Shown here in pieces: positions 1 to 58,677 of a stretch of 58,677 nt of DNA. The position numbers were made by a program, and so were the translations under genes. How positions within the stretch are numbered: position 1 is the first letter of the stretch; each line of letters begins with the position of its first letter. A model generated the notes under the pieces. The model worked only from the letters and a program-made list of their open reading frames with translations, was not told the DNA's origin and made no database searches. Location of the stretch: positions 1 through 58,677 of the forward strand of contig NZ_CACZTX010000016.1 in NCBI RefSeq assembly GCF_902784195.1, written 5' to 3'. This DNA comes from an uncultured Methanobrevibacter sp. Lineage in GTDB: Archaea > Methanobacteriota > Methanobacteria > Methanobacteriales > Methanobacteriaceae.

Positions 1-753
1 AGTACCACAGTAGCCAATATTGCCGCCGCATACAGCAGGGCAGGAAAGAAGGTCATGGTTATTGGATGCGATCCAAAGGCAGACACTACAAGGACTCTCT
101 GCGGCAGGAGGATATCAACTATCATCGACACTTTAAAAGACAATAAGAAGCCTGAGCTAGGAGACCTTGTATATGAAGGCTTCAACGGCATCAAATGTGT
201 GGAAAGCGGAGGACCGGAGCCTGGTGTAGGATGTGCAGGCCGTGGAGTCATCGTTGCCATGAAACGTTTGGAACAGCTTCATGCATTTGACGAGCAGTTT
301 GATGTCATACTTTATGATGTGCTTGGAGATGTTGTCTGCGGAGGCTTTTCAGTTCCATTAAGAGAGGATTATGCAGATGAGGTATTCATTGTATCTTCAG
401 GAGAGTACATGTCTTTGTATGCTGCAAATAATATCACAAAGGGAATAAACAAGCTCAAGGGCAACCTTGGAGGAATAATCTGCAATCGCCGTGGAACAGA
501 TAATGAAATAGAGATTGTGGAGTCATTTGCTGAAAAAATCGGAACCAAGGTCATAGGAATAATAGAGCGAAGCAATTTGATTCAAAGAAGCGAATTGGAT
601 GCAAAAACAGTGGTGGAGTATGCTTCGGATTCTGTTGAGGCTGAAGCTTATTATGGGCTGGCTGATGACATATTTGAAAATGAGAATTATTCCATACCAG
701 AGCCAATGGACAATGATGAATTTGAAGACTTTTTCAAGTCTTTTCTGGATTGA
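1..753 (+). CDS. NifH/CfbC-family iron-sulfur ATPase, 5' truncated by the window
   Basis: The reading frame is open from base 1 and gives 250 residues. It begins inside the P-loop (the GKGGIGK part lies before the window; STT is the first visible piece). The switch region GCDPKADTT follows at about residue 22. Both cluster-bridging cysteines of the NifH fold are present, in GVGCAGRG and DVVCGGF, 35 residues apart as in NifH. The family forms homodimers with one [4Fe-4S] cluster and passes electrons to a catalytic partner with ATP hydrolysis. In methanogens the options are nitrogenase reductase NifH, the coenzyme F430 reductive cyclase component CfbC, or a class IV homologue. No nifD/K or cfbD is visible, so I do not choose. 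The C-terminal tail is acidic (DNDEFEDFF). Confidence 0.85.
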   Translation, partial: STTVANIAAAYSRAGKKVMVIGCDPKADTTRTLCGRRISTIIDTLKDNKKPELGDLVYEGFNGIKCVESGGPEPGVGCAGRGVIVAMKRLEQLHAFDEQFDVILYDVLGDVVCGGFSVPLREDYADEVFIVSSGEYMSLYAANNITKGINKLKGNLGGIICNRRGTDNEIEIVESFAEKIGTKVIGIIERSNLIQRSELDAKTVVEYASDSVEAEAYYGLADDIFENENYSIPEPMDNDEFEDFFKSFLD

Positions 754-1310
754 TTTTACTCTTGATCTAATCTAATTTTTTTAATTTTATCTTTTTCTAA
801 TTTTTTTAATTTTGTTCTGGACTTTATTACTTTTTTACTTATAATCATCTATTTCATTACTTTTTTATAAAAAATTTTTAATAACGCTTTTTTTTTAAAT
901 TGCTAAAATAGTGTTTATTTTGATTTAAACTATAATTTTTAGGTTATCCAAATTTTAGTTAATTTTATATACTGCTTTGAATAGACTTTAAATTGCTCGT
1001 TAATTTTTTAAATTATTAATCTTGTAAATTATTAATCTTTTAAATTATTAATCTTTTAAATTATTAATTTTTTTTAAAAATTAATGGGTAACGTTTATAA
1101 TCATATTCTTTCAGGAATAGAAAGGAGAATATTAAAATTATTTTTAGTGTTCTTCCTATATCCTAGATAAGAAATAGGAATTTAATGATTATAAATAAAA
1201 TTTTCATTTTGTATTTAGTTTAATAATTATTTATTAAACACATGAATTATTTTATTTTTTCATTGATATTGTCCTGATTTTTTTATTAAAGAGATATTTA
1301 ATAAAAATTC
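754..1310. other. AT-rich intergenic region upstream of the adhesin gene
   Basis: No coding signal was seen over about 560 bases. The stretch holds a 16-bp tandem repeat (separate entry) and two imperfect dyads close to the adhesin gene. In one, an ATATTCTTTC arm pairs with a GAAA-GGA-GAATAT arm around 1105-1135, with a 3-nt bulge. The other is TTCCTAT (1153-1159) with ATAGGAA (1174-1180). They could fold in a long 5' leader or act as operators. Which one cannot be settled by eye. Confidence 0.5.
1009..1072. repeat. 16-bp tandem repeat, four copies
   Basis: The unit is TAAATTATTAATCTTT. It starts at 1009, 1025, 1041 and 1057. The first copy ends in CTTG and the last in TTTT. It lies in the adhesin upstream region and is probably a slippage-prone minisatellite. 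Confidence 0.8.
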
Positions 1311-1313
1311 AAA

Positions 1314-1325
1314 GGTGATATTATT
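1314..1325 (+). promoter_or_regulatory. ribosome binding site placed before a non-ATG start (ATT)
   Basis: GGTGA at 1314-1318 is followed after 4 nt by ATT at 1323. The GGTGA-to-ATG spacing in ehaG and ehaM of this window is 4-5 nt. The codons after the ATT give LKNKINKVL, a normal signal-peptide n-region, so initiation here is more likely than at TTG 1356. Confidence 0.55.
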
Positions 1326-4055
1326 CTTAAAAATAAAATTAACAAAGTATTAATATTGCTTGTATTCATTGTATCCATTGGATCTGTTTGCGCAGCAGAC
1401 AGCTCTGATTTCAGTGATGCAATCTCAGCAAATATTGATACAGAAAATTCATGTGCTATTGATAATGTTGATGTCTTAGATGAAAATAACTTAGGTCTTT
1501 GTGAAAGCCAAGCTATTGCAGAAGCAAGCGATGATGAACAAGCTTCATCAGATGCTATTGGCAGTGATGATTATTCCGATAAACTATCTGATGGGGACAG
1601 CGGAACATTCACTGATTTAAAAAATCTTATAAGCTCTACAAGTGAAAATGTAATTGAATTGGACAAGGACTACATATTTTCCGAAGGGGACAGTTTTCTT
1701 TCTATAGGCAAGACATTGACTATTAATGGTAACGGACATACAATAAATGGAAATAATCAATCATATATGCAGATCTCCGCTAAAAATTTCATACTGAACG
1801 ATTTGAATATCGTTAATTGTACTCATAATTATGGCGGAGCTCTTGTATGGTCTGGATCTAACGGTGTAATGAATAATTGTACTGTTTCAGATAGTAGTGC
1901 TACATATGCTGGCGCAGTACGCTGGTCTGGCAGCAATGGATTAATTGCAAATTGTACATTCAATGGTAATGTGGCTGATAAAGAGGGAATCTCTTCTATG
2001 GGAGGAGCTATTCAAACACTTTCAGGTTCAAACATTACAATTTTCAATTGCACATTCAATGACAATTATGCTAATCAGTTCGGCGGTGCTATTCTTGTTG
2101 CAGCTAAAAAAACCACTATTGCCAACTGTACTTTTAATAATAATAAGGTAGGTAACGGTGAAGGTGGTGCCATAGCCATCATTCAAGCGGATTGTATATT
2201 TGAAAACAACACTTTCAATAAGAACTCCGCTACTAGAGGTGGGGCTATAGCAATATATAAAGACAATGTTGTTATAAGGGACAGCACTTTCAAGGAAAAC
2301 CATGCCGAAGCGGCTGGTGCAATCCTTATTGATGCAAGCAATGCTCTTATAGATAATGATGTCTTTATTGACAATGCAGCAACCCGTTACAATGGCGGAG
2401 CCATAAGTGCTATCAGCGGTATCTTTCAAGGACAAGAATGGAAATATACTGCAAACAATGTTACAGTTAATAATTCCAAATTTGATGGAAATACTGCGAA
2501 GAATTACGGAGGCGCTTTAAGTCTCAACGCTCCAAATATCAGGGCATCAACATTTACTAATAACAAGGCAAACGGCTCTTTTGGAGGTGCGCTTTATACA
2601 GTAAATGGTAAGATTTCAGATTCCACTTTCTCAGGCAACACAGCCAATGTCGAGGGAAATGATGTTTATGCATTAAACACTCTTGCTTTAGAGGGTACAG
2701 AGATTCCTGATGAAAATAAGGAAGTCAAGTCTTTAGGCAATCTGTTGAAATTTGACCGTTATTATGATTCAAATGAAGAAATAGCATATATTGAAACTGA
2801 AGATGGCTATACTGGTCTTTGTATTGAAAAAGGCTTCCTTGAATCCCTTCGTGGTGTGGAAAATAATGACATGTCTATTATAAGAAACAGCATTTCAGGA
2901 GAGGATGTCAGCGATTATCTTAAAATACTCGTATTCAAATATTATCCTGAAAATGAGGCTTATAATTTACGCAGTTTTGTATGGAAATTTACTGACGAGG
3001 ACTTCAGATCTTCCTCCAGCACAACTGTTAAATCAATAGTGGATTTATATGATGCCGGATTCAGAGTAAAAGACAATGGCACATGCAGACAGCTTGAGAA
3101 TGGTACTTTCATATACTATGAATTCTCAACCATGGTGACTCCATCTGCAGTTCAGAATTTCATATTGTTCAAGGTGACTTATAAGGATTATAATGAATCT
3201 GTAAGCAAGGAATGTCTCAACAAGACTCCTTATGTCGGAGATATTGTGGAATTCCGCGTGAATGTAACAAATACTGGTGAAACCATTATCAACAATGCAT
3301 TCATCAGCGATAAAAACTACAGTGACAATCTTGAATACAATGGCTGGAAAGCAGATGTGGGAAATTGGAAATATGACGACGATAGCAATACATGGGTATT
3401 ATTGGATCCATTGGAACAAGATCAAACAGCATCCATTATTTTGTTCTTTAAAGTTTTGAATAATGGAACTTTGGAGAATAATGTTTCAGCAGGTGTTGAT
3501 GGAATTGTTCTTGCCAACAATACCACTAATCTGACTGCTTATGCACCTAATTTGACTGTGGAGAAAATCAGCAATAATAAAACAGTCAAGGTTGGTGAAA
3601 AAATCAGTTTTACCATATTGTTAACTAACACTGGTGACTGCAATCTCACTGGAGTTTATGTTAAGGATAATTCGTATTCTGATGGCTTGAAATATGATAG
3701 TTTCATAGATGAGTCCGGTAAATGGACCTTTGATGGTGTTGACACATGGACTTACAATGGAGAACTTGCTCCTGGAGAGACCGCAAGTTTTGATATCGTA
3801 TTTGAAGCATTGACTGCCGGTGTGAAAGTCAATACAGCTATTGCAGGATCTGATATTACAAATGAGACCAACAGCACTAATCAAACTGAAGTAAATGAGA
3901 CTCCTGAGGATGAAACTCCTGAAAAGGATACTCCAAAGAAGATAGCAAATATTTCAAAAAATGTAGGAGTAGCAAATGCTACAGGTAATCCTCTATTTGC
4001 ATTGGTGGCTGTTTTAGTTATATTATTTGGCATGCCGTTAAGACGTAGAAAATAG
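1323..4055 (+). CDS. adhesin-like surface protein with beta-helix and DUF11 repeats
   Basis: A large secreted surface protein of about 910 residues. It has a Lys-rich n-region and a hydrophobic signal segment ending at CAAD, then an acidic, Ser-rich linker. Next come many polymorphic-membrane-protein/parallel beta-helix repeats of the type NCTFN-GN-A-GGAI (about residues 110-450). A unique region follows, then two DUF11 modules (VGDIVEFRVNVTNTGE and VGEKISFTILLTNTGD), a Glu/Pro/Thr stalk and a final hydrophobic helix followed by RRRK. This is the layout of methanobacterial adhesin-like proteins, held in the membrane or wall by the C-terminus. The start is odd. A GGTGA site (1314-1318) is followed 4 nt later by ATT at 1323, and no ATG lies in the signal-peptide region. 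Starting at the first TTG (1356) would cut the n-region off the signal peptide. Confidence 0.88.
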   Translation: MLKNKINKVLILLVFIVSIGSVCAADSSDFSDAISANIDTENSCAIDNVDVLDENNLGLCESQAIAEASDDEQASSDAIGSDDYSDKLSDGDSGTFTDLKNLISSTSENVIELDKDYIFSEGDSFLSIGKTLTINGNGHTINGNNQSYMQISAKNFILNDLNIVNCTHNYGGALVWSGSNGVMNNCTVSDSSATYAGAVRWSGSNGLIANCTFNGNVADKEGISSMGGAIQTLSGSNITIFNCTFNDNYANQFGGAILVAAKKTTIANCTFNNNKVGNGEGGAIAIIQADCIFENNTFNKNSATRGGAIAIYKDNVVIRDSTFKENHAEAAGAILIDASNALIDNDVFIDNAATRYNGGAISAISGIFQGQEWKYTANNVTVNNSKFDGNTAKNYGGALSLNAPNIRASTFTNNKANGSFGGALYTVNGKISDSTFSGNTANVEGNDVYALNTLALEGTEIPDENKEVKSLGNLLKFDRYYDSNEEIAYIETEDGYTGLCIEKGFLESLRGVENNDMSIIRNSISGEDVSDYLKILVFKYYPENEAYNLRSFVWKFTDEDFRSSSSTTVKSIVDLYDAGFRVKDNGTCRQLENGTFIYYEFSTMVTPSAVQNFILFKVTYKDYNESVSKECLNKTPYVGDIVEFRVNVTNTGETIINNAFISDKNYSDNLEYNGWKADVGNWKYDDDSNTWVLLDPLEQDQTASIILFFKVLNNGTLENNVSAGVDGIVLANNTTNLTAYAPNLTVEKISNNKTVKVGEKISFTILLTNTGDCNLTGVYVKDNSYSDGLKYDSFIDESGKWTFDGVDTWTYNGELAPGETASFDIVFEALTAGVKVNTAIAGSDITNETNSTNQTEVNETPEDETPEKDTPKKIANISKNVGVANATGNPLFALVAVLVILFGMPLRRRK

Positions 4056-4067
4056 ATTATGATTGAT

Positions 4068-4089
4068 GTTATGTGCTTTTTCACATAAC
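4068..4089 (+). terminator. hairpin terminator after the adhesin gene
   Basis: GTTATGTG pairs perfectly with CACATAAC across a 6-nt loop. The downstream flank is T-rich (TTTCTTTTTATTTTT). It lies 13 nt after the adhesin stop codon. Confidence 0.7.
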
Positions 4090-4114
4090 AATTTCTTTTT
4101 ATTTTTGCTTTTTT

Positions 4115-4536
4115 TTATTTTACTTTATGCTTTTTTTTTAAATAGCTTAAGTTGTGATAATCCTTATCGATTTTTTCATAAGCATTTCTAGTGCTTGCTA
4201 AAGCATCTCTTTTTCTTTTAAAATAAATCAAATGTGAACTGCAGCTACAGTCTGAGCATCCAAAGCCTGGAATTTCCTCTCCGTCTTTTGATATGGATTC
4301 TGCAAGGTCGCATTCGATTCTTTCCTCTGAAATATTGAATAAAATGTCTCGGATATGGCAATCGGGGCTTTTCAAGAGGTAATCGATATGCCAGTGCATC
4401 TTCTTCTCATCTGATAAGTGCCTGTTTAGGCGGGGAACTAATGAATTCATTGCTGATTATGCATGTTATGTAGATGTCCTATGTCAAGTTTCTCACTTTT
4501 TTTCATAGATATGATTAAACAATATGTTCCTTTCAT
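4115..4536 (-). pseudogene. DUF123 (GIY-YIG-like) protein, interrupted by a frameshift or deletion
   Basis: The C-terminal part, 111 residues in one frame (4450 down to 4115), has the DUF123 signatures KKMHWHIDYLL and CSDCSCSSHL. The family N-terminus lies just upstream in another frame: ATG at 4536 gives MKGTYCLII...KLDIGHLHNMH and then hits TGA at 4449-4447. In intact DUF123 proteins this N-terminus runs into a segment like KGYYVYVGSAMNSL. Here SAMNSL is preceded by an in-frame TAA and about ten residues are missing, so a small frame-breaking deletion near 4450-4465 is the simplest reading. The family is conserved in archaea; its biochemical role is not established. Confidence 0.75.
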
Positions 4537-4637
4537 AATTTAACAACTTTTAATTTTATTTTTAATAATATTAATCGTTATTTTTTTTAAATTAATGGAA
4601 TGTTTTTGTCCATAAATTATTATGTGTACATGTTTAG

Positions 4638-4976
4638 CTATTTTAGGTTTTTTAAATTTTTTAGTGCATCACTATTGTTTTTATGAATCATTCCAACTTT
4701 TTCACATTCACCAAGTTCCACGCAATCTGCACATGTTTCATATTTTCTTGCTGAAGCGCATTTCCTTATAGGGCAGATTGAATCACAGAAGGGAGTTTTC
4801 ACTCCATCGATACGACAACCTACACAATTGATCATTTCTGGACTTATTTTCACTTCATTTAATTCGCTCCAAAGCTTTGAAACTTTTTCACGTAGTTCAT
4901 TATCATCATTCACTGTTGCTATGCGAGCTTCACAGCTCTCACAATCCAATCCGCAATATGCAATGTATTCATTCAT
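4638..4976 (-). CDS. DUF3795 Cys-rich protein
   Basis: A 112-residue cytosolic protein. The N-terminus reads MNEYIAYCGLDCESC, typical of DUF3795, and paired cysteines follow (CVGC, CDSICPIRKC, CADC). The cysteine pattern suggests bound zinc or an iron-sulfur cluster; no enzymatic activity is known. An AAGGGGAT ribosome binding site precedes the ATG. The gene is co-directional with the DUF1848 gene 27 nt upstream, so the two may be co-transcribed. Confidence 0.8.
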   Translation of the reverse strand: MNEYIAYCGLDCESCEARIATVNDDNELREKVSKLWSELNEVKISPEMINCVGCRIDGVKTPFCDSICPIRKCASARKYETCADCVELGECEKVGMIHKNNSDALKNLKNLK

Positions 4977-5003
4977 AATAATCCCCTTATTGATTTTTTA
5001 TTT

Positions 5004-5942
5004 TTAGAATAATTTTGTTTGTCTAGTGCTGTCATTTATTATAAGACTTTTTTGATTCATCTCTTTAATGATGTCATCTTCCTTGATTTCTCCTATTAGA
5101 ATCGGAGATTTTGGATCATGAAGTTTCAAGTTTCTTTTAACCAATCTCTTATTTGAATTTGCATAGCAGTATAGGCAACCATGACCACATGTGTTGTATT
5201 CCCCTATATCATTATTCAAAAGGCAATAGCACTCTCCATTTCTTGCCTTTTGTTTAGGAATATTCAGATTTTTATTTATTGCCCTTTCAATTACCTCTTT
5301 TGTCATGCAGCCGCTTGAATCTATGCCGAATTTGTCTAATTCAGTTCCTTCTACGCATGTTTTAATTCTTATGTTATTTTCATTTCCTATTCGAGCAAAT
5401 TCTTTCCCTATCTTTAATCTTTCGTCTTTAGTCACTTCTTTGGCTTTAGGAAAATTTCGTTTTGTCTTTTCATATAGGTCAATAAAGCTTATGATTGCTT
5501 CAGTTGTATAATCTGATAATGAATTTATTATATATTCAAATGATTCAATGTGCTTTTCCAAAGTGTATTTCTCATTGATGAAGATTGGATCATACCTTAA
5601 TGTCACATTTTCCTTTCCTAATTTTTTAGAAAGGTATTTGAAGCTTTCTAAAACATCATTCATTGGAGGGATATTTGGCTCTATCTCCTTTTCATAAGGA
5701 GTGATTGTTATATGCCAATACTGATTGAATTTGTCTATCTTTTCAAGATTTTCAAACATTGGCTTTGGATTTTTAGTACAGAAGATTATGCAATCTATAA
5801 GTTCCGGATCTAATCTATAGGAATATATTTGGTTCTTTGCATATGGATTCCTTACATAAACGAATCCATCATCTATCCTATTATAGAACCATTCGCTAAA
5901 AAATCCAGGAATGTCTGTTCTTAAGCCAGTATTTAATATCAT
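5004..5942 (-). CDS. DUF1848 protein with C-terminal cysteine cluster
   Basis: A 312-residue protein. It begins MILNTGLRTDIPGFFSEWF and continues VYVRNPY, the hallmark of DUF1848. Near the C-terminus CYCLLNNDIGEYNTCGHGCLYCYA holds six cysteines, including a CGHGCLYC stretch that recalls radical SAM cluster loops. The TIM-barrel-like family has no confirmed reaction. The start is set by GGAG (complement of 5949-5952) six nt before the ATG at 5942. An upstream in-frame TTG at 5969 has no such site. It sits just before the DUF3795 gene on the same strand. Confidence 0.8.
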   Translation of the reverse strand: MILNTGLRTDIPGFFSEWFYNRIDDGFVYVRNPYAKNQIYSYRLDPELIDCIIFCTKNPKPMFENLEKIDKFNQYWHITITPYEKEIEPNIPPMNDVLESFKYLSKKLGKENVTLRYDPIFINEKYTLEKHIESFEYIINSLSDYTTEAIISFIDLYEKTKRNFPKAKEVTKDERLKIGKEFARIGNENNIRIKTCVEGTELDKFGIDSSGCMTKEVIERAINKNLNIPKQKARNGECYCLLNNDIGEYNTCGHGCLYCYANSNKRLVKRNLKLHDPKSPILIGEIKEDDIIKEMNQKSLIINDSTRQTKLF

Positions 5943-6050
5943 TTGAAGCTCCATTTTATGATAATTCAATATATTTATTAGTTTTCATATATCTATTTGG
6001 ATTTGGTTTTTTAAAAATATTTTTATAAAATAATTTGCATAACTCTTATT

Positions 6051-6464
6051 ATGAATTTTAAGATTATGGCAAAGGGACATGAAAACGTATTGTCTTTGCA
6101 TAAATCCACATTTGAAATAACAAAGGATAAGGACTTGAGCCTTGCTGGAGATTGCATTATCGGATTGGATATTGACAAGTCAATGGAGGATTTTCCTGAT
6201 GAATTCAAGGAAAAGCTGGCTAATGATGATACTAAAGTCATAGTCGAATTAAAGACTCCCAATGCATCTGATACTATAGAGGGCTATGGTCATCATGATT
6301 TAACCCTGTCTCATCCAACAGATATCGTTTGCAGAAAAAGCACTTTTGTATGCTCTAGAACCTTAATGATAAAATCTAATAAGGCAGCTATTGATTTAAA
6401 TAGGGATTTGATTAAGGATTTGGCTAATGGTGAATCTATGGAGGTTAATATAATATTATATTAA
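6051..6464 (+). CDS. DUF371 archaeal conserved protein
   Basis: A 137-residue protein matching the archaeal DUF371 family by its opening (AKGHENVLSLHKSTFEITK) and internal pieces (SLAGDCIIG, GYGHHDLTLSHPTDIV). No catalytic motif is recognisable and the function is unknown. No ribosome binding site lies before the ATG. A TTTTTATAAA element at about 6020-6029 lies roughly 25-30 nt upstream, so the mRNA is probably leaderless. The gene is divergent from the DUF1848 gene. Confidence 0.85.
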   Translation: MNFKIMAKGHENVLSLHKSTFEITKDKDLSLAGDCIIGLDIDKSMEDFPDEFKEKLANDDTKVIVELKTPNASDTIEGYGHHDLTLSHPTDIVCRKSTFVCSRTLMIKSNKAAIDLNRDLIKDLANGESMEVNIILY

Positions 6465-6571
6465 CTATAATCTTATTTTTTCTTTTATTTTGTAGTAAGA
6501 TTTAAATAAGATAATAAATATATTATATAGTACTGTATTATTAATATGGTTAATTTTATTCTATTTTTAAT

Positions 6572-6658
<87 letters not shown>

Positions 6659-6772
6659 TTTTTATAATTATTCATGACTATTTTAATTCTTTTTATTCTT
6701 TTTATTCTTTTCATTATTAATTTTGCATTAATATGATTGCTTATTTTTTTAAAATGCTATTTTTTCATCATA

Positions 6773-6780
6773 TTTATATA
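6773..6780 (+). promoter_or_regulatory. TATA box of the galU gene
   Basis: TTTATATA, 76 nt before the galU ATG. This would give a transcript with a leader of about 50 nt carrying the GAGGTG ribosome binding site. Confidence 0.5.
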
Positions 6781-6856
6781 TTTTTATTAATAAAATTAAT
6801 AATATATAAATTCTTTAATGTTTAAGAATTTTAAATTCTAATTTATTTGAGGTGTA

Positions 6857-7705
6857 ATGATGAAGGCAGTAATTCCAGCAGCAGGTTTAGGAACAAGATT
6901 CTTGCCTGCCACTAAAGCTCAACCAAAAGAAATGTTGCCTGTTTATGATAAACCAACCATTCAATATGTAATAGAGGAATCCGTAAACTCTGGTGTAGAC
7001 GATATATTAATTGTTACAGGTAAAGGTAAAAGGTCAATTGAGGATCATTTTGACAGATCCTTTGAATTGGAACATCATTTAAAAACTAAAGGCAAAGAGG
7101 ATTTTTTAAAGGAAATTGAATATATCTCCGAATTGGCAGATATTCATTTCATAAGACAAAAAAAGCAAAAAGGTCTTGGAGATGCTATTTATTGTGCAAA
7201 AAAACATATTGGAAATGATCCTTTTGTAGTTATGTTAGGGGATACAATCACTAAAGATGCTGTCCCATGCACAAAGCAATTAATTGATATCTATGAAAAA
7301 TATGGCAAATCAGTTATTGCATTAGAAGAGGTTCCTGATGAAAAGGTAGAAAGATATGGTATTATTGGTGGTGAAGAGATTGAACCTAATATCTATAAAA
7401 TCGATAAATTGGTTGAAAAGCCACCTTTAAGAGTTGCACCAAGTAATTTGGCAATTATGGGAAGATATGTTCTCACTCCTGATATTTTTGATTGCATTGA
7501 GAATGTAGAGCCAGGTTATGGTGGAGAAATTCAATTGACTGATGCATTGTCTAAATTAGATGAAATTTATGGTCAAGTATTTAAAGGCCAATCTTATGAT
7601 ATTGGTAATCGTATTGATTGGTTAAAAACTTCTTTAAAATTTGCTTTAGAAGATGAAAAAGCTAAAGAAGATATTTTAAATTTCATAAAGAATGAAATTA
7701 TGTAA
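6857..7705 (+). CDS. galU: UTP--glucose-1-phosphate uridylyltransferase
   Basis: A 282-residue nucleotidyltransferase that makes UDP-glucose from UTP and glucose-1-phosphate for glycan synthesis in the cytosol. The N-terminal signature AGLGTRFLPATKAQPKEMLP is near-perfect for GalU. VMLGDT (around residue 128), GIIGG and VEKP complete the fold, and the length is normal. GAGGTG precedes a double ATG; the first is used here. It is the first gene of a block with a coiled-coil protein, an epimerase and a glycosyltransferase, all on this strand, so its product probably feeds surface polysaccharide or wall synthesis. Confidence 0.93.
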   Translation: MMKAVIPAAGLGTRFLPATKAQPKEMLPVYDKPTIQYVIEESVNSGVDDILIVTGKGKRSIEDHFDRSFELEHHLKTKGKEDFLKEIEYISELADIHFIRQKKQKGLGDAIYCAKKHIGNDPFVVMLGDTITKDAVPCTKQLIDIYEKYGKSVIALEEVPDEKVERYGIIGGEEIEPNIYKIDKLVEKPPLRVAPSNLAIMGRYVLTPDIFDCIENVEPGYGGEIQLTDALSKLDEIYGQVFKGQSYDIGNRIDWLKTSLKFALEDEKAKEDILNFIKNEIM

Positions 7706-7819
7706 TTGTTTATTGAATGAATTTTAGTAATATTGGATAATTTTTATTTCAATATTTTTTTAATATTGGATAAATTTTTTAATTAATTTATTTAAGATAT
7801 CCTTAATTAAAGTGATTCA

Positions 7820-8365
7820 ATGATTAATGAAAAAAGTCCTCAGGAAGAGATTGAAGAATTAAAGATACAACTTTCCAATTATCGCAAGGAAAACCGTATT
7901 CTTAAGGAAAGGTGTGAATCTTATGAAGATAGGATAGAGCATTTTGCCATTGAAAGAGAAAATCTTTCAAGGGATATAATGCATTTTGAATCATTGGAAT
8001 TGGAAGTAAGACAATATGATATTGAAGAGTTGGCTCTAGAGACTAAAAAATTGAATCATAGGGTAGATGTACTTAGAAGATATCTTAAGTCTGAAAGGGA
8101 GGATAATGAAAAATTAAATGAATTGATTAATAAATTGACTAAAGAATTGAATGATGCCAATTATGAAATTGCTAATCTGGAAAGAGACTTGAGGAAATCA
8201 CGGATTCGTCAGAATCAAAGGACATTCTTTTTGGAAAACCGTTTGGACATAGCGTATACAAAATTGGCTGAGATGAAATACACTTTAAATGAATTTGATG
8301 AATTAGGATTTTTTGAAAGGGTAAGAGGTAAAAAACCTAAAAGCTTAGAGAAAAATGACATTTAG
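7820..8365 (+). CDS. coiled-coil protein of the glycan block
   Basis: A 181-residue, highly charged protein with no signal peptide or membrane segment. From about residue 5 to 150 it is nearly continuous heptad-like sequence (for example EEIEELKIQL, ELINKLTKELNDANYEIANLERDL), which predicts a long parallel coiled coil. The C-terminus is short and basic (RGKKPK). I do not recognise a family. It lies 114 nt after galU and 55 nt before the epimerase gene, so a scaffold or regulator for surface-glycan enzymes is a reasonable guess only. Confidence 0.7.
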   Translation: MINEKSPQEEIEELKIQLSNYRKENRILKERCESYEDRIEHFAIERENLSRDIMHFESLELEVRQYDIEELALETKKLNHRVDVLRRYLKSEREDNEKLNELINKLTKELNDANYEIANLERDLRKSRIRQNQRTFFLENRLDIAYTKLAEMKYTLNEFDELGFFERVRGKKPKSLEKNDI

Positions 8366-8420
8366 TTTTTTGTTTATTTGAATTGGAATTTTATAATATT
8401 TATTGTTAAAGGTGTTTTTT

Positions 8421-9392
8421 ATGGAAACTCAAAGAATTATGGTTACTGGTGGAAGCGGATTTATAGGAACTAATCTTGTAAATGAACTTAGAAATAGAGG
8501 ACATGAAGTTTTATCTGTTGATTTATTGCATCATGAGGATGAGGCGGATTTATACTCTGATTCTTATTCTGACTATGTAAGAGGAGATATTCGTAACTAT
8601 CGTCAAATGGAAAGAATCTTTGATGATAATGAAAAGTTTGATTATGTTTACAACTTAGCTGCAGAATATGGAAGATGGAATGGTGAAGGATATTATGAAA
8701 ACCTTTGGGAAACCAATGTAATAGGTTTAAAGAACATGATCCGTCTTCAAGAGAAATTAGGATTTAGAATGATTTCATTTTCATCTGCAGAAGTTTATGG
8801 TGATTATGAAGGAATCATGACTGAAGATGTTATGGAAAACAGGCCGATTAAGGATACCTATCAAATGAATGATTATGCTATTTCCAAATGGGCTGGAGAA
8901 TTGATGTGCATGAACTCTGCAACCATGTTTGGAACTGAAACTGTAAGAGTTCGTCCTGTAAATTGTTACGGTCCTCATGAAGCTTATTCTCCTTACAAAG
9001 GCTTCATTCCTATTTTCATTTATAAAGCACTTCATGGATTACCTTATTCTGTTCATAAAGGTCATAAAAGAATTATTGATTATGTTGAAGATACTGCAAA
9101 TACCTTTGCAAATATAGTTGATAATTTCATTCCAGGGGAAGTCTACAATGTTGGAAGCAAACAGGAATGGGAAATGACTATTGAAGAGTATTCTGACTTA
9201 GTTTTAGAAGCTGTAGGAATTGATGATTCATTAGTGACTTACACTCCTGCTGAAGCTTTCACCACTAAAGTCAAAACTATTGACTTTTCTAAAGCTATCC
9301 GTGACTTAAAACATGATCCTAAAGTTGATCCTAAAGAAGGAATCAGAAGAACTGTTGAATGGATGAAATGGTATTATAGGATTGAAGATTAA
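8421..9392 (+). CDS. NAD-dependent sugar epimerase/dehydratase
   Basis: A 323-residue extended short-chain dehydrogenase. It has the Rossmann motif TGGSGFIG at the N-terminus, the catalytic YAISK (Y-x3-K) and an upstream SSAEVYGD serine strand. The substrate is a nucleotide sugar, but which one cannot be read from sequence. AAAGGTG sits 7 nt before the ATG at 8421 and decides the start; an upstream in-frame TTG at 8403 lies before that site. It lies between the coiled-coil gene and the GT2 gene, in line with building an activated sugar for export or wall attachment. Confidence 0.88.
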   Translation: METQRIMVTGGSGFIGTNLVNELRNRGHEVLSVDLLHHEDEADLYSDSYSDYVRGDIRNYRQMERIFDDNEKFDYVYNLAAEYGRWNGEGYYENLWETNVIGLKNMIRLQEKLGFRMISFSSAEVYGDYEGIMTEDVMENRPIKDTYQMNDYAISKWAGELMCMNSATMFGTETVRVRPVNCYGPHEAYSPYKGFIPIFIYKALHGLPYSVHKGHKRIIDYVEDTANTFANIVDNFIPGEVYNVGSKQEWEMTIEEYSDLVLEAVGIDDSLVTYTPAEAFTTKVKTIDFSKAIRDLKHDPKVDPKEGIRRTVEWMKWYYRIED

Positions 9393-9469
9393 TTCTTAAT
9401 CTCAATTTTATAATCAAATTTTTTTACTATTTTTTTAATTTTTTAATTAATACATTTTTAAGTGATAAA

Positions 9470-10150
9470 ATGGAAAGGATAGTGGCTATCATACCGGCTT
9501 ACAATGAGGAAGATGCTTTACCTGATGTCATAGGTGGAACTTTAAGGCATGTAGATGAGGTTATTGTTGTTAATGATGGAAGCAGTGATAAGACTGCTGA
9601 AGTAGCTATTGGAGCAGGGGCTCGTGTGATTAGCCATAGCATTAATTTAGGCAAGGGTGAAGCATTGAAATCAGGTTTTAAAGCTGTGGATGATGATTCT
9701 ATCATTGTTACAATTGATGGTGACGGTCAGCATAATCCTGATGAGATTCCTGATTTGATAATGCCAATTATTGAAGATGGTGTGGATTTGGTTAATGGTA
9801 GCCGGTATATGAATGGCCCTGAGGAAAACACTCCTGCATATAGGAGAGTTGGACAAAAGGTTTTGGATATTGCAACCAACATCTCTGCAGGAATTAAGAT
9901 CACAGATTCTCAAAGTGGTTTCAGAGCATTTTCTTCAAGCGCTAAAGATTGTTTCAGATTTAAAGATACTGGTTTTGGAATTGAAAGTGAAATGCTTGTT
10001 GATGCTGCAGAAGCCGGTTTAAAAATAGTTGAAGTTCCTATTACAGTTCGTTATGATGTTGATGGATCAACTAAAGACCCTATAACTCATGGAGTAGGTG
10101 TTTTATTCAATATAACTAAAGATAAAGTTCTCAGAACATTTAAAAGATAG
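9470..10150 (+). CDS. family 2 glycosyltransferase (dolichyl-phosphate sugar synthase type)
   Basis: A 226-residue GT-A fold enzyme. IIPAYNEEDALPDVI is followed by VVNDGSSDKT and the DxD-type DGDGQHNPDEIP, then DSQSGFRAF in the acceptor region. This is typical of soluble dolichyl-phosphate mannose/glucose synthase-like proteins that load a sugar from UDP or GDP onto a lipid carrier at the inner membrane face. No trailing membrane helices are present. It is the last gene of the rightward glycan block and faces the leftward ABC exporter across a repeat array. Confidence 0.87.
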   Translation: MERIVAIIPAYNEEDALPDVIGGTLRHVDEVIVVNDGSSDKTAEVAIGAGARVISHSINLGKGEALKSGFKAVDDDSIIVTIDGDGQHNPDEIPDLIMPIIEDGVDLVNGSRYMNGPEENTPAYRRVGQKVLDIATNISAGIKITDSQSGFRAFSSSAKDCFRFKDTGFGIESEMLVDAAEAGLKIVEVPITVRYDVDGSTKDPITHGVGVLFNITKDKVLRTFKR

Positions 10151-10219
10151 TTGATTCATTCTTTTTTTTTAAATAATTTAATTATTTTGAAAGAAAAAAT
10201 AGATTCCCAAAAAAATTTA

Positions 10220-10451
10220 AGATAATTAATTTTTTCGAATAATAAAAAATAGGGGTGTATAATAAATTTAAAATTAATTAATTTTTTCGAATAATAAAAA
10301 ATAGGGGTGTATAATAAATTTAAAATTAATTAATTTTTTCGAATAATAAAAAATAGGGGTGTTATAATAAATTTAAAATTAATTAATTTTTTCGAATAAT
10401 AAAAAATAGGGGTGTTATAATAAATTTAAAATTAATTAATTTTTTGATAAT
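10220..10451. repeat. 52/53-bp tandem repeat array, four copies plus a degenerate fifth
   Basis: Each copy contains TTTTTTCGAATAATAAAAAA followed by TAGGGGTGT and AATAAATTTAAAATTAATT. The CGA landmarks fall at 10236, 10288, 10340 and 10393, so the period is 52, 52 and 53. The last step differs by one base because later copies read GTTAT instead of GTAT. A fifth copy at 10446 has lost the C and diverges. The array is noncoding and sits between convergent genes. All bases repeat, so there are no spacers. Confidence 0.9.
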
Positions 10452-10460
10452 AAAAAAAGA

Positions 10461-10483
10461 TTTAGCTTAAAAAATAAGCTAAA
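10461..10483. terminator. bidirectional terminator between convergent operons
   Basis: TTTAGCTTA (10461-10469) pairs perfectly with TAAGCTAAA (10475-10483) across a 5-nt A loop. T-runs or A-runs flank both sides, so it can end the rightward glycan genes and the leftward ABC exporter genes. Confidence 0.7.
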
Positions 10484-10513
10484 TGAAATCTTTTTATGAA
10501 TAAACTAAAAAAA

Positions 10514-11410
10514 TTAGAAACGTTTAGGTTTCAGTTTTTTGGTTTTTTCTTTGCTTGCATTTTTTGCAGCTTCTTCATATTTGTCACAAACAGAATTTAC
10601 TTCACCAATATCCACTACTTTTCCTTTATCAATCCAAATTGCCTTATCGCATATGTTTCTAATCTCTTTAATTGAATGTGAAACAAGTAAAACTGTTGTA
10701 TTTGATTCCATCAATGATTTAATTTTTTCTTTACTTTTCTTTTTAAAATTAATGTCTCCAACACCAAGAACTTCATCAAGAATTAGAATATCCGGATCAA
10801 CAATTGTTGCTATTGAAAATCCAAGTTTTGATAGCATTCCAGAAGAATAATTTTTTACAGGAAGATTGATAAATTCTCCAAGTTCTGAAAATTCAAGTAT
10901 TTCATCATATTTTGATTTTAGAAATTCTTCATCATATCCGAGGATTGCTCCATTTAAGAAAATATTCTCTCTTCCAGAATAGTTTTTATCAAATCCTGCC
11001 CCTAATGATAAAAGAGGAGCTATGTTTCCATTAATGATTACTTCTCCTTCATCAGGAGTGTATACTCCAGAAATAATTTTAAGTAAAGTACTTTTTCCAG
11101 CACCATTAAAACCTATAATTCCGATTTTTTCACCTTTATAGATTTTAAATGACACGTCATCAGTAGCTTTAAAAATAGTTTTTTTCTCTTTAGTCCTATT
11201 TAATGTCCTAATGACATATTCCTTTAGGTTATCAATCTTATCATTGCCTATTTTAAAACTTAAGGATACATGTCTTAATTCAATTGAGACATTATCCTCA
11301 GCACTGCTTTCTAAAAGTTTTTCTTCTTTTTTAGGTGAGATAATATTCTTAAAAAAATTGATAATTCTTTTTAATGCATTATCTTTTTCTTTTTCTTTTT
11401 CTTTGTTCAT
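10514..11410 (-). CDS. polysaccharide ABC exporter, ATP-binding subunit (TagH/Wzt type)
   Basis: A 298-residue ATPase with a charged N-terminal extension of about 40 residues. Walker A is GFNGAGKST (about 100-108), the signature is YSSGMLSKL (about 188-196) and Walker B is DILILDEV (about 207-214). An H-loop follows in LLVSHS. Features such as KATDDVSF and the wide gap between Walker A and signature place it with teichoic-acid/O-antigen exporters that move lipid-linked glycans outward with an ABC-2 permease. That permease is the next gene upstream, 39 nt away on the same strand. GGAGAG precedes the ATG. Confidence 0.9.
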   Translation of the reverse strand: MNKEKEKEKDNALKRIINFFKNIISPKKEEKLLESSAEDNVSIELRHVSLSFKIGNDKIDNLKEYVIRTLNRTKEKKTIFKATDDVSFKIYKGEKIGIIGFNGAGKSTLLKIISGVYTPDEGEVIINGNIAPLLSLGAGFDKNYSGRENIFLNGAILGYDEEFLKSKYDEILEFSELGEFINLPVKNYSSGMLSKLGFSIATIVDPDILILDEVLGVGDINFKKKSKEKIKSLMESNTTVLLVSHSIKEIRNICDKAIWIDKGKVVDIGEVNSVCDKYEEAAKNASKEKTKKLKPKRF

Positions 11411-11449
11411 ATTATCTCTCCATGATTATAATTATTAAAATTTCAATGT

Positions 11450-12229
11450 TTAGAGTTCTAGAGTAAGCTTATCTTGATACTTTCTGAATAAGATGATTCC
11501 TATAATGAATATTACTATAGAGAAAACAAAAGTAGTAATCATTATTTTTTGTGAAGGGAATCTTCCAAACATTATAAATTCTCTAAATTGTGCAATAATA
11601 CCATAAATAGGGTTAAGTTCCATATATCCTCTAACTGGTTGTGGGACGATGCTCATTGGGTAAAATATTGCACAGGCATAAGTAAGTAAACTTGTAAAAA
11701 TCTTGTATAAGTATTCCATATCAGTAAATTTGGTACATACAATTGCTAAAATTAACCCTACCCCTGTAATTAATATAAATAAAGTTGCAATAGGGATTAT
11801 TGCAAATAGGGACATAAAATAAAAAGGGGATTTTGTAGCGATCATAATTGCTATCATTACTATCAATGACATTAGGAAATTAAGAAATTCAGAGCAAATG
11901 TTACCTAAAGCAAATATGTATCTAGGAACATAAATTTTTTGTAAAATGCTTCTATTCCTTTTTATTGAAGTCATTGCGGATTTTGTACCTGCATTGAAAA
12001 AGTCAAGAGTACATCTTCCTGCCATAAAGTAAACTGGGAAATTTTCAATACTTTTAGCAAATATTGTAGAAAATATTGCTGTTAAAATAGCCATTTGTAT
12101 TAAAGGATTTAGAAAACTCCAAAGAATTCCCAGTACTGAATCTTTATATTTGGAAGTAAAATTCTTTTTAATTAATTGTCTTAATAAAAAATTTTCGCTT
12201 GTTCCTTTTTTCAAAAGTTCTAATGTCAT
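11450..12229 (-). CDS. polysaccharide ABC exporter, ABC-2 permease (TagG/Wzm type)
   Basis: A 259-residue membrane protein with about six hydrophobic helices. The N-terminal region carries the family feature YKDSVLGILWSFLNPLIQM, and a late segment has PMSIVP with LNPIYGIIAQFRE, both typical of ABC-2 polysaccharide permeases. It forms the channel for the ATPase encoded immediately downstream. Together with the facing glycosyltransferase and epimerase genes it suggests export of a surface glycan. The first gene of a two-gene leftward operon. Confidence 0.9.
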   Translation of the reverse strand: MTLELLKKGTSENFLLRQLIKKNFTSKYKDSVLGILWSFLNPLIQMAILTAIFSTIFAKSIENFPVYFMAGRCTLDFFNAGTKSAMTSIKRNRSILQKIYVPRYIFALGNICSEFLNFLMSLIVMIAIMIATKSPFYFMSLFAIIPIATLFILITGVGLILAIVCTKFTDMEYLYKIFTSLLTYACAIFYPMSIVPQPVRGYMELNPIYGIIAQFREFIMFGRFPSQKIMITTFVFSIVIFIIGIILFRKYQDKLTLEL

Positions 12230-12575
12230 AATGTTTACCTTATTAAGTAGAATAATAATATATTAAATATATCTTTTATAAGTATATAAAATTATTTATA
12301 ATCTTTTATAATATTTATTTAGTAAAAGATTATATAATCTTTTGGATTTAAGTTATGATTAAATTTTACAAATCTTGGTATGTTTTTTTAGGGAAAACCT
12401 ATATGAAAAATAAATAATTGAATATCTAAATTAATTAATTATTTAAAATCATTAAATTATTTAAATTAATTGAATTATCTAAATTATTTAAATTAATTAA
12501 ATTATATTAATAATGACAAACAATATTATAATAATAAAATATAATTTTATTTTTAAAAATTAAGGAGAGATAAAA
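12230..12575. other. divergent AT-rich intergenic region
   Basis: About 346 bases between the leftward ABC exporter and the rightward peptide gene. They are dominated by short ATTTAAATTAATTA-type repeats and contain no open frame of note. Promoters for both directions must lie here. An AGGAGAG ribosome binding site for the peptide gene is at the right edge. Confidence 0.5.
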
Positions 12576-12794
12576 ATGAAATTTGAAGATTTAATTGCAA
12601 AATGTCCTAAATGCGGTTCTACTGATAAGACTGCTCACAGGAGATTCATTGATAATCATCATGCACATGCTGAATTAAAGGAATTTAAATGTGACAATTG
12701 CGGATATGTTTTTGAAACTGGTAATGATGTGGAAAAATCAGAAGAGGAAACAATTAAAAAAGACCTCATAGGTGAATTAAATAAAAAATTGTAA
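12576..12794 (+). CDS. Cys-rich small protein, candidate substrate of the adjacent radical SAM enzyme
   Basis: A 72-residue soluble protein. Two CxxC pairs (CPKCGS near residue 10, CDNCGY near residue 39) frame a His-rich stretch (IDNHHAHAEL). The tail is acidic then basic and lacks cysteine. This looks like a zinc ribbon. From memory it resembles the small Cys-rich peptides of Methanobacteriales (TIGR04165-like) that accompany a SPASM radical SAM protein, which here is the next gene. AGGAGAG precedes the ATG. A hairpin and T-rich run separate the two genes, as expected if the peptide is made in excess over the enzyme. Alternative: a plain zinc-ribbon protein. Confidence 0.75.
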   Translation: MKFEDLIAKCPKCGSTDKTAHRRFIDNHHAHAELKEFKCDNCGYVFETGNDVEKSEEETIKKDLIGELNKKL

Positions 12795-12813
12795 TATTTC
12801 TTTAAAGGATAAA

Positions 12814-12833
12814 AGCAAGTGCTTTCATTTGCT
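12814..12833 (+). terminator. attenuator-like hairpin between peptide and radical SAM genes
   Basis: AGCAAGTG (12814-12821) pairs with CATTTGCT (12826-12833) through 8 bp including one G-U, with loop CTTT. ATATCTTTTTAAATTTATTTTTT follows. The hairpin is weak to moderate, suiting partial rather than complete termination. Confidence 0.5.
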
Positions 12834-12866
12834 ATATCTTTTTAAATTTATTTTTTGAGGGATTAA

Positions 12867-14006
12867 ATGACTTTTCATGTAATGATCATACCAACTTTAG
12901 GATGCCCATCTAACTGTGCCTATTGTTGGGGTTCTGAAGAAAATGCAGAATTAATGGATATTGATGTTATAAATCAAATTGTCAAATGGCTAGCTAATTT
13001 CAGGGATGAACCTGTACATTTTACTTTCCATGGTGGAGAGCCATTGCTTGCAGGTTATGAATTCTATGAAAAGGCACTTCCATTGCTTAATGATGCAACC
13101 ACTCATGAAACTGAAGGTTTTTCCCTACAAAGTAATTTATGGCTTTTAGATGAAGATATGGCTAAATTATTCTCAAAATATAATATAGCTATCAGTACAA
13201 GTATTGATGGTCCTAAAGAGATTAATGATTATCAAAGAGGTGAAGGATACTTTGATAAAACTATGAAATCAGTTAAATTAGCTACTGATAATGGCATACA
13301 AATCAACTTTGTTTGCACTTTCACTTCATATTCCAAGGATTTCTCCGATGAGATTTATGATTTCTTTAAGCAAAATGGATTGAACTTAAAAATTCATGCT
13401 GCTTTGCCGTCCTTGCGTGGGGATAATGCAGATCCATGGGCACTTCCTCAAGAGGAACATGGAAAACTGTTAATCGATTGGTTAGATAAGTACTTGTACG
13501 ACTTGGATAAGTTTGTTATAATGGACTTGGATCATATTGCAAAAAGCAGTCTTAGAAGAGTGGGAACTTTATGTACTTTTAATGATTGTATGGGTACTAC
13601 TCTTGCTGTAGGTCATGACGGTTCAATTTACCCTTGCTATCGTTTTGTTGGAATGGATGAATACGTAATGGGAAATGTATACGATGAGCCTTCCATGGAA
13701 GACTTGGAGAAATCTGAGGCATGGGAAAAACTAATGGAATTCAAGAATTTTGTTGATGAGGACTGTGCAGATTGCAAGTTCATTAAATTCTGCAGAGGAG
13801 GATGCCCATATAATGGAATAGTGGCAACCCAATCTCCAAGAGCTGTAGATCCACAATGTGAAGCTTATAAGATGATTTTTGGTGAAGTTTCTAAAAAAGC
13901 TAATGAAGACTTTAAGAAACATGCTATGGTCGCATTTGGTGGAGCTCCAAGAGTTAGAAAAGAAGGAGACCCATTTTCAATCATGGATTTAATGACTAAA
14001 ATGTAA
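12867..14006 (+). CDS. radical SAM/SPASM peptide-modifying enzyme
   Basis: A 379-residue enzyme. The SAM cluster motif is CPSNCAYCW (C13, C17, C20), followed by FHGGEPLL and STSIDGP as in anaerobic sulfatase-maturase-like proteins. The C-terminal SPASM region has cysteines in CTFNDCMG, IYPCYRF, CADCKFIKFCRGGCPYNG and CEAY, enough for two auxiliary [4Fe-4S] clusters. Proteins of this type modify ribosomally made peptides or proteins. It resembles, from memory, TIGR04083. The neighbouring 72-residue Cys-rich protein is the likely partner or substrate. The chemistry (thioether, Cys or His modification, or other) cannot be told from sequence. Confidence 0.85.
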   Translation: MTFHVMIIPTLGCPSNCAYCWGSEENAELMDIDVINQIVKWLANFRDEPVHFTFHGGEPLLAGYEFYEKALPLLNDATTHETEGFSLQSNLWLLDEDMAKLFSKYNIAISTSIDGPKEINDYQRGEGYFDKTMKSVKLATDNGIQINFVCTFTSYSKDFSDEIYDFFKQNGLNLKIHAALPSLRGDNADPWALPQEEHGKLLIDWLDKYLYDLDKFVIMDLDHIAKSSLRRVGTLCTFNDCMGTTLAVGHDGSIYPCYRFVGMDEYVMGNVYDEPSMEDLEKSEAWEKLMEFKNFVDEDCADCKFIKFCRGGCPYNGIVATQSPRAVDPQCEAYKMIFGEVSKKANEDFKKHAMVAFGGAPRVRKEGDPFSIMDLMTKM

Positions 14007-14299
14007 TTTCTAATTACTTTTTCTATTTTTTTATTATTTTCATTTTCTTTATTTTATTTTCTATTTTCTTTTCTTATATTAACTTATTTTAACTCTTTCT
14101 ATAATTGTACAAACTCTTTTTATAGATAACTATTAATAATATGTAAATTAAATAAATATTTATATTATACTTTATTTACGATTCTATTGAATTGTAGAGT
14201 TAATATAATCTTAATTATTTATAGATTTATTTAAAAAGATTTATTTAAAAGCTTTTTAAAAATTTTTTAAATAATAATTTATATTTATAGAGGCATGTT

Positions 14300-14797
14300 A
14301 TGTTTTTTAAAATTAGGAGAGATACTTTAATAATTCTATTATTAGCTTTTATCTTAATTGTTTGTGGTAGATTGATTATCTATGTAGCATATGCATCCTC
14401 TGCTGAAGTCGCTGAAGGTGTACCTATTGCAGGTATTATCGTTAAAGGAAATGATATAGTTCCTATTGACAGTATTCGTTATAATGTTCAGAACTCTGGT
14501 TTAAGAGAAGGCAGTTATATTGATGGAGATATCCTTAAGACATCCATACGGGAGCTGCCCGTGACTGAGGCCGAGGCAAATGCGGAGAAATTTGTTCGAA
14601 GATCAACAATTCCAGGTACAAAAATCGCCCCTATTGCTGGTGCGGATGTTAGTGTAAATAGAGACACTGGTATTGTTACAGTTACTGTTATTGAAGATTT
14701 CTCAACCATTAATATTACAGGTAATAAGACTACAGCTGCTGATAATTCAAATCTAGAAAAATCAACAAGTGTTTATAATTATAGTATTGCTGGATAG
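14300..14797 (+). CDS. membrane-anchored POTRA-like protein
   Basis: A 165-residue protein with a short basic N-terminus and one hydrophobic segment (about residues 8-32), then an exported domain. That domain reads VPIAGIIVKGNDIVPIDSIRYNV, then GLREGSYIDGDILKTSIREL, then IVTVTVIED and INITGN. This beta-alpha-alpha-beta-beta order with the GN turn is the POTRA pattern of BamA, ShlB and FtsQ. The second INITGN may begin another, truncated repeat. The topology is like FtsQ. AGAGG lies before the ATG. The next gene starts 11 nt downstream with a strong AGGAGG site, so the two form an operon. The function is unknown; the fold call rests on pattern recognition. Confidence 0.7.
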   Translation: MFFKIRRDTLIILLLAFILIVCGRLIIYVAYASSAEVAEGVPIAGIIVKGNDIVPIDSIRYNVQNSGLREGSYIDGDILKTSIRELPVTEAEANAEKFVRRSTIPGTKIAPIAGADVSVNRDTGIVTVTVIEDFSTINITGNKTTAADNSNLEKSTSVYNYSIAG

Positions 14798-14808
14798 GAG
14801 GTTAAAAT

Positions 14809-16083
14809 TTGAGTAAAAAGTCTTATAAAATCATAGGTTTAATATTTTTAGTTTTAATGCTCTTTTCAGTAATGGCTGCTGCTTCAGCTACTTGTAACGT
14901 AATTGTTATTACTGATCCAACCGGTGAAGACCCAAATGGTGCTGCTGCAGGAAGTATGTCCTTTGCAAACAACATGTTCCAATCTTCATTCATCATGTCA
15001 AAGAATGATGGATATGCTATGCTTTCCGGGGGGGAAGGTAACGGTACAGAAAGGAACTATGCGATTATTGATGCACTTGGAGCTATGCAACATGGTTCCA
15101 GCCCAGCAGCGGCTGCTGCTTTAGCAAGCGGTTTTGATGGTATTCGTCTTGTTATTGGTGGACCTTCAATGGGTGCAGCTATTGGTGGGGACTATAATGC
15201 ATATCTTGTAGTGGTGGATAATGATGGAACAGTCAGAATCACCCACCATGAAGGTGGTGTAGTGCAATTGCCACAAGGCTCTAAAGGAGCTATTATTCAC
15301 TTAAGGAACAGTCAAGGTAACCCTAAGATGGGTACTGCAGACCGTGTACGTAGAGAAACTGCAGTAAACATCGGAAAAATGATTAGGGATGGATATCCTG
15401 CTACCTATATCGTTGGAAAAGCTATGGAAGAAGTAGCTAGAGATTCTGGTGAGAAATATGGTGGAGGTGCAGTTAACCTTGTATCATTAATCAGTACTGG
15501 AGACATGTTCGTACCTAAAGAAGTTAACACCACAGGTTATCCTATGGATGAAAATTACTCTAAAGTATGTCTTGACTGTGGTTGGGCTACTGGATACCCT
15601 GATGCGGAAAACTATAATGTCTGTCCAATCTGTAATCATGAACTGGAAGTACGTTCTGCTACAGATGTTTTGATTAATGAGATTACAATATCCAAGGATT
15701 CTGTTTCTGTTTCAGTTTACGGAAGTGAAAAAGCCGGTCTGGCGGATATTACCCGGGAGGTAGTAAAAGCATCAGTTAAGAAGTATGGTTATAATGCATC
15801 GACTATAGCGGGTTCAATTAATAAGGGTATCAATAATGGTCTTATCGTTGGTGTAGATTATGTTGAGCCTAGCGATTTAAACGTTAAACCTGATGTCCGT
15901 GCTGTAGGTGTATATTATAATCCATTGCCTAATGGTAGAACTTCTCCTGCATGGAATTTGCCTATCAATTCCATAGTGCTTACTATTTTAGGTTCTATTC
16001 AAACAGCAATCGGGTTTGTTTTAATAGTCTTAGTTGTATTTAGAACAAGATTATTGAAATCATTCAGAGACCGTATTTCATAA
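14809..16083 (+). CDS. secreted/membrane protein with extracytoplasmic zinc ribbon
   Basis: A 424-residue protein starting at TTG, set by AGGAGG eight nt upstream. It has an N-terminal signal or anchor helix ending near ASATC, a Gly/Ala-rich domain (GGPSMGAAIGGDYN, SSPAAAAAL), and a four-Cys zinc ribbon (CLDCGWATGYPDAENYNVCPIC) near residue 250. A C-terminal domain follows, then one transmembrane helix and a short basic tail (RDRIS). With one helix at each end the bulk would lie outside the membrane. I recognise no family function, although similar genes exist in Methanobacteriales as far as I recall. Its partner is the POTRA-like protein just upstream. Confidence 0.72.
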   Translation: MSKKSYKIIGLIFLVLMLFSVMAAASATCNVIVITDPTGEDPNGAAAGSMSFANNMFQSSFIMSKNDGYAMLSGGEGNGTERNYAIIDALGAMQHGSSPAAAAALASGFDGIRLVIGGPSMGAAIGGDYNAYLVVVDNDGTVRITHHEGGVVQLPQGSKGAIIHLRNSQGNPKMGTADRVRRETAVNIGKMIRDGYPATYIVGKAMEEVARDSGEKYGGGAVNLVSLISTGDMFVPKEVNTTGYPMDENYSKVCLDCGWATGYPDAENYNVCPICNHELEVRSATDVLINEITISKDSVSVSVYGSEKAGLADITREVVKASVKKYGYNASTIAGSINKGINNGLIVGVDYVEPSDLNVKPDVRAVGVYYNPLPNGRTSPAWNLPINSIVLTILGSIQTAIGFVLIVLVVFRTRLLKSFRDRIS

Positions 16084-16405
16084 ATTGGTTTTTAATCAAT
16101 TTTTATTTTTTTATTTTTTTAACTTTTCATTTTTCTTCATAACAATTATTTTTTAAATTTTTTGTTCATTAATTATACTGTTTTTTATCTATTTTTCTAT
16201 TTATTTAATTATAATTATTTATTATTCAATTTTTTTAAATCTTTATTTGTTTTTATTCAATATTTTAAGTCTTATTGTTTATTTTTTAATTTAATAAGTT
16301 TTTAATAGTAATATATTTAAATAAAAAAATATAAATTAATATATAGATTTTTAAATAATGTAAATCATTTATTTTATTTTTTTATTATATGATTATAGGG
16401 ATAAT
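16084..16405. other. AT-rich intergenic region
   Basis: About 320 bases of T-rich sequence with several TATA-like stretches (for example around 16330-16345). No open frame or stable hairpin was seen. It carries the promoter of the DUF356 gene. Confidence 0.4.
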
Positions 16406-16798
16406 ATGGCTTTGGTATTAATTAGAGGAGAAAACAATTCAAAAATTCTTAATGCAATTGCAGATGTTGAAAGACATGCGAATTTAAATTTAACTACAAA
16501 ACCTAAAAAGATTGATGCAAAATATGCAGATAAAATTGTTGAAAACATTTTAAAGGCTCCATTAAGAACCAAATCAAAAGTTGCTACTGCATTTCGAATA
16601 AAGGAAGACACTGCAACTGCAATTGTTCAAATCAAAAAGATCCATCCCCCTGCTCATATTGTTGTAATCAGCAATGATTATGAAGATTATAAAGATTTAA
16701 ATAGATCATTAAATGATGCAAAAGTATTCAGAGGATATTACTCTGGCAAAAAGCAATCAACCCAAATGAAGGATTATAAAGCTAATAAGAGTGAATAA
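16406..16798 (+). CDS. DUF356 methanogen-conserved protein
   Basis: A 130-residue soluble protein. The opening MALVLIRGENNSKILNAIAD and the block PLRTKSKVATAF...IHPPAHIVVIS match DUF356, a family restricted to methanogens as far as I recall. No catalytic motif or membrane segment is visible, and no function is known. AGGGATAAT precedes the ATG. It stands alone between the POTRA-like operon and aMBF1. Confidence 0.8.
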   Translation: MALVLIRGENNSKILNAIADVERHANLNLTTKPKKIDAKYADKIVENILKAPLRTKSKVATAFRIKEDTATAIVQIKKIHPPAHIVVISNDYEDYKDLNRSLNDAKVFRGYYSGKKQSTQMKDYKANKSE

Positions 16799-17022
16799 AT
16801 TAGTATAATCCCTTTACTTTTTTTAATTTTTCTACTTTTTATGGCTATTTCTATTTTAATATTCTCTACTATTTTATGGCTATTTCTATTTTAATTTATT
16901 TTCTAATCCCAATTTCAATGTCTATTTTTCACTTATCTTATCTAGTTTTCAGTTAACTTGGTAAATGCCTTATTAGAATTATTTAAAAAGTATTATATAA
17001 TTCAAAAATCATATATTTAAAC

Positions 17023-17526
17023 ATGAATTGTGAAATATGTGGTAAACCTATAGAAGGCAGACCTATAAGAACAAAAATAGATGGTTCAGTTTTAGAAGTT
17101 TGCAAGGAATGTTCTAAATTTGGTAGAGTACAAAAGGACACTCCTCTTGAGAGGAAATTTGTTTCTAGAAACAAAAAGGGAAATCCTCAAAGACCTCAAG
17201 CAAACAAACAGAATGTTCAAAGAAGACGCAGAGAAGAACCTATGGATGAATTGGTTGAAGATTATAATGTATTAATCAGAAAGGCTAGAGAATCTAAAGG
17301 TTGGACTAGAGAAGAATTAGGCGCTAAGATGTATGAAAAGGTTTCAGTAATTAACAGGATTGAATCTGGCAAGATGGAACCTGACATTAAATTAGCTAAA
17401 AAGTTCGAAAAGACTTTGGGCATCACTATAATTGAAAAATATGATGAAATGGATTTGGAATCATTTAAAAGTTCTGCATCAGGTCCAAATACATTAGGAA
17501 GTATTGTAAAGATCAAAAGGAAATAA
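17023..17526 (+). CDS. archaeal multiprotein bridging factor 1
   Basis: A 167-residue protein with an N-terminal zinc ribbon (C3, C6, C27, C30), a basic linker (QRRRREE) and a C-terminal Xre-type helix-turn-helix (RKARESKGWTREELGAKM...VINRIESGKMEPD). This is the aMBF1 layout. It is thought to link transcription factors with TBP and to bind ribosomes. No ribosome binding site is present. A TATTATATAA element at about 16990-17000 lies 25-30 nt upstream, so the mRNA is probably leaderless. Confidence 0.9.
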   Translation: MNCEICGKPIEGRPIRTKIDGSVLEVCKECSKFGRVQKDTPLERKFVSRNKKGNPQRPQANKQNVQRRRREEPMDELVEDYNVLIRKARESKGWTREELGAKMYEKVSVINRIESGKMEPDIKLAKKFEKTLGITIIEKYDEMDLESFKSSASGPNTLGSIVKIKRK

Positions 17527-17877
17527 TCCTTTCACAATGTATTTTACAATATTTTCAATTTCATTTTTTCATGATTATTGTTCTATTTTTTTACTATTGA
17601 TTCGATAATTTTTCATGAAACTATTTTTCGAAATTATTTTTCTTACTAAAATTAAGAAAAACTTTATATATTACTATGTATAAATTATTTTATAATCTAC
17701 GAATATTTAGATTTTAATAGAATTATAATATATAACAATTATTATAATCCTAAATCTATCTTAAAATGTAAAATTGTTGTAAAATTAATTTAGAATATCT
17801 TAGAGTATTCTAAAACAAATTTAAAAATTAATTGAAAATTATATTGATAATTCATAATCTTAAAGGAGGAGTATAAT
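17527..17877. promoter_or_regulatory. intergenic region with PAN promoter candidates
   Basis: A CTTTATATATTA element near 17662-17673 and a second TATA-like stretch near 17725-17735 precede the PAN gene. The first would give a leader of about 190 nt, the second about 125 nt. AAAGGAGGAGT immediately before the ATG is a very strong ribosome binding site. No open frame was seen. Confidence 0.45.
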
Positions 17878-19152
17878 ATGGAAGATTCTCCAAATGAAGT
17901 TCAAAATATCGCTAGTCCCACTAAAATAGATGAAGTGGATGAGCCAAAAACCGTTGAAGAACTTCAAAAAAAACTAGACTTGCTAAAAGCAGAAAATACA
18001 AAAACCAAACGTAATCTCATGTGGAAGGTTAGAAAGCTTGAAAAAGATAAGATTCTAACTGAAAATGAAAAGATACGTTTAGAAAGAGAGTTAAAATCAT
18101 TAAGAGGTGAAGTTGAAAGATTCAGATCACCTCCACTTATATTGGCTACCATTACTGAAGTCATTGATGATTCAAGATTGACTGTTAAAAGCAGTACTGG
18201 ACCAAGTTTCCTCATTAACTATTCAAAGTTCTTGGATGAGAAATTATTGAAACCAGGTTCAAGAGTAGCTTTAAATCAACAAACCTTTGGTGTTGTTGAA
18301 GTATTGCCTTCTGAAAAGGATGCAAATGTTTCAGGTATGGAAATTGACACCAAACCTGATGTAACCTATGATGTGATTGGTGGTTTGGATGATCAAATCA
18401 TTGAAGTTAAGGAAACAGTGGAATTACCTTTAAAACATCCTGAATTGTTTGAAAAGGTAGGTATTGACCCACCTAAAGGTATTCTATTGTATGGTCCTCC
18501 AGGAACTGGTAAGACCTTGCTTGCTAAGGCAGTGGCTAACGAAACAAATGCAACATTCATTAAGGTTGTTGCTTCTGAATTCGTAAAGAAATATATTGGT
18601 GAAGGAGCAAGAATGGTTAGAGAAGTGTTTGAGCTTGCTAAGGAAAAGGCACCAAGTATCATCTTCATTGACGAGCTTGATGCAGTGGCTGCACAAAGAC
18701 TTAAAAGTTCCACCAGTGGAGATAGAGAAGTTCAAAGAACTCTCATGCAATTGCTTGCAGAATTGGATGGATTTGAATCCCGTGGGGATATTGGTATCAT
18801 TGGTGCTACCAACAGACCGGATATATTGGACCCAGCATTGCTCAGACCTGGAAGATTCGACAGATTCATTGAAGTTCCAGCTCCAAATGAAGAAGGAAGA
18901 CTTGAGATTCTCAAAATCCATACCAAGAGAATGAACTTGTCTTCTGATATTGATTTAAATGATATTGTAGCTCTTACAGAAGGATTCGCTGGTGCAGACT
19001 TAAAGGCTATCTGTACAGAAGCAGGTATGTTTGCTATCCGTGAAGAAAGAGACCATATCATTATGGCAGACTTTGAGGATGCTATTAACAAGATTTTAGG
19101 TAAAAATAAGGAAGGCCAATTAGATGACAATGGCGGAGTAATGTTCGGATAA
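17878..19152 (+). CDS. pan: proteasome-activating nucleotidase (PAN)
   Basis: A 424-residue AAA ATPase that unfolds proteins and feeds them to the 20S proteasome in the cytosol. A coiled coil spans about residues 25-82, an OB domain about 85-145, Walker A is GPPGTGKT (206-213), Walker [10 protein letters not shown] (261-269) and the arginine-finger region [10 protein letters not shown]. The C-terminus ends VMFG. The proteasome-docking HbYX motif would normally have Tyr at the penultimate position, and here it is Phe. A strong ribosome binding site suggests high translation. The gene is monocistronic, followed by a C/D box sRNA. Confidence 0.95.
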
Positions 19153-19226
19153 TTTCGAACTTACTTTTCATTTTTTTAATTTTTTTATTTATTTTAATTC
19201 TATTTTTTATATTTTCATACTCATTA

Positions 19227-19290
19227 AATGGCCTGTGATGAACCCTATGAGCTCTGATACGTGATGAATGATGGGCGATCTGAGGCCATT
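19227..19290 (+). ncRNA. C/D box sRNA (2'-O-methylation guide)
   Basis: All parts of an archaeal C/D guide are present in order. A terminal stem AATGGCC (19227-19233) pairs perfectly with GGCCATT (19284-19290). C box GTGATGA is at 19235-19241, D' CTGA at 19254-19257, C' GTGATGA at 19261-19267 and D CTGA at 19280-19283. The spacers are 12 nt (C to D'), 3 nt (D' to C') and 12 nt (C' to D), the standard compact size. By the N+5 rule the predicted targets are AGCTCATAGGGT and ATCGCCCATCAT, each with methylation on the fifth base, a C. The target RNAs were not identified. It is also notable as a GC island in AT-rich surroundings. Confidence 0.88.
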
Positions 19291-19509
19291 TTATTCTTAT
19301 TTTTTTTAAATTATTTTTATTTCTTTTTTTAATTCTTCTTTTTTTATTTTTTTATATTTTTATTCTTCTTTTTTTATTTTTTATTATTATTCTTTTAATT
19401 TATTTCACTTTTTTTAAGTTTATCTAACTTATTTTCTCTTGATTTATTCAATTTTAACCTATTCTTTTACATAAACTATATTTAAAATAAAAATTATAAA
19501 TATAAACTA

Positions 19510-21309
19510 ATGTTTGGTAAAGATAAAAAAGAAGAATTTCATGAAAAAATATTATATGAGGCACAACCTAATATTTTTGTCTATTCAAAAGGAATTTTAA
19601 TATCAATGTTTGTTCTCGGATTTTTATTTTTCTTGTATTCTGCGGGTATTCAATACATTGGGAACATGAATGTCTATTTGATTGAATCAACTAAAGTTCC
19701 AATGACACGTTATTTTGCAATAGCTGTGTTTATCTTAATAATGATTGTATTGCTATACATCATATTAAAGCTTTTAATCTGGACTTCAATCAAGTATACA
19801 ATCACTGAAAGCAGAGTGATTGTTGAGAAGGGCATACTATTGCAAAAGAAAAACTACATGCCTTTTAACACTATTCAGGATGTTAGCCGTTCCCAAAGTC
19901 TTTTAGGAAAAATATTTTCAGTAGGCACTATAACATTATACAGTGCTTATGATGGAAAGGATTTGGAATTGAAGGATGTTTCCAGCCCTAAAAAGATTGA
20001 AGATATCATATTTGAGAATATAAGGGGAACCCATTTAAGATCTCGCAATTTTTATGATGATGATTTTAATTCCAATTTCAATCCAATAAGGCCAAATCAG
20101 GAACCTGGCCATTATAGGCGTATGGAGGATTTGGATGATTTGGAATTGGTCGATGCGAAAGAGCGTAAAAGACAACTTAGAGAAATAAGACGCCAAGCTA
20201 AACAATCCAGAAACAATCCAAATTATAACTCAAATTATAATTCCAATTATAATTCTCCTTATGGTTCCAATGATTCCTATTTTGATGATTATAATAGTTA
20301 TAATGATTATGGTAGCTATGATTATGATAATTATTCAAGAGATAGGAACTATAGAGAAAGCAGGGCTCCTAGGGATAATTTCAATAATCAATATGATTCA
20401 AGAAGAAGGCCTGATTCACATCATCATCAGTATTCAGGAGCTATTAAAGATTCCTATTCAAGAAATCCTGATAAATACTTTGCAAATAATTATGAGGAAT
20501 TCCATCAAAATAATTTAGATGCCCAAAGGGATTATAATGACCACATTCAAGGTGGAAATCAATATGCTAAGGATTATAATCAAGAGGCTCCAAAGACAGA
20601 ACAGAAGTCCAAAGGTCTTTCCAGATTCAATCCATTTTCAAGCAATAAGAATGATGAGGATGTTTATGGAAATATATCTGATGCAGAGTTTGATACCACT
20701 ATAAATCAGGCTATGCAGGATATGGGAGATAACCTTAAATTCAAACCATCTAATGATAATCGCTTTAGAGATAATCATAATCAATCTTATGGCTCTAGGG
20801 GATATGATAGGGGCTATGAAAATGGGCAAGGCAGGAATTATGATATGAATTATGATGGTTATGATGATAGATTCTATGATGACTTCTCTGATAGCCATTA
20901 TAATGATAATTCTCAAAGATTCCATGATTCTAGACCTTTAAGAGATGATTACAATAATTCCAATCATTATGATAATCGTCATGAGAGCTTTAATCAAAGG
21001 GATTATAGGCAAAATGAGAATTTTAATGATAATTATAGGGGATCTAATTCAAGAAATCCAAATTATGGTTCCAATTCCCCACATTATGATGCAAATCATA
21101 CCAGGTCATACTCTGGTGATGGTGAGATAGATTATAAATATAGAAGTCCTAGAGAATCAAGAAAAAGATCTGGACGTAATTCAAGTTCTCACTATGATAA
21201 TTATAATCATTATAGGGATGAATCTGAGGGGGAAGCATCTGGAAAGGATAAAAAGAATAAAACTTCAGATGATCTCTTTGAAAAGCATTCCAGAAAATTC
21301 AGGAGATAA
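19510..21309 (+). CDS. bacterial-type PH domain membrane protein with long low-complexity tail
   Basis: A 599-residue protein. Two membrane helices (about 28-50 and 68-92) are followed by a bPH2/DUF304-type domain (about 95-172; YTITESRVIVEKGIL, PFNTIQDVSRSQSLLGKIFSVGTI). The remaining roughly 420 residues are disordered-looking and built mostly of Asn, Asp, Tyr, Arg, Ser and His (YNSNYNSNYNSPYGSND and similar). The tail would face the cytosol. The start has no ribosome binding site; a TATA-like ACTATATTTAAA about 27 nt upstream suggests a leaderless mRNA. Many shadow frames in the tail are an effect of its A/T-rich codons. The function is unknown; bPH2 proteins are usually linked to envelope stress or membranes. 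Confidence 0.82.
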   Translation: MFGKDKKEEFHEKILYEAQPNIFVYSKGILISMFVLGFLFFLYSAGIQYIGNMNVYLIESTKVPMTRYFAIAVFILIMIVLLYIILKLLIWTSIKYTITESRVIVEKGILLQKKNYMPFNTIQDVSRSQSLLGKIFSVGTITLYSAYDGKDLELKDVSSPKKIEDIIFENIRGTHLRSRNFYDDDFNSNFNPIRPNQEPGHYRRMEDLDDLELVDAKERKRQLREIRRQAKQSRNNPNYNSNYNSNYNSPYGSNDSYFDDYNSYNDYGSYDYDNYSRDRNYRESRAPRDNFNNQYDSRRRPDSHHHQYSGAIKDSYSRNPDKYFANNYEEFHQNNLDAQRDYNDHIQGGNQYAKDYNQEAPKTEQKSKGLSRFNPFSSNKNDEDVYGNISDAEFDTTINQAMQDMGDNLKFKPSNDNRFRDNHNQSYGSRGYDRGYENGQGRNYDMNYDGYDDRFYDDFSDSHYNDNSQRFHDSRPLRDDYNNSNHYDNRHESFNQRDYRQNENFNDNYRGSNSRNPNYGSNSPHYDANHTRSYSGDGEIDYKYRSPRESRKRSGRNSSSHYDNYNHYRDESEGEASGKDKKNKTSDDLFEKHSRKFRR

Positions 21310-21418
21310 TTTTCCATTAATTATCAATTTTTAATTAATTTAATTAATTCATTTCATTTTTAATATTTTTTATTTTATCTTTTATTAAGCTCTTTTATTT
21401 CAACTATGTGGGTTAACT

Positions 21419-22654
21419 ATGAGTTTTGATTATGATGTCACTATCATTGGAGCAGGTCCGATTGGTTCAACTTTAGCATATGAATTATCTAAAGAAGATA
21501 TTAACGTCTGTCTAATAGATAAGAAGAAAGTAATAGGATTGCCATTGCAATGTGCCGGCATAATCAATAAAAAAGTGTTGGACATCAATCAATTTCCAGA
21601 GGAATTAATATTAAATAAAGTCAAAGGTGCTATTTTACACAGTAAAACTCATTCATTATCTGTATCTAAAGAGGAAGACCAAGCAATAATTATTGATAGG
21701 GTTGCATTGGATCAATTCTTATACAACAGGGCTATTGATAATGGTGCTCATTCCTATTTGTCCTCTAAGGTTCTAGCTATTGATTTTAATGAAGGAAAAG
21801 TTTCATTTCAAAGGGAATCAACTGAAAAAACCATTAAATCAAAGATTATTGTTGGTGCAGATGGGCCTCTTTCCATTGTTTCTTCTGCATTTGGCAATGA
21901 TTTGAAATTTTATTGTGCAAGCCAATATTTGGTGAAGGTTGATGAGGATAATGATCAAATGTCATTTGTAGATTTATATGCCTATGGAGATTTATTTCCC
22001 GGTTTCATATGGCAAATTCCAGTGAATAAAAATACTTATAGGATAGGTATGTTCTCCACATATGATTATAAAAGGCAAAATGAGATTTTAGATGATTTCT
22101 TAGAAAATGATTTCAGATACAATGATTATGAAATAATTGAAAAGTACAAGGGCAAGATTCCTATTTACAATAAGAATAATAAATTGTTTAAAAATAGGGG
22201 TTTGCTTATTGGTGATGCTGCTTCACAGATTAAGCCAACTACTGGTGGAGGGCTTTTGATAGGTTTTGAAGCGGTTGAGATGGCTAAAAAGGCTATTGTT
22301 AAAGCGTTGAATTCAGAAGATTTCAATTCCATAAACCATGAAAAGGAGACTAATGATGACAGCAAGATATTACAGGATAGTCTCAAATCTTATCAAAAGG
22401 ATTTTGAAAAAAGATTCCTAAAGGAATTTTCATATCAGTTTAAGGTTCAAAAGACATTATGCACATTATCAGATGAAGATTTGGATTATTTCTTTGAAAA
22501 GCTAAAAGAAAAGGAAGCCGATAAATTGATATCTGAATATGGAGATATGGATAATCAATCAATACTTGTTAAGGAATTCTTGAAAAGAGGTTTGGTTCTA
22601 TCATTGTTACCAGCCATTCATAAAAAGGAATTGGCTAAGATTTGGTTATTATAA
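21419..22654 (+). CDS. geranylgeranyl reductase family flavoprotein
   Basis: A 411-residue FAD enzyme. The N-terminal Rossmann motif is GAGPIGSTLAYEL, with CAGIINKKVL next, a central VGADGPLS and the FAD-binding LLIGDAASQIKPTTGGGL. This is the pattern of archaeal geranylgeranyl reductases, which saturate the isoprenoid chains of membrane lipids. Family members also reduce quinones or other prenyl groups, so the exact substrate is uncertain. It lies 110 nt after the PH-domain gene on the same strand and 117 nt before trmG10. Confidence 0.82.
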   Translation: MSFDYDVTIIGAGPIGSTLAYELSKEDINVCLIDKKKVIGLPLQCAGIINKKVLDINQFPEELILNKVKGAILHSKTHSLSVSKEEDQAIIIDRVALDQFLYNRAIDNGAHSYLSSKVLAIDFNEGKVSFQRESTEKTIKSKIIVGADGPLSIVSSAFGNDLKFYCASQYLVKVDEDNDQMSFVDLYAYGDLFPGFIWQIPVNKNTYRIGMFSTYDYKRQNEILDDFLENDFRYNDYEIIEKYKGKIPIYNKNNKLFKNRGLLIGDAASQIKPTTGGGLLIGFEAVEMAKKAIVKALNSEDFNSINHEKETNDDSKILQDSLKSYQKDFEKRFLKEFSYQFKVQKTLCTLSDEDLDYFFEKLKEKEADKLISEYGDMDNQSILVKEFLKRGLVLSLLPAIHKKELAKIWLL

Positions 22655-22657
22655 TGC

Positions 22658-22760
22658 TTATTATTTGATTAAAAATTAATGTATGATTATTAAAAAATTT
22701 ATTATTTGATTAAAAATTAATCTATGATTATTAAAATATGTATTATTTGATTTAAAATTG
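22658..22760. repeat. 41-bp tandem repeat, about 2.4 copies
   Basis: Units start at 22658, 22699 and 22740 and read TTATTATTTGATTAAAAATT then AAT-TATGATTATTAAAA. They differ by single bases. The array fills the gap before trmG10 up to its GGAGAT ribosome binding site. Confidence 0.8.
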
Positions 22761-22770
22761 GAGATAAAAA

Positions 22771-23805
22771 ATGGATTTATTGTTAATCTTATCACAGGAA
22801 CATGACAAATTACCATTGGCTGAACTTAGAGCCGTATTGGAAATTGAGGAAATAGAGACAGAAATGGAAATTGTTTGTCCGGGATTGGTTATTTTAAGAA
22901 ATCTTGAAGAAGATGTTTTTGATGATTATTATAGAATCTTCGTTAGAAGGTTAGGTTATACTCATGAGGTTCATCAATTGATTGATGAATGTGATTATGA
23001 AGATTTGGACAGTGCTGTTAAAGCTATTGACTGGTCAGAATTTGTTGATGAGAACTTTGCAGTTAGAGTAAAAAGATTCAATACTGAAATAGATACGGTG
23101 GCTACTGAAAGAAGAGTAGGTCATTTGATTCTAACAAACACTGAAAATATTTCAGTTAACCTATCAAACCCAAAATCATTTATCAGAGTTGTAGCTCATC
23201 AAAGTCATGTTTATCTTTGCTTTGGAAAATATCAACTTAATAAGAAGTATTTTGAAGAAATGAAACCTCATAAAAGACCATTTTTCCATCCAGGTTGCAT
23301 GAGCCCTAAACTTGCTAGATGTATGGCTAATTTAGCTAGGGTTAAAGAGGGGGATGTTGTGCTTGATCCTTTCTGTGGTACTGGAGGAATCCTTATTGAA
23401 GCAGGTCTTATTGGATGTAAGGTAATCGGTTGTGACATTGATTGGAAGATGAAAAAAGGAACTGCAACCAATTTGGAATATGCAGGAATCACAGACTATA
23501 AGACTCATGTAGTTGATGTCCGTGAACTTGAAATGTATGAAGAGGTTGATGCAGTTGTAACAGATCCTCCTTATGGAATTTCCACAACCACTTGTGGTGA
23601 AGGTGCCTCTGGTATTTTCAGTGAATTCTTGCAATCAATTGAACACAGTATGAAGAAAGATGCACTTTTAGTGATGGCTAGTCCACATACATTAGATATC
23701 GATTCACTGCTCAATGATGTAGGTTTCATATTATTGGAAAGGTATGAGATTAAAATGCATAGAAGTTTAACTCGTATCATTTCTGTGATAGCTAAAATTC
23801 ATTAA
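22771..23805 (+). CDS. tRNA (guanine-10-N2) dimethyltransferase
   Basis: A 344-residue THUMP-methyltransferase (TrmG10/Trm11 type). It would methylate N2 of G10 in tRNA using S-adenosylmethionine. The N-terminal half is a THUMP-type RNA-binding domain. The catalytic half has DPFCGTGGILIEA (around residue 199), VIGCDIDWKM and the N-methyltransferase motif TDPPYGIST (around 264). The length is that of the archaeal family. GGAGAT precedes the ATG and a strong terminator follows the stop. Confidence 0.9.
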   Translation: MDLLLILSQEHDKLPLAELRAVLEIEEIETEMEIVCPGLVILRNLEEDVFDDYYRIFVRRLGYTHEVHQLIDECDYEDLDSAVKAIDWSEFVDENFAVRVKRFNTEIDTVATERRVGHLILTNTENISVNLSNPKSFIRVVAHQSHVYLCFGKYQLNKKYFEEMKPHKRPFFHPGCMSPKLARCMANLARVKEGDVVLDPFCGTGGILIEAGLIGCKVIGCDIDWKMKKGTATNLEYAGITDYKTHVVDVRELEMYEEVDAVVTDPPYGISTTTCGEGASGIFSEFLQSIEHSMKKDALLVMASPHTLDIDSLLNDVGFILLERYEIKMHRSLTRIISVIAKIH

Positions 23806-23838
23806 ATTGAATCATTTTATTTTTTTAATTAATAATTA

Positions 23839-23865
23839 GTTTACTATGTAGATAACATAGTAAAC
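23839..23865 (+). terminator. strong hairpin terminator after trmG10
   Basis: GTTTACTATGT pairs perfectly with ACATAGTAAAC over 11 bp with loop AGATA. ATTTTTTATTTTATT follows. It lies 34 nt after the stop codon. Confidence 0.8.
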
Positions 23866-23963
23866 ATTTTTTATTTTATTCTATTTTTTCTTTTTTTCCT
23901 AAATTTTTAATTATTTTTTCTTTCAAATTTTATTTTTATTTTTTTAGTTTTATTTTTTATTTT

Positions 23964-23975
23964 TAATTTTTTATA
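23964..23975 (+). promoter_or_regulatory. TATA box of a probably leaderless MATE gene
   Basis: A TTTTTATACTAT stretch is centred about 28 nt before the ATG at 23999. No ribosome binding site is present, so transcription likely starts at or just before the start codon. Confidence 0.5.
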
Positions 23976-23998
23976 CTATAAGAACACAATATATTCTT

Positions 23999-25372
23999 AT
24001 GGAAATCAATAAGAATATTGAGTCAATAATCGGAGATCCGAAAAAAGCAATTAATAGGCTGGCTTATCCTACAATATTGTCTATGCTATTGATGTATGCA
24101 AATAACCTAATTGACAGTATGTGGGTAAGTGGACTTGGCTCTGGACCACTTGCCGCTTTAGGATTCATGTCTCCATTGTACTTGGTTATTATTGGTTTTG
24201 GTGTGGGGATTGGTGCAGGTGCCAATTCTTTGATTTCACGATTGATTGGTGCCAAACAATATGGGGAATCCAATAATGCAGCTATTCACAGTATTGTACT
24301 TGCATCAATAGTATCCATTCTTATTTTGTTGATTGGAGTTTTCTTTTTAAGGGATTTGCTTATTCTCTTTGGAGCCAGTGAAGTAATTGATTTTGCAATG
24401 GACTATGGGATGATTATCTTTTTAACTAGTTATATTATACTCTTTCCAGCAGTGGTTTCAAGTCTTTTTAGAGCAGAAGGGGATATTAGAAGATCGGCGG
24501 TGCCTTTGGTTGTCAATGCAATATTGAATATGGTAATGGATCCTATTTTTATTTATTACTTTAATTGGGGCATTAAGGGAGCAGCTATTGCAACAGTGTT
24601 GTCTACACTTGCAAACTTGCTTATGATGCTTTATTGGTATTTTATTAAAAGGGACACTTTCATAAAATTAAGCTTAAAGTATTATCATAGAAAAATGGAA
24701 ATATATAAGGAAATCCTTTTGGTAAGCTTGCCTGCAAGCTGTGAAGAGGTGATTTATTCAATTGTAGCTATTTGCTTCAATTATTTGATTTTCATAACTG
24801 CTGGTACAATGGAAGTTGCTATTTTTACAGTTGTATGGAGATTTGTTTCCATTGGATTCCTGCCATGCATAGCTATTGGGGTCTCTACAATAACAGTTTC
24901 AGGAATTGCATATGGGGCTAGAAATTATGAAAACTTCAAGACAACAATAAACTATTCAACTTTCATCAGTTTTATTATAACCTTGATAATTTGCGCTATA
25001 TTCTTTGTCTTTGCATATCCGATTTCAGAGGGATTCAATTTCATAAATGGAAATCCTCAAATGATTTCAAGAACTGCAGAGGTTCTTAGGATAATGGTTT
25101 TCTATAATCTTTTCATTCCATTTGGAGCAACTGCAGCATATGTTTATCAGGGTGTAGGTTCTGGATTCAAGTCATTGGCATTGACAATTTTAAGAGAATT
25201 GATTTTAAGCGTTTTCTTTGCTTATATCTTTGCAATTCCGCTTAAAATGGGAATATTTGGAGTTTATTTAGGTGCAATAATAGGTATGGTCTTAGGTTCT
25301 TTCATTGGATTTGTGTGCATAAAACTCTATGAGAGAAGCTTTAAAAAAGTGTGTGAAAAAACAGTTGTGTAA
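23999..25372 (+). CDS. MATE family efflux transporter
   Basis: A 457-residue inner-membrane protein with about twelve hydrophobic helices in two similar halves. The N-terminal half has AYPTILSMLLMYANNLIDSMWVSGLG and the mid part GVGIGAGANSLISRLIGA, both typical of MATE proteins. These export drugs, metabolites or other cations in exchange for Na+ or H+. The substrate cannot be predicted. Monocistronic, with a leaderless-type start. Confidence 0.9.
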   Translation: MEINKNIESIIGDPKKAINRLAYPTILSMLLMYANNLIDSMWVSGLGSGPLAALGFMSPLYLVIIGFGVGIGAGANSLISRLIGAKQYGESNNAAIHSIVLASIVSILILLIGVFFLRDLLILFGASEVIDFAMDYGMIIFLTSYIILFPAVVSSLFRAEGDIRRSAVPLVVNAILNMVMDPIFIYYFNWGIKGAAIATVLSTLANLLMMLYWYFIKRDTFIKLSLKYYHRKMEIYKEILLVSLPASCEEVIYSIVAICFNYLIFITAGTMEVAIFTVVWRFVSIGFLPCIAIGVSTITVSGIAYGARNYENFKTTINYSTFISFIITLIICAIFFVFAYPISEGFNFINGNPQMISRTAEVLRIMVFYNLFIPFGATAAYVYQGVGSGFKSLALTILRELILSVFFAYIFAIPLKMGIFGVYLGAIIGMVLGSFIGFVCIKLYERSFKKVCEKTVV

Positions 25373-25439
25373 AAATAGAAAATTTATTTAAAATATAAAA
25401 AAAGTAAAAAAAGTAAAAGTTGGTAAATGTTTTACAAAA

Positions 25440-25457
25440 AGTTCAAAAGCTTGAACT
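25440..25457 (-). terminator. terminator overlapping the stop codon of the leftward unknown gene
   Basis: AGTTCAA (25440-25446) pairs with TTGAACT (25451-25457) across AAGC. On the minus strand the stem is followed by TTTTTGT. The stop codon at 25458-25456 lies in the stem. Confidence 0.55.
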
Positions 25458-25824
25458 AGTGTAAACCACAGCCAACACATTCATGTGCAGGAATACCGAT
25501 TTCCTGTTCTTCATCGACTATTTCTTGTTTTAATTCTTGAACAGTCACTGAAATAAAGGAATATTCAGGTTTTTCAATGATTGGAGAAATTCCCTTAAAG
25601 TAGCAGTGGATATTTCCAGTGCATGCAATGTCAATGAGAATTGGTTCAGGGATTTTAAATCCTTTAAAGTATGATTCAATTTCGTTGATTTGATCTTTAG
25701 GAACTCTGAGGTTAAAAGACATCATTCCATCTTCTTTTGTTCTGATTCCAACGTGTGCTTGATTAACTAATAATTCGTTTCCGTATTCTTGTTTAAATAT
25801 TACGCAGTCTTCTCTATTTACCAT
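25456..25824 (-). CDS. conserved-looking unknown protein with C-terminal CxxC
   Basis: A 122-residue soluble protein that I do not recognise. It contains a short Cys-His segment (IACTGNIHCYF) near residue 88 and ends HECVGCGLH, so Cys and His may bind a metal. Acidic residues dominate the region before the tail (QEIVDEEQEIG). GGAGGGA lies 8 nt before the ATG, a strong site. It is convergent with the MATE gene and divergent from the HTH-cupin gene. Confidence 0.65.
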   Translation of the reverse strand: MVNREDCVIFKQEYGNELLVNQAHVGIRTKEDGMMSFNLRVPKDQINEIESYFKGFKIPEPILIDIACTGNIHCYFKGISPIIEKPEYSFISVTVQELKQEIVDEEQEIGIPAHECVGCGLH

Positions 25825-26273
25825 ACTAGTCCCTCCATTTATTTCAGTATAATGTAAATTAAAGTTTTTATTAATTAGTTTATTATTATTGTTTTATTTA
25901 ATATAAACTTTTTTATAAAAATCATTTTAAATTTTAATTTTCTTGTTGAAATTCCATGAAATTTTCCTTTATTTTCAAAAAATATAACCATATCAAGTCT
26001 TTATTTCAATATCGCTTGAATAATATTCTTAATTTAGTTAATAAAGCAAAATCTCTTAATTTTATTATTTTTTTATAGTTTCTAAGTGGTTTTTACCATA
26101 ATATTTATATTAGTTTAATTACAAATCTATTGAATGCTATGTATTATATAATTATTTATATAATAATATGAAATTAAAGAGATTATGTAAAATTTATATA
26201 AATATGGCATTTAGAAAAAAATTAATGTACAAATTGAATTTATTTAAAAAACAAAAATCAAAAGATGGTTAAA
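25825..26273. other. intergenic region with divergent promoters
   Basis: About 450 bases with no convincing gene. TTTATATA at 26193-26200 is a good TATA box for the rightward HTH-cupin operon and would place the transcript start near 26222-26226. TATA-like sequences near 25870-25915 could serve the leftward gene. Confidence 0.5.
26193..26200 (+). promoter_or_regulatory. TATA box of the HTH-cupin gene
   Basis: TTTATATA, 74 nt before the ATG at 26274, predicting a leader of about 50 nt. Confidence 0.55.
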
Positions 26274-26812
26274 ATGAGTGACGTAAACAAAGATATCGGA
26301 ATGAGGATTAGAGAATTAAGAGAATTGTCCGATATTACAACAGAAGAATTGATGTAGACGAAGAAACTTATATTTCATATGAAAATGGTATTATTGACAT
26401 TCCAGCTAGTTTCTTATACCAAATTGCACAGATTTTCAATGTTGATTTAGCTTTGATTCTTACTGGTGAAGAAACTCGTATGACTTATTTTGATGTAACA
26501 AGAGCAGATAAAGGTTTTGCTGTTGACAGAAGGAAAGAATATAAGTATGAAAACTTATGTAAGAAATTTGTTCATAAAAAAGCTGAAATGTTTATTGTAA
26601 CTGTTGATCCTAAAGAAGATGCTATTCCTTCTTTGAATTCACATGCCGGTCAGGAATTTAACTATATTCTTGAAGGAACCGTTAAAATATTCATTAAAGA
26701 CAATGAGATTATTTTAAACGAAGGAGATTCTATATTCTTTGATGCAACTTGTGAACATGCAATGATTGCTTTAAATGATGAAAAAGCTAAATTTTTAGCT
26801 GTAATCATGTAA
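26274..26812 (+). pseudogene. HTH-cupin transcriptional regulator, frameshifted
   Basis: The ATG at 26274 opens [26 protein letters not shown] and stops at TAG 26355. The matching continuation is in another frame from 26348: [19 protein letters not shown], then [13 protein letters not shown] and a cupin domain with [24 protein letters not shown] and [14 protein letters not shown]. One missing A in GAAGAAATTGAT would join the frames. A slightly longer deletion is as likely, because helix 2 of the HTH looks short. Intact proteins of this type sense small ligands and control neighbouring metabolic genes, here the acyl-CoA ligase and vor genes. Without the repair only the cupin half could be made, from a later TTG or ATG. 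Confidence 0.8.
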
Positions 26813-26967
26813 TTGAAATAGAATATTTAATGAATATTTGACTGAGCATATTGAAAAAAATTATATTTAAATAATGAATATTTGACAGAAAAATTTACAA
26901 TAAAATAAGAAGGATTAATGGCTATATTCAAGGGGAATATTAGCTTAGATTAAAATAGAGTGATAAA

Positions 26968-28641
26968 ATGACATCTTTAATAGGAAACTTTGTAAACAGA
27001 GTTGATTTTAAATCGTACAAGGATTTTTACGATAATTTTGAATTTAATGTACCAAAGGACTTTAACTTTGGTTTTGATGTAGTGGACGAATATGCAAGAA
27101 TAGACCCAGAAAAGCTTGCATTAATCTGGTGTGATGATAACGAGAAAAGGGTGTTTACCTTTTTGGATATGAAAAAATTATCCAATAAGGCTGCAAACCT
27201 CTTCAAATCACAAGGAATTAACAAAGGGGATGCAGTATTGCTTACCTTGAAAAACAGGTATGAATTCTGGATCTGCATGACTGCACTTCACAAAATCGGT
27301 GCAATAGCTATTCCAACCACTCACATGGTAAAGCTTCATGATATTATATATAGAGTGGAAAATGCAAGCATTAAGATGGTTGTCTCTGTTGAAGAGGACC
27401 AATTGATTCCAGATTATGAAGCTTGTGAACAAGAGTTAGGCATTGAGCTTAAGAAGGCTCTCGTAGGAAATATCAATAAGGAAGGTTGGTTAAACTTTGA
27501 TGAGGAACTTGCTAAAATGAGTGATGAGTTTGAAAGGCCAACTGGAGAAGATGCAACTCACGAGGATGAGACTTTCCTCATTTATTTCTCAAGCGGTACT
27601 ACTGGAAACCCTAAAATGGTTGCACATGCTCACACTTATGCAATTGGACACTTAATTACTGCTAAATACTGGCATAATGTTGTAGAAGACGGTGTTCACC
27701 ACACATCTGCTGATACCGGATGGGGTAAAGCAGTATGGGGTAACTACTACGGTCAATGGATTTCAGGTTCTGCAGTATTTGTTTACGATTATGTAAGATT
27801 CAATGGTTTGGATTTAATGGAAAAGATCATTGAAAACAATGTAAACACTTTCTGTGCACCTCCAACAATCTACAGATTCTTGATTAAGGAAGACTTATCC
27901 CAATTTGACTTTTCAAATGTCCAATATGCAACTACTGCTGGAGAGCCATTGCCTCCGGAAGTATTTAAAAGATTCAAGGAATTCACTGGATTGGAAATTA
28001 AAGAAGGATTCGGTCAAACTGAAACCACTCTTTCATTGGCTACATTCATTTGGATGGAATCTAAAACAGGTTCTGTAGGAAAACCATCCCCTGCATTTAA
28101 AGTAACCCTTTTAGACTCTGACCACAATACTGTAGATATCGGTTCTGAAGGAGAAATCTGTTTTGATATAACTGGCGAAAGATCTGTAGGTTTATTTAAG
28201 GAATATTACAGAAACCAAGAGAAGACTGATGAAGTGTGCCATGATGGTTATTACCACTGTGGAGACACTGCATATGTTGATGAAGACGGTTATTACACAT
28301 TTGTTGGTAGAAATGATGATATAATCAAGTCTTCAGGTTATCGTATTGGACCGTACGAAGTGGAAAATGCAGTAATTTCCCACCCTTCAGTATTGGAATG
28401 TGCAATTACTGGTGTTCCTGATGAATTGAGAGGCCAAATTGTTAAGGCAACAATCGTTCTTGCAAAGGGATTCGAGCCAAGTGAAGAGCTTAAAAAGGAC
28501 ATTCAGAATCATGTAAAGCATGAAACCGCTCCTTATAAGTATCCAAGAATGATTGAGTTTGTTGAAGAATTGCCTAAAACAATCAGTGGTAAGATTCAAA
28601 GAAAGATAATCAGAACTGAAGATGAGAATAAACTTAAATAA
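26968..28641 (+). CDS. AMP-forming acyl-CoA ligase (medium/branched-chain type)
   Basis: A 557-residue enzyme that activates a carboxylic acid with ATP and CoA. It has the AMP-binding motif [12 protein letters not shown] (around 209-220), GEPLPPEVF and GFGQTETT, the hinge region [20 protein letters not shown] and the C-terminal catalytic lysine motif [10 protein letters not shown]. Among relatives it looks closest to acetyl/medium-chain acyl-CoA synthetases. Its place directly before vorCBA suggests that it activates isobutyrate, isovalerate or 2-methylbutyrate for reductive carboxylation, though acetate cannot be excluded. Confidence 0.88.
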
Positions 28642-28779
28642 TTATTTTTCTCTTCTTATTATTTTTTTTAAACTTTTCAATTAATAATCAGATTAAGTTT
28701 AAAAATCAATAATCAATCTTATTAAATTATACAATTTCAAAAAATTAAAAAATTAAATTTATTATAGGATAGTGAATAA

Positions 28780-29034
28780 ATGAATGTAAATCAAATTAAA
28801 CCATATCCTGTCATTAGCAAAAACAATTGTAAGGCATGTTTAAGATGTATAAGCGCTTGCAAAGAGGAATGCCTTAAATTAAGTGAAGAGATTAATGATA
28901 GTGGATATCAATATGCAGAATATACTGGAGAAGGCTGTATTGGTTGTGGAGATTGTTATTACACTTGTCCTGAACCATTAGCTATTGAAGTTCATATTCC
29001 TAGAAGGACTAGAAAACCTAAAGGAGATGCTTAA
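28780..29034 (+). CDS. vorC: 2-oxoacid:ferredoxin oxidoreductase, ferredoxin (delta) subunit
   Basis: An 84-residue 2x[4Fe-4S] protein. The cluster motifs are [15 protein letters not shown] (N-terminal half) and [14 protein letters not shown]. It passes electrons between the thiamine-enzyme and soluble ferredoxin. Its stop codon directly abuts the ATG of the alpha subunit gene. The symbol follows the methanobacterial vorC-vorB-vorA arrangement; a Kor role remains possible. Confidence 0.85.
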
Positions 29035-30201
29035 ATGAGTAACCAAATTGTAAAAGGAAATACCGCTGTAATCATTGGAGCATTATATGCTGGTTGTGAT
29101 TGTTTCTTTGGCTATCCAATCACCCCTGCAAGTGAGATTCTCCATGAGGCATCCAAATATTTCCCAATGGTAGGAAGAAAATTTGTACAGGCTGAAAGTG
29201 AAGAGGCTTCTGTAAACATGATCTATGGTGGAGCTTCAACTGGTCACAGAGTTATGAGTGCATCATCTGGGCCTGGAATCAGCTTAATGCAAGAAGGATT
29301 CACCTTTTTAGCTGGTGCAGAATTGCCTGCAGTTATTGTAGATGTAATGAGAGCAGGTCCTGGTTTAGGTAATATCGGTCCTGAACAAGGAGATTATAAT
29401 CAAATAGTAAAAGGTGGAGGTCATGGAAACTATAGGAATATAGTATTGGCACCTAACAGCGTTCAGGAAATGTGTGACTTCACCATGAAGGCATTTGAGC
29501 TTTCAAACAAATACAGAAACCCTGTTGTAGTGCTTGCTGATGCTGTATTAGGTCAAATGGCTGAACCTTTAAGATTCCCTAAGGAGGCAATTGAACCTAA
29601 GATTGATGAATCATGGGCTGTAAGGGGAAATAAGGAAACCATGAACAATTTAGTAACTTCCATTTTCCTTGACTTCAATCAATTAGAGGATTTCAACTTC
29701 CAAATTCAAGAAAAGTATGAAACCATCAGGCAAAATGAAGTTGTCTATGAGGAGTATATGGTTGAAGATGCTGAAATTGTAATTGTAGCTTACGGAACAA
29801 GCAGCAGATTATCCAGAACTGCTGTTGATGTTGCAAGAGAAAAAGGCATTAAATTAGGTCTCTTAAGACCAATCACCTTATTCCCATTCCCAGAGAAAAG
29901 AATTAAGGAATTGGCAGATAAAGGTGTTCAATTTGTTTCTGTTGAAATGAGTAACGGTCAATTAAGAGAAGATGTTAAGGCAGCAGCTAATTACGATGAT
30001 GTCCATTTGGTAAACAGAATGGGTGGAAATGTAATTGAGCTTAAGGATATTCTTAATGAAATCTATAAGATGGTAGGAAGTGATGAACGTCACAAGGTTC
30101 AAAGTGACGAAAAGGATTATGATGCAAGCTACCTAAATGATAAGGAATATCAGGAAGAATTAGACAATGATAACTATTATAATCATAGGGTTGTAGATTA
30201 G
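29035..30201 (+). CDS. vorB: 2-oxoacid:ferredoxin oxidoreductase, alpha subunit
   Basis: A 388-residue subunit. It opens [29 protein letters not shown], the pyrimidine-binding half of the oxidoreductase thiamine domain. [15 protein letters not shown] and [14 protein letters not shown] follow as in alpha subunits. With VorC and the fused beta-gamma VorA it interconverts a branched-chain 2-oxoacid with acyl-CoA, CO2 and reduced ferredoxin. The last 30 residues are acidic and Tyr-rich. The following gene starts 13 nt later after a GGGAGGTGA site. Confidence 0.88.
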
Positions 30202-30213
30202 GGAGGTGAAAGT

Positions 30214-31707
30214 ATGGATAATATTAAAGTAACTGATGAAAACACTGAAAAAGTTCAAATGACTGAAATCGAAGAAAAAGTTATTAAAAAGCCAGAATCC
30301 TTATATGACAGCTTCCCTAGAAAAGGAAATGACATTTACAATACTCATTACTGCGCTGGTTGCGGTCATGGTATTTTACATAAATTGATTGCAGAAGTGA
30401 TGGATGAATTGGATATCCAAGAAAGATCCGTAATGATTTCTCCTGTAGGATGTGCTGTATTCGGTTATTACTACTTCAATTGTGGAAATGTACAGACTGC
30501 ACACGGAAGAGCTCCTGCAGTTGCTACAGGTATTTCAAGAGCTGAAGACAATGCTATTGTAATGAGCTATCAAGGAGATGGGGATTTGGCTTCCATTGGA
30601 TTGAATGAAACATTGCAAGCTGCTAACCGTGGAGAGAAATTAGCGGTTTTCTTTGTAAACAACACTGTTTATGGAATGACTGGTGGTCAAATGGCACCAA
30701 CAACCTTGATTGGTGAAAAGACTGTAACCTGTCAAAATGGAAGAGACGCTAACTTTGCAGGATATCCATTGCACTTATGTGAATTATTGGATAACCTAAA
30801 GGCACCTGTATTCATTGAAAGAGTGTCCTTAGCAAATCCAAAGCTTATTAGAAAAGCTAAAATAGCTATTAATAAAGCTTTAATGATTCAAAAGGAAGGT
30901 AAAGGTTATGCTTTCGTTGAAGTTTTATCACCTTGTCCAACCAATATTAGAAGAGATGTGGAAGGTGTTGAAGACTTCTTGATTAATGAAATGGGTAAGG
31001 AATTCCCTGTAAAAAGATTTAGGGATTTATCCAAAGAAAGAGAACCTAAGGAAAGACCTGTAAGTGATTTCTCCATTGAAACTCTTGATAAAGTCTTTGG
31101 AATTGACCGAAGCAAGGAAATCAAGGAAATCGAAGAGGACTTTGATGACATTAAAGTTAAAATAGTAGGTTTCGGTGGTCAAGGAGTTTTAAGTACCGGT
31201 CTCACCCTTGCTCAAGCAGCATGTAGTGAAGGTAAGGAAGTGTCATGGTACCCAAGTTACGGACCAGAACAAAGAGGAGGAACTTCCAACTGTTCTGTAA
31301 CCATTTCAGCTAAAACCATCGGTTCTCCAGTTGTGGAAGAATGTGATATCTTAATCGCAATGAACAAGCCTGCTTTAGAAAAATACTCAATAGATGTTAA
31401 GGAAAAAGGAATAATCTTATATGATTCCCGTGCAGGAGATTACAATAAGGATAATCTTCATGTAAAGGATGATGTGGAGATCATTGCTATTCCAGCAAGA
31501 GCCATTGCAACTGAAGTAGGTAATGCAAAGGCAATGAACACTGCAATTTTAGGTGCTTTAATGGAATTAGGTGCAGATAGCCCTATCTTATCTAAAGAGG
31601 CATTTGAAAACGGTATTAAGGATACCTTTGCAGCAAAACCAAAACTCATTGATTTAAACTTAAAGGTTTTGGAAGCTGGAGCAACTTGGTTAAGAGAAAA
31701 CCGATAA
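30214..31707 (+). CDS. vorA: 2-oxoacid:ferredoxin oxidoreductase, fused beta-gamma subunit
   Basis: A 497-residue fusion. Residues about 35-285 form the thiamine-diphosphate beta subunit, with [23 protein letters not shown] and the TPP/Mg motif [14 protein letters not shown]. From about residue 310 a gamma domain follows, with [12 protein letters not shown] and [15 protein letters not shown]. Beta and gamma fused in one chain with separate alpha and small ferredoxin subunits is the methanobacterial Vor layout, which supports 2-oxoisovalerate-type substrates. Direction in a methanogen can be biosynthetic (reductive carboxylation). Confidence 0.88.
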
Positions 31708-31916
31708 TCTCTTAACTCTTTTTCTTTTTTTTAAATTAATATTTCTATTTTTTCACTAATTTTTATTCTATTTTTTCATTTTATCCATTTTTCTATTTTT
31801 ATCACTATTTCTTTCAATTTAACTTATTTTTATGATTTTAATTTTTTTAAAAAAGTTTATTATATAAAAAATTGAAATTATTATTTGAAAAGAACCTATT
31901 TTTAAAATTTTAAGAG

Positions 31917-31929
31917 AGGAGATATTATC
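31917..31929 (+). promoter_or_regulatory. ribosome binding site before a non-ATG start (ATC) of nadE
   Basis: AGGAG at 31917-31921 is followed after 5 nt by ATC at 31927, in the nadE frame. The next in-frame standard start is TTG at 31954, which has no purine-rich site before it. Confidence 0.5.
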
Positions 31930-32673
31930 ACTAAAAATTACGAATTTGATGCATTGGATGTTAAAGATCAATGTGTTAAATGGATTCAGGACTTTTTTGA
32001 AGAAAATGGAAAAGGTTGCAATGCTGTTGTAGGCATCTCTGGAGGTAAGGATAGCGCTGTAGTTGCTGCCTTATGTGTAGAATCTTTAGGTAAAGACAGG
32101 GTTATTGGAGTTCTTATGCCTAATGATGTTCAATCAGACATTGATTTCGCTAAGCTTCTTGTAAATCATTTAGGCATAAAGTATCATATAATCAATGTAA
32201 AGGATGCAGTAAATGGAGTTTTAGATCAATTGTCCTTATCTGGCATAGAAATCAGTGAGCAAACCAAGATAAATCTTCCACCTAGAATCCGAATGTCTGT
32301 TTTATATGCTGTTTCCCAATCCAATAATGGTAGGGTAGCAAACAATTGCAATTTGTCTGAAGATTGGGTGGGATATTCCACAAGATATGGGGATGGTGCT
32401 GGTGACTTTTCACCACTTTCAAACCTCACAGTAACTGAAGTTAAGGAAATAGGAAGAAGCCTTAATTTACCTGGGGAGTTAGTGGATAAAGTACCAACTG
32501 ATGGACTCTCCAATCAATCTGATGAAGAGAAGCTTGGATTTACTTATGCTGTATTGGATAAGTATATACGGACTGGTGAAATTAGTGATAAAAAGACAAA
32601 AGAGAGAATTGATTACCTCCATGAATTGAATAAATTCAAGTTGGAATTGATGCCAAGTTTTGAATATAAATAA
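31927..32673 (+). CDS. nadE: NH3-dependent NAD+ synthetase
   Basis: About 248 residues from the ATC, 239 from TTG 31954. The PP-loop GISGGKDSAVVAALC is followed by VLMPND and YGDGAGDFSPL with KVPTDGLSNQSDEEKLG, the NadE signature. It makes NAD+ from nicotinate adenine dinucleotide, ATP and ammonia; no glutaminase domain is attached. Relatives begin upstream of the TTG with TKNYEF-like sequence, which the ATC start would supply. A point change from ATG, a sequencing error, or true AUC initiation are the options. Confidence 0.88.
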   Translation: MTKNYEFDALDVKDQCVKWIQDFFEENGKGCNAVVGISGGKDSAVVAALCVESLGKDRVIGVLMPNDVQSDIDFAKLLVNHLGIKYHIINVKDAVNGVLDQLSLSGIEISEQTKINLPPRIRMSVLYAVSQSNNGRVANNCNLSEDWVGYSTRYGDGAGDFSPLSNLTVTEVKEIGRSLNLPGELVDKVPTDGLSNQSDEEKLGFTYAVLDKYIRTGEISDKKTKERIDYLHELNKFKLELMPSFEYK

Positions 32674-32803
32674 TTCTTATTTTAAAAAAATTATTTTTTT
32701 TTTTTTAAACTGAATACTAATAATACTAAAAATACTAATTATACTAATAATACTAATAATAATTTGAATTTCATCCATTGTGATGTTTTTTAGAGATGAT
32801 TTC

Positions 32804-33235
32804 ATGGCGGATAAATTTAGCAAGGAGACACGCAGTTACATCATGTCAAGGATCAGGGGAAAGGACACTAAGCCAGAGATTCTTGTTCGTAAGTATCTCT
32901 TCGCTAGAGGGCTTAGATTTCGAAAGAATGATAAAAGATATCCTGGACGTCCTGATGTTGTGCTTCCAAAATACAAGACTGCTGTCTTTGTTCATGGCTG
33001 TTTTTGGCATCTTCATGAGGGATGCAAGTATGCAAAAATGCCAAAGTCCAATGTTGAATATTGGGAGGAGAAACTCTATAAAAATAGAGAACGTGATGCA
33101 CGCAATCAGGAAGAGCTTAAAGCTATGGGATGGACTGTTCTCACTGTGTGGGAGTGCGAATTGAAAAAGGACAAGCGTGAGGAGACACTTGAGATCTTGT
33201 ATGATAAGATAACCTCCCAGGTTAATGATGAATAA
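32804..33235 (+). CDS. vsr: very short patch repair endonuclease
   Basis: A 143-residue nuclease. SRIRGKDTKPEILVRKYLF, the GRPDVVLPKYKTAVFVHGCFWH core with the catalytic aspartate, and TVWECEL are near-perfect Vsr motifs. The enzyme nicks 5' of T in T:G mismatches that arise from deamination of 5-methylcytosine, and its gene usually sits beside a cytosine methyltransferase. None is in this window. I use the ATG at 32804, where family homology begins. A GTG at 32780 would add eight residues (MMFFRDDF). GC content appears slightly above its neighbours, which hints at transfer. Confidence 0.9.
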   Translation: MADKFSKETRSYIMSRIRGKDTKPEILVRKYLFARGLRFRKNDKRYPGRPDVVLPKYKTAVFVHGCFWHLHEGCKYAKMPKSNVEYWEEKLYKNRERDARNQEELKAMGWTVLTVWECELKKDKREETLEILYDKITSQVNDE

Positions 33236-33777
33236 AAATAGTATTACAATTTAATCTAATTTTTTATCTTTTGTAATAATTTATAATGATTCATAATAAT
33301 TTATAACGATTTATAATTATTTATAATGATTTAACACGATTTTTTTCTAAAATAAAAGATTGTTTGTAGTTTATATTGGAAAATACGAACAATCTGAGGA
33401 TAAAATAGTATGTATTTATATATCAGTTTTTTTATAATAGTAAATAATATATGATTTTTTTATTTTTCAAAATCATATAGAATTCTTATGTTCTATTTAA
33501 ATATAGAACTTTAAAAATGGAGTCGCTAAATGTTTATGACTGTATTTTTTAGTTTCCTAGTATTTTTAGGAATGTTAATATTCCTAAACGAGGGCGATAT
33601 TATCCTCGATTATATATGAGCTATATATAATGATACTTTCTTGCACAATGTGCAATGTATTCAATAAAATAATAGATGTAACTGTTATTTTTATTTTGTT
33701 TTTCAATTAAGTTTTTTAAAAACTTAATTCTTTAATTCTTTTTTTAATTAATTAATTTTAATTTAATTAACTATTGT
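33236..33777. other. long intergenic region before tRNA-Ala
   Basis: About 540 bases with no open frame. The left part (33280-33330) is a degenerate ATTTATAA-type repeat. A 10-bp dyad, AGATTGTTTG (33357-33366) with CGAACAATCT (33386-33395, one G-U), follows. TTTATATA near 33415-33422 is a good TATA box. Five more hairpins occur between 33490 and 33655 (separate entry). Confidence 0.6.
33490..33655 (+). ncRNA. candidate structured RNA, five consecutive hairpins
   Basis: Perfect stems in order: GTTCTAT/ATAGAAC (33490-33509), TTTAGGAAT/ATTCCTAAA (33565-33588), CGAGG/CCTCG (33589-33608), ATTATATAT/ATATATAAT (33609-33631) and TTGCAC/GTGCAA (33641-33655). An extra TTCCTA at 33554-33559 can pair with TAGGAA at 33567-33572 in place of the second stem, so two exclusive folds exist. 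A TATA box lies about 70 nt upstream. Strand, transcription and function are inferred only. It matches no RNA class that I know. Confidence 0.45.
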
Positions 33778-33850
<73 letters not shown>

Positions 33851-34081
33851 CTTATTTATTTTTATTATTTTAATTTTTCTAGAATTTTTGTAAATTTCCC
33901 ACAATTTTCAAAAATTTTCTACTAATTTTTCTTTTTTAAAAATTTTTAACTATTTTTTTAATATAACTAAATATTATATACTTTAATAAATATAATTTAA
34001 TATAATATAGATTTTTAAACGATTTGAAATCTATTTTAATGATACTAATTATTATAATTCAAAAAGATTAAGAGGAATTAA

Positions 34082-35389
34082 ATGACTTATAAAGAAATTT
34101 CCAAAGAGTTTTTAGATAAGGCCAATGTTACCATTGGTGATACAATAAAGGTAACAAAGGAAGATATTTCCTATGAGGGAATATTGCTTGACAGATCTGA
34201 AGATGCGAAAGATGCTTATATTGTAATTAAACTTGACAGCGGATATAATGTTGGAGTAAACATTGAATCTGCAAACATAGAACTTATTGAAAAGGGAGAC
34301 AAGCCAAAGATAGGTTTTGAAGGAGATAAAATAGAAAAAGACCCTAATAAGCAAAACATCTCCATCATATCCACTGGTGGTACTGTGTCCTCCATTATTG
34401 ATTACAAGACTGGGGCTGTACACCCTAAATTCACTGCAGAAGACTTGTTAAGGGCAAACCCTGAGCTTTTGGATCTTGCAAATTATGATGTAAAAGCTTT
34501 GTATAATATTTTATCTGAAAATATGCAACCTGAATACTGGGTTAAGGCAGCAGAGTCCATCGCTGATGACATCAATAATGGTGCTGATGGAATAGTGATT
34601 GCTCATGGTACAGACACTATGCATTATACCTCTGCTGCATTGAGCTTTATGATTAAAACACCTGTTCCTATTGTAATTACAGGTGCACAAAGAAGTTCAG
34701 ACAGACCTTCTACTGATGCATTCCTAAATATTTACAACTCCTGTGGTGCAGCATTGTCTGACATTGCAGAAGTTACTGTCTTGATGCATAATACATTGAA
34801 TGATGGTGACTGTGCACTTCATAAAGGTACTAAGGTACGTAAGATGCACACAAGCAGAAGAGACACCTTCAGAAGCATTGATAGTGAGCCAATTGCTCTT
34901 TTAAGAGATGGAAAAGTGAAATCAGTCAATCTCCCATATACAAAACGTGGAGAAAATGAGTTGGAATTGAATACAGCTATTGAAAGCAAGGTTGCTTTGA
35001 TAAAATCTTTCCCTGGAATCAGTTCTGATATCATTGATTATCATATTGACAAAGGATACAAAGGATTGCTTATAGAAGGAACCGGTCTTGGACATGTTCC
35101 TGATTACATGGTTGATGCTCTTCAAAGAGCTAACGATGAGGACATTCCAGTTGTAATGACTTCCCAATGCTTATACGGTACAATAAACATGAATGTTTAC
35201 AGTACAGGAAGGCTATTGCAGGATGCAGGTGTAATTTCAGGTATGGATATGACTCCTGAAACCGCTTATGTGAAATTGGCTTGGGCTTTAGGACAGACTG
35301 AAGATGTAAATGAAGTTAAAGATATTATTCAAACCAATGTTGCTGGAGAATTGAATGAAAGTTCTTCACTTAAATATTTCTTGAATTAG
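34082..35389 (+). CDS. gatD: Glu-tRNA(Gln) amidotransferase subunit D
   Basis: A 435-residue asparaginase-like subunit specific to archaea. It releases ammonia from glutamine or asparagine for GatE. An N-terminal SH3-like region (about 1-80) precedes the asparaginase fold with STGGTVSS (around 96), [14 protein letters not shown] (around 174) and [15 protein letters not shown]. Length is as expected. AAGAGGAATTAA precedes the ATG. The gatE gene starts 11 nt downstream with GGAGGG between, a two-gene operon. Confidence 0.95.
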
Positions 35390-35400
35390 GAGGGTAGAAA

Positions 35401-37338
35401 ATGGCTAAAAACAAATCTAAAAAAGGAAACAAAGGAAACAAAAATGATAAGTCTAAAACTCCTAAGATTGAAAGAAATTGGGAAGAGCTTGGACTTATGA
35501 TGGGTTTGGAAATTCACCAACAATTGAATACTAAGCATAAGCTTTTCTGTCCATGTTCAACTGAACTTATTGATGATGAATTTGATGATGGAATCATAAG
35601 AAACTTAAGGCCGACTCAAAGTGAATTAGGTCAAATAGACAGAGCTGCATTGCAAGAGTCATTAAGGGACATGACCTTTAAATATGAATCATTCAATAGC
35701 CACACTTGTCTTGTTGAAACTGATGATGAGCCACCTCATGCATTGAATAGAGAAGCATTGGACATTTGTATTACAATCGCTTCCCTCTTAAACATGAAAA
35801 TGGTAGATGAATTCCATACCATGAGAAAACAGGTAATTGATGGTAGTAACACTGGTGGTTTCCAAAGAACCGGTCTTGCAGCAACTGACGGTTACTTGGA
35901 CACTCCATACGGTAGAGTGGCTATTGAATCATTAGGGCTTGAAGAGGATGCAGCAAGAAGAATAGATTCCGATGATGAATTTACAGAATTCCGTCTTGAC
36001 AGATTAGGAATTCCTCTTGCAGAAATTACTACAGATCCTTCCATGCACCATCCAGAGCAAATAAAAGAAGTTGCTTATATGATTGGTCAGGTATTGAGAA
36101 GCACTAATGTAAAAAGAGGAATCGGTACAATCCGTCAGGATGTAAACATCTCTATTACTAGAGGTGCAAGAGTGGAAATCAAAGGTGTGCAAGACCTTGA
36201 TTTAATGCCTGAAATTGTGGAAAGAGAGGTTCAAAGACAATTGGCTCTTGCAGACATTAAAGATGAACTCATTAAAAGAAATGCCAGTGTTGAAGATACC
36301 ATTTATGACCTTGATGAAGTATTTAAAGACACTTCCTCAAAAATATTGTCCTCTGCAAAATGCATTAAGGGTATTATCTTAAGAGGATTTGATGGTCTTA
36401 TCGGTAAAGAGATTCAGCCTGGAAGAAGATTCGGTACTGAATTGTCCAGCTATGCTAAGAAAATGGGTGTTTCAGGACTTTTCCACACAGATGAATTGCC
36501 TGCATATGGTATCGGTGCTGAAGAAGTGGATGCTATGAAAGAGTTCTTGAAAATAGGTCCTCAAGATGCAATCATCATTGTAGCTCACGATGAGGATGTT
36601 ACAGTTAATGCATTGAATGAGGTCATAAGAAGAGCAAACATGGCATTTGATGGTGTAGTTGAAGAGACAAGAAAGGCATTGGATGATGGAAACACTGAAT
36701 ACATGAGACCACTTCCAACTGCAAACAGAATGTATCTTGAAACTGACATTCCATTGTTCCAAATCACTAATGATATGGTTGAACCTATTAAAAACAACCT
36801 TCCGGAACTTCCTGATGAGAAGAAGGAAAGAATCAAGAAAGAGTACAAGCTAAGTGAAGATTTAGCTAGCCAAATCGTTAGAAGATTGCTTGGAGACACT
36901 TTTGAATCATTATTAAGCAAGGTTAAAGTGGATCCAACAACTGTTGCTTCTGTCCTTGTTTCAGATTTAAGGGATTTAAGAAGAGAGGGAATAGATGTTT
37001 CAATCTTCGATGAAGATAAATTGGTTGAAGTCTTCTCACTTCTTGAGGAAGGAAAAATCTCTAAGGATGCTATTAAGGACTTGATGGTTGCAGTTAGCAA
37101 AAAGCCAGATGCTGATGTAGCAGATATTGCTGATGAATCAAATTTAACTCTTTTAAGTGAAGATGCAGTTAGAGACATTATCCATGAGATCGCTACCCAA
37201 AACGAATCCATGATTAAGGAACGTCAAATGGGTGCTATGGGTCCTTTAATGGGAATGAGCATGAAAAAGCTTAAAGGAAAGGCTGATGGTAGTTTAGTGA
37301 ATAAGATTGTTAGAGAAGAGATTCAAAATCTATTATAG
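35401..37338 (+). CDS. gatE: Glu-tRNA(Gln) amidotransferase subunit E
   Basis: A 645-residue subunit that converts Glu-tRNA(Gln) to Gln-tRNA(Gln). After a Lys/Asn-rich N-terminal extension of about 28 residues the GatB/E core begins with [20 protein letters not shown]. An inserted AspRS-like domain lies in the middle and a GatB/YqeY tail domain at the C-terminus ([14 protein letters not shown]). Archaea use GatDE because they lack GlnRS. The basic extension is a little unusual and may help bind tRNA. Confidence 0.95.
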
Positions 37339-37456
37339 ATTTTGACCTAATTTATTCTTTTAAATAAATTCTTGTCAGTTTTAAAAACTTCAAATTCATA
37401 TTTTAAAATAGTCAATTTTAAAAAAATTTAAATTCATATTTATTTAGGTGTGTAAT

Positions 37457-38395
37457 ATGGAGAATTATGACATTGTAATTATTGGTGCAGGTCCAGCAGG
37501 ATTGACTGCAGGAATGTATGCTGGAAGACAAAACTCAAAAACTTTAGTCATTGATAAAGGAATGGCTGGAGGATTAGGTTTGGAAGTTCCTATGATGCAG
37601 AATTATCCTGGTTTTGACTTGATTGCTGGAATGGAACTCATTCAAAAGATGAAGGCCCAAAGTGAAAATTATTGTGAAATTCTGGAAAATACTGTAATTG
37701 AATCAATTGAAAAAACAGATGATGGCTTTAATTTAAAGACTAAAAATTCTCCTTTATTGATGACATCTGATGATGCCGGTGAAAATGAATTCTTCACTAA
37801 AACAATCATTTTTGCAACTGGATCAAGCCATAGGCATTTGAATGTTCCTGGTGAGGAAGAGTTTTTAGGTCGTGGAGTGGCATACTGTGCAACCTGTGAT
37901 GGAATGTTTTTCATTGGAAGGGATGTTCTTATGGTAGGTGGAGGAAACAGTGCTGCTCAAGAGGCATTATACCTTAATAACCTTGGTTGCAATGTTAAAT
38001 TGGTTCACAGAAGAGATGAATTGAGATGTGAGCATCACCTCCAAAATGCTTTGAAGGAAAATGATATTGAAGTTCTTTGGAATTCAACTATCGAAGAGAT
38101 TAAAGGAGATATGGCTGTTGATTCAGTTACTCTTTTAAGAAATGGCAAAGAAGAGGATTATAAAACAGATGCTGTCTTTGTAGCTATTGGTGATGATCCT
38201 TCCAATGAATTGGCTAAGGAATTAGGAGTGGATTTGGATGAGAACGGTTACATAATTACTGACAAGAATCAGGCTACCAATGTAGAAGGAGTTTTTTCTG
38301 CAGGTGATATAACTGGTGGTGTTAAACAGTGGATTGTAGCTTGTGGAGAAGGTGCAGTAGCTGCTATTTCCGCTTATAATTATATAAATCTTTGA
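37457..38395 (+). CDS. thioredoxin reductase (TrxB family)
   Basis: A 312-residue FAD pyridine-nucleotide disulfide oxidoreductase. It has an N-terminal [18 protein letters not shown] motif, the redox-active CATCDG (about residue 145), the second nucleotide site [13 protein letters not shown] and a C-terminal SAGDITGG. It reduces thioredoxin-like proteins. The electron donor in methanogens can be NADPH or F420H2, and this sequence does not decide. AGGTG sits at 37446-37450 and sets the ATG at 37457. An upstream in-frame GTG overlaps that site. Confidence 0.9.
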
Positions 38396-38551
38396 AAGAT
38401 ATTTTTTTATTAATTTCTTTTTATTTTTTATTTTCATTTTTTTTTATTTTAATAGGGTGATTTTCAATTTTTTAAATTCTTTTTTTCATTCGTCTTTTAA
38501 CGAATAATTATTTCTATCCAAAAAAAAAATAAAATAAGATATTTAATTGTT

Positions 38552-40030
38552 TTAGTCAAATACCTTATCTATTGCTTGAATTAAGATTTTTGCCCTTTTA
38601 TCAGTTTGAGATTTTTTCTCATAACTCCAAGTCTCAAATACAAATGTAGGTGTTCCTGCCTTAATAAGAGGTAAATGAATATAAGGAGGACTTGTTTGAG
38701 TTGGAGGAGACCAATATAACATTTTAGACTTACTCTCAATTGATTTAATTATTTTAATGGTCTTTTTAGCTAATTTCATTGAAGGAGCATGTTGATTCTT
38801 AGGAACATGTATGAAGTAAGTTTGCTTATAACTTATTCCAGATGTAGAATGAATATCAACCACTAAATCATAGTTTTTATTTTTAGCATGAGGAACAATA
38901 TAGTTTTTAGCAAGCTTTTGACCCCTCATTCTTAATGTGGAATATGATCCTTTTTTATTGGTTAGGATGATTCTATAAATATAATATTTATATTTCATAT
39001 TCACTTTATTGATCATCTGTTTATAAAGTGAATCATGAATTTTATGTTCCATGGAATGCAATCCTACAACATAAGCTATTTTTATATTAGAGCTGCGGTT
39101 TCCAATAACTCCAATGAAATATACTTTCCCATAATTGGTTTTTCCTATAAGTTTGCTTGAAAGAACATTGACTTTAGTGCTTTTGCTTACAGGTATGTAA
39201 TTGCCTTTCCCAGCATACTTAATGCTAACGCTATAAATGTTAGATTTTAAGCTAATTTTTAATTTAGCTAAACCGTTCTTATTGGTTATTTTTGTATAGG
39301 TTTTTCCATTGATTGTTATTTTAATGGTTTGATTTGCTATTGCCTTGCCAGCAGTTGTTTTCAAGTATACATTCAAGTAATTGCCTCTAAAGATACCATA
39401 TTGTGCAATGGTTATTTTTGTATAGATTGGTTTTGCAATAACTCTTAAATTCAATGTTTTTGATGAAGACTCGTATTTGTCATTTCCTTTAAAATTCAAT
39501 GTAATCTGATATTTTTTAGCAGCATTTGTTATATTGAATCTAGCTATTCCCTTATTGTTGGTAATTGCAGAAAGGGTTTTTCCGTTTATGGTAAGTGTAA
39601 CTTTCTGATTTAAAATAGCATTATTGGAGCTGTCTTTCAAATAAACATTTAAATAATTGTTCTTTATGACATAATCTGCAGAGCTTAATGATGTTTTTTC
39701 CAATATCACTTCTTGAGGTTCATCGCCTGTTGAGTCAGTTGAATCTGTCTCTTCAGGTGTTGGATTTGCATTGCCCTCTTGGACCTCTGTCTCTTCAGGT
39801 GTTGGATTTGCATTGCCCCCTTGGACTTCTGTCTCTTCAGGAGTTGTGTCTGTAGAGCATCCATCAGGTTCAACAGTGTGGATTTCATCCATTCCAGAGC
39901 CATCACTCAGAATTTGATTTGAAAAAGAACATGTGCTTTGATCTATTTCACTTGCAGATATGATGCCAATGTTAATTATAAAAAGTATAATTGAGATAGC
40001 ACATAAGAATCTGAACATTTTTTTATTCAT
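38552..40030 (-). CDS. secreted Ig-like repeat protein with aspartoacylase/M14-type domain
   Basis: A 492-residue exported protein. A signal peptide (about residues 1-27) is followed by a low-complexity Pro/Glu/Thr/Asn linker with a 14-residue duplication (PTPEETEVQ-GNAN). Two similar Ig-like modules come next (about 122-205 and 214-295; NYLNVYLK...INGKT...NKGIA). The C-terminal domain has VGLHSMEH (H325, E328) and DLVVDIHSTSG (H394), the GxHxxE...H zinc triad of AstE/aspartoacylase and M14 peptidases, then FVFETWSYE with a candidate catalytic Glu. It probably cleaves an amide bond at the cell surface. No C-terminal anchor is visible, so retention would need the repeats. Confidence 0.75.
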   Translation of the reverse strand: MNKKMFRFLCAISIILFIINIGIISASEIDQSTCSFSNQILSDGSGMDEIHTVEPDGCSTDTTPEETEVQGGNANPTPEETEVQEGNANPTPEETDSTDSTGDEPQEVILEKTSLSSADYVIKNNYLNVYLKDSSNNAILNQKVTLTINGKTLSAITNNKGIARFNITNAAKKYQITLNFKGNDKYESSSKTLNLRVIAKPIYTKITIAQYGIFRGNYLNVYLKTTAGKAIANQTIKITINGKTYTKITNKNGLAKLKISLKSNIYSVSIKYAGKGNYIPVSKSTKVNVLSSKLIGKTNYGKVYFIGVIGNRSSNIKIAYVVGLHSMEHKIHDSLYKQMINKVNMKYKYYIYRIILTNKKGSYSTLRMRGQKLAKNYIVPHAKNKNYDLVVDIHSTSGISYKQTYFIHVPKNQHAPSMKLAKKTIKIIKSIESKSKMLYWSPPTQTSPPYIHLPLIKAGTPTFVFETWSYEKKSQTDKRAKILIQAIDKVFD

Positions 40031-40119
40031 TTAATACCCCCTTCAGGAGTTTTAATAATATTCTGTATTAAATGTATTAATTAAAATAGCAAATAAAACA
40101 TTGTTATTTTAGTTAAAAA

Positions 40120-40266
40120 TTAATATTCTTTTTCAGTTATAAAAATATATAAGACATAAGCTATTGCTAAAACAACAAGGATAGGCAGTAGCCATGCAAA
40201 TAATTTAATTAAAACTGCTACTACAATAATAATTATCAAATAAGTAATTAATTCATCGATTTTCAT
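40120..40266 (-). CDS. 48-residue membrane protein
   Basis: A short frame between the secreted hydrolase and guaAA genes. It starts MKIDELITYLIIII and ends ITEKEY, with a hydrophobic stretch of about 36 residues broken by KLFAWLLP. This predicts two tight membrane helices or one long one. Charged residues sit only at the ends, which is typical of real small membrane proteins. TATA-like sequence lies about 30 nt upstream on the minus strand and no ribosome binding site is clear, so it may be leaderless. Unknown function; possibly related in expression to the downstream secreted protein gene on the same strand. Confidence 0.55.
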   Translation of the reverse strand: MKIDELITYLIIIIVVAVLIKLFAWLLPILVVLAIAYVLYIFITEKEY

Positions 40267-40481
40267 AATCTTTTATATATCTTTTAATAGTATTTATATT
40301 TATTTAAGTTGTTATTTAATTTTAAAATATAGTGAAAAATGTATTAAATTTATATATTATATTAAATATATATTAAATTAATATAATATTATACTATATA
40401 TAAAGCATTTAATTTTTTTGCTTTAATTGTAATATTATACTAGGAATTTATTCGAAAAAAAAAATGATTTTGAGAGATTAT

Positions 40482-41051
40482 ATGACAATTTTAGTTATTA
40501 ATAACAAGGGACAATACAACCATAGAATCCAAAGAAGCTTACAATATCTTAAGATTCCTTCTCAATTGGTCAGCAATGATTTATCCATTGAAGAGATTGA
40601 AGCAAAAGAGCCTATAGGCTTGATTTTAGGTGGAGGTCCTTCTATTGATGATGTTGGAAATGCTGCAGAATTCATTAAGCACTTTGATATTCCAATTCTT
40701 GGCATTTGTTTAGGTCATCAGTTAATAGCTAAAACCTTTGGTGGTGAAGTTTCCACTTCAGACACTGAAAGTTATGCTCAAGTAAAAATTGATCTTTTAG
40801 ATACTTCCAGTCTCTTTAAAGGACTCGAATCTCCTCTTGATGTTTGGAGCTCCCATAAGGATGAAGTTCACACTCTTCCTGAAGAATTTGACATTATTGC
40901 AAGTTCATCCCTTTGTGATATAGAAGCTATGAAACATAAGGAAAAAGAGATATATGGAATTCAATTCCATCCAGAGGTTCATCATACTCCTAAAGGGGAA
41001 TTCATCTTTAAGAATTTTTATGAGATTTGTCAGAATTATAAAAATGAGTAA
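40482..41051 (+). CDS. guaAA: GMP synthase glutamine amidotransferase subunit
   Basis: A 189-residue class I glutamine amidotransferase that delivers ammonia to the GMP synthase ATPase subunit. The nucleophile elbow [17 protein letters not shown] and the catalytic His-Glu in [10 protein letters not shown] are intact. The start is ATG 40482 (MTILVINN), which fits the family. An in-frame ATG at 40464 would add six residues. In archaea the two GMP synthase domains are separate genes; the partner is at 41473, with one small gene between. Confidence 0.92.
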
Positions 41052-41114
41052 ATTAAATAAAGATTTAGATTATATTTATTTTTTTATTTTAATTTTAAAA
41101 AAAGGGTTGATAAA

Positions 41115-41357
41115 ATGTTTGATAATTTAGATGACTTTAAGAAAAAGGCAATTGACAACAAAGCTAACTTAAAATTCAAAAACATCACTATTCCTATCGG
41201 TGATGGAGAACAAGATTTCAGAATCACCGGTATTGGTGAAAAAGCTATTAAAATTGAAAAATATGTCAAATACGAAGATATGATGGATGCTGTAATGGAT
41301 GGCAAAGACGAAGGTTTAGAAGCTATCATTATGGAATTTATCGAAGATTTCGAATAA
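41115..41357 (+). CDS. small unknown protein inside the GMP synthase locus
   Basis: An 80-residue acidic protein with no membrane segment. It contains NITIPIGDGEQDFRITGIGEKAIKIEKYV, a beta-rich-looking core, and ends MEFIEDFE. I do not recognise the family. GGGTTGA precedes the ATG. It lies 63 nt after guaAA and 115 nt before guaAB on the same strand, so it may be co-transcribed with them. Confidence 0.75.
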   Translation: MFDNLDDFKKKAIDNKANLKFKNITIPIGDGEQDFRITGIGEKAIKIEKYVKYEDMMDAVMDGKDEGLEAIIMEFIEDFE

Positions 41358-41472
41358 ATCTAAGGATTCTTAAATAATATTTTTCATATTGTTCAAAAAT
41401 TAAATTTCATAAACAAATTTACTAAACAATAGTTTTTTAAATATTTTTTTAAATAATTTTTAAGGTATTTTT

Positions 41473-42399
41473 ATGTTAAGCCCAAAAGAATTTATTGAAG
41501 ATGCTATTATTAAAATCAAAGATGAAATTGGTGATGAAAAAACTATTATTGCATTATCCGGTGGAGTTGACAGTTCTGTCTGTTCAGTTCTTACTCAAGA
41601 GGCTATCGGTGACAACTTAACTGCAATATTCGTTAACCATGGATTGCTTAGAGAAGGAGAAGCAGAACAGGTTTGTGCTGTTTTTGAAGAAAGACTTAAC
41701 TTCAAGTATGTTGATGCATCTGATGAATTTTTATCTGAACTTGAAGGTGTAGATGACCCTGAAGAGAAAAGGAAAATCATTGGAAGAGTATTCATTGAAG
41801 TCTTTGAAAGAGAAGCACAAGCAGTTGATGCTAAATACTTGGTTCAAGGTACCATTGCTCCAGATTGGATTGAAACTGAAGGAGAAATCAAGACTCACCA
41901 CAACATGGCATTGCCAAGCGGTATGGTTTTAAAAGTAGTTGAACCTGTTAGAGATTTATACAAAGATGAAGTAAGAGAAGTCGGTAGAGAATTAGGTCTT
42001 CCAGATAGCATTGTACAAAGACAACCTTTCCCAGGTCCTGGACTTGGTGTAAGAGTTGTTGGAGCTTTAACAAGAGATAATTTAGCTGTTTGTAGAGCTG
42101 CAGATGCTATTGTAAGAGAAGAAGTGGAAAAAGCTGGATTGGATAAGGAATTATGGCAATACTTTGCAGTGCTTACCGACACTAAGGTTACTGGTGTAAA
42201 AGGTGATGAAAGAGACTTCGGCTATCTTATTGTAATCAGATTGATCAGTTCAATTGATGCAATGACTGCAACCGTCCCTGAAATGCCTTGGGATGTAGTC
42301 AGAACCATTTCCAGAAGAATCACTTCTGAAGTTTCTGAAGTTACTCATGTTGCTTTATCCATTAGTGATAAGCCACCAAGCACTATTGAATTCTGTTAA
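41473..42399 (+). CDS. guaAB: GMP synthase ATP-pyrophosphatase subunit
   Basis: A 308-residue subunit that adenylates XMP and aminates it to GMP. The PP-loop is [14 protein letters not shown] (around residue 28-41). [22 protein letters not shown] and [12 protein letters not shown] are classical GuaA blocks, and the protein ends KPPSTIEFC, the conserved C-terminus. Full length. It works with the amidotransferase encoded 0.4 kb upstream. Confidence 0.95.
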
Positions 42400-42593
42400 T
42401 AATTAATTTTTTATTTATTAATTGATTAATTAAATTAATTTTCTATAAATTATTAACTAATTACTTATGAATTCTATTAGTGTAAATTCTCTTAATTTAA
42501 GTTAAATTAGTTTTTAAAACTAATTTTAACTATTTTATTTTTCATCATACTTAATTAGCAATCATCATCATTTATTTTATTTAAGGTATTATT

Positions 42594-43790
42594 ATGAGAA
42601 CATCTAAGACTACTAAAAATGCTTATTTAGCAAAATTAACTGAGAATATACAAATGAAATCAGTTGATGTTGGAAAGGATTTAGATGGCAGTACACCACC
42701 ATCTGTTTTTATAGGTCGATGGAGCTATCCTAAAGTGTATGCTGGACCTATGATGGTTCCTCAACTTGGAGATACATATATAATGGACTCTCCAGAGCAG
42801 TGGATAGGTGAAAATAAAACTCAAGATGACATTATTGGTTACAGATTAAATCTTGTCCGTGGAAAACAATTGATTGACATTAAGGATTTGGAGAATCCAT
42901 TTGTTGAAAAGCTTCAGGACATTTCCCTTGCATCAAAATCCATTGACAGCGAAGCCACTTTTGGATCAAGGCCAAGTGGGGCAATGTTCAGTGAAGAAAG
43001 CACACCTCATGGTCCAAGCGCTTTGATTGAAAAATTCGATATTGATGCAGTTAAATGGGATAAGCAACTTGAAAAAAGCTTTTATGACACTGATTTAAAG
43101 GCTCGTGAAGCAGTGATGAATCTCCATAATAAGGATGTTCCATTTTCAGCAATGCAAAAGGCGTTCTCTGTTGGTGCATTTGGTCTTAAAAAGAATCGAA
43201 GATTGGTTCCAACAAGATGGTCAATTACAGCTTGTGACAGTACAATTGCAGACAACCTATTGAAGGAAGTCAGACATTATGATATAATGGATTCCTATAG
43301 GGTTTATGAATTTTCAAGCTTGAAAAATTATTATGCCATTATTTTAACACCTACAGAATGGCAATACGAATGGTTTGAAGCATTTATTAAGATACTTGGT
43401 AAAGAGGAAATGATTTTCTCAGATTATGAAACAAATGCTGATAAAACTGAGTATTCTTGTGTAGGTGGATGTTATTACACTGCTAAAATGGCAGTATTGG
43501 ATAAATTGGCTAAACTTAAGCTCCAATCTGGTGTTATTATACTTAGAGAAGCTTATTCAGGTTATGTGCCATTAGGAGTGTTTAATGTTAGAGAGAATAT
43601 TAAATATGCAATGAATGGTGAGTACAAGGAGTTTGAATCACTAAAAGAGTCTCTTGTTTACTGTGGAACCAAATTAAAGATTCCAATCAGCAAATATGTG
43701 AAGCAAAGCAATTTGCTTAATGAATTATTGCATTCGCAGCAGACAACTTTGGATTCCTTCTTCAAGAAATCTCCGGATTTGCAACAATAA
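42594..43790 (+). CDS. nreA: archaeal DNA repair protein NreA with PIP box
   Basis: A 398-residue member of the archaeal Nre family (DUF650/DUF651), which has been linked to DNA damage tolerance. It shows [19 protein letters not shown] near the N-terminus and [15 protein letters not shown] in the middle. The extreme C-terminus carries QTTLDSFF (Q383, L386, F389, F390), a perfect PCNA-interacting motif. The typical N-terminal zinc finger of some relatives is not seen. The DegT-like gene starts 19 nt later with AGGT before its ATG, so the two are probably co-transcribed. Confidence 0.92.
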
Positions 43791-43809
43791 CTTTATATTA
43801 GGTAAAAAT

Positions 43810-44804
43810 ATGAATCTTAAATTTAAAAAACCATCAAAGGAAACTCAAATGGCCATGTCTAATGTAGCAAGGGGCGAGGATAATCAGGATTATCACAGTT
43901 TGGCTGAAGAGAAATTAGTCAAAATCACTAATCAAAGTCATGCTAAATTGGTAAATAGTGGAAATTCCGCTATTCTTGCTGCCATGAATTCCATTGATGG
44001 TGCTATTTTAATTCCAGATCAAGGAGCATGGAATGGATTTAAGCAAATAGCTATATTTTTAAAGAAGGATTTGATTACAGTAAAGACAGATAAAGGATTG
44101 ATAGATTTAAATGAGCTCAATGAATCAATTATTTCCTCATCAAATGATAATGTCATTGATTTAGATGATGAAAACAATAAATCTGCTCTATTTTTAACAA
44201 GTTTTGCAGCTTATACTGCTGAACAAGACTTGAAAGCAATTTATGATTTTGCTCATGAAAACAATATCCTTGTTGTAGAGGATGCATCTGGAGCTATTGG
44301 AGACTATGAGAACAGATTGGCAAATGGAAATTATTCAGATATCATTATTGGATCTACAGGTTCTCCAAAAATAGTAAATGTTGAAGATGGAGGATTCATA
44401 ACAACAAATGATGATGGGTTTTTTGATAAGTCAAAGCTTCTTTTAAAAACAAATAAGGCAAGCAATATAACTGCATGTGGAATCTACAATGAATTGGATT
44501 TCGCTAAAGATAACCTAAAAAAGACAATTGAATCATGCTCCTATCTTAAGGAAGCTATTGAATATGAAACAAGTTTCAATGTATTCCACAAGGATAAAAG
44601 GGGAATCAATGTCATTCTAGAAACAGAAGACCCTAAATCATTATCCTATAAATTACGTCAGGAATTTGTTTTAGACAGTCATGGAATGATAACAAAATGT
44701 CCAAATTACAATAGATTGAAATTAAGAATTTGGATATTGAATGTCTAAATCAAGATAATTTGGATGAAATTATCAAAACTTTAAAGTGCTTTGACAATAA
44801 TTAA
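43810..44804 (+). pseudogene. DegT/DnrJ/EryC1-type aminotransferase homologue, frameshifted near its end
   Basis: The frame from ATG 43810 runs to TAA 44746-44748 and covers almost the whole protein. It includes VNSGNSAILAAM, VVEDASGAIG and GSTGSPKIVNVEDGGF, where Lys matches the PLP lysine position. The final stretch continues in another frame from about 44710: IEIKNLDIECLNQDNLDEII and on to TAA at 44802-44804. Inserting one base in AATAGATTG restores a smooth join. Only about 13 residues are replaced and some 20 lost, so the product may still work. It is shorter than normal family members (about 330 versus 370-400). The substrate is unknown. Confidence 0.75.
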
Positions 44805-44909
44805 AAATAGATTCTTTAATAATGTTTTTTGATTATATTTAAAAATAGATAATTTTTTATTCAATAACTTTTTTTATAATTTTTTTAAACTTTTTTTAGT
44901 TATTTTTTT

Positions 44910-45432
44910 TCATTGATCAACTATTAATCTAGTAGTTTTATCAATTAGTATGTCGCTTATATGCATATTCTTTAACTCTTTTTCAGGAATATCATATAAG
45001 TTTGTTAATATTGATTCGTCAGCTTCTAAAACAGCATCATTTCTTACAAACATATCCGATAATTCATCGATAAAGTAATCTGGACAATCGATTAGAACAA
45101 CCGCTATATTCATCTCACCTTCCTTAAGGCCAAGTATGTCAAATGCCTTGGAAATTTGTCTTTGGGCTGAAGTTCTAATCAATATTTCAATACCTAAATC
45201 CTTAGCTAAATTTTCCCCTCTTTTGAATGCATTGATTGCATGAATGACTCCTTGCTGAAGGTGTTCCTTTCCCGCTATCAGCATTCATAAGTTGAATAAT
45301 GCCAACATCACAACAGCTGTTTCTAATGGTTTCGACTTGTTCTAATGTCTTAGGAATGCTTTCTATCTTTCCAGTGAATCCTAATATTTCAACATTATCC
45401 AAATTAGCTAATTCATTATTGTATTCTTTCAT
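44910..45432 (-). pseudogene. KEOPS complex subunit Cgi121, frameshifted
   Basis: The N-terminal frame starts at 45432 (MKEYNNELANLDNVEILGFTG) and reads IIQLMNADS, then leaves the family. The rest is in another frame from about 45284: IAGKEHLQQGVIHAINAFKRGENLAKDLGIEILIRTSAQRQISKAFDILGL, the Cgi121 core. Joining them gives the expected IQLMNAD-x-IAGKEHL and about 174 residues. A 2- or 5-nt loss at GCTGAT-AGC (for example one copy of a CTGAT repeat) explains it. Cgi121 stimulates KEOPS, which makes t6A37 in tRNA, so a true loss would be costly. No slippery heptamer or pseudoknot is evident. Confidence 0.8.
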
Positions 45433-45515
45433 TTTATCGCTCTATAATGTTAGATTAAAAAGATTAAGATAATCAGATGATTAAAATTAAATAATAATTT
45501 AAAATAGTTTATTTT

Positions 45516-47057
45516 TTATTTTTTATTTTTCTTGGCTTGTTTTTTGTCTAAGGAAAAATGATTGTTTTCAAGCAATCTGTTCACACCATCAACATAAGCT
45601 TCAACACTAGCATTGATAATGTCCGGTTCAGTTGCTCTTGCAGATATGATCTTATCTCCTGAAGAGAGCTTTACAATTACCTCAATCAATGCATCTGTAC
45701 CACCTGTAACTGCATCTACATGGTATTCCTCAAGCTTTATGTCTGCAAAGTTCTTGATTCCCTTATTCACTGCATTGATTGCTGCATCAACAGGACCGAT
45801 ACCTACATCTGCCTCTATGACTTCCTTATCCTCAATGTTCATCTTAATTGAAGCAGTTGGTCTGATCTTATTGCCTGAAACGATTGTAAGTTCATCAAGA
45901 TTGATTTTCTTTTCCTGCTCGATGTTTAGGACATGCTCTGCAATAGCTTCCAAATCAGTGTCGGTAACGGTTTTTCCCTTGTCTCCAAGGTCCTTTACCT
46001 TAAGGAAGATCTCATTCAATTGTGCACTGTTCACTTCAATGCCCAATTCCTTCAATCTGTTGTCCAATCCTTTGGTTCCAACATGCTTTCCAACGATAAA
46101 CTTACGCCTATGGCCTACAAGCTCTGGCATAATAGGTTCATATGTGGCACTGTTTTTTATAACTCCATCTGCATGAATTCCTGATTCATGTGCAAATGCA
46201 TTTTCACCTACGATAGGCTTGTTTGGAGCAAGATAAGCATTGCTTAATCTTGAAACCAATTTGGAAGTGCTGTAAAGTTGATTTATCTTAATGTCAGTGG
46301 TGTATTTGCTTTCTTCATCATCTTCACTATATTTGTACAATGTGTTTAAGGAGACTACAACCTCTTCAATAGCTGCATTTCCAGCTCTTTCACCGAGTCC
46401 ATTGATGGTTCCATGGAATCTGGTAGCTCCCCCATCAATAGCTGATAATGTGTTAGCAACTGCAAGACCAAAGTCATTATGGCAATGTGCACTTACAGGA
46501 ACTCCTAAATCAGTGAATTTCCTATAGAAATTAAATGATTTGAGTGGTGTAAGCATTCCTAAAGTGTCACATGGACAGATCCTATCTGCTCCTGCATCAA
46601 TTGTAGCCTTGAATATTTTCCTTAAGTATTCAATATCAGTTCTTGTTGAGTCTTCAGCTGCAAGCTCTACAGAAAGTCCATGATCCTTAGCGTATTCGAC
46701 CACTTTGACTGCATCTTCAAGCATTTCATCTTGTGATTTCTTAAGCTTGTATTTCAAATGCAAATCAGAAGTGGGAACTACAACATTTACAGCATCAACA
46801 TCACATTCTAGGCAGTAATCCACATCCTTAAGCAATGTTCTTGAAAAGCTCACAATCTCTGCATTCAATCCTTGTGATGTAATCAATTTTATTGCTTCCC
46901 TTTCACCTTCAGATGTAATTGCAGATCCTGCCTCAATGGAATTGACTCCTATTTCATCTAATTTGGTAGCTATCCTTAATTTTTTAATTGCATTTAATGA
47001 GATTCCAGGGGTCTGTTCTCCATCCCTTAATGTGGTGTCTAATACTTCTATTTTCAT
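45516..47057 (-). CDS. cimA: (R)-citramalate synthase / 2-isopropylmalate synthase family
   Basis: A 513-residue enzyme of the LeuA/CimA family. The opening [17 protein letters not shown], the metal-binding SAHCHNDFG and the [10 protein letters not shown] motif are complete. A C-terminal LeuA allosteric domain starts near residue 385 and includes [12 protein letters not shown] and [23 protein letters not shown] and [22 protein letters not shown] look closer to methanogen CimA, which condenses pyruvate and acetyl-CoA for isoleucine synthesis, than to LeuA. LeuA remains possible. The last residues are Lys-rich. It is 60 nt from the epimerase gene upstream on the same strand. Confidence 0.85.
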
Positions 47058-47116
47058 TTTTCCACTTCTTTTGATTAAATAATGTTAGTATAAATTTTTT
47101 TTATTTTATCTGATGA

Positions 47117-48055
47117 TTATTTTTCCATTTCTTCTTTAAACCATTTTACAGTTTCCCTTAATTGCTCTTCAAATTTATCATTATCTGGATTAAAGTTAAT
47201 ATTTTCTTGATTGCTTATGTCTGCCAATGAGTGTTTAATGTCTCCTGGACGTTCATCTAAATATTCCACTTTCAAATCAGATTCCAAAACATCGCTGACA
47301 ATATCAAATAACTGATTTATGGTCATTGATTTTCCTAATGCAACATTGACTATTCCATTGTAGTCAGATTCACAAGCTACAATGTTTGCTTTAGCAATTT
47401 CCTTTACAAATATAAAGTCTCTGCTCTGTTCTCCATCTCCATAAATGACTGGTCTTTCCCCTTTTAGTATTGCAGAAATGAATTTAGGAATAACTGCAGC
47501 ATAAGGTGAGTTTTCATCTTGTCTAGGACCAAAGACATTGAAATACCTTAGTGCTACATAATTCAATCCATAGCTTTCATGGAATGATTTCAAATATAAT
47601 TCGCCACTTGCCTTTTGAGCAGCATAAGGGGATGAAGGCATAGGAAGTTCAGTTTCCTTTAGTGGCATGTTTGGATTTTCCCCATAAACTGCAGATGATG
47701 ATGAGAAGACAATCTTTTTGATGTTGTTGTTTTTACATGCAATAAGCAATTTTAAGGTGGCGTCAATGTTTGTCTCATTATATTCTAAAGGTTCTGCTAC
47801 GCTTCCAGGTACGCTTACCTTTGCTGCAAGGTGGAATACATAATCCTTGCCTTTTAAAATCTCATCTAAATTACAGTCTAAAAGATCTTCTTTGATTAAA
47901 GTTAAATTTTCATGATTTGGATTTTCCAAGTTTTCCATTTTTCCAGAGGATAAATTGTCAATAATGGTGACCTTATTGTTTTCCAATAGTTCTCCTACAA
48001 TATGTGATCCTATGAATCCACATCCTCCTGTTACTACAATTTCCTTATTTTCCAT
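47117..48055 (-). CDS. UDP-glucose 4-epimerase-like NAD-dependent epimerase
   Basis: A 312-residue extended SDR. VTGGCGFIGSHIV opens the Rossmann fold. SSSSAVYGENPNMPLKE and the catalytic SPYAAQKASGELY follow, then YFNVFGPRQDENSPYAAVIP, a signature of archaeal/bacterial UDP-hexose 4-epimerases. It would supply UDP-galactose or UDP-GalNAc for surface glycans or pseudomurein. Divergent from the eha operon across 234 bp. Confidence 0.9.
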   Translation of the reverse strand: MENKEIVVTGGCGFIGSHIVGELLENNKVTIIDNLSSGKMENLENPNHENLTLIKEDLLDCNLDEILKGKDYVFHLAAKVSVPGSVAEPLEYNETNIDATLKLLIACKNNNIKKIVFSSSSAVYGENPNMPLKETELPMPSSPYAAQKASGELYLKSFHESYGLNYVALRYFNVFGPRQDENSPYAAVIPKFISAILKGERPVIYGDGEQSRDFIFVKEIAKANIVACESDYNGIVNVALGKSMTINQLFDIVSDVLESDLKVEYLDERPGDIKHSLADISNQENINFNPDNDKFEEQLRETVKWFKEEMEK

Positions 48056-48223
48056 TATATCAGTCCTTATTTTATAATGTAAAATGATATCATATCATTG
48101 TTTTAATTTTATTCTCTATATTAGTATAGATTTATAATTTTAATACTATTTTAATATTTTGTAATTTACTATAAATTGCAATATGACAAATGTTTTTTAA
48201 TTTTAAAAATAATCAATAATTCG

Positions 48224-48244
48224 TGCCATTTTTTCGGCTTGGCA
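48224..48244 (+). promoter_or_regulatory. candidate operator upstream of the eha promoter
   Basis: TGCCA (48224-48228) and TGGCA (48240-48244) form a dyad spaced by 11 nt. It is the only GC-rich patch in an AT-rich intergenic region and ends 14-15 bp before the eha TATA box, a usual place for archaeal activators. The binding factor is unknown. Confidence 0.4.
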
Positions 48245-48258
48245 ATAAGTAATAAAAG

Positions 48259-48270
48259 ATATATATTATA
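48259..48270 (+). promoter_or_regulatory. TATA box of the eha operon
   Basis: ATATATATTATA is centred about 26 nt before the ATG at 48290, with no ribosome binding site between, so the first eha cistron is probably leaderless. Confidence 0.55.
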
Positions 48271-48289
48271 TTATAACATAATTATAATT

Positions 48290-48604
48290 ATGATTAGTAT
48301 AGGTGCTAATGGATTTCAATTACTTATGAATTATATAGTGGCTATCATAGTAGCAGTAGCTTTAGCGTTAGCTTTAAAATTGCCACTTCTTCCAGAAAAG
48401 TCAATCAGGTTTTCATGGACCAAAAGCGCACTATTTCCAACTCCTGTATTTGCTATAGGAATTCTAGCTATTTTTTATTCATTAAATGTGTTTTGGATTT
48501 ATAACGGATTGTTAATTGCAATTATAGTGGGAGTGTTTTCAGCTATTTTTGTAAAGTATCTATTCGATTATGTTTTTCCAAATCCTCAAGGAGGTAGCAA
48601 ATAA
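48290..48604 (+). CDS. ehaA: energy-converting hydrogenase A subunit A
   Basis: A 104-residue membrane protein with about three helices ([14 protein letters not shown] after helix 1; [19 protein letters not shown]). It is the first gene of the eha order. The ATG at 48290 is chosen because a TATA box lies 26 nt upstream. A second in-frame ATG (48326) also fits, and an in-frame start at 48176 would lie before the promoter. The stop overlaps the ehaB ATG. Confidence 0.82.
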
Positions 48605-49104
48605 TGAATCTAATACTTGGTTTGATTTTAGCAACCATCATCTCTTGGCTTAATTTTGTGATAGTGGATACATTCCTTGGACTTCCTGAGGCTCCAGGTG
48701 TTAAAGGGGCGGAAACTGTAGGATATTCCATAAAAAATAGGAAAGGGGATTTGGCAGGAGGATTCTTCCAAGGAAACATCTTATGTTCCCCAGATGCATC
48801 AGCAGGAACATTGATTGCTTCAATAGGAGTTTACATTCTTGGAATTCAAGGCGGTTTAATAGCTGCATTGCTTGTATACATTGGAAATAGATTATGTGCA
48901 GATCCTGGTTATGCTGGAACAACTGGCGCTTTGACCATGACACTACTCATATTCATATTCTCATTCATTGGAATCACTCCAGAGATGTTTATTTGCGGTA
49001 TGGTAATTGCAATATTCACTATTCAAGGAATTCACCATCCTACAAGTTCCAGATTAATTGGAAAAATAGCAAAATCCTTTGGCAGATATACTAAATATGA
49101 ATAA
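48604..49104 (+). CDS. ehaB: energy-converting hydrogenase A subunit B
   Basis: A 166-residue membrane protein with about four to five helices and a conserved loop ([20 protein letters not shown]). GGAGGTAG precedes the start, and the ATG overlaps the ehaA stop by one base, which suggests translational coupling. Its role in the membrane arm of Eha is structural or ion-translocating and not defined. Confidence 0.85.
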
Positions 49105-49112
49105 TTAAGATG

Positions 49113-49177
49113 TAAATTAATAAAATAAATTAATAAAATAAATTAATAAAATAAATTAATAAAATAAATTAATAAAA
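49113..49177. repeat. 13-bp tandem repeat, five perfect copies
   Basis: TAAATTAATAAAA is repeated exactly five times between ehaB and ehaC. The 13-bp period and perfect identity point to recent slippage. It separates two cistrons of one operon. Confidence 0.92.
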
Positions 49178-49217
49178 TCGATTAGATTAAAAAATTAAAG
49201 AAATACAAGGTTAAAAT

Positions 49218-49493
49218 ATGTTTATTGAAATTATTGGAGTTATTGCAATCTTAATGGCTTTAAGAGCTGTAATAACCAAAGATAGAGCAGAAAAATTACT
49301 TTACATAAATGTAATAGGATTCTGTGTTTCTGCATTGATTGCATTGTATATTCAAACTCCATTTGGTCTTGTATTAGCTGCAACTTTCTTTATCTCTTCT
49401 ACAATTGGTGCAAATGCAATTGCATACAGCTTAAAGGATTTGGAAGATGAAATAACCTATGATAAGAATATGGAAGAGCATAAGGAAAATTAA
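49218..49493 (+). CDS. ehaC: energy-converting hydrogenase A subunit C
   Basis: A 91-residue membrane protein, about three helices, with a short charged C-terminus (NMEEHKEN). It resembles MrpB/MnhB-like antiporter pieces in hydrophobic pattern (FGLVLAATFFISSTIGANA). AAGGTTAAAAT precedes the ATG. The position after ehaB supports the call. Confidence 0.82.
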   Translation: MFIEIIGVIAILMALRAVITKDRAEKLLYINVIGFCVSALIALYIQTPFGLVLAATFFISSTIGANAIAYSLKDLEDEITYDKNMEEHKEN

Positions 49494-49530
49494 GATTATT
49501 ATTTTTCAAATAATAGAAAATGGGATTTAA

Positions 49531-49857
49531 ATGTTGGAATTTATTGACTTGACAACAATATCAATTGCTTTGATGATAATAGGCGCTATTGGAGTTGTCC
49601 TCTTAAAGAAACCATTAGATAAGGTAATCATGGTTTCAATCTTGGAAGCAGGCTTGTTTTTAGCTATTGTCAGCTTTAAATATTTGGATGTTGCTTTTTT
49701 AACTGCTGTCCTTGATCCATTATCTATTATTGTATTCTTGCTTGCCTTGATTAAGATAAATGAAGTGCGCAAATCAAAATTAAAGGATTATTCCACACTT
49801 CCTAAAATGATTCAAAGCAATGAAAATGAAACAAGAAACTCTGAAGGTGGTAAATAA
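49531..49857 (+). CDS. ehaD: energy-converting hydrogenase A subunit D
   Basis: A 108-residue membrane protein, about three helices, with a NuoK/MnhC-like profile ([44 protein letters not shown]). The tail is charged. The stop overlaps the ehaE ATG. Confidence 0.84.
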
Positions 49858-50117
49858 TGTTCAATCTTGCTCTTTGGGTTTATGTAGGTTTAGCGCTTGC
49901 CATTTTTGGAAGCCTTGCTGCCGTTTGGGGTCCTGGAGTGAAAGACCCAATCATAAGAACAATCAATACTGAAGTGGCATCTGTAGGAGTTTCATTGATT
50001 TTACTTACTTACAATTCTACATTAGCTCTTTTGACTTTAATTGCAACAACAATTATCGTAACCTTGATCTTGTTTAGAGCTATTTCTCGTTTAGAAGAGA
50101 TAGGGGCTGATGTATAA
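49857..50117 (+). CDS. ehaE: energy-converting hydrogenase A subunit E
   Basis: An 86-residue membrane protein with three helices. [20 protein letters not shown] is a distinctive loop of this subunit. Coupled to ehaD by an overlapping stop/start after GAAGGTGG. Part of the membrane ion-translocating module. Confidence 0.85.
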
Positions 50118-50171
50118 TGCTTATCAATTTATTTAAAAATCAGTTTCAATTAATGCTGGGAGGAGACCAAA

Positions 50172-50777
50172 ATGCCTAAAATAGCTAAATTATGGAATAA
50201 ATTGGCAAATCCGAAGAATATTCCTAGATTATTCGCTCTAATTTTAGGGTTGCTTTTAATAGCAGGATTCCTGATTCCTGTAGGATTGGATACAGACCAA
50301 ATCTACACTCGTCCAGCTCCTCAAAGTCAAATGGATGCAGGTTTGGCTATTGCTCCATATGATAGGGGTGGAGAGATTTTGGAAAGTCCTGGTGTTACTG
50401 AAGCCCAATATCCTGATAATTCACAAAATCTAGGTTGGATCAATTCATATATGACTCCAATTGCTGAAATGCTAAAAGGCATTTCCCCATACTTTGGAAC
50501 AAGTATATGTGCATCTCCAGGTGGAGTGATAGATGAAATCCTTTACTATACAAGAGGTTTTGACACTATCTTGGAATCCTCAATTCTTATGATGGCATTC
50601 ATTATAGCCTCATGGCTTGCCATTAACTTTACCATGGATAGAAAGGAGAAAAAAGGTAAGGGAGACATTAAGGAAGATGTAAAAAGAGCTATTGCAAGTT
50701 CTGACAAGATAGCTAGTGAAGTTGAGATGAGCAATCGCAAAGCTCGTGAAAAGCAAGCTAAAAAGGAGTTCAGGTGA
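50172..50777 (+). CDS. ehaF: energy-converting hydrogenase A subunit F
   Basis: A 201-residue protein. An N-terminal helix (about 20-38) and one near residue 140-158 flank an extracytoplasmic loop with ISPYFGTSICASPGGVIDEILYYTRGFDTILE, which is MnhB/DUF2106-like. A Lys-rich cytosolic tail of about 45 residues follows. GGGAGGAGACC precedes the ATG. The ehaG ATG lies 5 nt after its stop. Confidence 0.85.
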   Translation: MPKIAKLWNKLANPKNIPRLFALILGLLLIAGFLIPVGLDTDQIYTRPAPQSQMDAGLAIAPYDRGGEILESPGVTEAQYPDNSQNLGWINSYMTPIAEMLKGISPYFGTSICASPGGVIDEILYYTRGFDTILESSILMMAFIIASWLAINFTMDRKEKKGKGDIKEDVKRAIASSDKIASEVEMSNRKAREKQAKKEFR

Positions 50778-50781
50778 TTAT

Positions 50782-51459
50782 ATGGTTGCAAGTATAATTC
50801 CACAATTTGTTCCTGCATTCTATAGCTCAATGTATTCAACTGCATTATACGGCGGTTTGATTGTAGCTTTCATTGGCTTGATGGGAATTGCAATGGAGAA
50901 AAGGGATATTCAAGTTCTTATATTGACTGACATTGTCGGTTTGGCTATGCTTATTGTTGTAGCTGCAGTGGGGACTGATTTGTCTGAAGCATTGATTCTT
51001 CCTGGTCTAGTAGTTGAATTGGCAGAGATCATGGCAATATCCGAGATTTTAATATCTCGTGAAATGAGGAAGAAAGATGTAGATACCTCATTTGCACCAA
51101 TGCCATTAAATATAGATATGGAGATTATGACTACTGCTCCTAATTTCATTGCATTGTTATTAATAGGTTATGGTGTGTTCCTATCAGGATTTACTGGTGG
51201 TGCAGTAGCTGGAGGAGGTATTGTAATTTATGTTTTAAGCAGAAAGGTAAGAGGATTGCCAATAGTTGTTCTCGATGGAGTGGGAGCAATATCCGGTATC
51301 TCTTGGTGCTTATGGATTATTGGATTCCTATTCTTCTTTATCTTGCCTCAATACTGGTTACTCAGTTTATTCCTAGCTGCTTTAGGATTGCTCTTGAAAG
51401 TGTCATCCAAGATTGGATTGATTGGAATAATGATGAGAGAGGAATACGGAAGAAAATGA
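50782..51459 (+). CDS. ehaG: energy-converting hydrogenase A subunit G
   Basis: A 225-residue membrane protein with about six helices. It contains MEKRDIQVLILTDIVGLAMLIVVAAVGTDLSEALILPG, with acidic residues inside a helix, as in ion-conducting subunits. The ATG at 50782 is set by AGGTGA four nt upstream. An in-frame start at 50746 lies inside ehaF. Confidence 0.85.
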   Translation: MVASIIPQFVPAFYSSMYSTALYGGLIVAFIGLMGIAMEKRDIQVLILTDIVGLAMLIVVAAVGTDLSEALILPGLVVELAEIMAISEILISREMRKKDVDTSFAPMPLNIDMEIMTTAPNFIALLLIGYGVFLSGFTGGAVAGGGIVIYVLSRKVRGLPIVVLDGVGAISGISWCLWIIGFLFFFILPQYWLLSLFLAALGLLLKVSSKIGLIGIMMREEYGRK

Positions 51460-51586
51460 TTATTCCAAATGAATTTAAAATTTAAAATATTATATTTATA
51501 AATTTATTATCAAATCAAAATTTTGAATCAAGTATTCAAATTAAATATTCAAAATCAAATGAACTTAAAATAAAAAGGAGATTTAA

Positions 51587-52255
51587 ATGCTTATAGAGAG
51601 TTTAGGCGGAGACGTGATGGGAACAATTCCTTTAGGAGATATTGTTCTTTATTTAAACCCTCTCCACATATTCTTGTTTGTAACTATACTTGTATTTACA
51701 GCATTGATAGCCATGAGCCGAACTGAAACTCAAGTTGAAGCAATGTTTGGTTCTCTTGATGAAAATAAGGTTGCAGTTGGCAAAAAGGAATTCAAGCATA
51801 GAAGATTCCTGGCTATTATCTGCGGTATAGCTACTGCAGGAGCTATGATTACTGGAGATTTATTTAACTTTACCTTATTTATGGCATTAATTGGTATTGT
51901 TAACATTGGTATTGTTTCTGCTGTAAAGCAAGTTGAGGTTTTAAATTCCGCTTATCAATACGGTTTGATTGCTATGATGTGCGGTTTGCCACTCTTTGGT
52001 GGTGCAGCTATGATTTTAGCTGCTACCGGTACATTAAGCCTATTTGAGCTCGCAGCAATCCCTGCAAGTCCAATGATGATATTTGGAGCGCTTGTAATGC
52101 TAATAGGGGTTTGTGGTGAAAGCGGTATAGCACCTTTCTTTGCAAGTAAGGCAGAAATGTTTAGAACTCCTGGATCTCCATTCATATTGATTATCCACTT
52201 AAGTTCATTGTTTATTATTGTTAGATTTGTTGAAATCTTATTAACTATATTATAA
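51587..52255 (+). CDS. ehaH: energy-converting hydrogenase A subunit H
   Basis: A 222-residue membrane protein with about six helices and distant NuoL/M/N character. [26 protein letters not shown] and [25 protein letters not shown] hold charged residues in helices that suit proton or sodium translocation. AAAAAGGAG precedes the ATG. Confidence 0.85.
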
Positions 52256-52336
52256 TTTAAAATAGAAGAAATTAAATTGAAATCCAATTATTAAAAATCA
52301 TGTTTATTAATTTATTATTAATAGAAGGTCGATAAA

Positions 52337-52552
52337 ATGAATAAAATGAAAATAGCTAGTTATATTATCTTGATTGTGTCAGTATTAGCTATCCTTTACG
52401 CTTTAATATTTAATCCTGCTGATTGGATAGTCTATGCAATAGCTATTGTTTGTATACCATTTTTAGTACTTTCATTTGGACTTTTAACAATGTCCAAACC
52501 AATAAAAGAGGAAGAGGAGGAAAGAAGAGAAGAACCATTTACAGGTTATTAG
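52337..52552 (+). CDS. ehaI: energy-converting hydrogenase A subunit I
   Basis: A 71-residue protein with two membrane helices followed by an acidic tail (KEEEEERREEPFTGY). Position between ehaH and ehaJ supports the name. AAGGTCGAT precedes the start. Confidence 0.78.
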   Translation: MNKMKIASYIILIVSVLAILYALIFNPADWIVYAIAIVCIPFLVLSFGLLTMSKPIKEEEEERREEPFTGY

Positions 52553-52603
52553 TTAAGATTATCAATTCATATTTAACTAATTTAGAATCTCTTTGCAGAT
52601 ATC

Positions 52604-53464
52604 ATGAATTTAATGGCTCAAATTTTAATCAATGTTGTAATTGCTTTCCTTGCAGGTAGTCTTTTATTAGGTTTCCATAGAAAGGTTATGGCAAGAGTCC
52701 AATTGAGACCAGGACCTCCTATTATACAGTACTTATTGCATTCATTGAAATTTTTCTTTAAGGAAACTTCATTTCCAAAAACTGCTGCAATGCCGTTTTA
52801 TGTAGGTATTACAGTTATTTTAGCTGCTGTTTGGGTTACTGCAGTTATTGTAGGGCCAGTGGCTCAAGGTTCCTTAATGATCATATTTGGTGTTTATGCA
52901 ATCCATAAGATTGTAGAGCATAATGCAGGATCATCATCCGGTTCTCCATATGGTAAGTTAAGTTGTGTAAGGGCTGTTTTCTCAGCAGCTGGTGAATTGC
53001 CGCTCTTTGCAGTGATTGCAATCATATTCCTATTGACTGGAACTATGGATATCAGTGGAATCATAGCTTATCAAGCAGCAAATGGTCCTTTGGTATTGCA
53101 ATTGCCTCTTGCAGCGATTATGTTCTTCACATTGATTGTTACAAAATCTCCATATTCTCCTTTTGCAATCACAAAAGGAAAGGAAATCATATCTGGATTT
53201 GAAACTGAACACTTTGGTATGCTTAGAGGATACATAATGTTTTCAGAATCAATCGCATGGTATATTTTGTTATGGTTATTCTTAACAATATTCTTTGGAC
53301 CGATTTCCGTTGTTGGATACTTGATTGGAATGATTGTAATCTGTATAATTACTGGATTTATCAATGCTACAACTCCTATGTTAAATCCAAACCATTCTGT
53401 AATGGCTCAAATATCCATTGCAGTTATCTGTACCGTTGGTTCAATTATCATGATTATTATTTAA
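52604..53464 (+). CDS. ehaJ: energy-converting hydrogenase A subunit J (NuoH-like)
   Basis: A 286-residue membrane protein of the NuoH/HycD family that anchors the hydrogenase module. [30 protein letters not shown] matches the quinone-site loop region of complex I subunit H. The middle has [27 protein letters not shown] with the conserved Glu, and a [12 protein letters not shown] loop follows. About seven to eight helices. Confidence 0.92.
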
Positions 53465-53562
53465 AATTATTAAAAAAATTAAATTTATAAAAAATAAATT
53501 AAAAAAATTAAAAAGACTTAATTACTTTTAATTAAGTAAAAACGAATAAAGAAGGCTTAAAA

Positions 53563-53820
53563 ATGAATGATGAAAAAGGAATGAGAGTATTGACTTCATT
53601 GGTAGCTTTAGGCATTTTTGTAGTGGCAGGACTTGCCGCTTTCTATCAAAGTATTTTAGCGCTTCCTTTAGCTATAATAGGACTTGTTTTTGTTCCATTC
53701 ATATTGGTGCAAAATAAGGAAAAATATGCTCATTTGGCTGAAAATCTAGAGAAAATAGCTTTTATCATTACATTTTTGATTATTTGTATCACATTTATTT
53801 GTTTATATAAGCCAATTTAG
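53563..53820 (+). CDS. ehaK: energy-converting hydrogenase A subunit K
   Basis: An 85-residue membrane protein with three helices and little distinguishing sequence (LVALGIFVVAGLAAFYQSILALPLAIIGLVF). Named by position between ehaJ and ehaL; the start at 53563 fits its neighbours. Confidence 0.78.
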   Translation: MNDEKGMRVLTSLVALGIFVVAGLAAFYQSILALPLAIIGLVFVPFILVQNKEKYAHLAENLEKIAFIITFLIICITFICLYKPI

Positions 53821-53837
53821 GTAAACTAGGTGAGATT

Positions 53838-54164
53838 ATGGAAGAATTATATATTATGATTTATATTTTGGTTTTCATTATAGGATCCATAGTTGGTCTT
53901 TTATTAAGCTATAAAAAGCATATGGAACCTTATATAATATCTGAAATAGATGTATTGACCTTGGTTTTATCTATTATTGGATGGTTTTTATTATTTAACC
54001 ATGGATTAAATCCACATATTAGCTCTGAAATATTGCTTACTATTGCATTCTTCTTTATAGGGCTTGCATTAGGAAGAAGGCCAGGTTATGGTCGTAAGGA
54101 AACTGCAATAGGCATTCTTATTGCAGCAGTAGTCTGGATTTCAACATCTGGAGTATTATTTTAA
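53838..54164 (+). CDS. ehaL: energy-converting hydrogenase A subunit L (DUF2104)
   Basis: A 108-residue membrane protein with four helices and a conserved LALGRRPGYGRKETAIG loop near the C-terminus. TAGGTGAGATT precedes the ATG. It lies 17 nt after ehaK. Confidence 0.82.
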   Translation: MEELYIMIYILVFIIGSIVGLLLSYKKHMEPYIISEIDVLTLVLSIIGWFLLFNHGLNPHISSEILLTIAFFFIGLALGRRPGYGRKETAIGILIAAVVWISTSGVLF

Positions 54165-54224
54165 TTAGAAATATTAAAATTAAGTAGTTAAATTTAAAAT
54201 CAAATCATTTATATGGTGATTTAT

Positions 54225-54608
54225 ATGAATAGTGAAGAAAAATATGAAATGATGAAATTAAGAGTTCTTCATAGCTTTAAATGGGAAAAAGACATTACTA
54301 TTCCATTATCTGAAGAATTTGGAATTTCTAAAGATGAATTTGAAGATATTCTTATGAATCGCTTTGATATGAGTGATTTGGAAAATATGCATGCTACCTT
54401 TGAAATAGCAAATAGAGAAAAGATAAAAAGGCAAATGCATCTTGATTTAAGACTTTATTGGTTAAGTGATGTTGCTAAACTAATATCTGAGGAAGATGCA
54501 GATAGAATCTGCCATCAATTAACCAAGGATGTTGTAAAGCATGGCAAGAAGTATGAAGATGCCATAGAAGAAGGTAGGGCTCAAATAGTTGAATTATTGC
54601 GAGAATAA
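54225..54608 (+). CDS. ehaM: energy-converting hydrogenase A subunit M (DUF1959)
   Basis: A 127-residue soluble, charged protein of the DUF1959 family (MMKLRVLHSFKWEKDI; MHLDLRLYWLSDVAKLISEEDADRI). It has no membrane segment or cluster motif. GGTGA five nt before 54225 overlaps an earlier in-frame ATG at 54213, so 54225 is the real start. Its role is probably in assembly or as a peripheral subunit. It marks the operon as Eha, not Ehb. Confidence 0.85.
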   Translation: MNSEEKYEMMKLRVLHSFKWEKDITIPLSEEFGISKDEFEDILMNRFDMSDLENMHATFEIANREKIKRQMHLDLRLYWLSDVAKLISEEDADRICHQLTKDVVKHGKKYEDAIEEGRAQIVELLRE

Positions 54609-54697
54609 TTGTCGATTGAATTATTATCGAAAGAATTATTATCAAAAGAATGATGTTTATAAAATTATTATAAAGAACGAGATTTAAGGTAATTGAA

Positions 54698-55159
54698 ATG
54701 CTTAAAAAACTTAAAGATATTGTGAGAAAAAGTTCAATTCACGTTTGTATTGTAAACTGTGGAGGATGTAATGGCTGTGATGTAGAGCTAGTTGCACTTC
54801 TTTCCCCAAGATACGATCTTGAACAGTATGGAATTTATGTTCACAATAATCCTCGTGAAGCTGATGTTCTTTTAGTGACTGGTGCAGTTACAGAACAATG
54901 GAGAGACAATTTAAGAAGGATTTATGCAAAAACTCCTGAACCTAAGATTGTAGTTGCTGTTGGAAACTGTCCGCAGTCTGGAGATGTCTTTGCACAAGAG
55001 GGAGGAAGGGTTCTTGCTCCTGTTTCAGACTTCATCCCAGTGGATGCAGCTATTCCAGGTTGTCCTCCAAGGCCAAGTGAAATCTTAGAGGCAGTTTTAA
55101 CTGTCGCTCCAGGTGCTCTTGCAGCTAAAGGAAGAGCTCAAGACGCTAGGAAAGATTAA
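54698..55159 (+). CDS. ehaN: energy-converting [NiFe] hydrogenase A small subunit
   Basis: A 153-residue electron-transfer subunit (NuoB-like). [10 protein letters not shown] (C21, C24, C27), then [10 protein letters not shown] and PGCPPRP, provide ligands for the proximal [4Fe-4S] cluster. Length is typical of group 4 hydrogenases, which lack the extra clusters of uptake enzymes. Confidence 0.93.
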
Positions 55160-55197
55160 ATATATTATATTTAAATTGAATTTAGAGTTAAATTATA

Positions 55198-55270
55198 TTT
55201 ATTGTTGATTAATGAATTAGATAAGTAAATAAAAAATTTATTGTTGATTAATGAATTAGATAAGTAAATA
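55198..55270. repeat. 34-bp direct repeat before ehaO
   Basis: TTTATTGTTGATTAATGAAT followed by TAGATAAGTAAATA occurs twice (55198-55231 and 55237-55270) with perfect identity and a 39-bp period. The second copy runs up to the GGAG ribosome binding site of ehaO. Confidence 0.9.
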
Positions 55271-55283
55271 GGAGTCAGATATT

Positions 55284-56411
55284 ATGATATTACCAATTGG
55301 ACCAATTCATCCAGGTTTAAAGGAACCTTTAAGACTTAAACTCAAAACTGAAGGTGAAAAGGTTATTAAAGCTGAGATTGATTATGGTTATGTTCATAGA
55401 GGTATTGAAAAGATTATGGAAGGAAAAACCTGGCAAAAATGCATTTACTTATCTGAAAGAATCTGTGGTATCTGTTCATATGAGCATACACAAACCTTTG
55501 CAGAAACTTTAGAATCAATTTCTGGAGTTCAAGCGCCTTTAAGAGCTCAATACTTAAGGGTCATTACTAATGAATTGGACAGGATCCAATCCCACTTGCT
55601 TGCAAATTCAACATTCTTCAAGACTCTTGACCATGAGACATTGTTTATGCATGTTTTGGCTTTAAGGGAACATGCAATGGATTCTCTTGAATTGTTAACT
55701 GGAAATAGGGTCAATCTAGGATGGAATGTTGTTGGTGGAGTCAGAATGGATGCTGATGAGCGCCATTTCAATGCAATACTTGAGAACTTAAAGAAAATTG
55801 AAGATGGCTTTGATAGGCATGTTGCATTATTTGAAGAGGCTCCAATAGTCGCATTAAGGGCAAAAGGCGTTGGAGTGATGACTAAGGAGGAAGCTATTAA
55901 AGGACATGCTGTAGGTCCTATTGGAAGAGCTTCAGGCATTAAGCATGATTTAAGAGAAGAGCATTATACTTATAAGGATGAATTCGACTTCAAGCCTATT
56001 TGGAGAAAAGAGGGAGATAACTATGCCCGTACATTAAATAGGCTTTATGAGGTTGAACAATCTATTGATTTAGTGAAACAGGCTATTGAAAATATGCCTA
56101 AAGGAGATATAAGAACTCCTGTAGACATTCCTTCAGGATATGGGGAATGGAGAAATGAAGCCCCTCGTGGAGAGGTAAGATATATGGCTGAAACCAATGG
56201 AGATTTGATTAAGCGCATTTCAATCAGAACTCCAAGTATCATGAATATTGACTCCTGTGCAAAATATATGCTTAAGGATGTAGCTACAGTTGCTGATGCA
56301 GTAGCTACTTATGCGTCATCAGATCCTTGCATAGCATGTACTGAAAGAGTGGCTATAACTGATGTTGATACTGGCAAATCTACTGTAAAAGACTTCTTTG
56401 AGGTGAAATGA
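55284..56411 (+). CDS. ehaO: energy-converting [NiFe] hydrogenase A large subunit
   Basis: A 375-residue catalytic subunit. [12 protein letters not shown] (C61, C64) and DPCIACTER (C349, C352) supply the four cysteines that hold the NiFe site. The remaining sequence is NuoD-like. About 20 residues follow TER at the C-terminus, comparable to tails that are processed in related enzymes. Eha uses the membrane ion gradient to drive reduction of ferredoxin by H2, topping up methanogenesis. The ehaP ATG follows after 1 nt. Confidence 0.95.
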
Positions 56412-56412
56412 A

Positions 56413-57447
56413 ATGTCCTCACTTATTTGGTATATTTATGAATTTGCTCGAAAAACCTGGATTGATGGATTTTTCGATGCAAAATCCAAGGAAGACATAG
56501 CACACAAGCCAGACAGATTCAGGGATTTTCCTGAAGTGATCAAGGAAAATTGTATTGGTTGTGGAAGCTGCACTGCATCTTGCCCATCACCAAATGCAAT
56601 CAAATTGGTTAGGGATTCAGACAATGAGGAATCCATTGGTTTGATTTATCCAGTAATTAATAAACCGGCTTGTATAAGATGTGGTTTCTGTGCTGAAGTC
56701 TGCCCTTCAACTCCAAAAACCTTGGAATGTGGTGAAAACCATTTCATTCGTGAAGAGTTCAATATCATACCATCAAAGAGAAAATACATTGTAGATGATT
56801 ACCTATGCATAAGATGCCATAAGTGTATGGATGCCTGTGAAGTTGGAGCAATTGAAGAGATTGATGATAGGGTTGTTGTAAATCAATCCAAATGTATTTC
56901 CTGTGGAAAATGTTTAGAGACCTGTCCTGTAAAAGGAGCAATGAGAGGGGTCTTTGTAAACAATCTTGAAGAGCAAAAGAAAATTATAAATTTGGCAGTA
57001 AGCACATTAGAGGAATACATTGAATCCAAACAGGATGATTTAATCCAATTAGGTACTGATAAGCTATTTTTAGATGAATTGGATTTCAAGCCTATCTTTG
57101 ATAAGTCATTAACCATTCTAAATGATGAAGAGGTTGTTCACGAAGTCTTGGAAGATGCCATCAATAGATTGAAGATTAGAATTATCACTTGGGACGCTGA
57201 CAATTGTAAGAAATGTCAAATGTGCATACCAGACTGTCCTACTGGAGCAATCACTTTCGATAATGAAAACGATACCATTGTAAGGGACAAGGAAAAATGC
57301 TTAAGATGCAGTATATGTTATCAAACCTGTCCATTTGGTGTCATCAAATATTTCTTGGCTAAATTTAACCTTGATACAAATGATAATGATGAGGAAGTTA
57401 TTCACATTTCTGTAAAGGCTTCTCAATTAGCAGAAAGGAGGGCTTAA
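56413..57447 (+). CDS. ehaP: Eha ferredoxin subunit with six [4Fe-4S] motifs
   Basis: A 344-residue polyferredoxin. Cluster motifs in order are CIGCGSCTASCPSP, CIRCGFCAEVCPS, CIRCHKCMDACE, CISCGKCLETCP, CKKCQMCIPDCP and CLRCSICYQTCP, separated by a charged helical region (about 190-260). It wires the hydrogenase to ferredoxin. AGGTGA precedes the ATG, almost overlapping the ehaO stop. ehaQ follows one base after its stop. Confidence 0.92.
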   Translation: MSSLIWYIYEFARKTWIDGFFDAKSKEDIAHKPDRFRDFPEVIKENCIGCGSCTASCPSPNAIKLVRDSDNEESIGLIYPVINKPACIRCGFCAEVCPSTPKTLECGENHFIREEFNIIPSKRKYIVDDYLCIRCHKCMDACEVGAIEEIDDRVVVNQSKCISCGKCLETCPVKGAMRGVFVNNLEEQKKIINLAVSTLEEYIESKQDDLIQLGTDKLFLDELDFKPIFDKSLTILNDEEVVHEVLEDAINRLKIRIITWDADNCKKCQMCIPDCPTGAITFDNENDTIVRDKEKCLRCSICYQTCPFGVIKYFLAKFNLDTNDNDEEVIHISVKASQLAERRA

Positions 57448-57448
57448 G

Positions 57449-58677
57449 ATGGTTACTGTTGATCCAATTCCAAGACCATTAAGGGATGTTCATATAGAGT
57501 ATGAGATTGATAATGAGAAATGTATCAATTGTATTGACAAGCCATGCTTGAATGTTTGTCCGATTGATGCAGTTTATCAGGATGAAAATACCAAGTTCAT
57601 TAAATTGGACGAGCATTGTTTTGGTTGTGTCTTATGTACCAACGCATGCCCTTATGATGCTATTCACATTAAAAAGACTTTAGCAGATCCAATTCGTGAA
57701 AATATTCCAAACATCAACAAAAAGCTTTGCAGAGCATGTGGAGCATGCGTAAATGCATGTAAATCTGGAGCTATTCACTTAAGGTCCTCTGGTGGAGAGG
57801 AAGTGCATAGTGAAATAGATGAGGATAAGTGCATTCGTTGCGGATATTGCTTTAGGCACTGCCCTACTGATGCAATCAAATATGGGGAAATACTCCCTAA
57901 AACCGTTAAGGAGGGTAAAACTCTCTGCATTGACCAGAATGAATGTATCGGTTGTATGACCTGTACAAGGATTTGTCCTTCCAAAGGTGCTATCAATGTA
58001 GGTAAAACCAATAAGTTGCCATTCATTGACCCTGCTTACTGTGCAAGATGTGAGGAATGTATGCATTCATGTCCTACCTATGCAATAGATTATGTGGAAA
58101 GGGAAGAGGCATTTGAATCATTCAATAAGATCAAGACATTGGAGATTGCATCTGAAATCATTGATAGGGATGTTCATAACATTTCAAAAGGTGTAACCAA
58201 TATTGACAATGTTTTGGTTAAATTGCTTGAAGACATTTCCAAGGATTATCATTTTGATGATTTCGATTATGAAAACTCAATGGACATTAGGGATGTTCCT
58301 AGAGGAATGGAATTTTCAGATGTTGAAATATTCACTTGTACCAACTGCAGATCAATTGTAGTGAATGTAACTGATTTCCTTAATGAACGTTTGAATGCGC
58401 AGATTAAAAAGGATTTGGATGTTGTAAAGGTATTGGACCTTGTAGAGTTCTTCCCACCTGCACTTGGAATTGAAGTTGTGGAAGAGAATTGTATCAGCTG
58501 TGGATTATGCAGAGATGTCTGTCCAACTGAATCAATTAGCTTGGATGGTCCTAATCCAATTGTAATAGATACAGACAATTCCTGTGTATACTGCGGATTA
58601 TGTGCTGAAAGCTGTAATTTTGAAGCAATTAAGCTTAAGGAAGAGTTCTTTACAAATAGGAATCATGAGATATTCTT
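57449..58677 (+). CDS. ehaQ: Eha polyferredoxin, 3' truncated by the window
   Basis: At least 409 residues are visible. The ATG at 57449 follows AAAGGAGGGCTTAAG. Cluster motifs begin with a variant (CINCIDKPCLNVCP) and continue CFGCVLCTNACP, CRACGACVNAC, CIRCGYCFRHCP, CIGCMTCTRICP, CARCEECMHSCP, CISCGLCRDVCP and CVYCGLCAESC, so about eight [4Fe-4S] clusters. A non-cluster CTNC segment lies at about residue 296. The gene is open at the window end. Confidence 0.92.
   Translation, partial: MVTVDPIPRPLRDVHIEYEIDNEKCINCIDKPCLNVCPIDAVYQDENTKFIKLDEHCFGCVLCTNACPYDAIHIKKTLADPIRENIPNINKKLCRACGACVNACKSGAIHLRSSGGEEVHSEIDEDKCIRCGYCFRHCPTDAIKYGEILPKTVKEGKTLCIDQNECIGCMTCTRICPSKGAINVGKTNKLPFIDPAYCARCEECMHSCPTYAIDYVEREEAFESFNKIKTLEIASEIIDRDVHNISKGVTNIDNVLVKLLEDISKDYHFDDFDYENSMDIRDVPRGMEFSDVEIFTCTNCRSIVVNVTDFLNERLNAQIKKDLDVVKVLDLVEFFPPALGIEVVEENCISCGLCRDVCPTESISLDGPNPIVIDTDNSCVYCGLCAESCNFEAIKLKEEFFTNRNHEIF

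Follow-up and report, generated by a model that had tools for sequence, protein, structure and literature searches.

The radical SAM/SPASM family TIGR04083 as the likely didehydroaspartate synthase of MCR in methanogenic archaea

On what does a radical SAM/SPASM enzyme act when its gene lies directly behind the gene of a small Cys-rich protein? The question is raised by a locus in a stretch of 58,677 nucleotides (the window, contig NZ_CACZTX010000016.1) from an uncultured Methanobrevibacter sp.; the closest named relatives of the locus are Methanobrevibacter, mostly from rumen and gut. The two open reading frames of the locus (Table 1) share a strand and are separated by 72 bp, a Shine-Dalgarno-like site preceding each of them, and the small protein carries a CPKC and a CDNC pair as well as the stretch HHAHAE. 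The preliminary description of this DNA had already placed both frames correctly, with their motifs, and the family names that it gave, TIGR04165 and TIGR04083, proved right, both proteins scoring above the cut-off of the respective model. It had further read the pair as a peptide-modification locus with a transcription attenuator between the genes.

Table 1. Features of the two-gene locus, in positions of the window
Feature	Position	Strand	Remarks
Shine-Dalgarno-like AAGGAG, small gene	12562..12567	+	read from sequence
TIGR04165 (methano_modCys) zinc-ribbon gene	12576..12794	+	72 aa; Cys10/13 and Cys39/42; 93.1 bits (cut-off 60 bits)
Weak hairpin, T-rich tail	12814..12833	+	judged a chance feature
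Shine-Dalgarno-like GAGGGA, enzyme gene	12857..12862	+	kept in close relatives
TIGR04083 radical SAM/SPASM gene	12867..14006	+	379 aa; 593.7 bits (cut-off 300 bits), model positions 1-376 of 376; proposed McrA didehydroaspartate synthase
CxxxCxxC, SAM-binding [4Fe-4S] cluster	12903..12926	+	Cys13, Cys17, Cys20; invariant in 34 sequences
SPASM region	13572..13859	+	8 invariant Cys: 236, 241, 257, 300, 303, 309, 313, 331 (34 sequences)
C-terminal helix and hhMDhMhK tail	13866..14003	+	starts at invariant Tyr334; alignment and model

The attenuator was rejected. The stem-loop is the sole terminator-like site in 2.5 kb, a length in which shuffled sequences are expected to give 0.8; it is conserved in none of 10 close relatives (enzyme identity 85-98%), and in the sister genus only about 2-3 bases separate the stop of the small gene from the start of the enzyme gene. 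On these sequence comparisons it is judged to be a chance feature, so that of the original observation both genes and families stand and the hairpin attenuator does not. The HHAHAE stretch is not a feature of the family either, as the same place reads HKSRTS in Methanothermobacter and FKAYGS in Methanosphaera.

The pairing of the two families in Methanobacteriales, also stated in the preliminary description, was borne out by a set of 152 Methanobacteriota genomes, in which the enzyme passed its cut-off in 132 and the small protein in 136. When fragments at contig ends are counted, 134 genomes hold both genes, one and two hold one of them alone, and 15, including the single-contig genome G001, hold neither (Fisher p 1e-17, a value overstated because the genes are physically linked, genomes are incomplete and the lineages have common ancestors). 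The two genes are at most 5 kb apart, in either order, in 105 of 131 genomes, and the linkage is kept across three families, with the order inverted in G138; in 26 genomes, among them the Methanosphaera-type ones (g12), g13 and G143, they are unlinked and both retained. The pair is near-universal and co-lost in this one order, to which the pairing is limited, and resembles in this a housekeeping function. Where adjacent, the genes are probably co-transcribed. Such near-universal co-occurrence, the closeness of the genes and the NCBI family names all favor a RiPP-like pair, in which TIGR04083 would modify the adjacent TIGR04165 protein (e.g., by a thioether or C-C crosslink or by oxidation of a residue). 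Against it stand the lineages in which the genes are unlinked (Methanosphaera, g13, G143) and the small protein itself, which has no leader-like region. No transporter or peptidase was found conserved beside the pair in 20 regions.

The distribution of the enzyme beyond Methanobacteriota also speaks against this pair. When public genomes were scanned with an alignment of the enzyme, proteins of 54-56% identity turned up in ANME-2, Methanoperedens and other Methanosarcinales, and TIGR04083 was over its cut-off in 80 of 247 Halobacteriota genomes, at 627-722 bits and thus above the protein of the window, whereas TIGR04165 was found in 0 of the 247. Because the enzyme occurs in these 80 genomes and TIGR04165 in none, the small protein was rejected as a universal substrate. 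A RiPP system of the leader-core type would have a precursor wherever the enzyme is present, and the 80 genomes are without TIGR04165, a precursor of another type being possible. Taken with the natural knock-out described below, we regard a RiPP-like pair as very unlikely.

What does accompany the enzyme in Halobacteriota is methyl-coenzyme M reductase (MCR). All 80 enzyme-positive genomes have a McrA match (two of these being fragments), and TIGR04083 was found in 0 of the 96 Halobacteriota genomes without one. In 17 of the 80, the enzyme gene follows mcrA on the same strand at a distance of 144-1345 bp, which in 14 of these is within 500 bp; the distance count is based on the 46 genomes having the enzyme and mcrA on one contig. 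In the mcr regions read gene by gene, the enzyme gene comes after mcrBDCGA. Mapped on a maximum-likelihood tree of the enzyme, linkage to mcrA needs at least 4 changes, versus 11.8 for shuffled labels, and it occurs in separate clades. Genomes G212 and G401 are arranged alike around mcrA, except that one has the enzyme gene and the other cleanly lacks it. The linkage to mcrA and the dependence on McrA show an MCR-related role, the residue not being named by these data, and a modification of MCR probably replaces the peptide-modification reading of the locus.

Two minor observations concern the same regions. In the loci of this pair of related methylotrophs, L298 and L299, the enzyme gene is present in one and absent from the other at the place between mcrA and a common downstream gene (MQYSLGIDAGG...), so that they offer a natural comparison for the modification. 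In L298 (from G212), a 121-aa open reading frame just behind the enzyme gene (9836-10201) matches McrA only over its 113 C-terminal positions (436-548), which include the QDQC modification site; it is either what remains of a duplicated mcrA around the enzyme gene or encodes a product of its own.

MCR makes nearly all biological methane, and the modifications of its active site are a long-standing puzzle. One of these, didehydroaspartate, a rare double bond for which the enzyme has long been sought, is present in M. marburgensis, M. barkeri, M. acetivorans, ANME-2c and ANME-2d, and absent in M. wolfeii, M. formicicus, M. thermolithotrophicus, M. kandleri, M. shengliensis, ANME-1 and Ethanoperedens (PMC9081873; PMC12413448). 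The gene for TIGR04083 is intact in M. marburgensis and was found in M. acetivorans, in 9 of 9 Methanosarcina-like genomes whose McrA is 88-97% identical to that of M. barkeri, and in named ANME-2 and Methanoperedens loci (ANME-2 being given here without subclade). It is absent from the ANME-1 genome G298, where McrA has 3SQG as its best match, and, among the named control genomes, from M. jannaschii, which has McrA. In all lineages compared, the presence or absence of the enzyme agrees with that of didehydroaspartate; M. shengliensis, M. kandleri and Ethanoperedens lie outside the comparison, and a search for Methermicoccus shengliensis through McrA gave no genome above 76% identity among those searched.

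The other tabulated modifications were rejected as candidates, as their distributions do not fit that of the enzyme: S-methyl-Cys is found in M. wolfeii, Methanosarcina lacks 2-methyl-Gln, and neither M. marburgensis nor Methanosarcina has 6-hydroxy-Trp (PMC9081873). A substitution of McrA Asp450 proved uninformative as a test of the modification, the Asp being kept everywhere we looked, in enzyme-minus genomes too. Given that mcrA linkage and McrA dependence name no residue and that new MCR modifications are still being discovered (PMC12413448), the enzyme might instead modify MCR, or a factor in MCR assembly, in some other way not yet reported, its match to didehydroaspartate then being a coincidence. 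In view of the agreement in every lineage compared, M. marburgensis and M. wolfeii included, we give this alternative little chance of being right.

The last two species provide a natural knock-out. The TIGR04083 gene is broken in two of eight Methanothermobacter genomes, G151 and G149. In G151, an in-frame TAG stands at the invariant Tyr334, which is TAC in all others. This genome is M. wolfeii, as mtw1216, which flanks prophage psiM100, matches it at 100% over 1149 bp, and its McrA is identical to the 5A8K chain over 550 residues; the McrA of G144, where the enzyme gene is intact, is identical to the 5A0Y chain of M. marburgensis. The two McrA proteins differ at 5 of 550 positions (49, 97, 298, 366 and 373), none near Asp450. 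Since McrA is nearly identical and the site unaffected, the contrast in didehydroaspartate is most likely due to a factor that acts in trans, and TIGR04083 is broken in the negative species, as read from the gene sequences. The small gene, however, is intact both in M. wolfeii and in G149, which we take to be a deltaH-type genome of M. thermautotrophicus, an arrangement that argues against a RiPP-like pair.

The truncated M. wolfeii enzyme retains each of the 11 cluster Cys, and no further clear decay is seen in it; we assume it to be inactive. Relaxed selection on its gene was considered and found weak, pN/pS being 0.17-0.18 versus 0.11-0.14 for deltaH pairs, with no excess of changes at conserved sites. 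Lost with the truncation is the hhMDhMhK tail (13968-14003 in the window), which follows a variable linker throughout the family and may be a docking motif. The lesion in G149 is one G fewer in a G run (L238, G149:C1:70500-74500), and this one-base deletion could be real or a sequencing error.

Linkage to mcrA, phylogenetic profile and natural knock-out do not depend on one another and point the same way. On their strength we propose that TIGR04083 is the didehydroaspartate synthase of MCR, which we hold to be likely. Several points speak against this reading: in Methanobacteriales, the window included, the TIGR04083 gene is not near mcr; the conserved linkage to TIGR04165 is not accounted for; the cluster Cys survive in the truncated M. 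wolfeii protein; Asp450 is kept in enzyme-minus genomes too; and the catalytic Asp of the structurally closest enzyme is replaced, as set out next.

The predicted fold is closest to that of anaerobic sulfatase-maturating enzyme (anSME). The AlphaFold2 model of the window protein (pLDDT 88.6) has anSMEcpe, a two-electron C-beta oxidase, as its best Foldseek match (E 2e-24, TM about 0.8), well ahead of RiPP maturases, and according to alignment and model the protein starts directly with the radical SAM fold, having no leader-recognition domain, a further point that does not support the initial peptide-modification reading. With anSME (TIGR03942; 4K36-4K39) it shares the fold, the combination of radical SAM and SPASM parts, the 8 auxiliary Cys, by sequence enough for two auxiliary [4Fe-4S] clusters, and a short N-terminus without leader-binding domain. 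It differs from anSME in scoring 186 bits versus a cut-off of 349.45, in having no link to sulfatases, and in the catalytic residue, Asp277 of anSME (YPCD) being the invariant Tyr258 (YPCYRF) in TIGR04083. The SPASM RiPP maturases PapB, DynA, SCIFF and ChlB have the SPASM architecture in common with the window enzyme, which nevertheless lies far below their cut-offs, and no precursor peptide tracks it.

From this we infer a mechanism in outline. The enzyme would act on the alpha subunit of MCR, McrA, where, as in anSME, the 5'-deoxyadenosyl radical formed from SAM would abstract a beta hydrogen from one residue, here Asp450 (M. marburgensis numbering). In anSME, abstraction of a beta hydrogen is followed by completion of a two-electron oxidation, and didehydroaspartate formation needs the same electron count. 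Since the catalytic Asp of anSME is a Tyr here, the base must differ, and the chemistry cannot be a plain copy. In assembled MCR the residue lies buried, and TIGR04083 would for this reason probably meet McrA before assembly. Like the known MCR modifiers Mmp10/MamA, MgmA, McmA and YcaO-TfuA, it would be a methanogen enzyme modifying McrA near the active site. Unlike the cobalamin-dependent methylases Mmp10 and MgmA, the S-methyltransferase McmA and the thioamidase YcaO, it is a SPASM enzyme expected to desaturate an Asp.

In the MCR-modification papers searched, the enzyme forming didehydroaspartate is still described as unidentified. The preliminary description knew of no published product for TIGR04083 or TIGR04165, and the literature search likewise gave zero matches, with subscription papers and preprints mostly outside its reach; within the same bounds, no paper linking a SPASM enzyme to mcrA was found, and a published claim may exist. 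The proposal names one gene family for didehydroaspartate and comes with a natural knock-out and many predictions of presence or absence. With the relatives of the window locus coming mostly from rumen and gut, the enzyme bears on enteric methane. By score, the window genes are full members of NCBIfam TIGR04083 (rSAM_pep_methan) and TIGR04165 (methano_modCys), whose labels speak of a peptide-modifying enzyme and a Cys-rich peptide, whereas the data point to McrA as the target. If the proposal is true, the annotation of TIGR04083 as peptide-modifying would change.

What, then, is the small protein? Its folded zinc-ribbon look, remarked on at the outset, is upheld by Cys10, Cys13, Cys39 and Cys42 (CPxCG and CxxC), invariant in 26 TIGR04165 sequences, and by the AlphaFold2 model of the 72-aa protein (mean pLDDT 77), which gives weak structural matches to TFIIS-type zinc ribbons. 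Judging from the alignment, these strictly kept Cys look like a zinc site, which is a further argument against a modified peptide. We take the protein to be a partner or adaptor specific to its lineage, which in Methanobacteriales would act as an accessory to the enzyme rather than as its substrate, or else a neighbor with a separate role of its own. The more complete proposal, in which TIGR04083 is the synthase, to our knowledge the first SPASM enzyme to desaturate an Asp inside a large metabolic enzyme, and TIGR04165 is the zinc-ribbon adaptor that presents unfolded McrA in Methanobacteriales, is as a whole tentative and rather doubtful. Alternatively, the two could be unrelated housekeeping genes, neighbors by inheritance without any working link, which would be compatible with TIGR04083 being the synthase. 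The 26 genomes that keep both genes unlinked, and the enzyme alone elsewhere, fit such a history; joint absence in 15 genomes, with G001 among them, and a linkage kept across three families, with inverted order in G138, do not, and we find it somewhat unlikely.

A role of its own for TIGR04165 would perhaps be tied to geranylgeranyl reductase. Directly behind the small gene, Methanosphaera-type genomes (g12) have the genes for a 54-aa ferredoxin and for this reductase, in that order (3 genomes read gene by gene, the 20 of g12 by coordinates), and in G108 and G138 the small gene, the enzyme gene, the ferredoxin and the reductase all form one cluster. This order suggests a tie with archaeal lipid saturation, to which the zinc ribbon alone would then belong, standing near the enzyme gene by history. 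In the other genera, however, the reductase gene lies at a distance of 15-76 kb or on a different contig, and common ancestry leaves about three independent cases, so that we consider this role unlikely for the small protein. For the window pair, a lipid-saturation link was rejected, as the geranylgeranyl-reductase-family gene at 21419-22654 is related to the lipid enzyme no more closely than as a distant paralog.

Individual loci with TIGR04165 directly 5' of the 54-aa 2x[4Fe-4S] ferredoxin and a digeranylgeranylglycerophospholipid-reductase-like gene are L067 (7296-8875), L068, L069, L072 and L083, from Methanosphaera-type genomes and two other genera. In Methanobacterium/Methanothermobacter-type genomes, a second paralog resembling TIGR04165, in which the loop separating the two Cys pairs is longer, was seen at L072 3025-3252, L085 7936-8154 and G144:C1:519871-520050.
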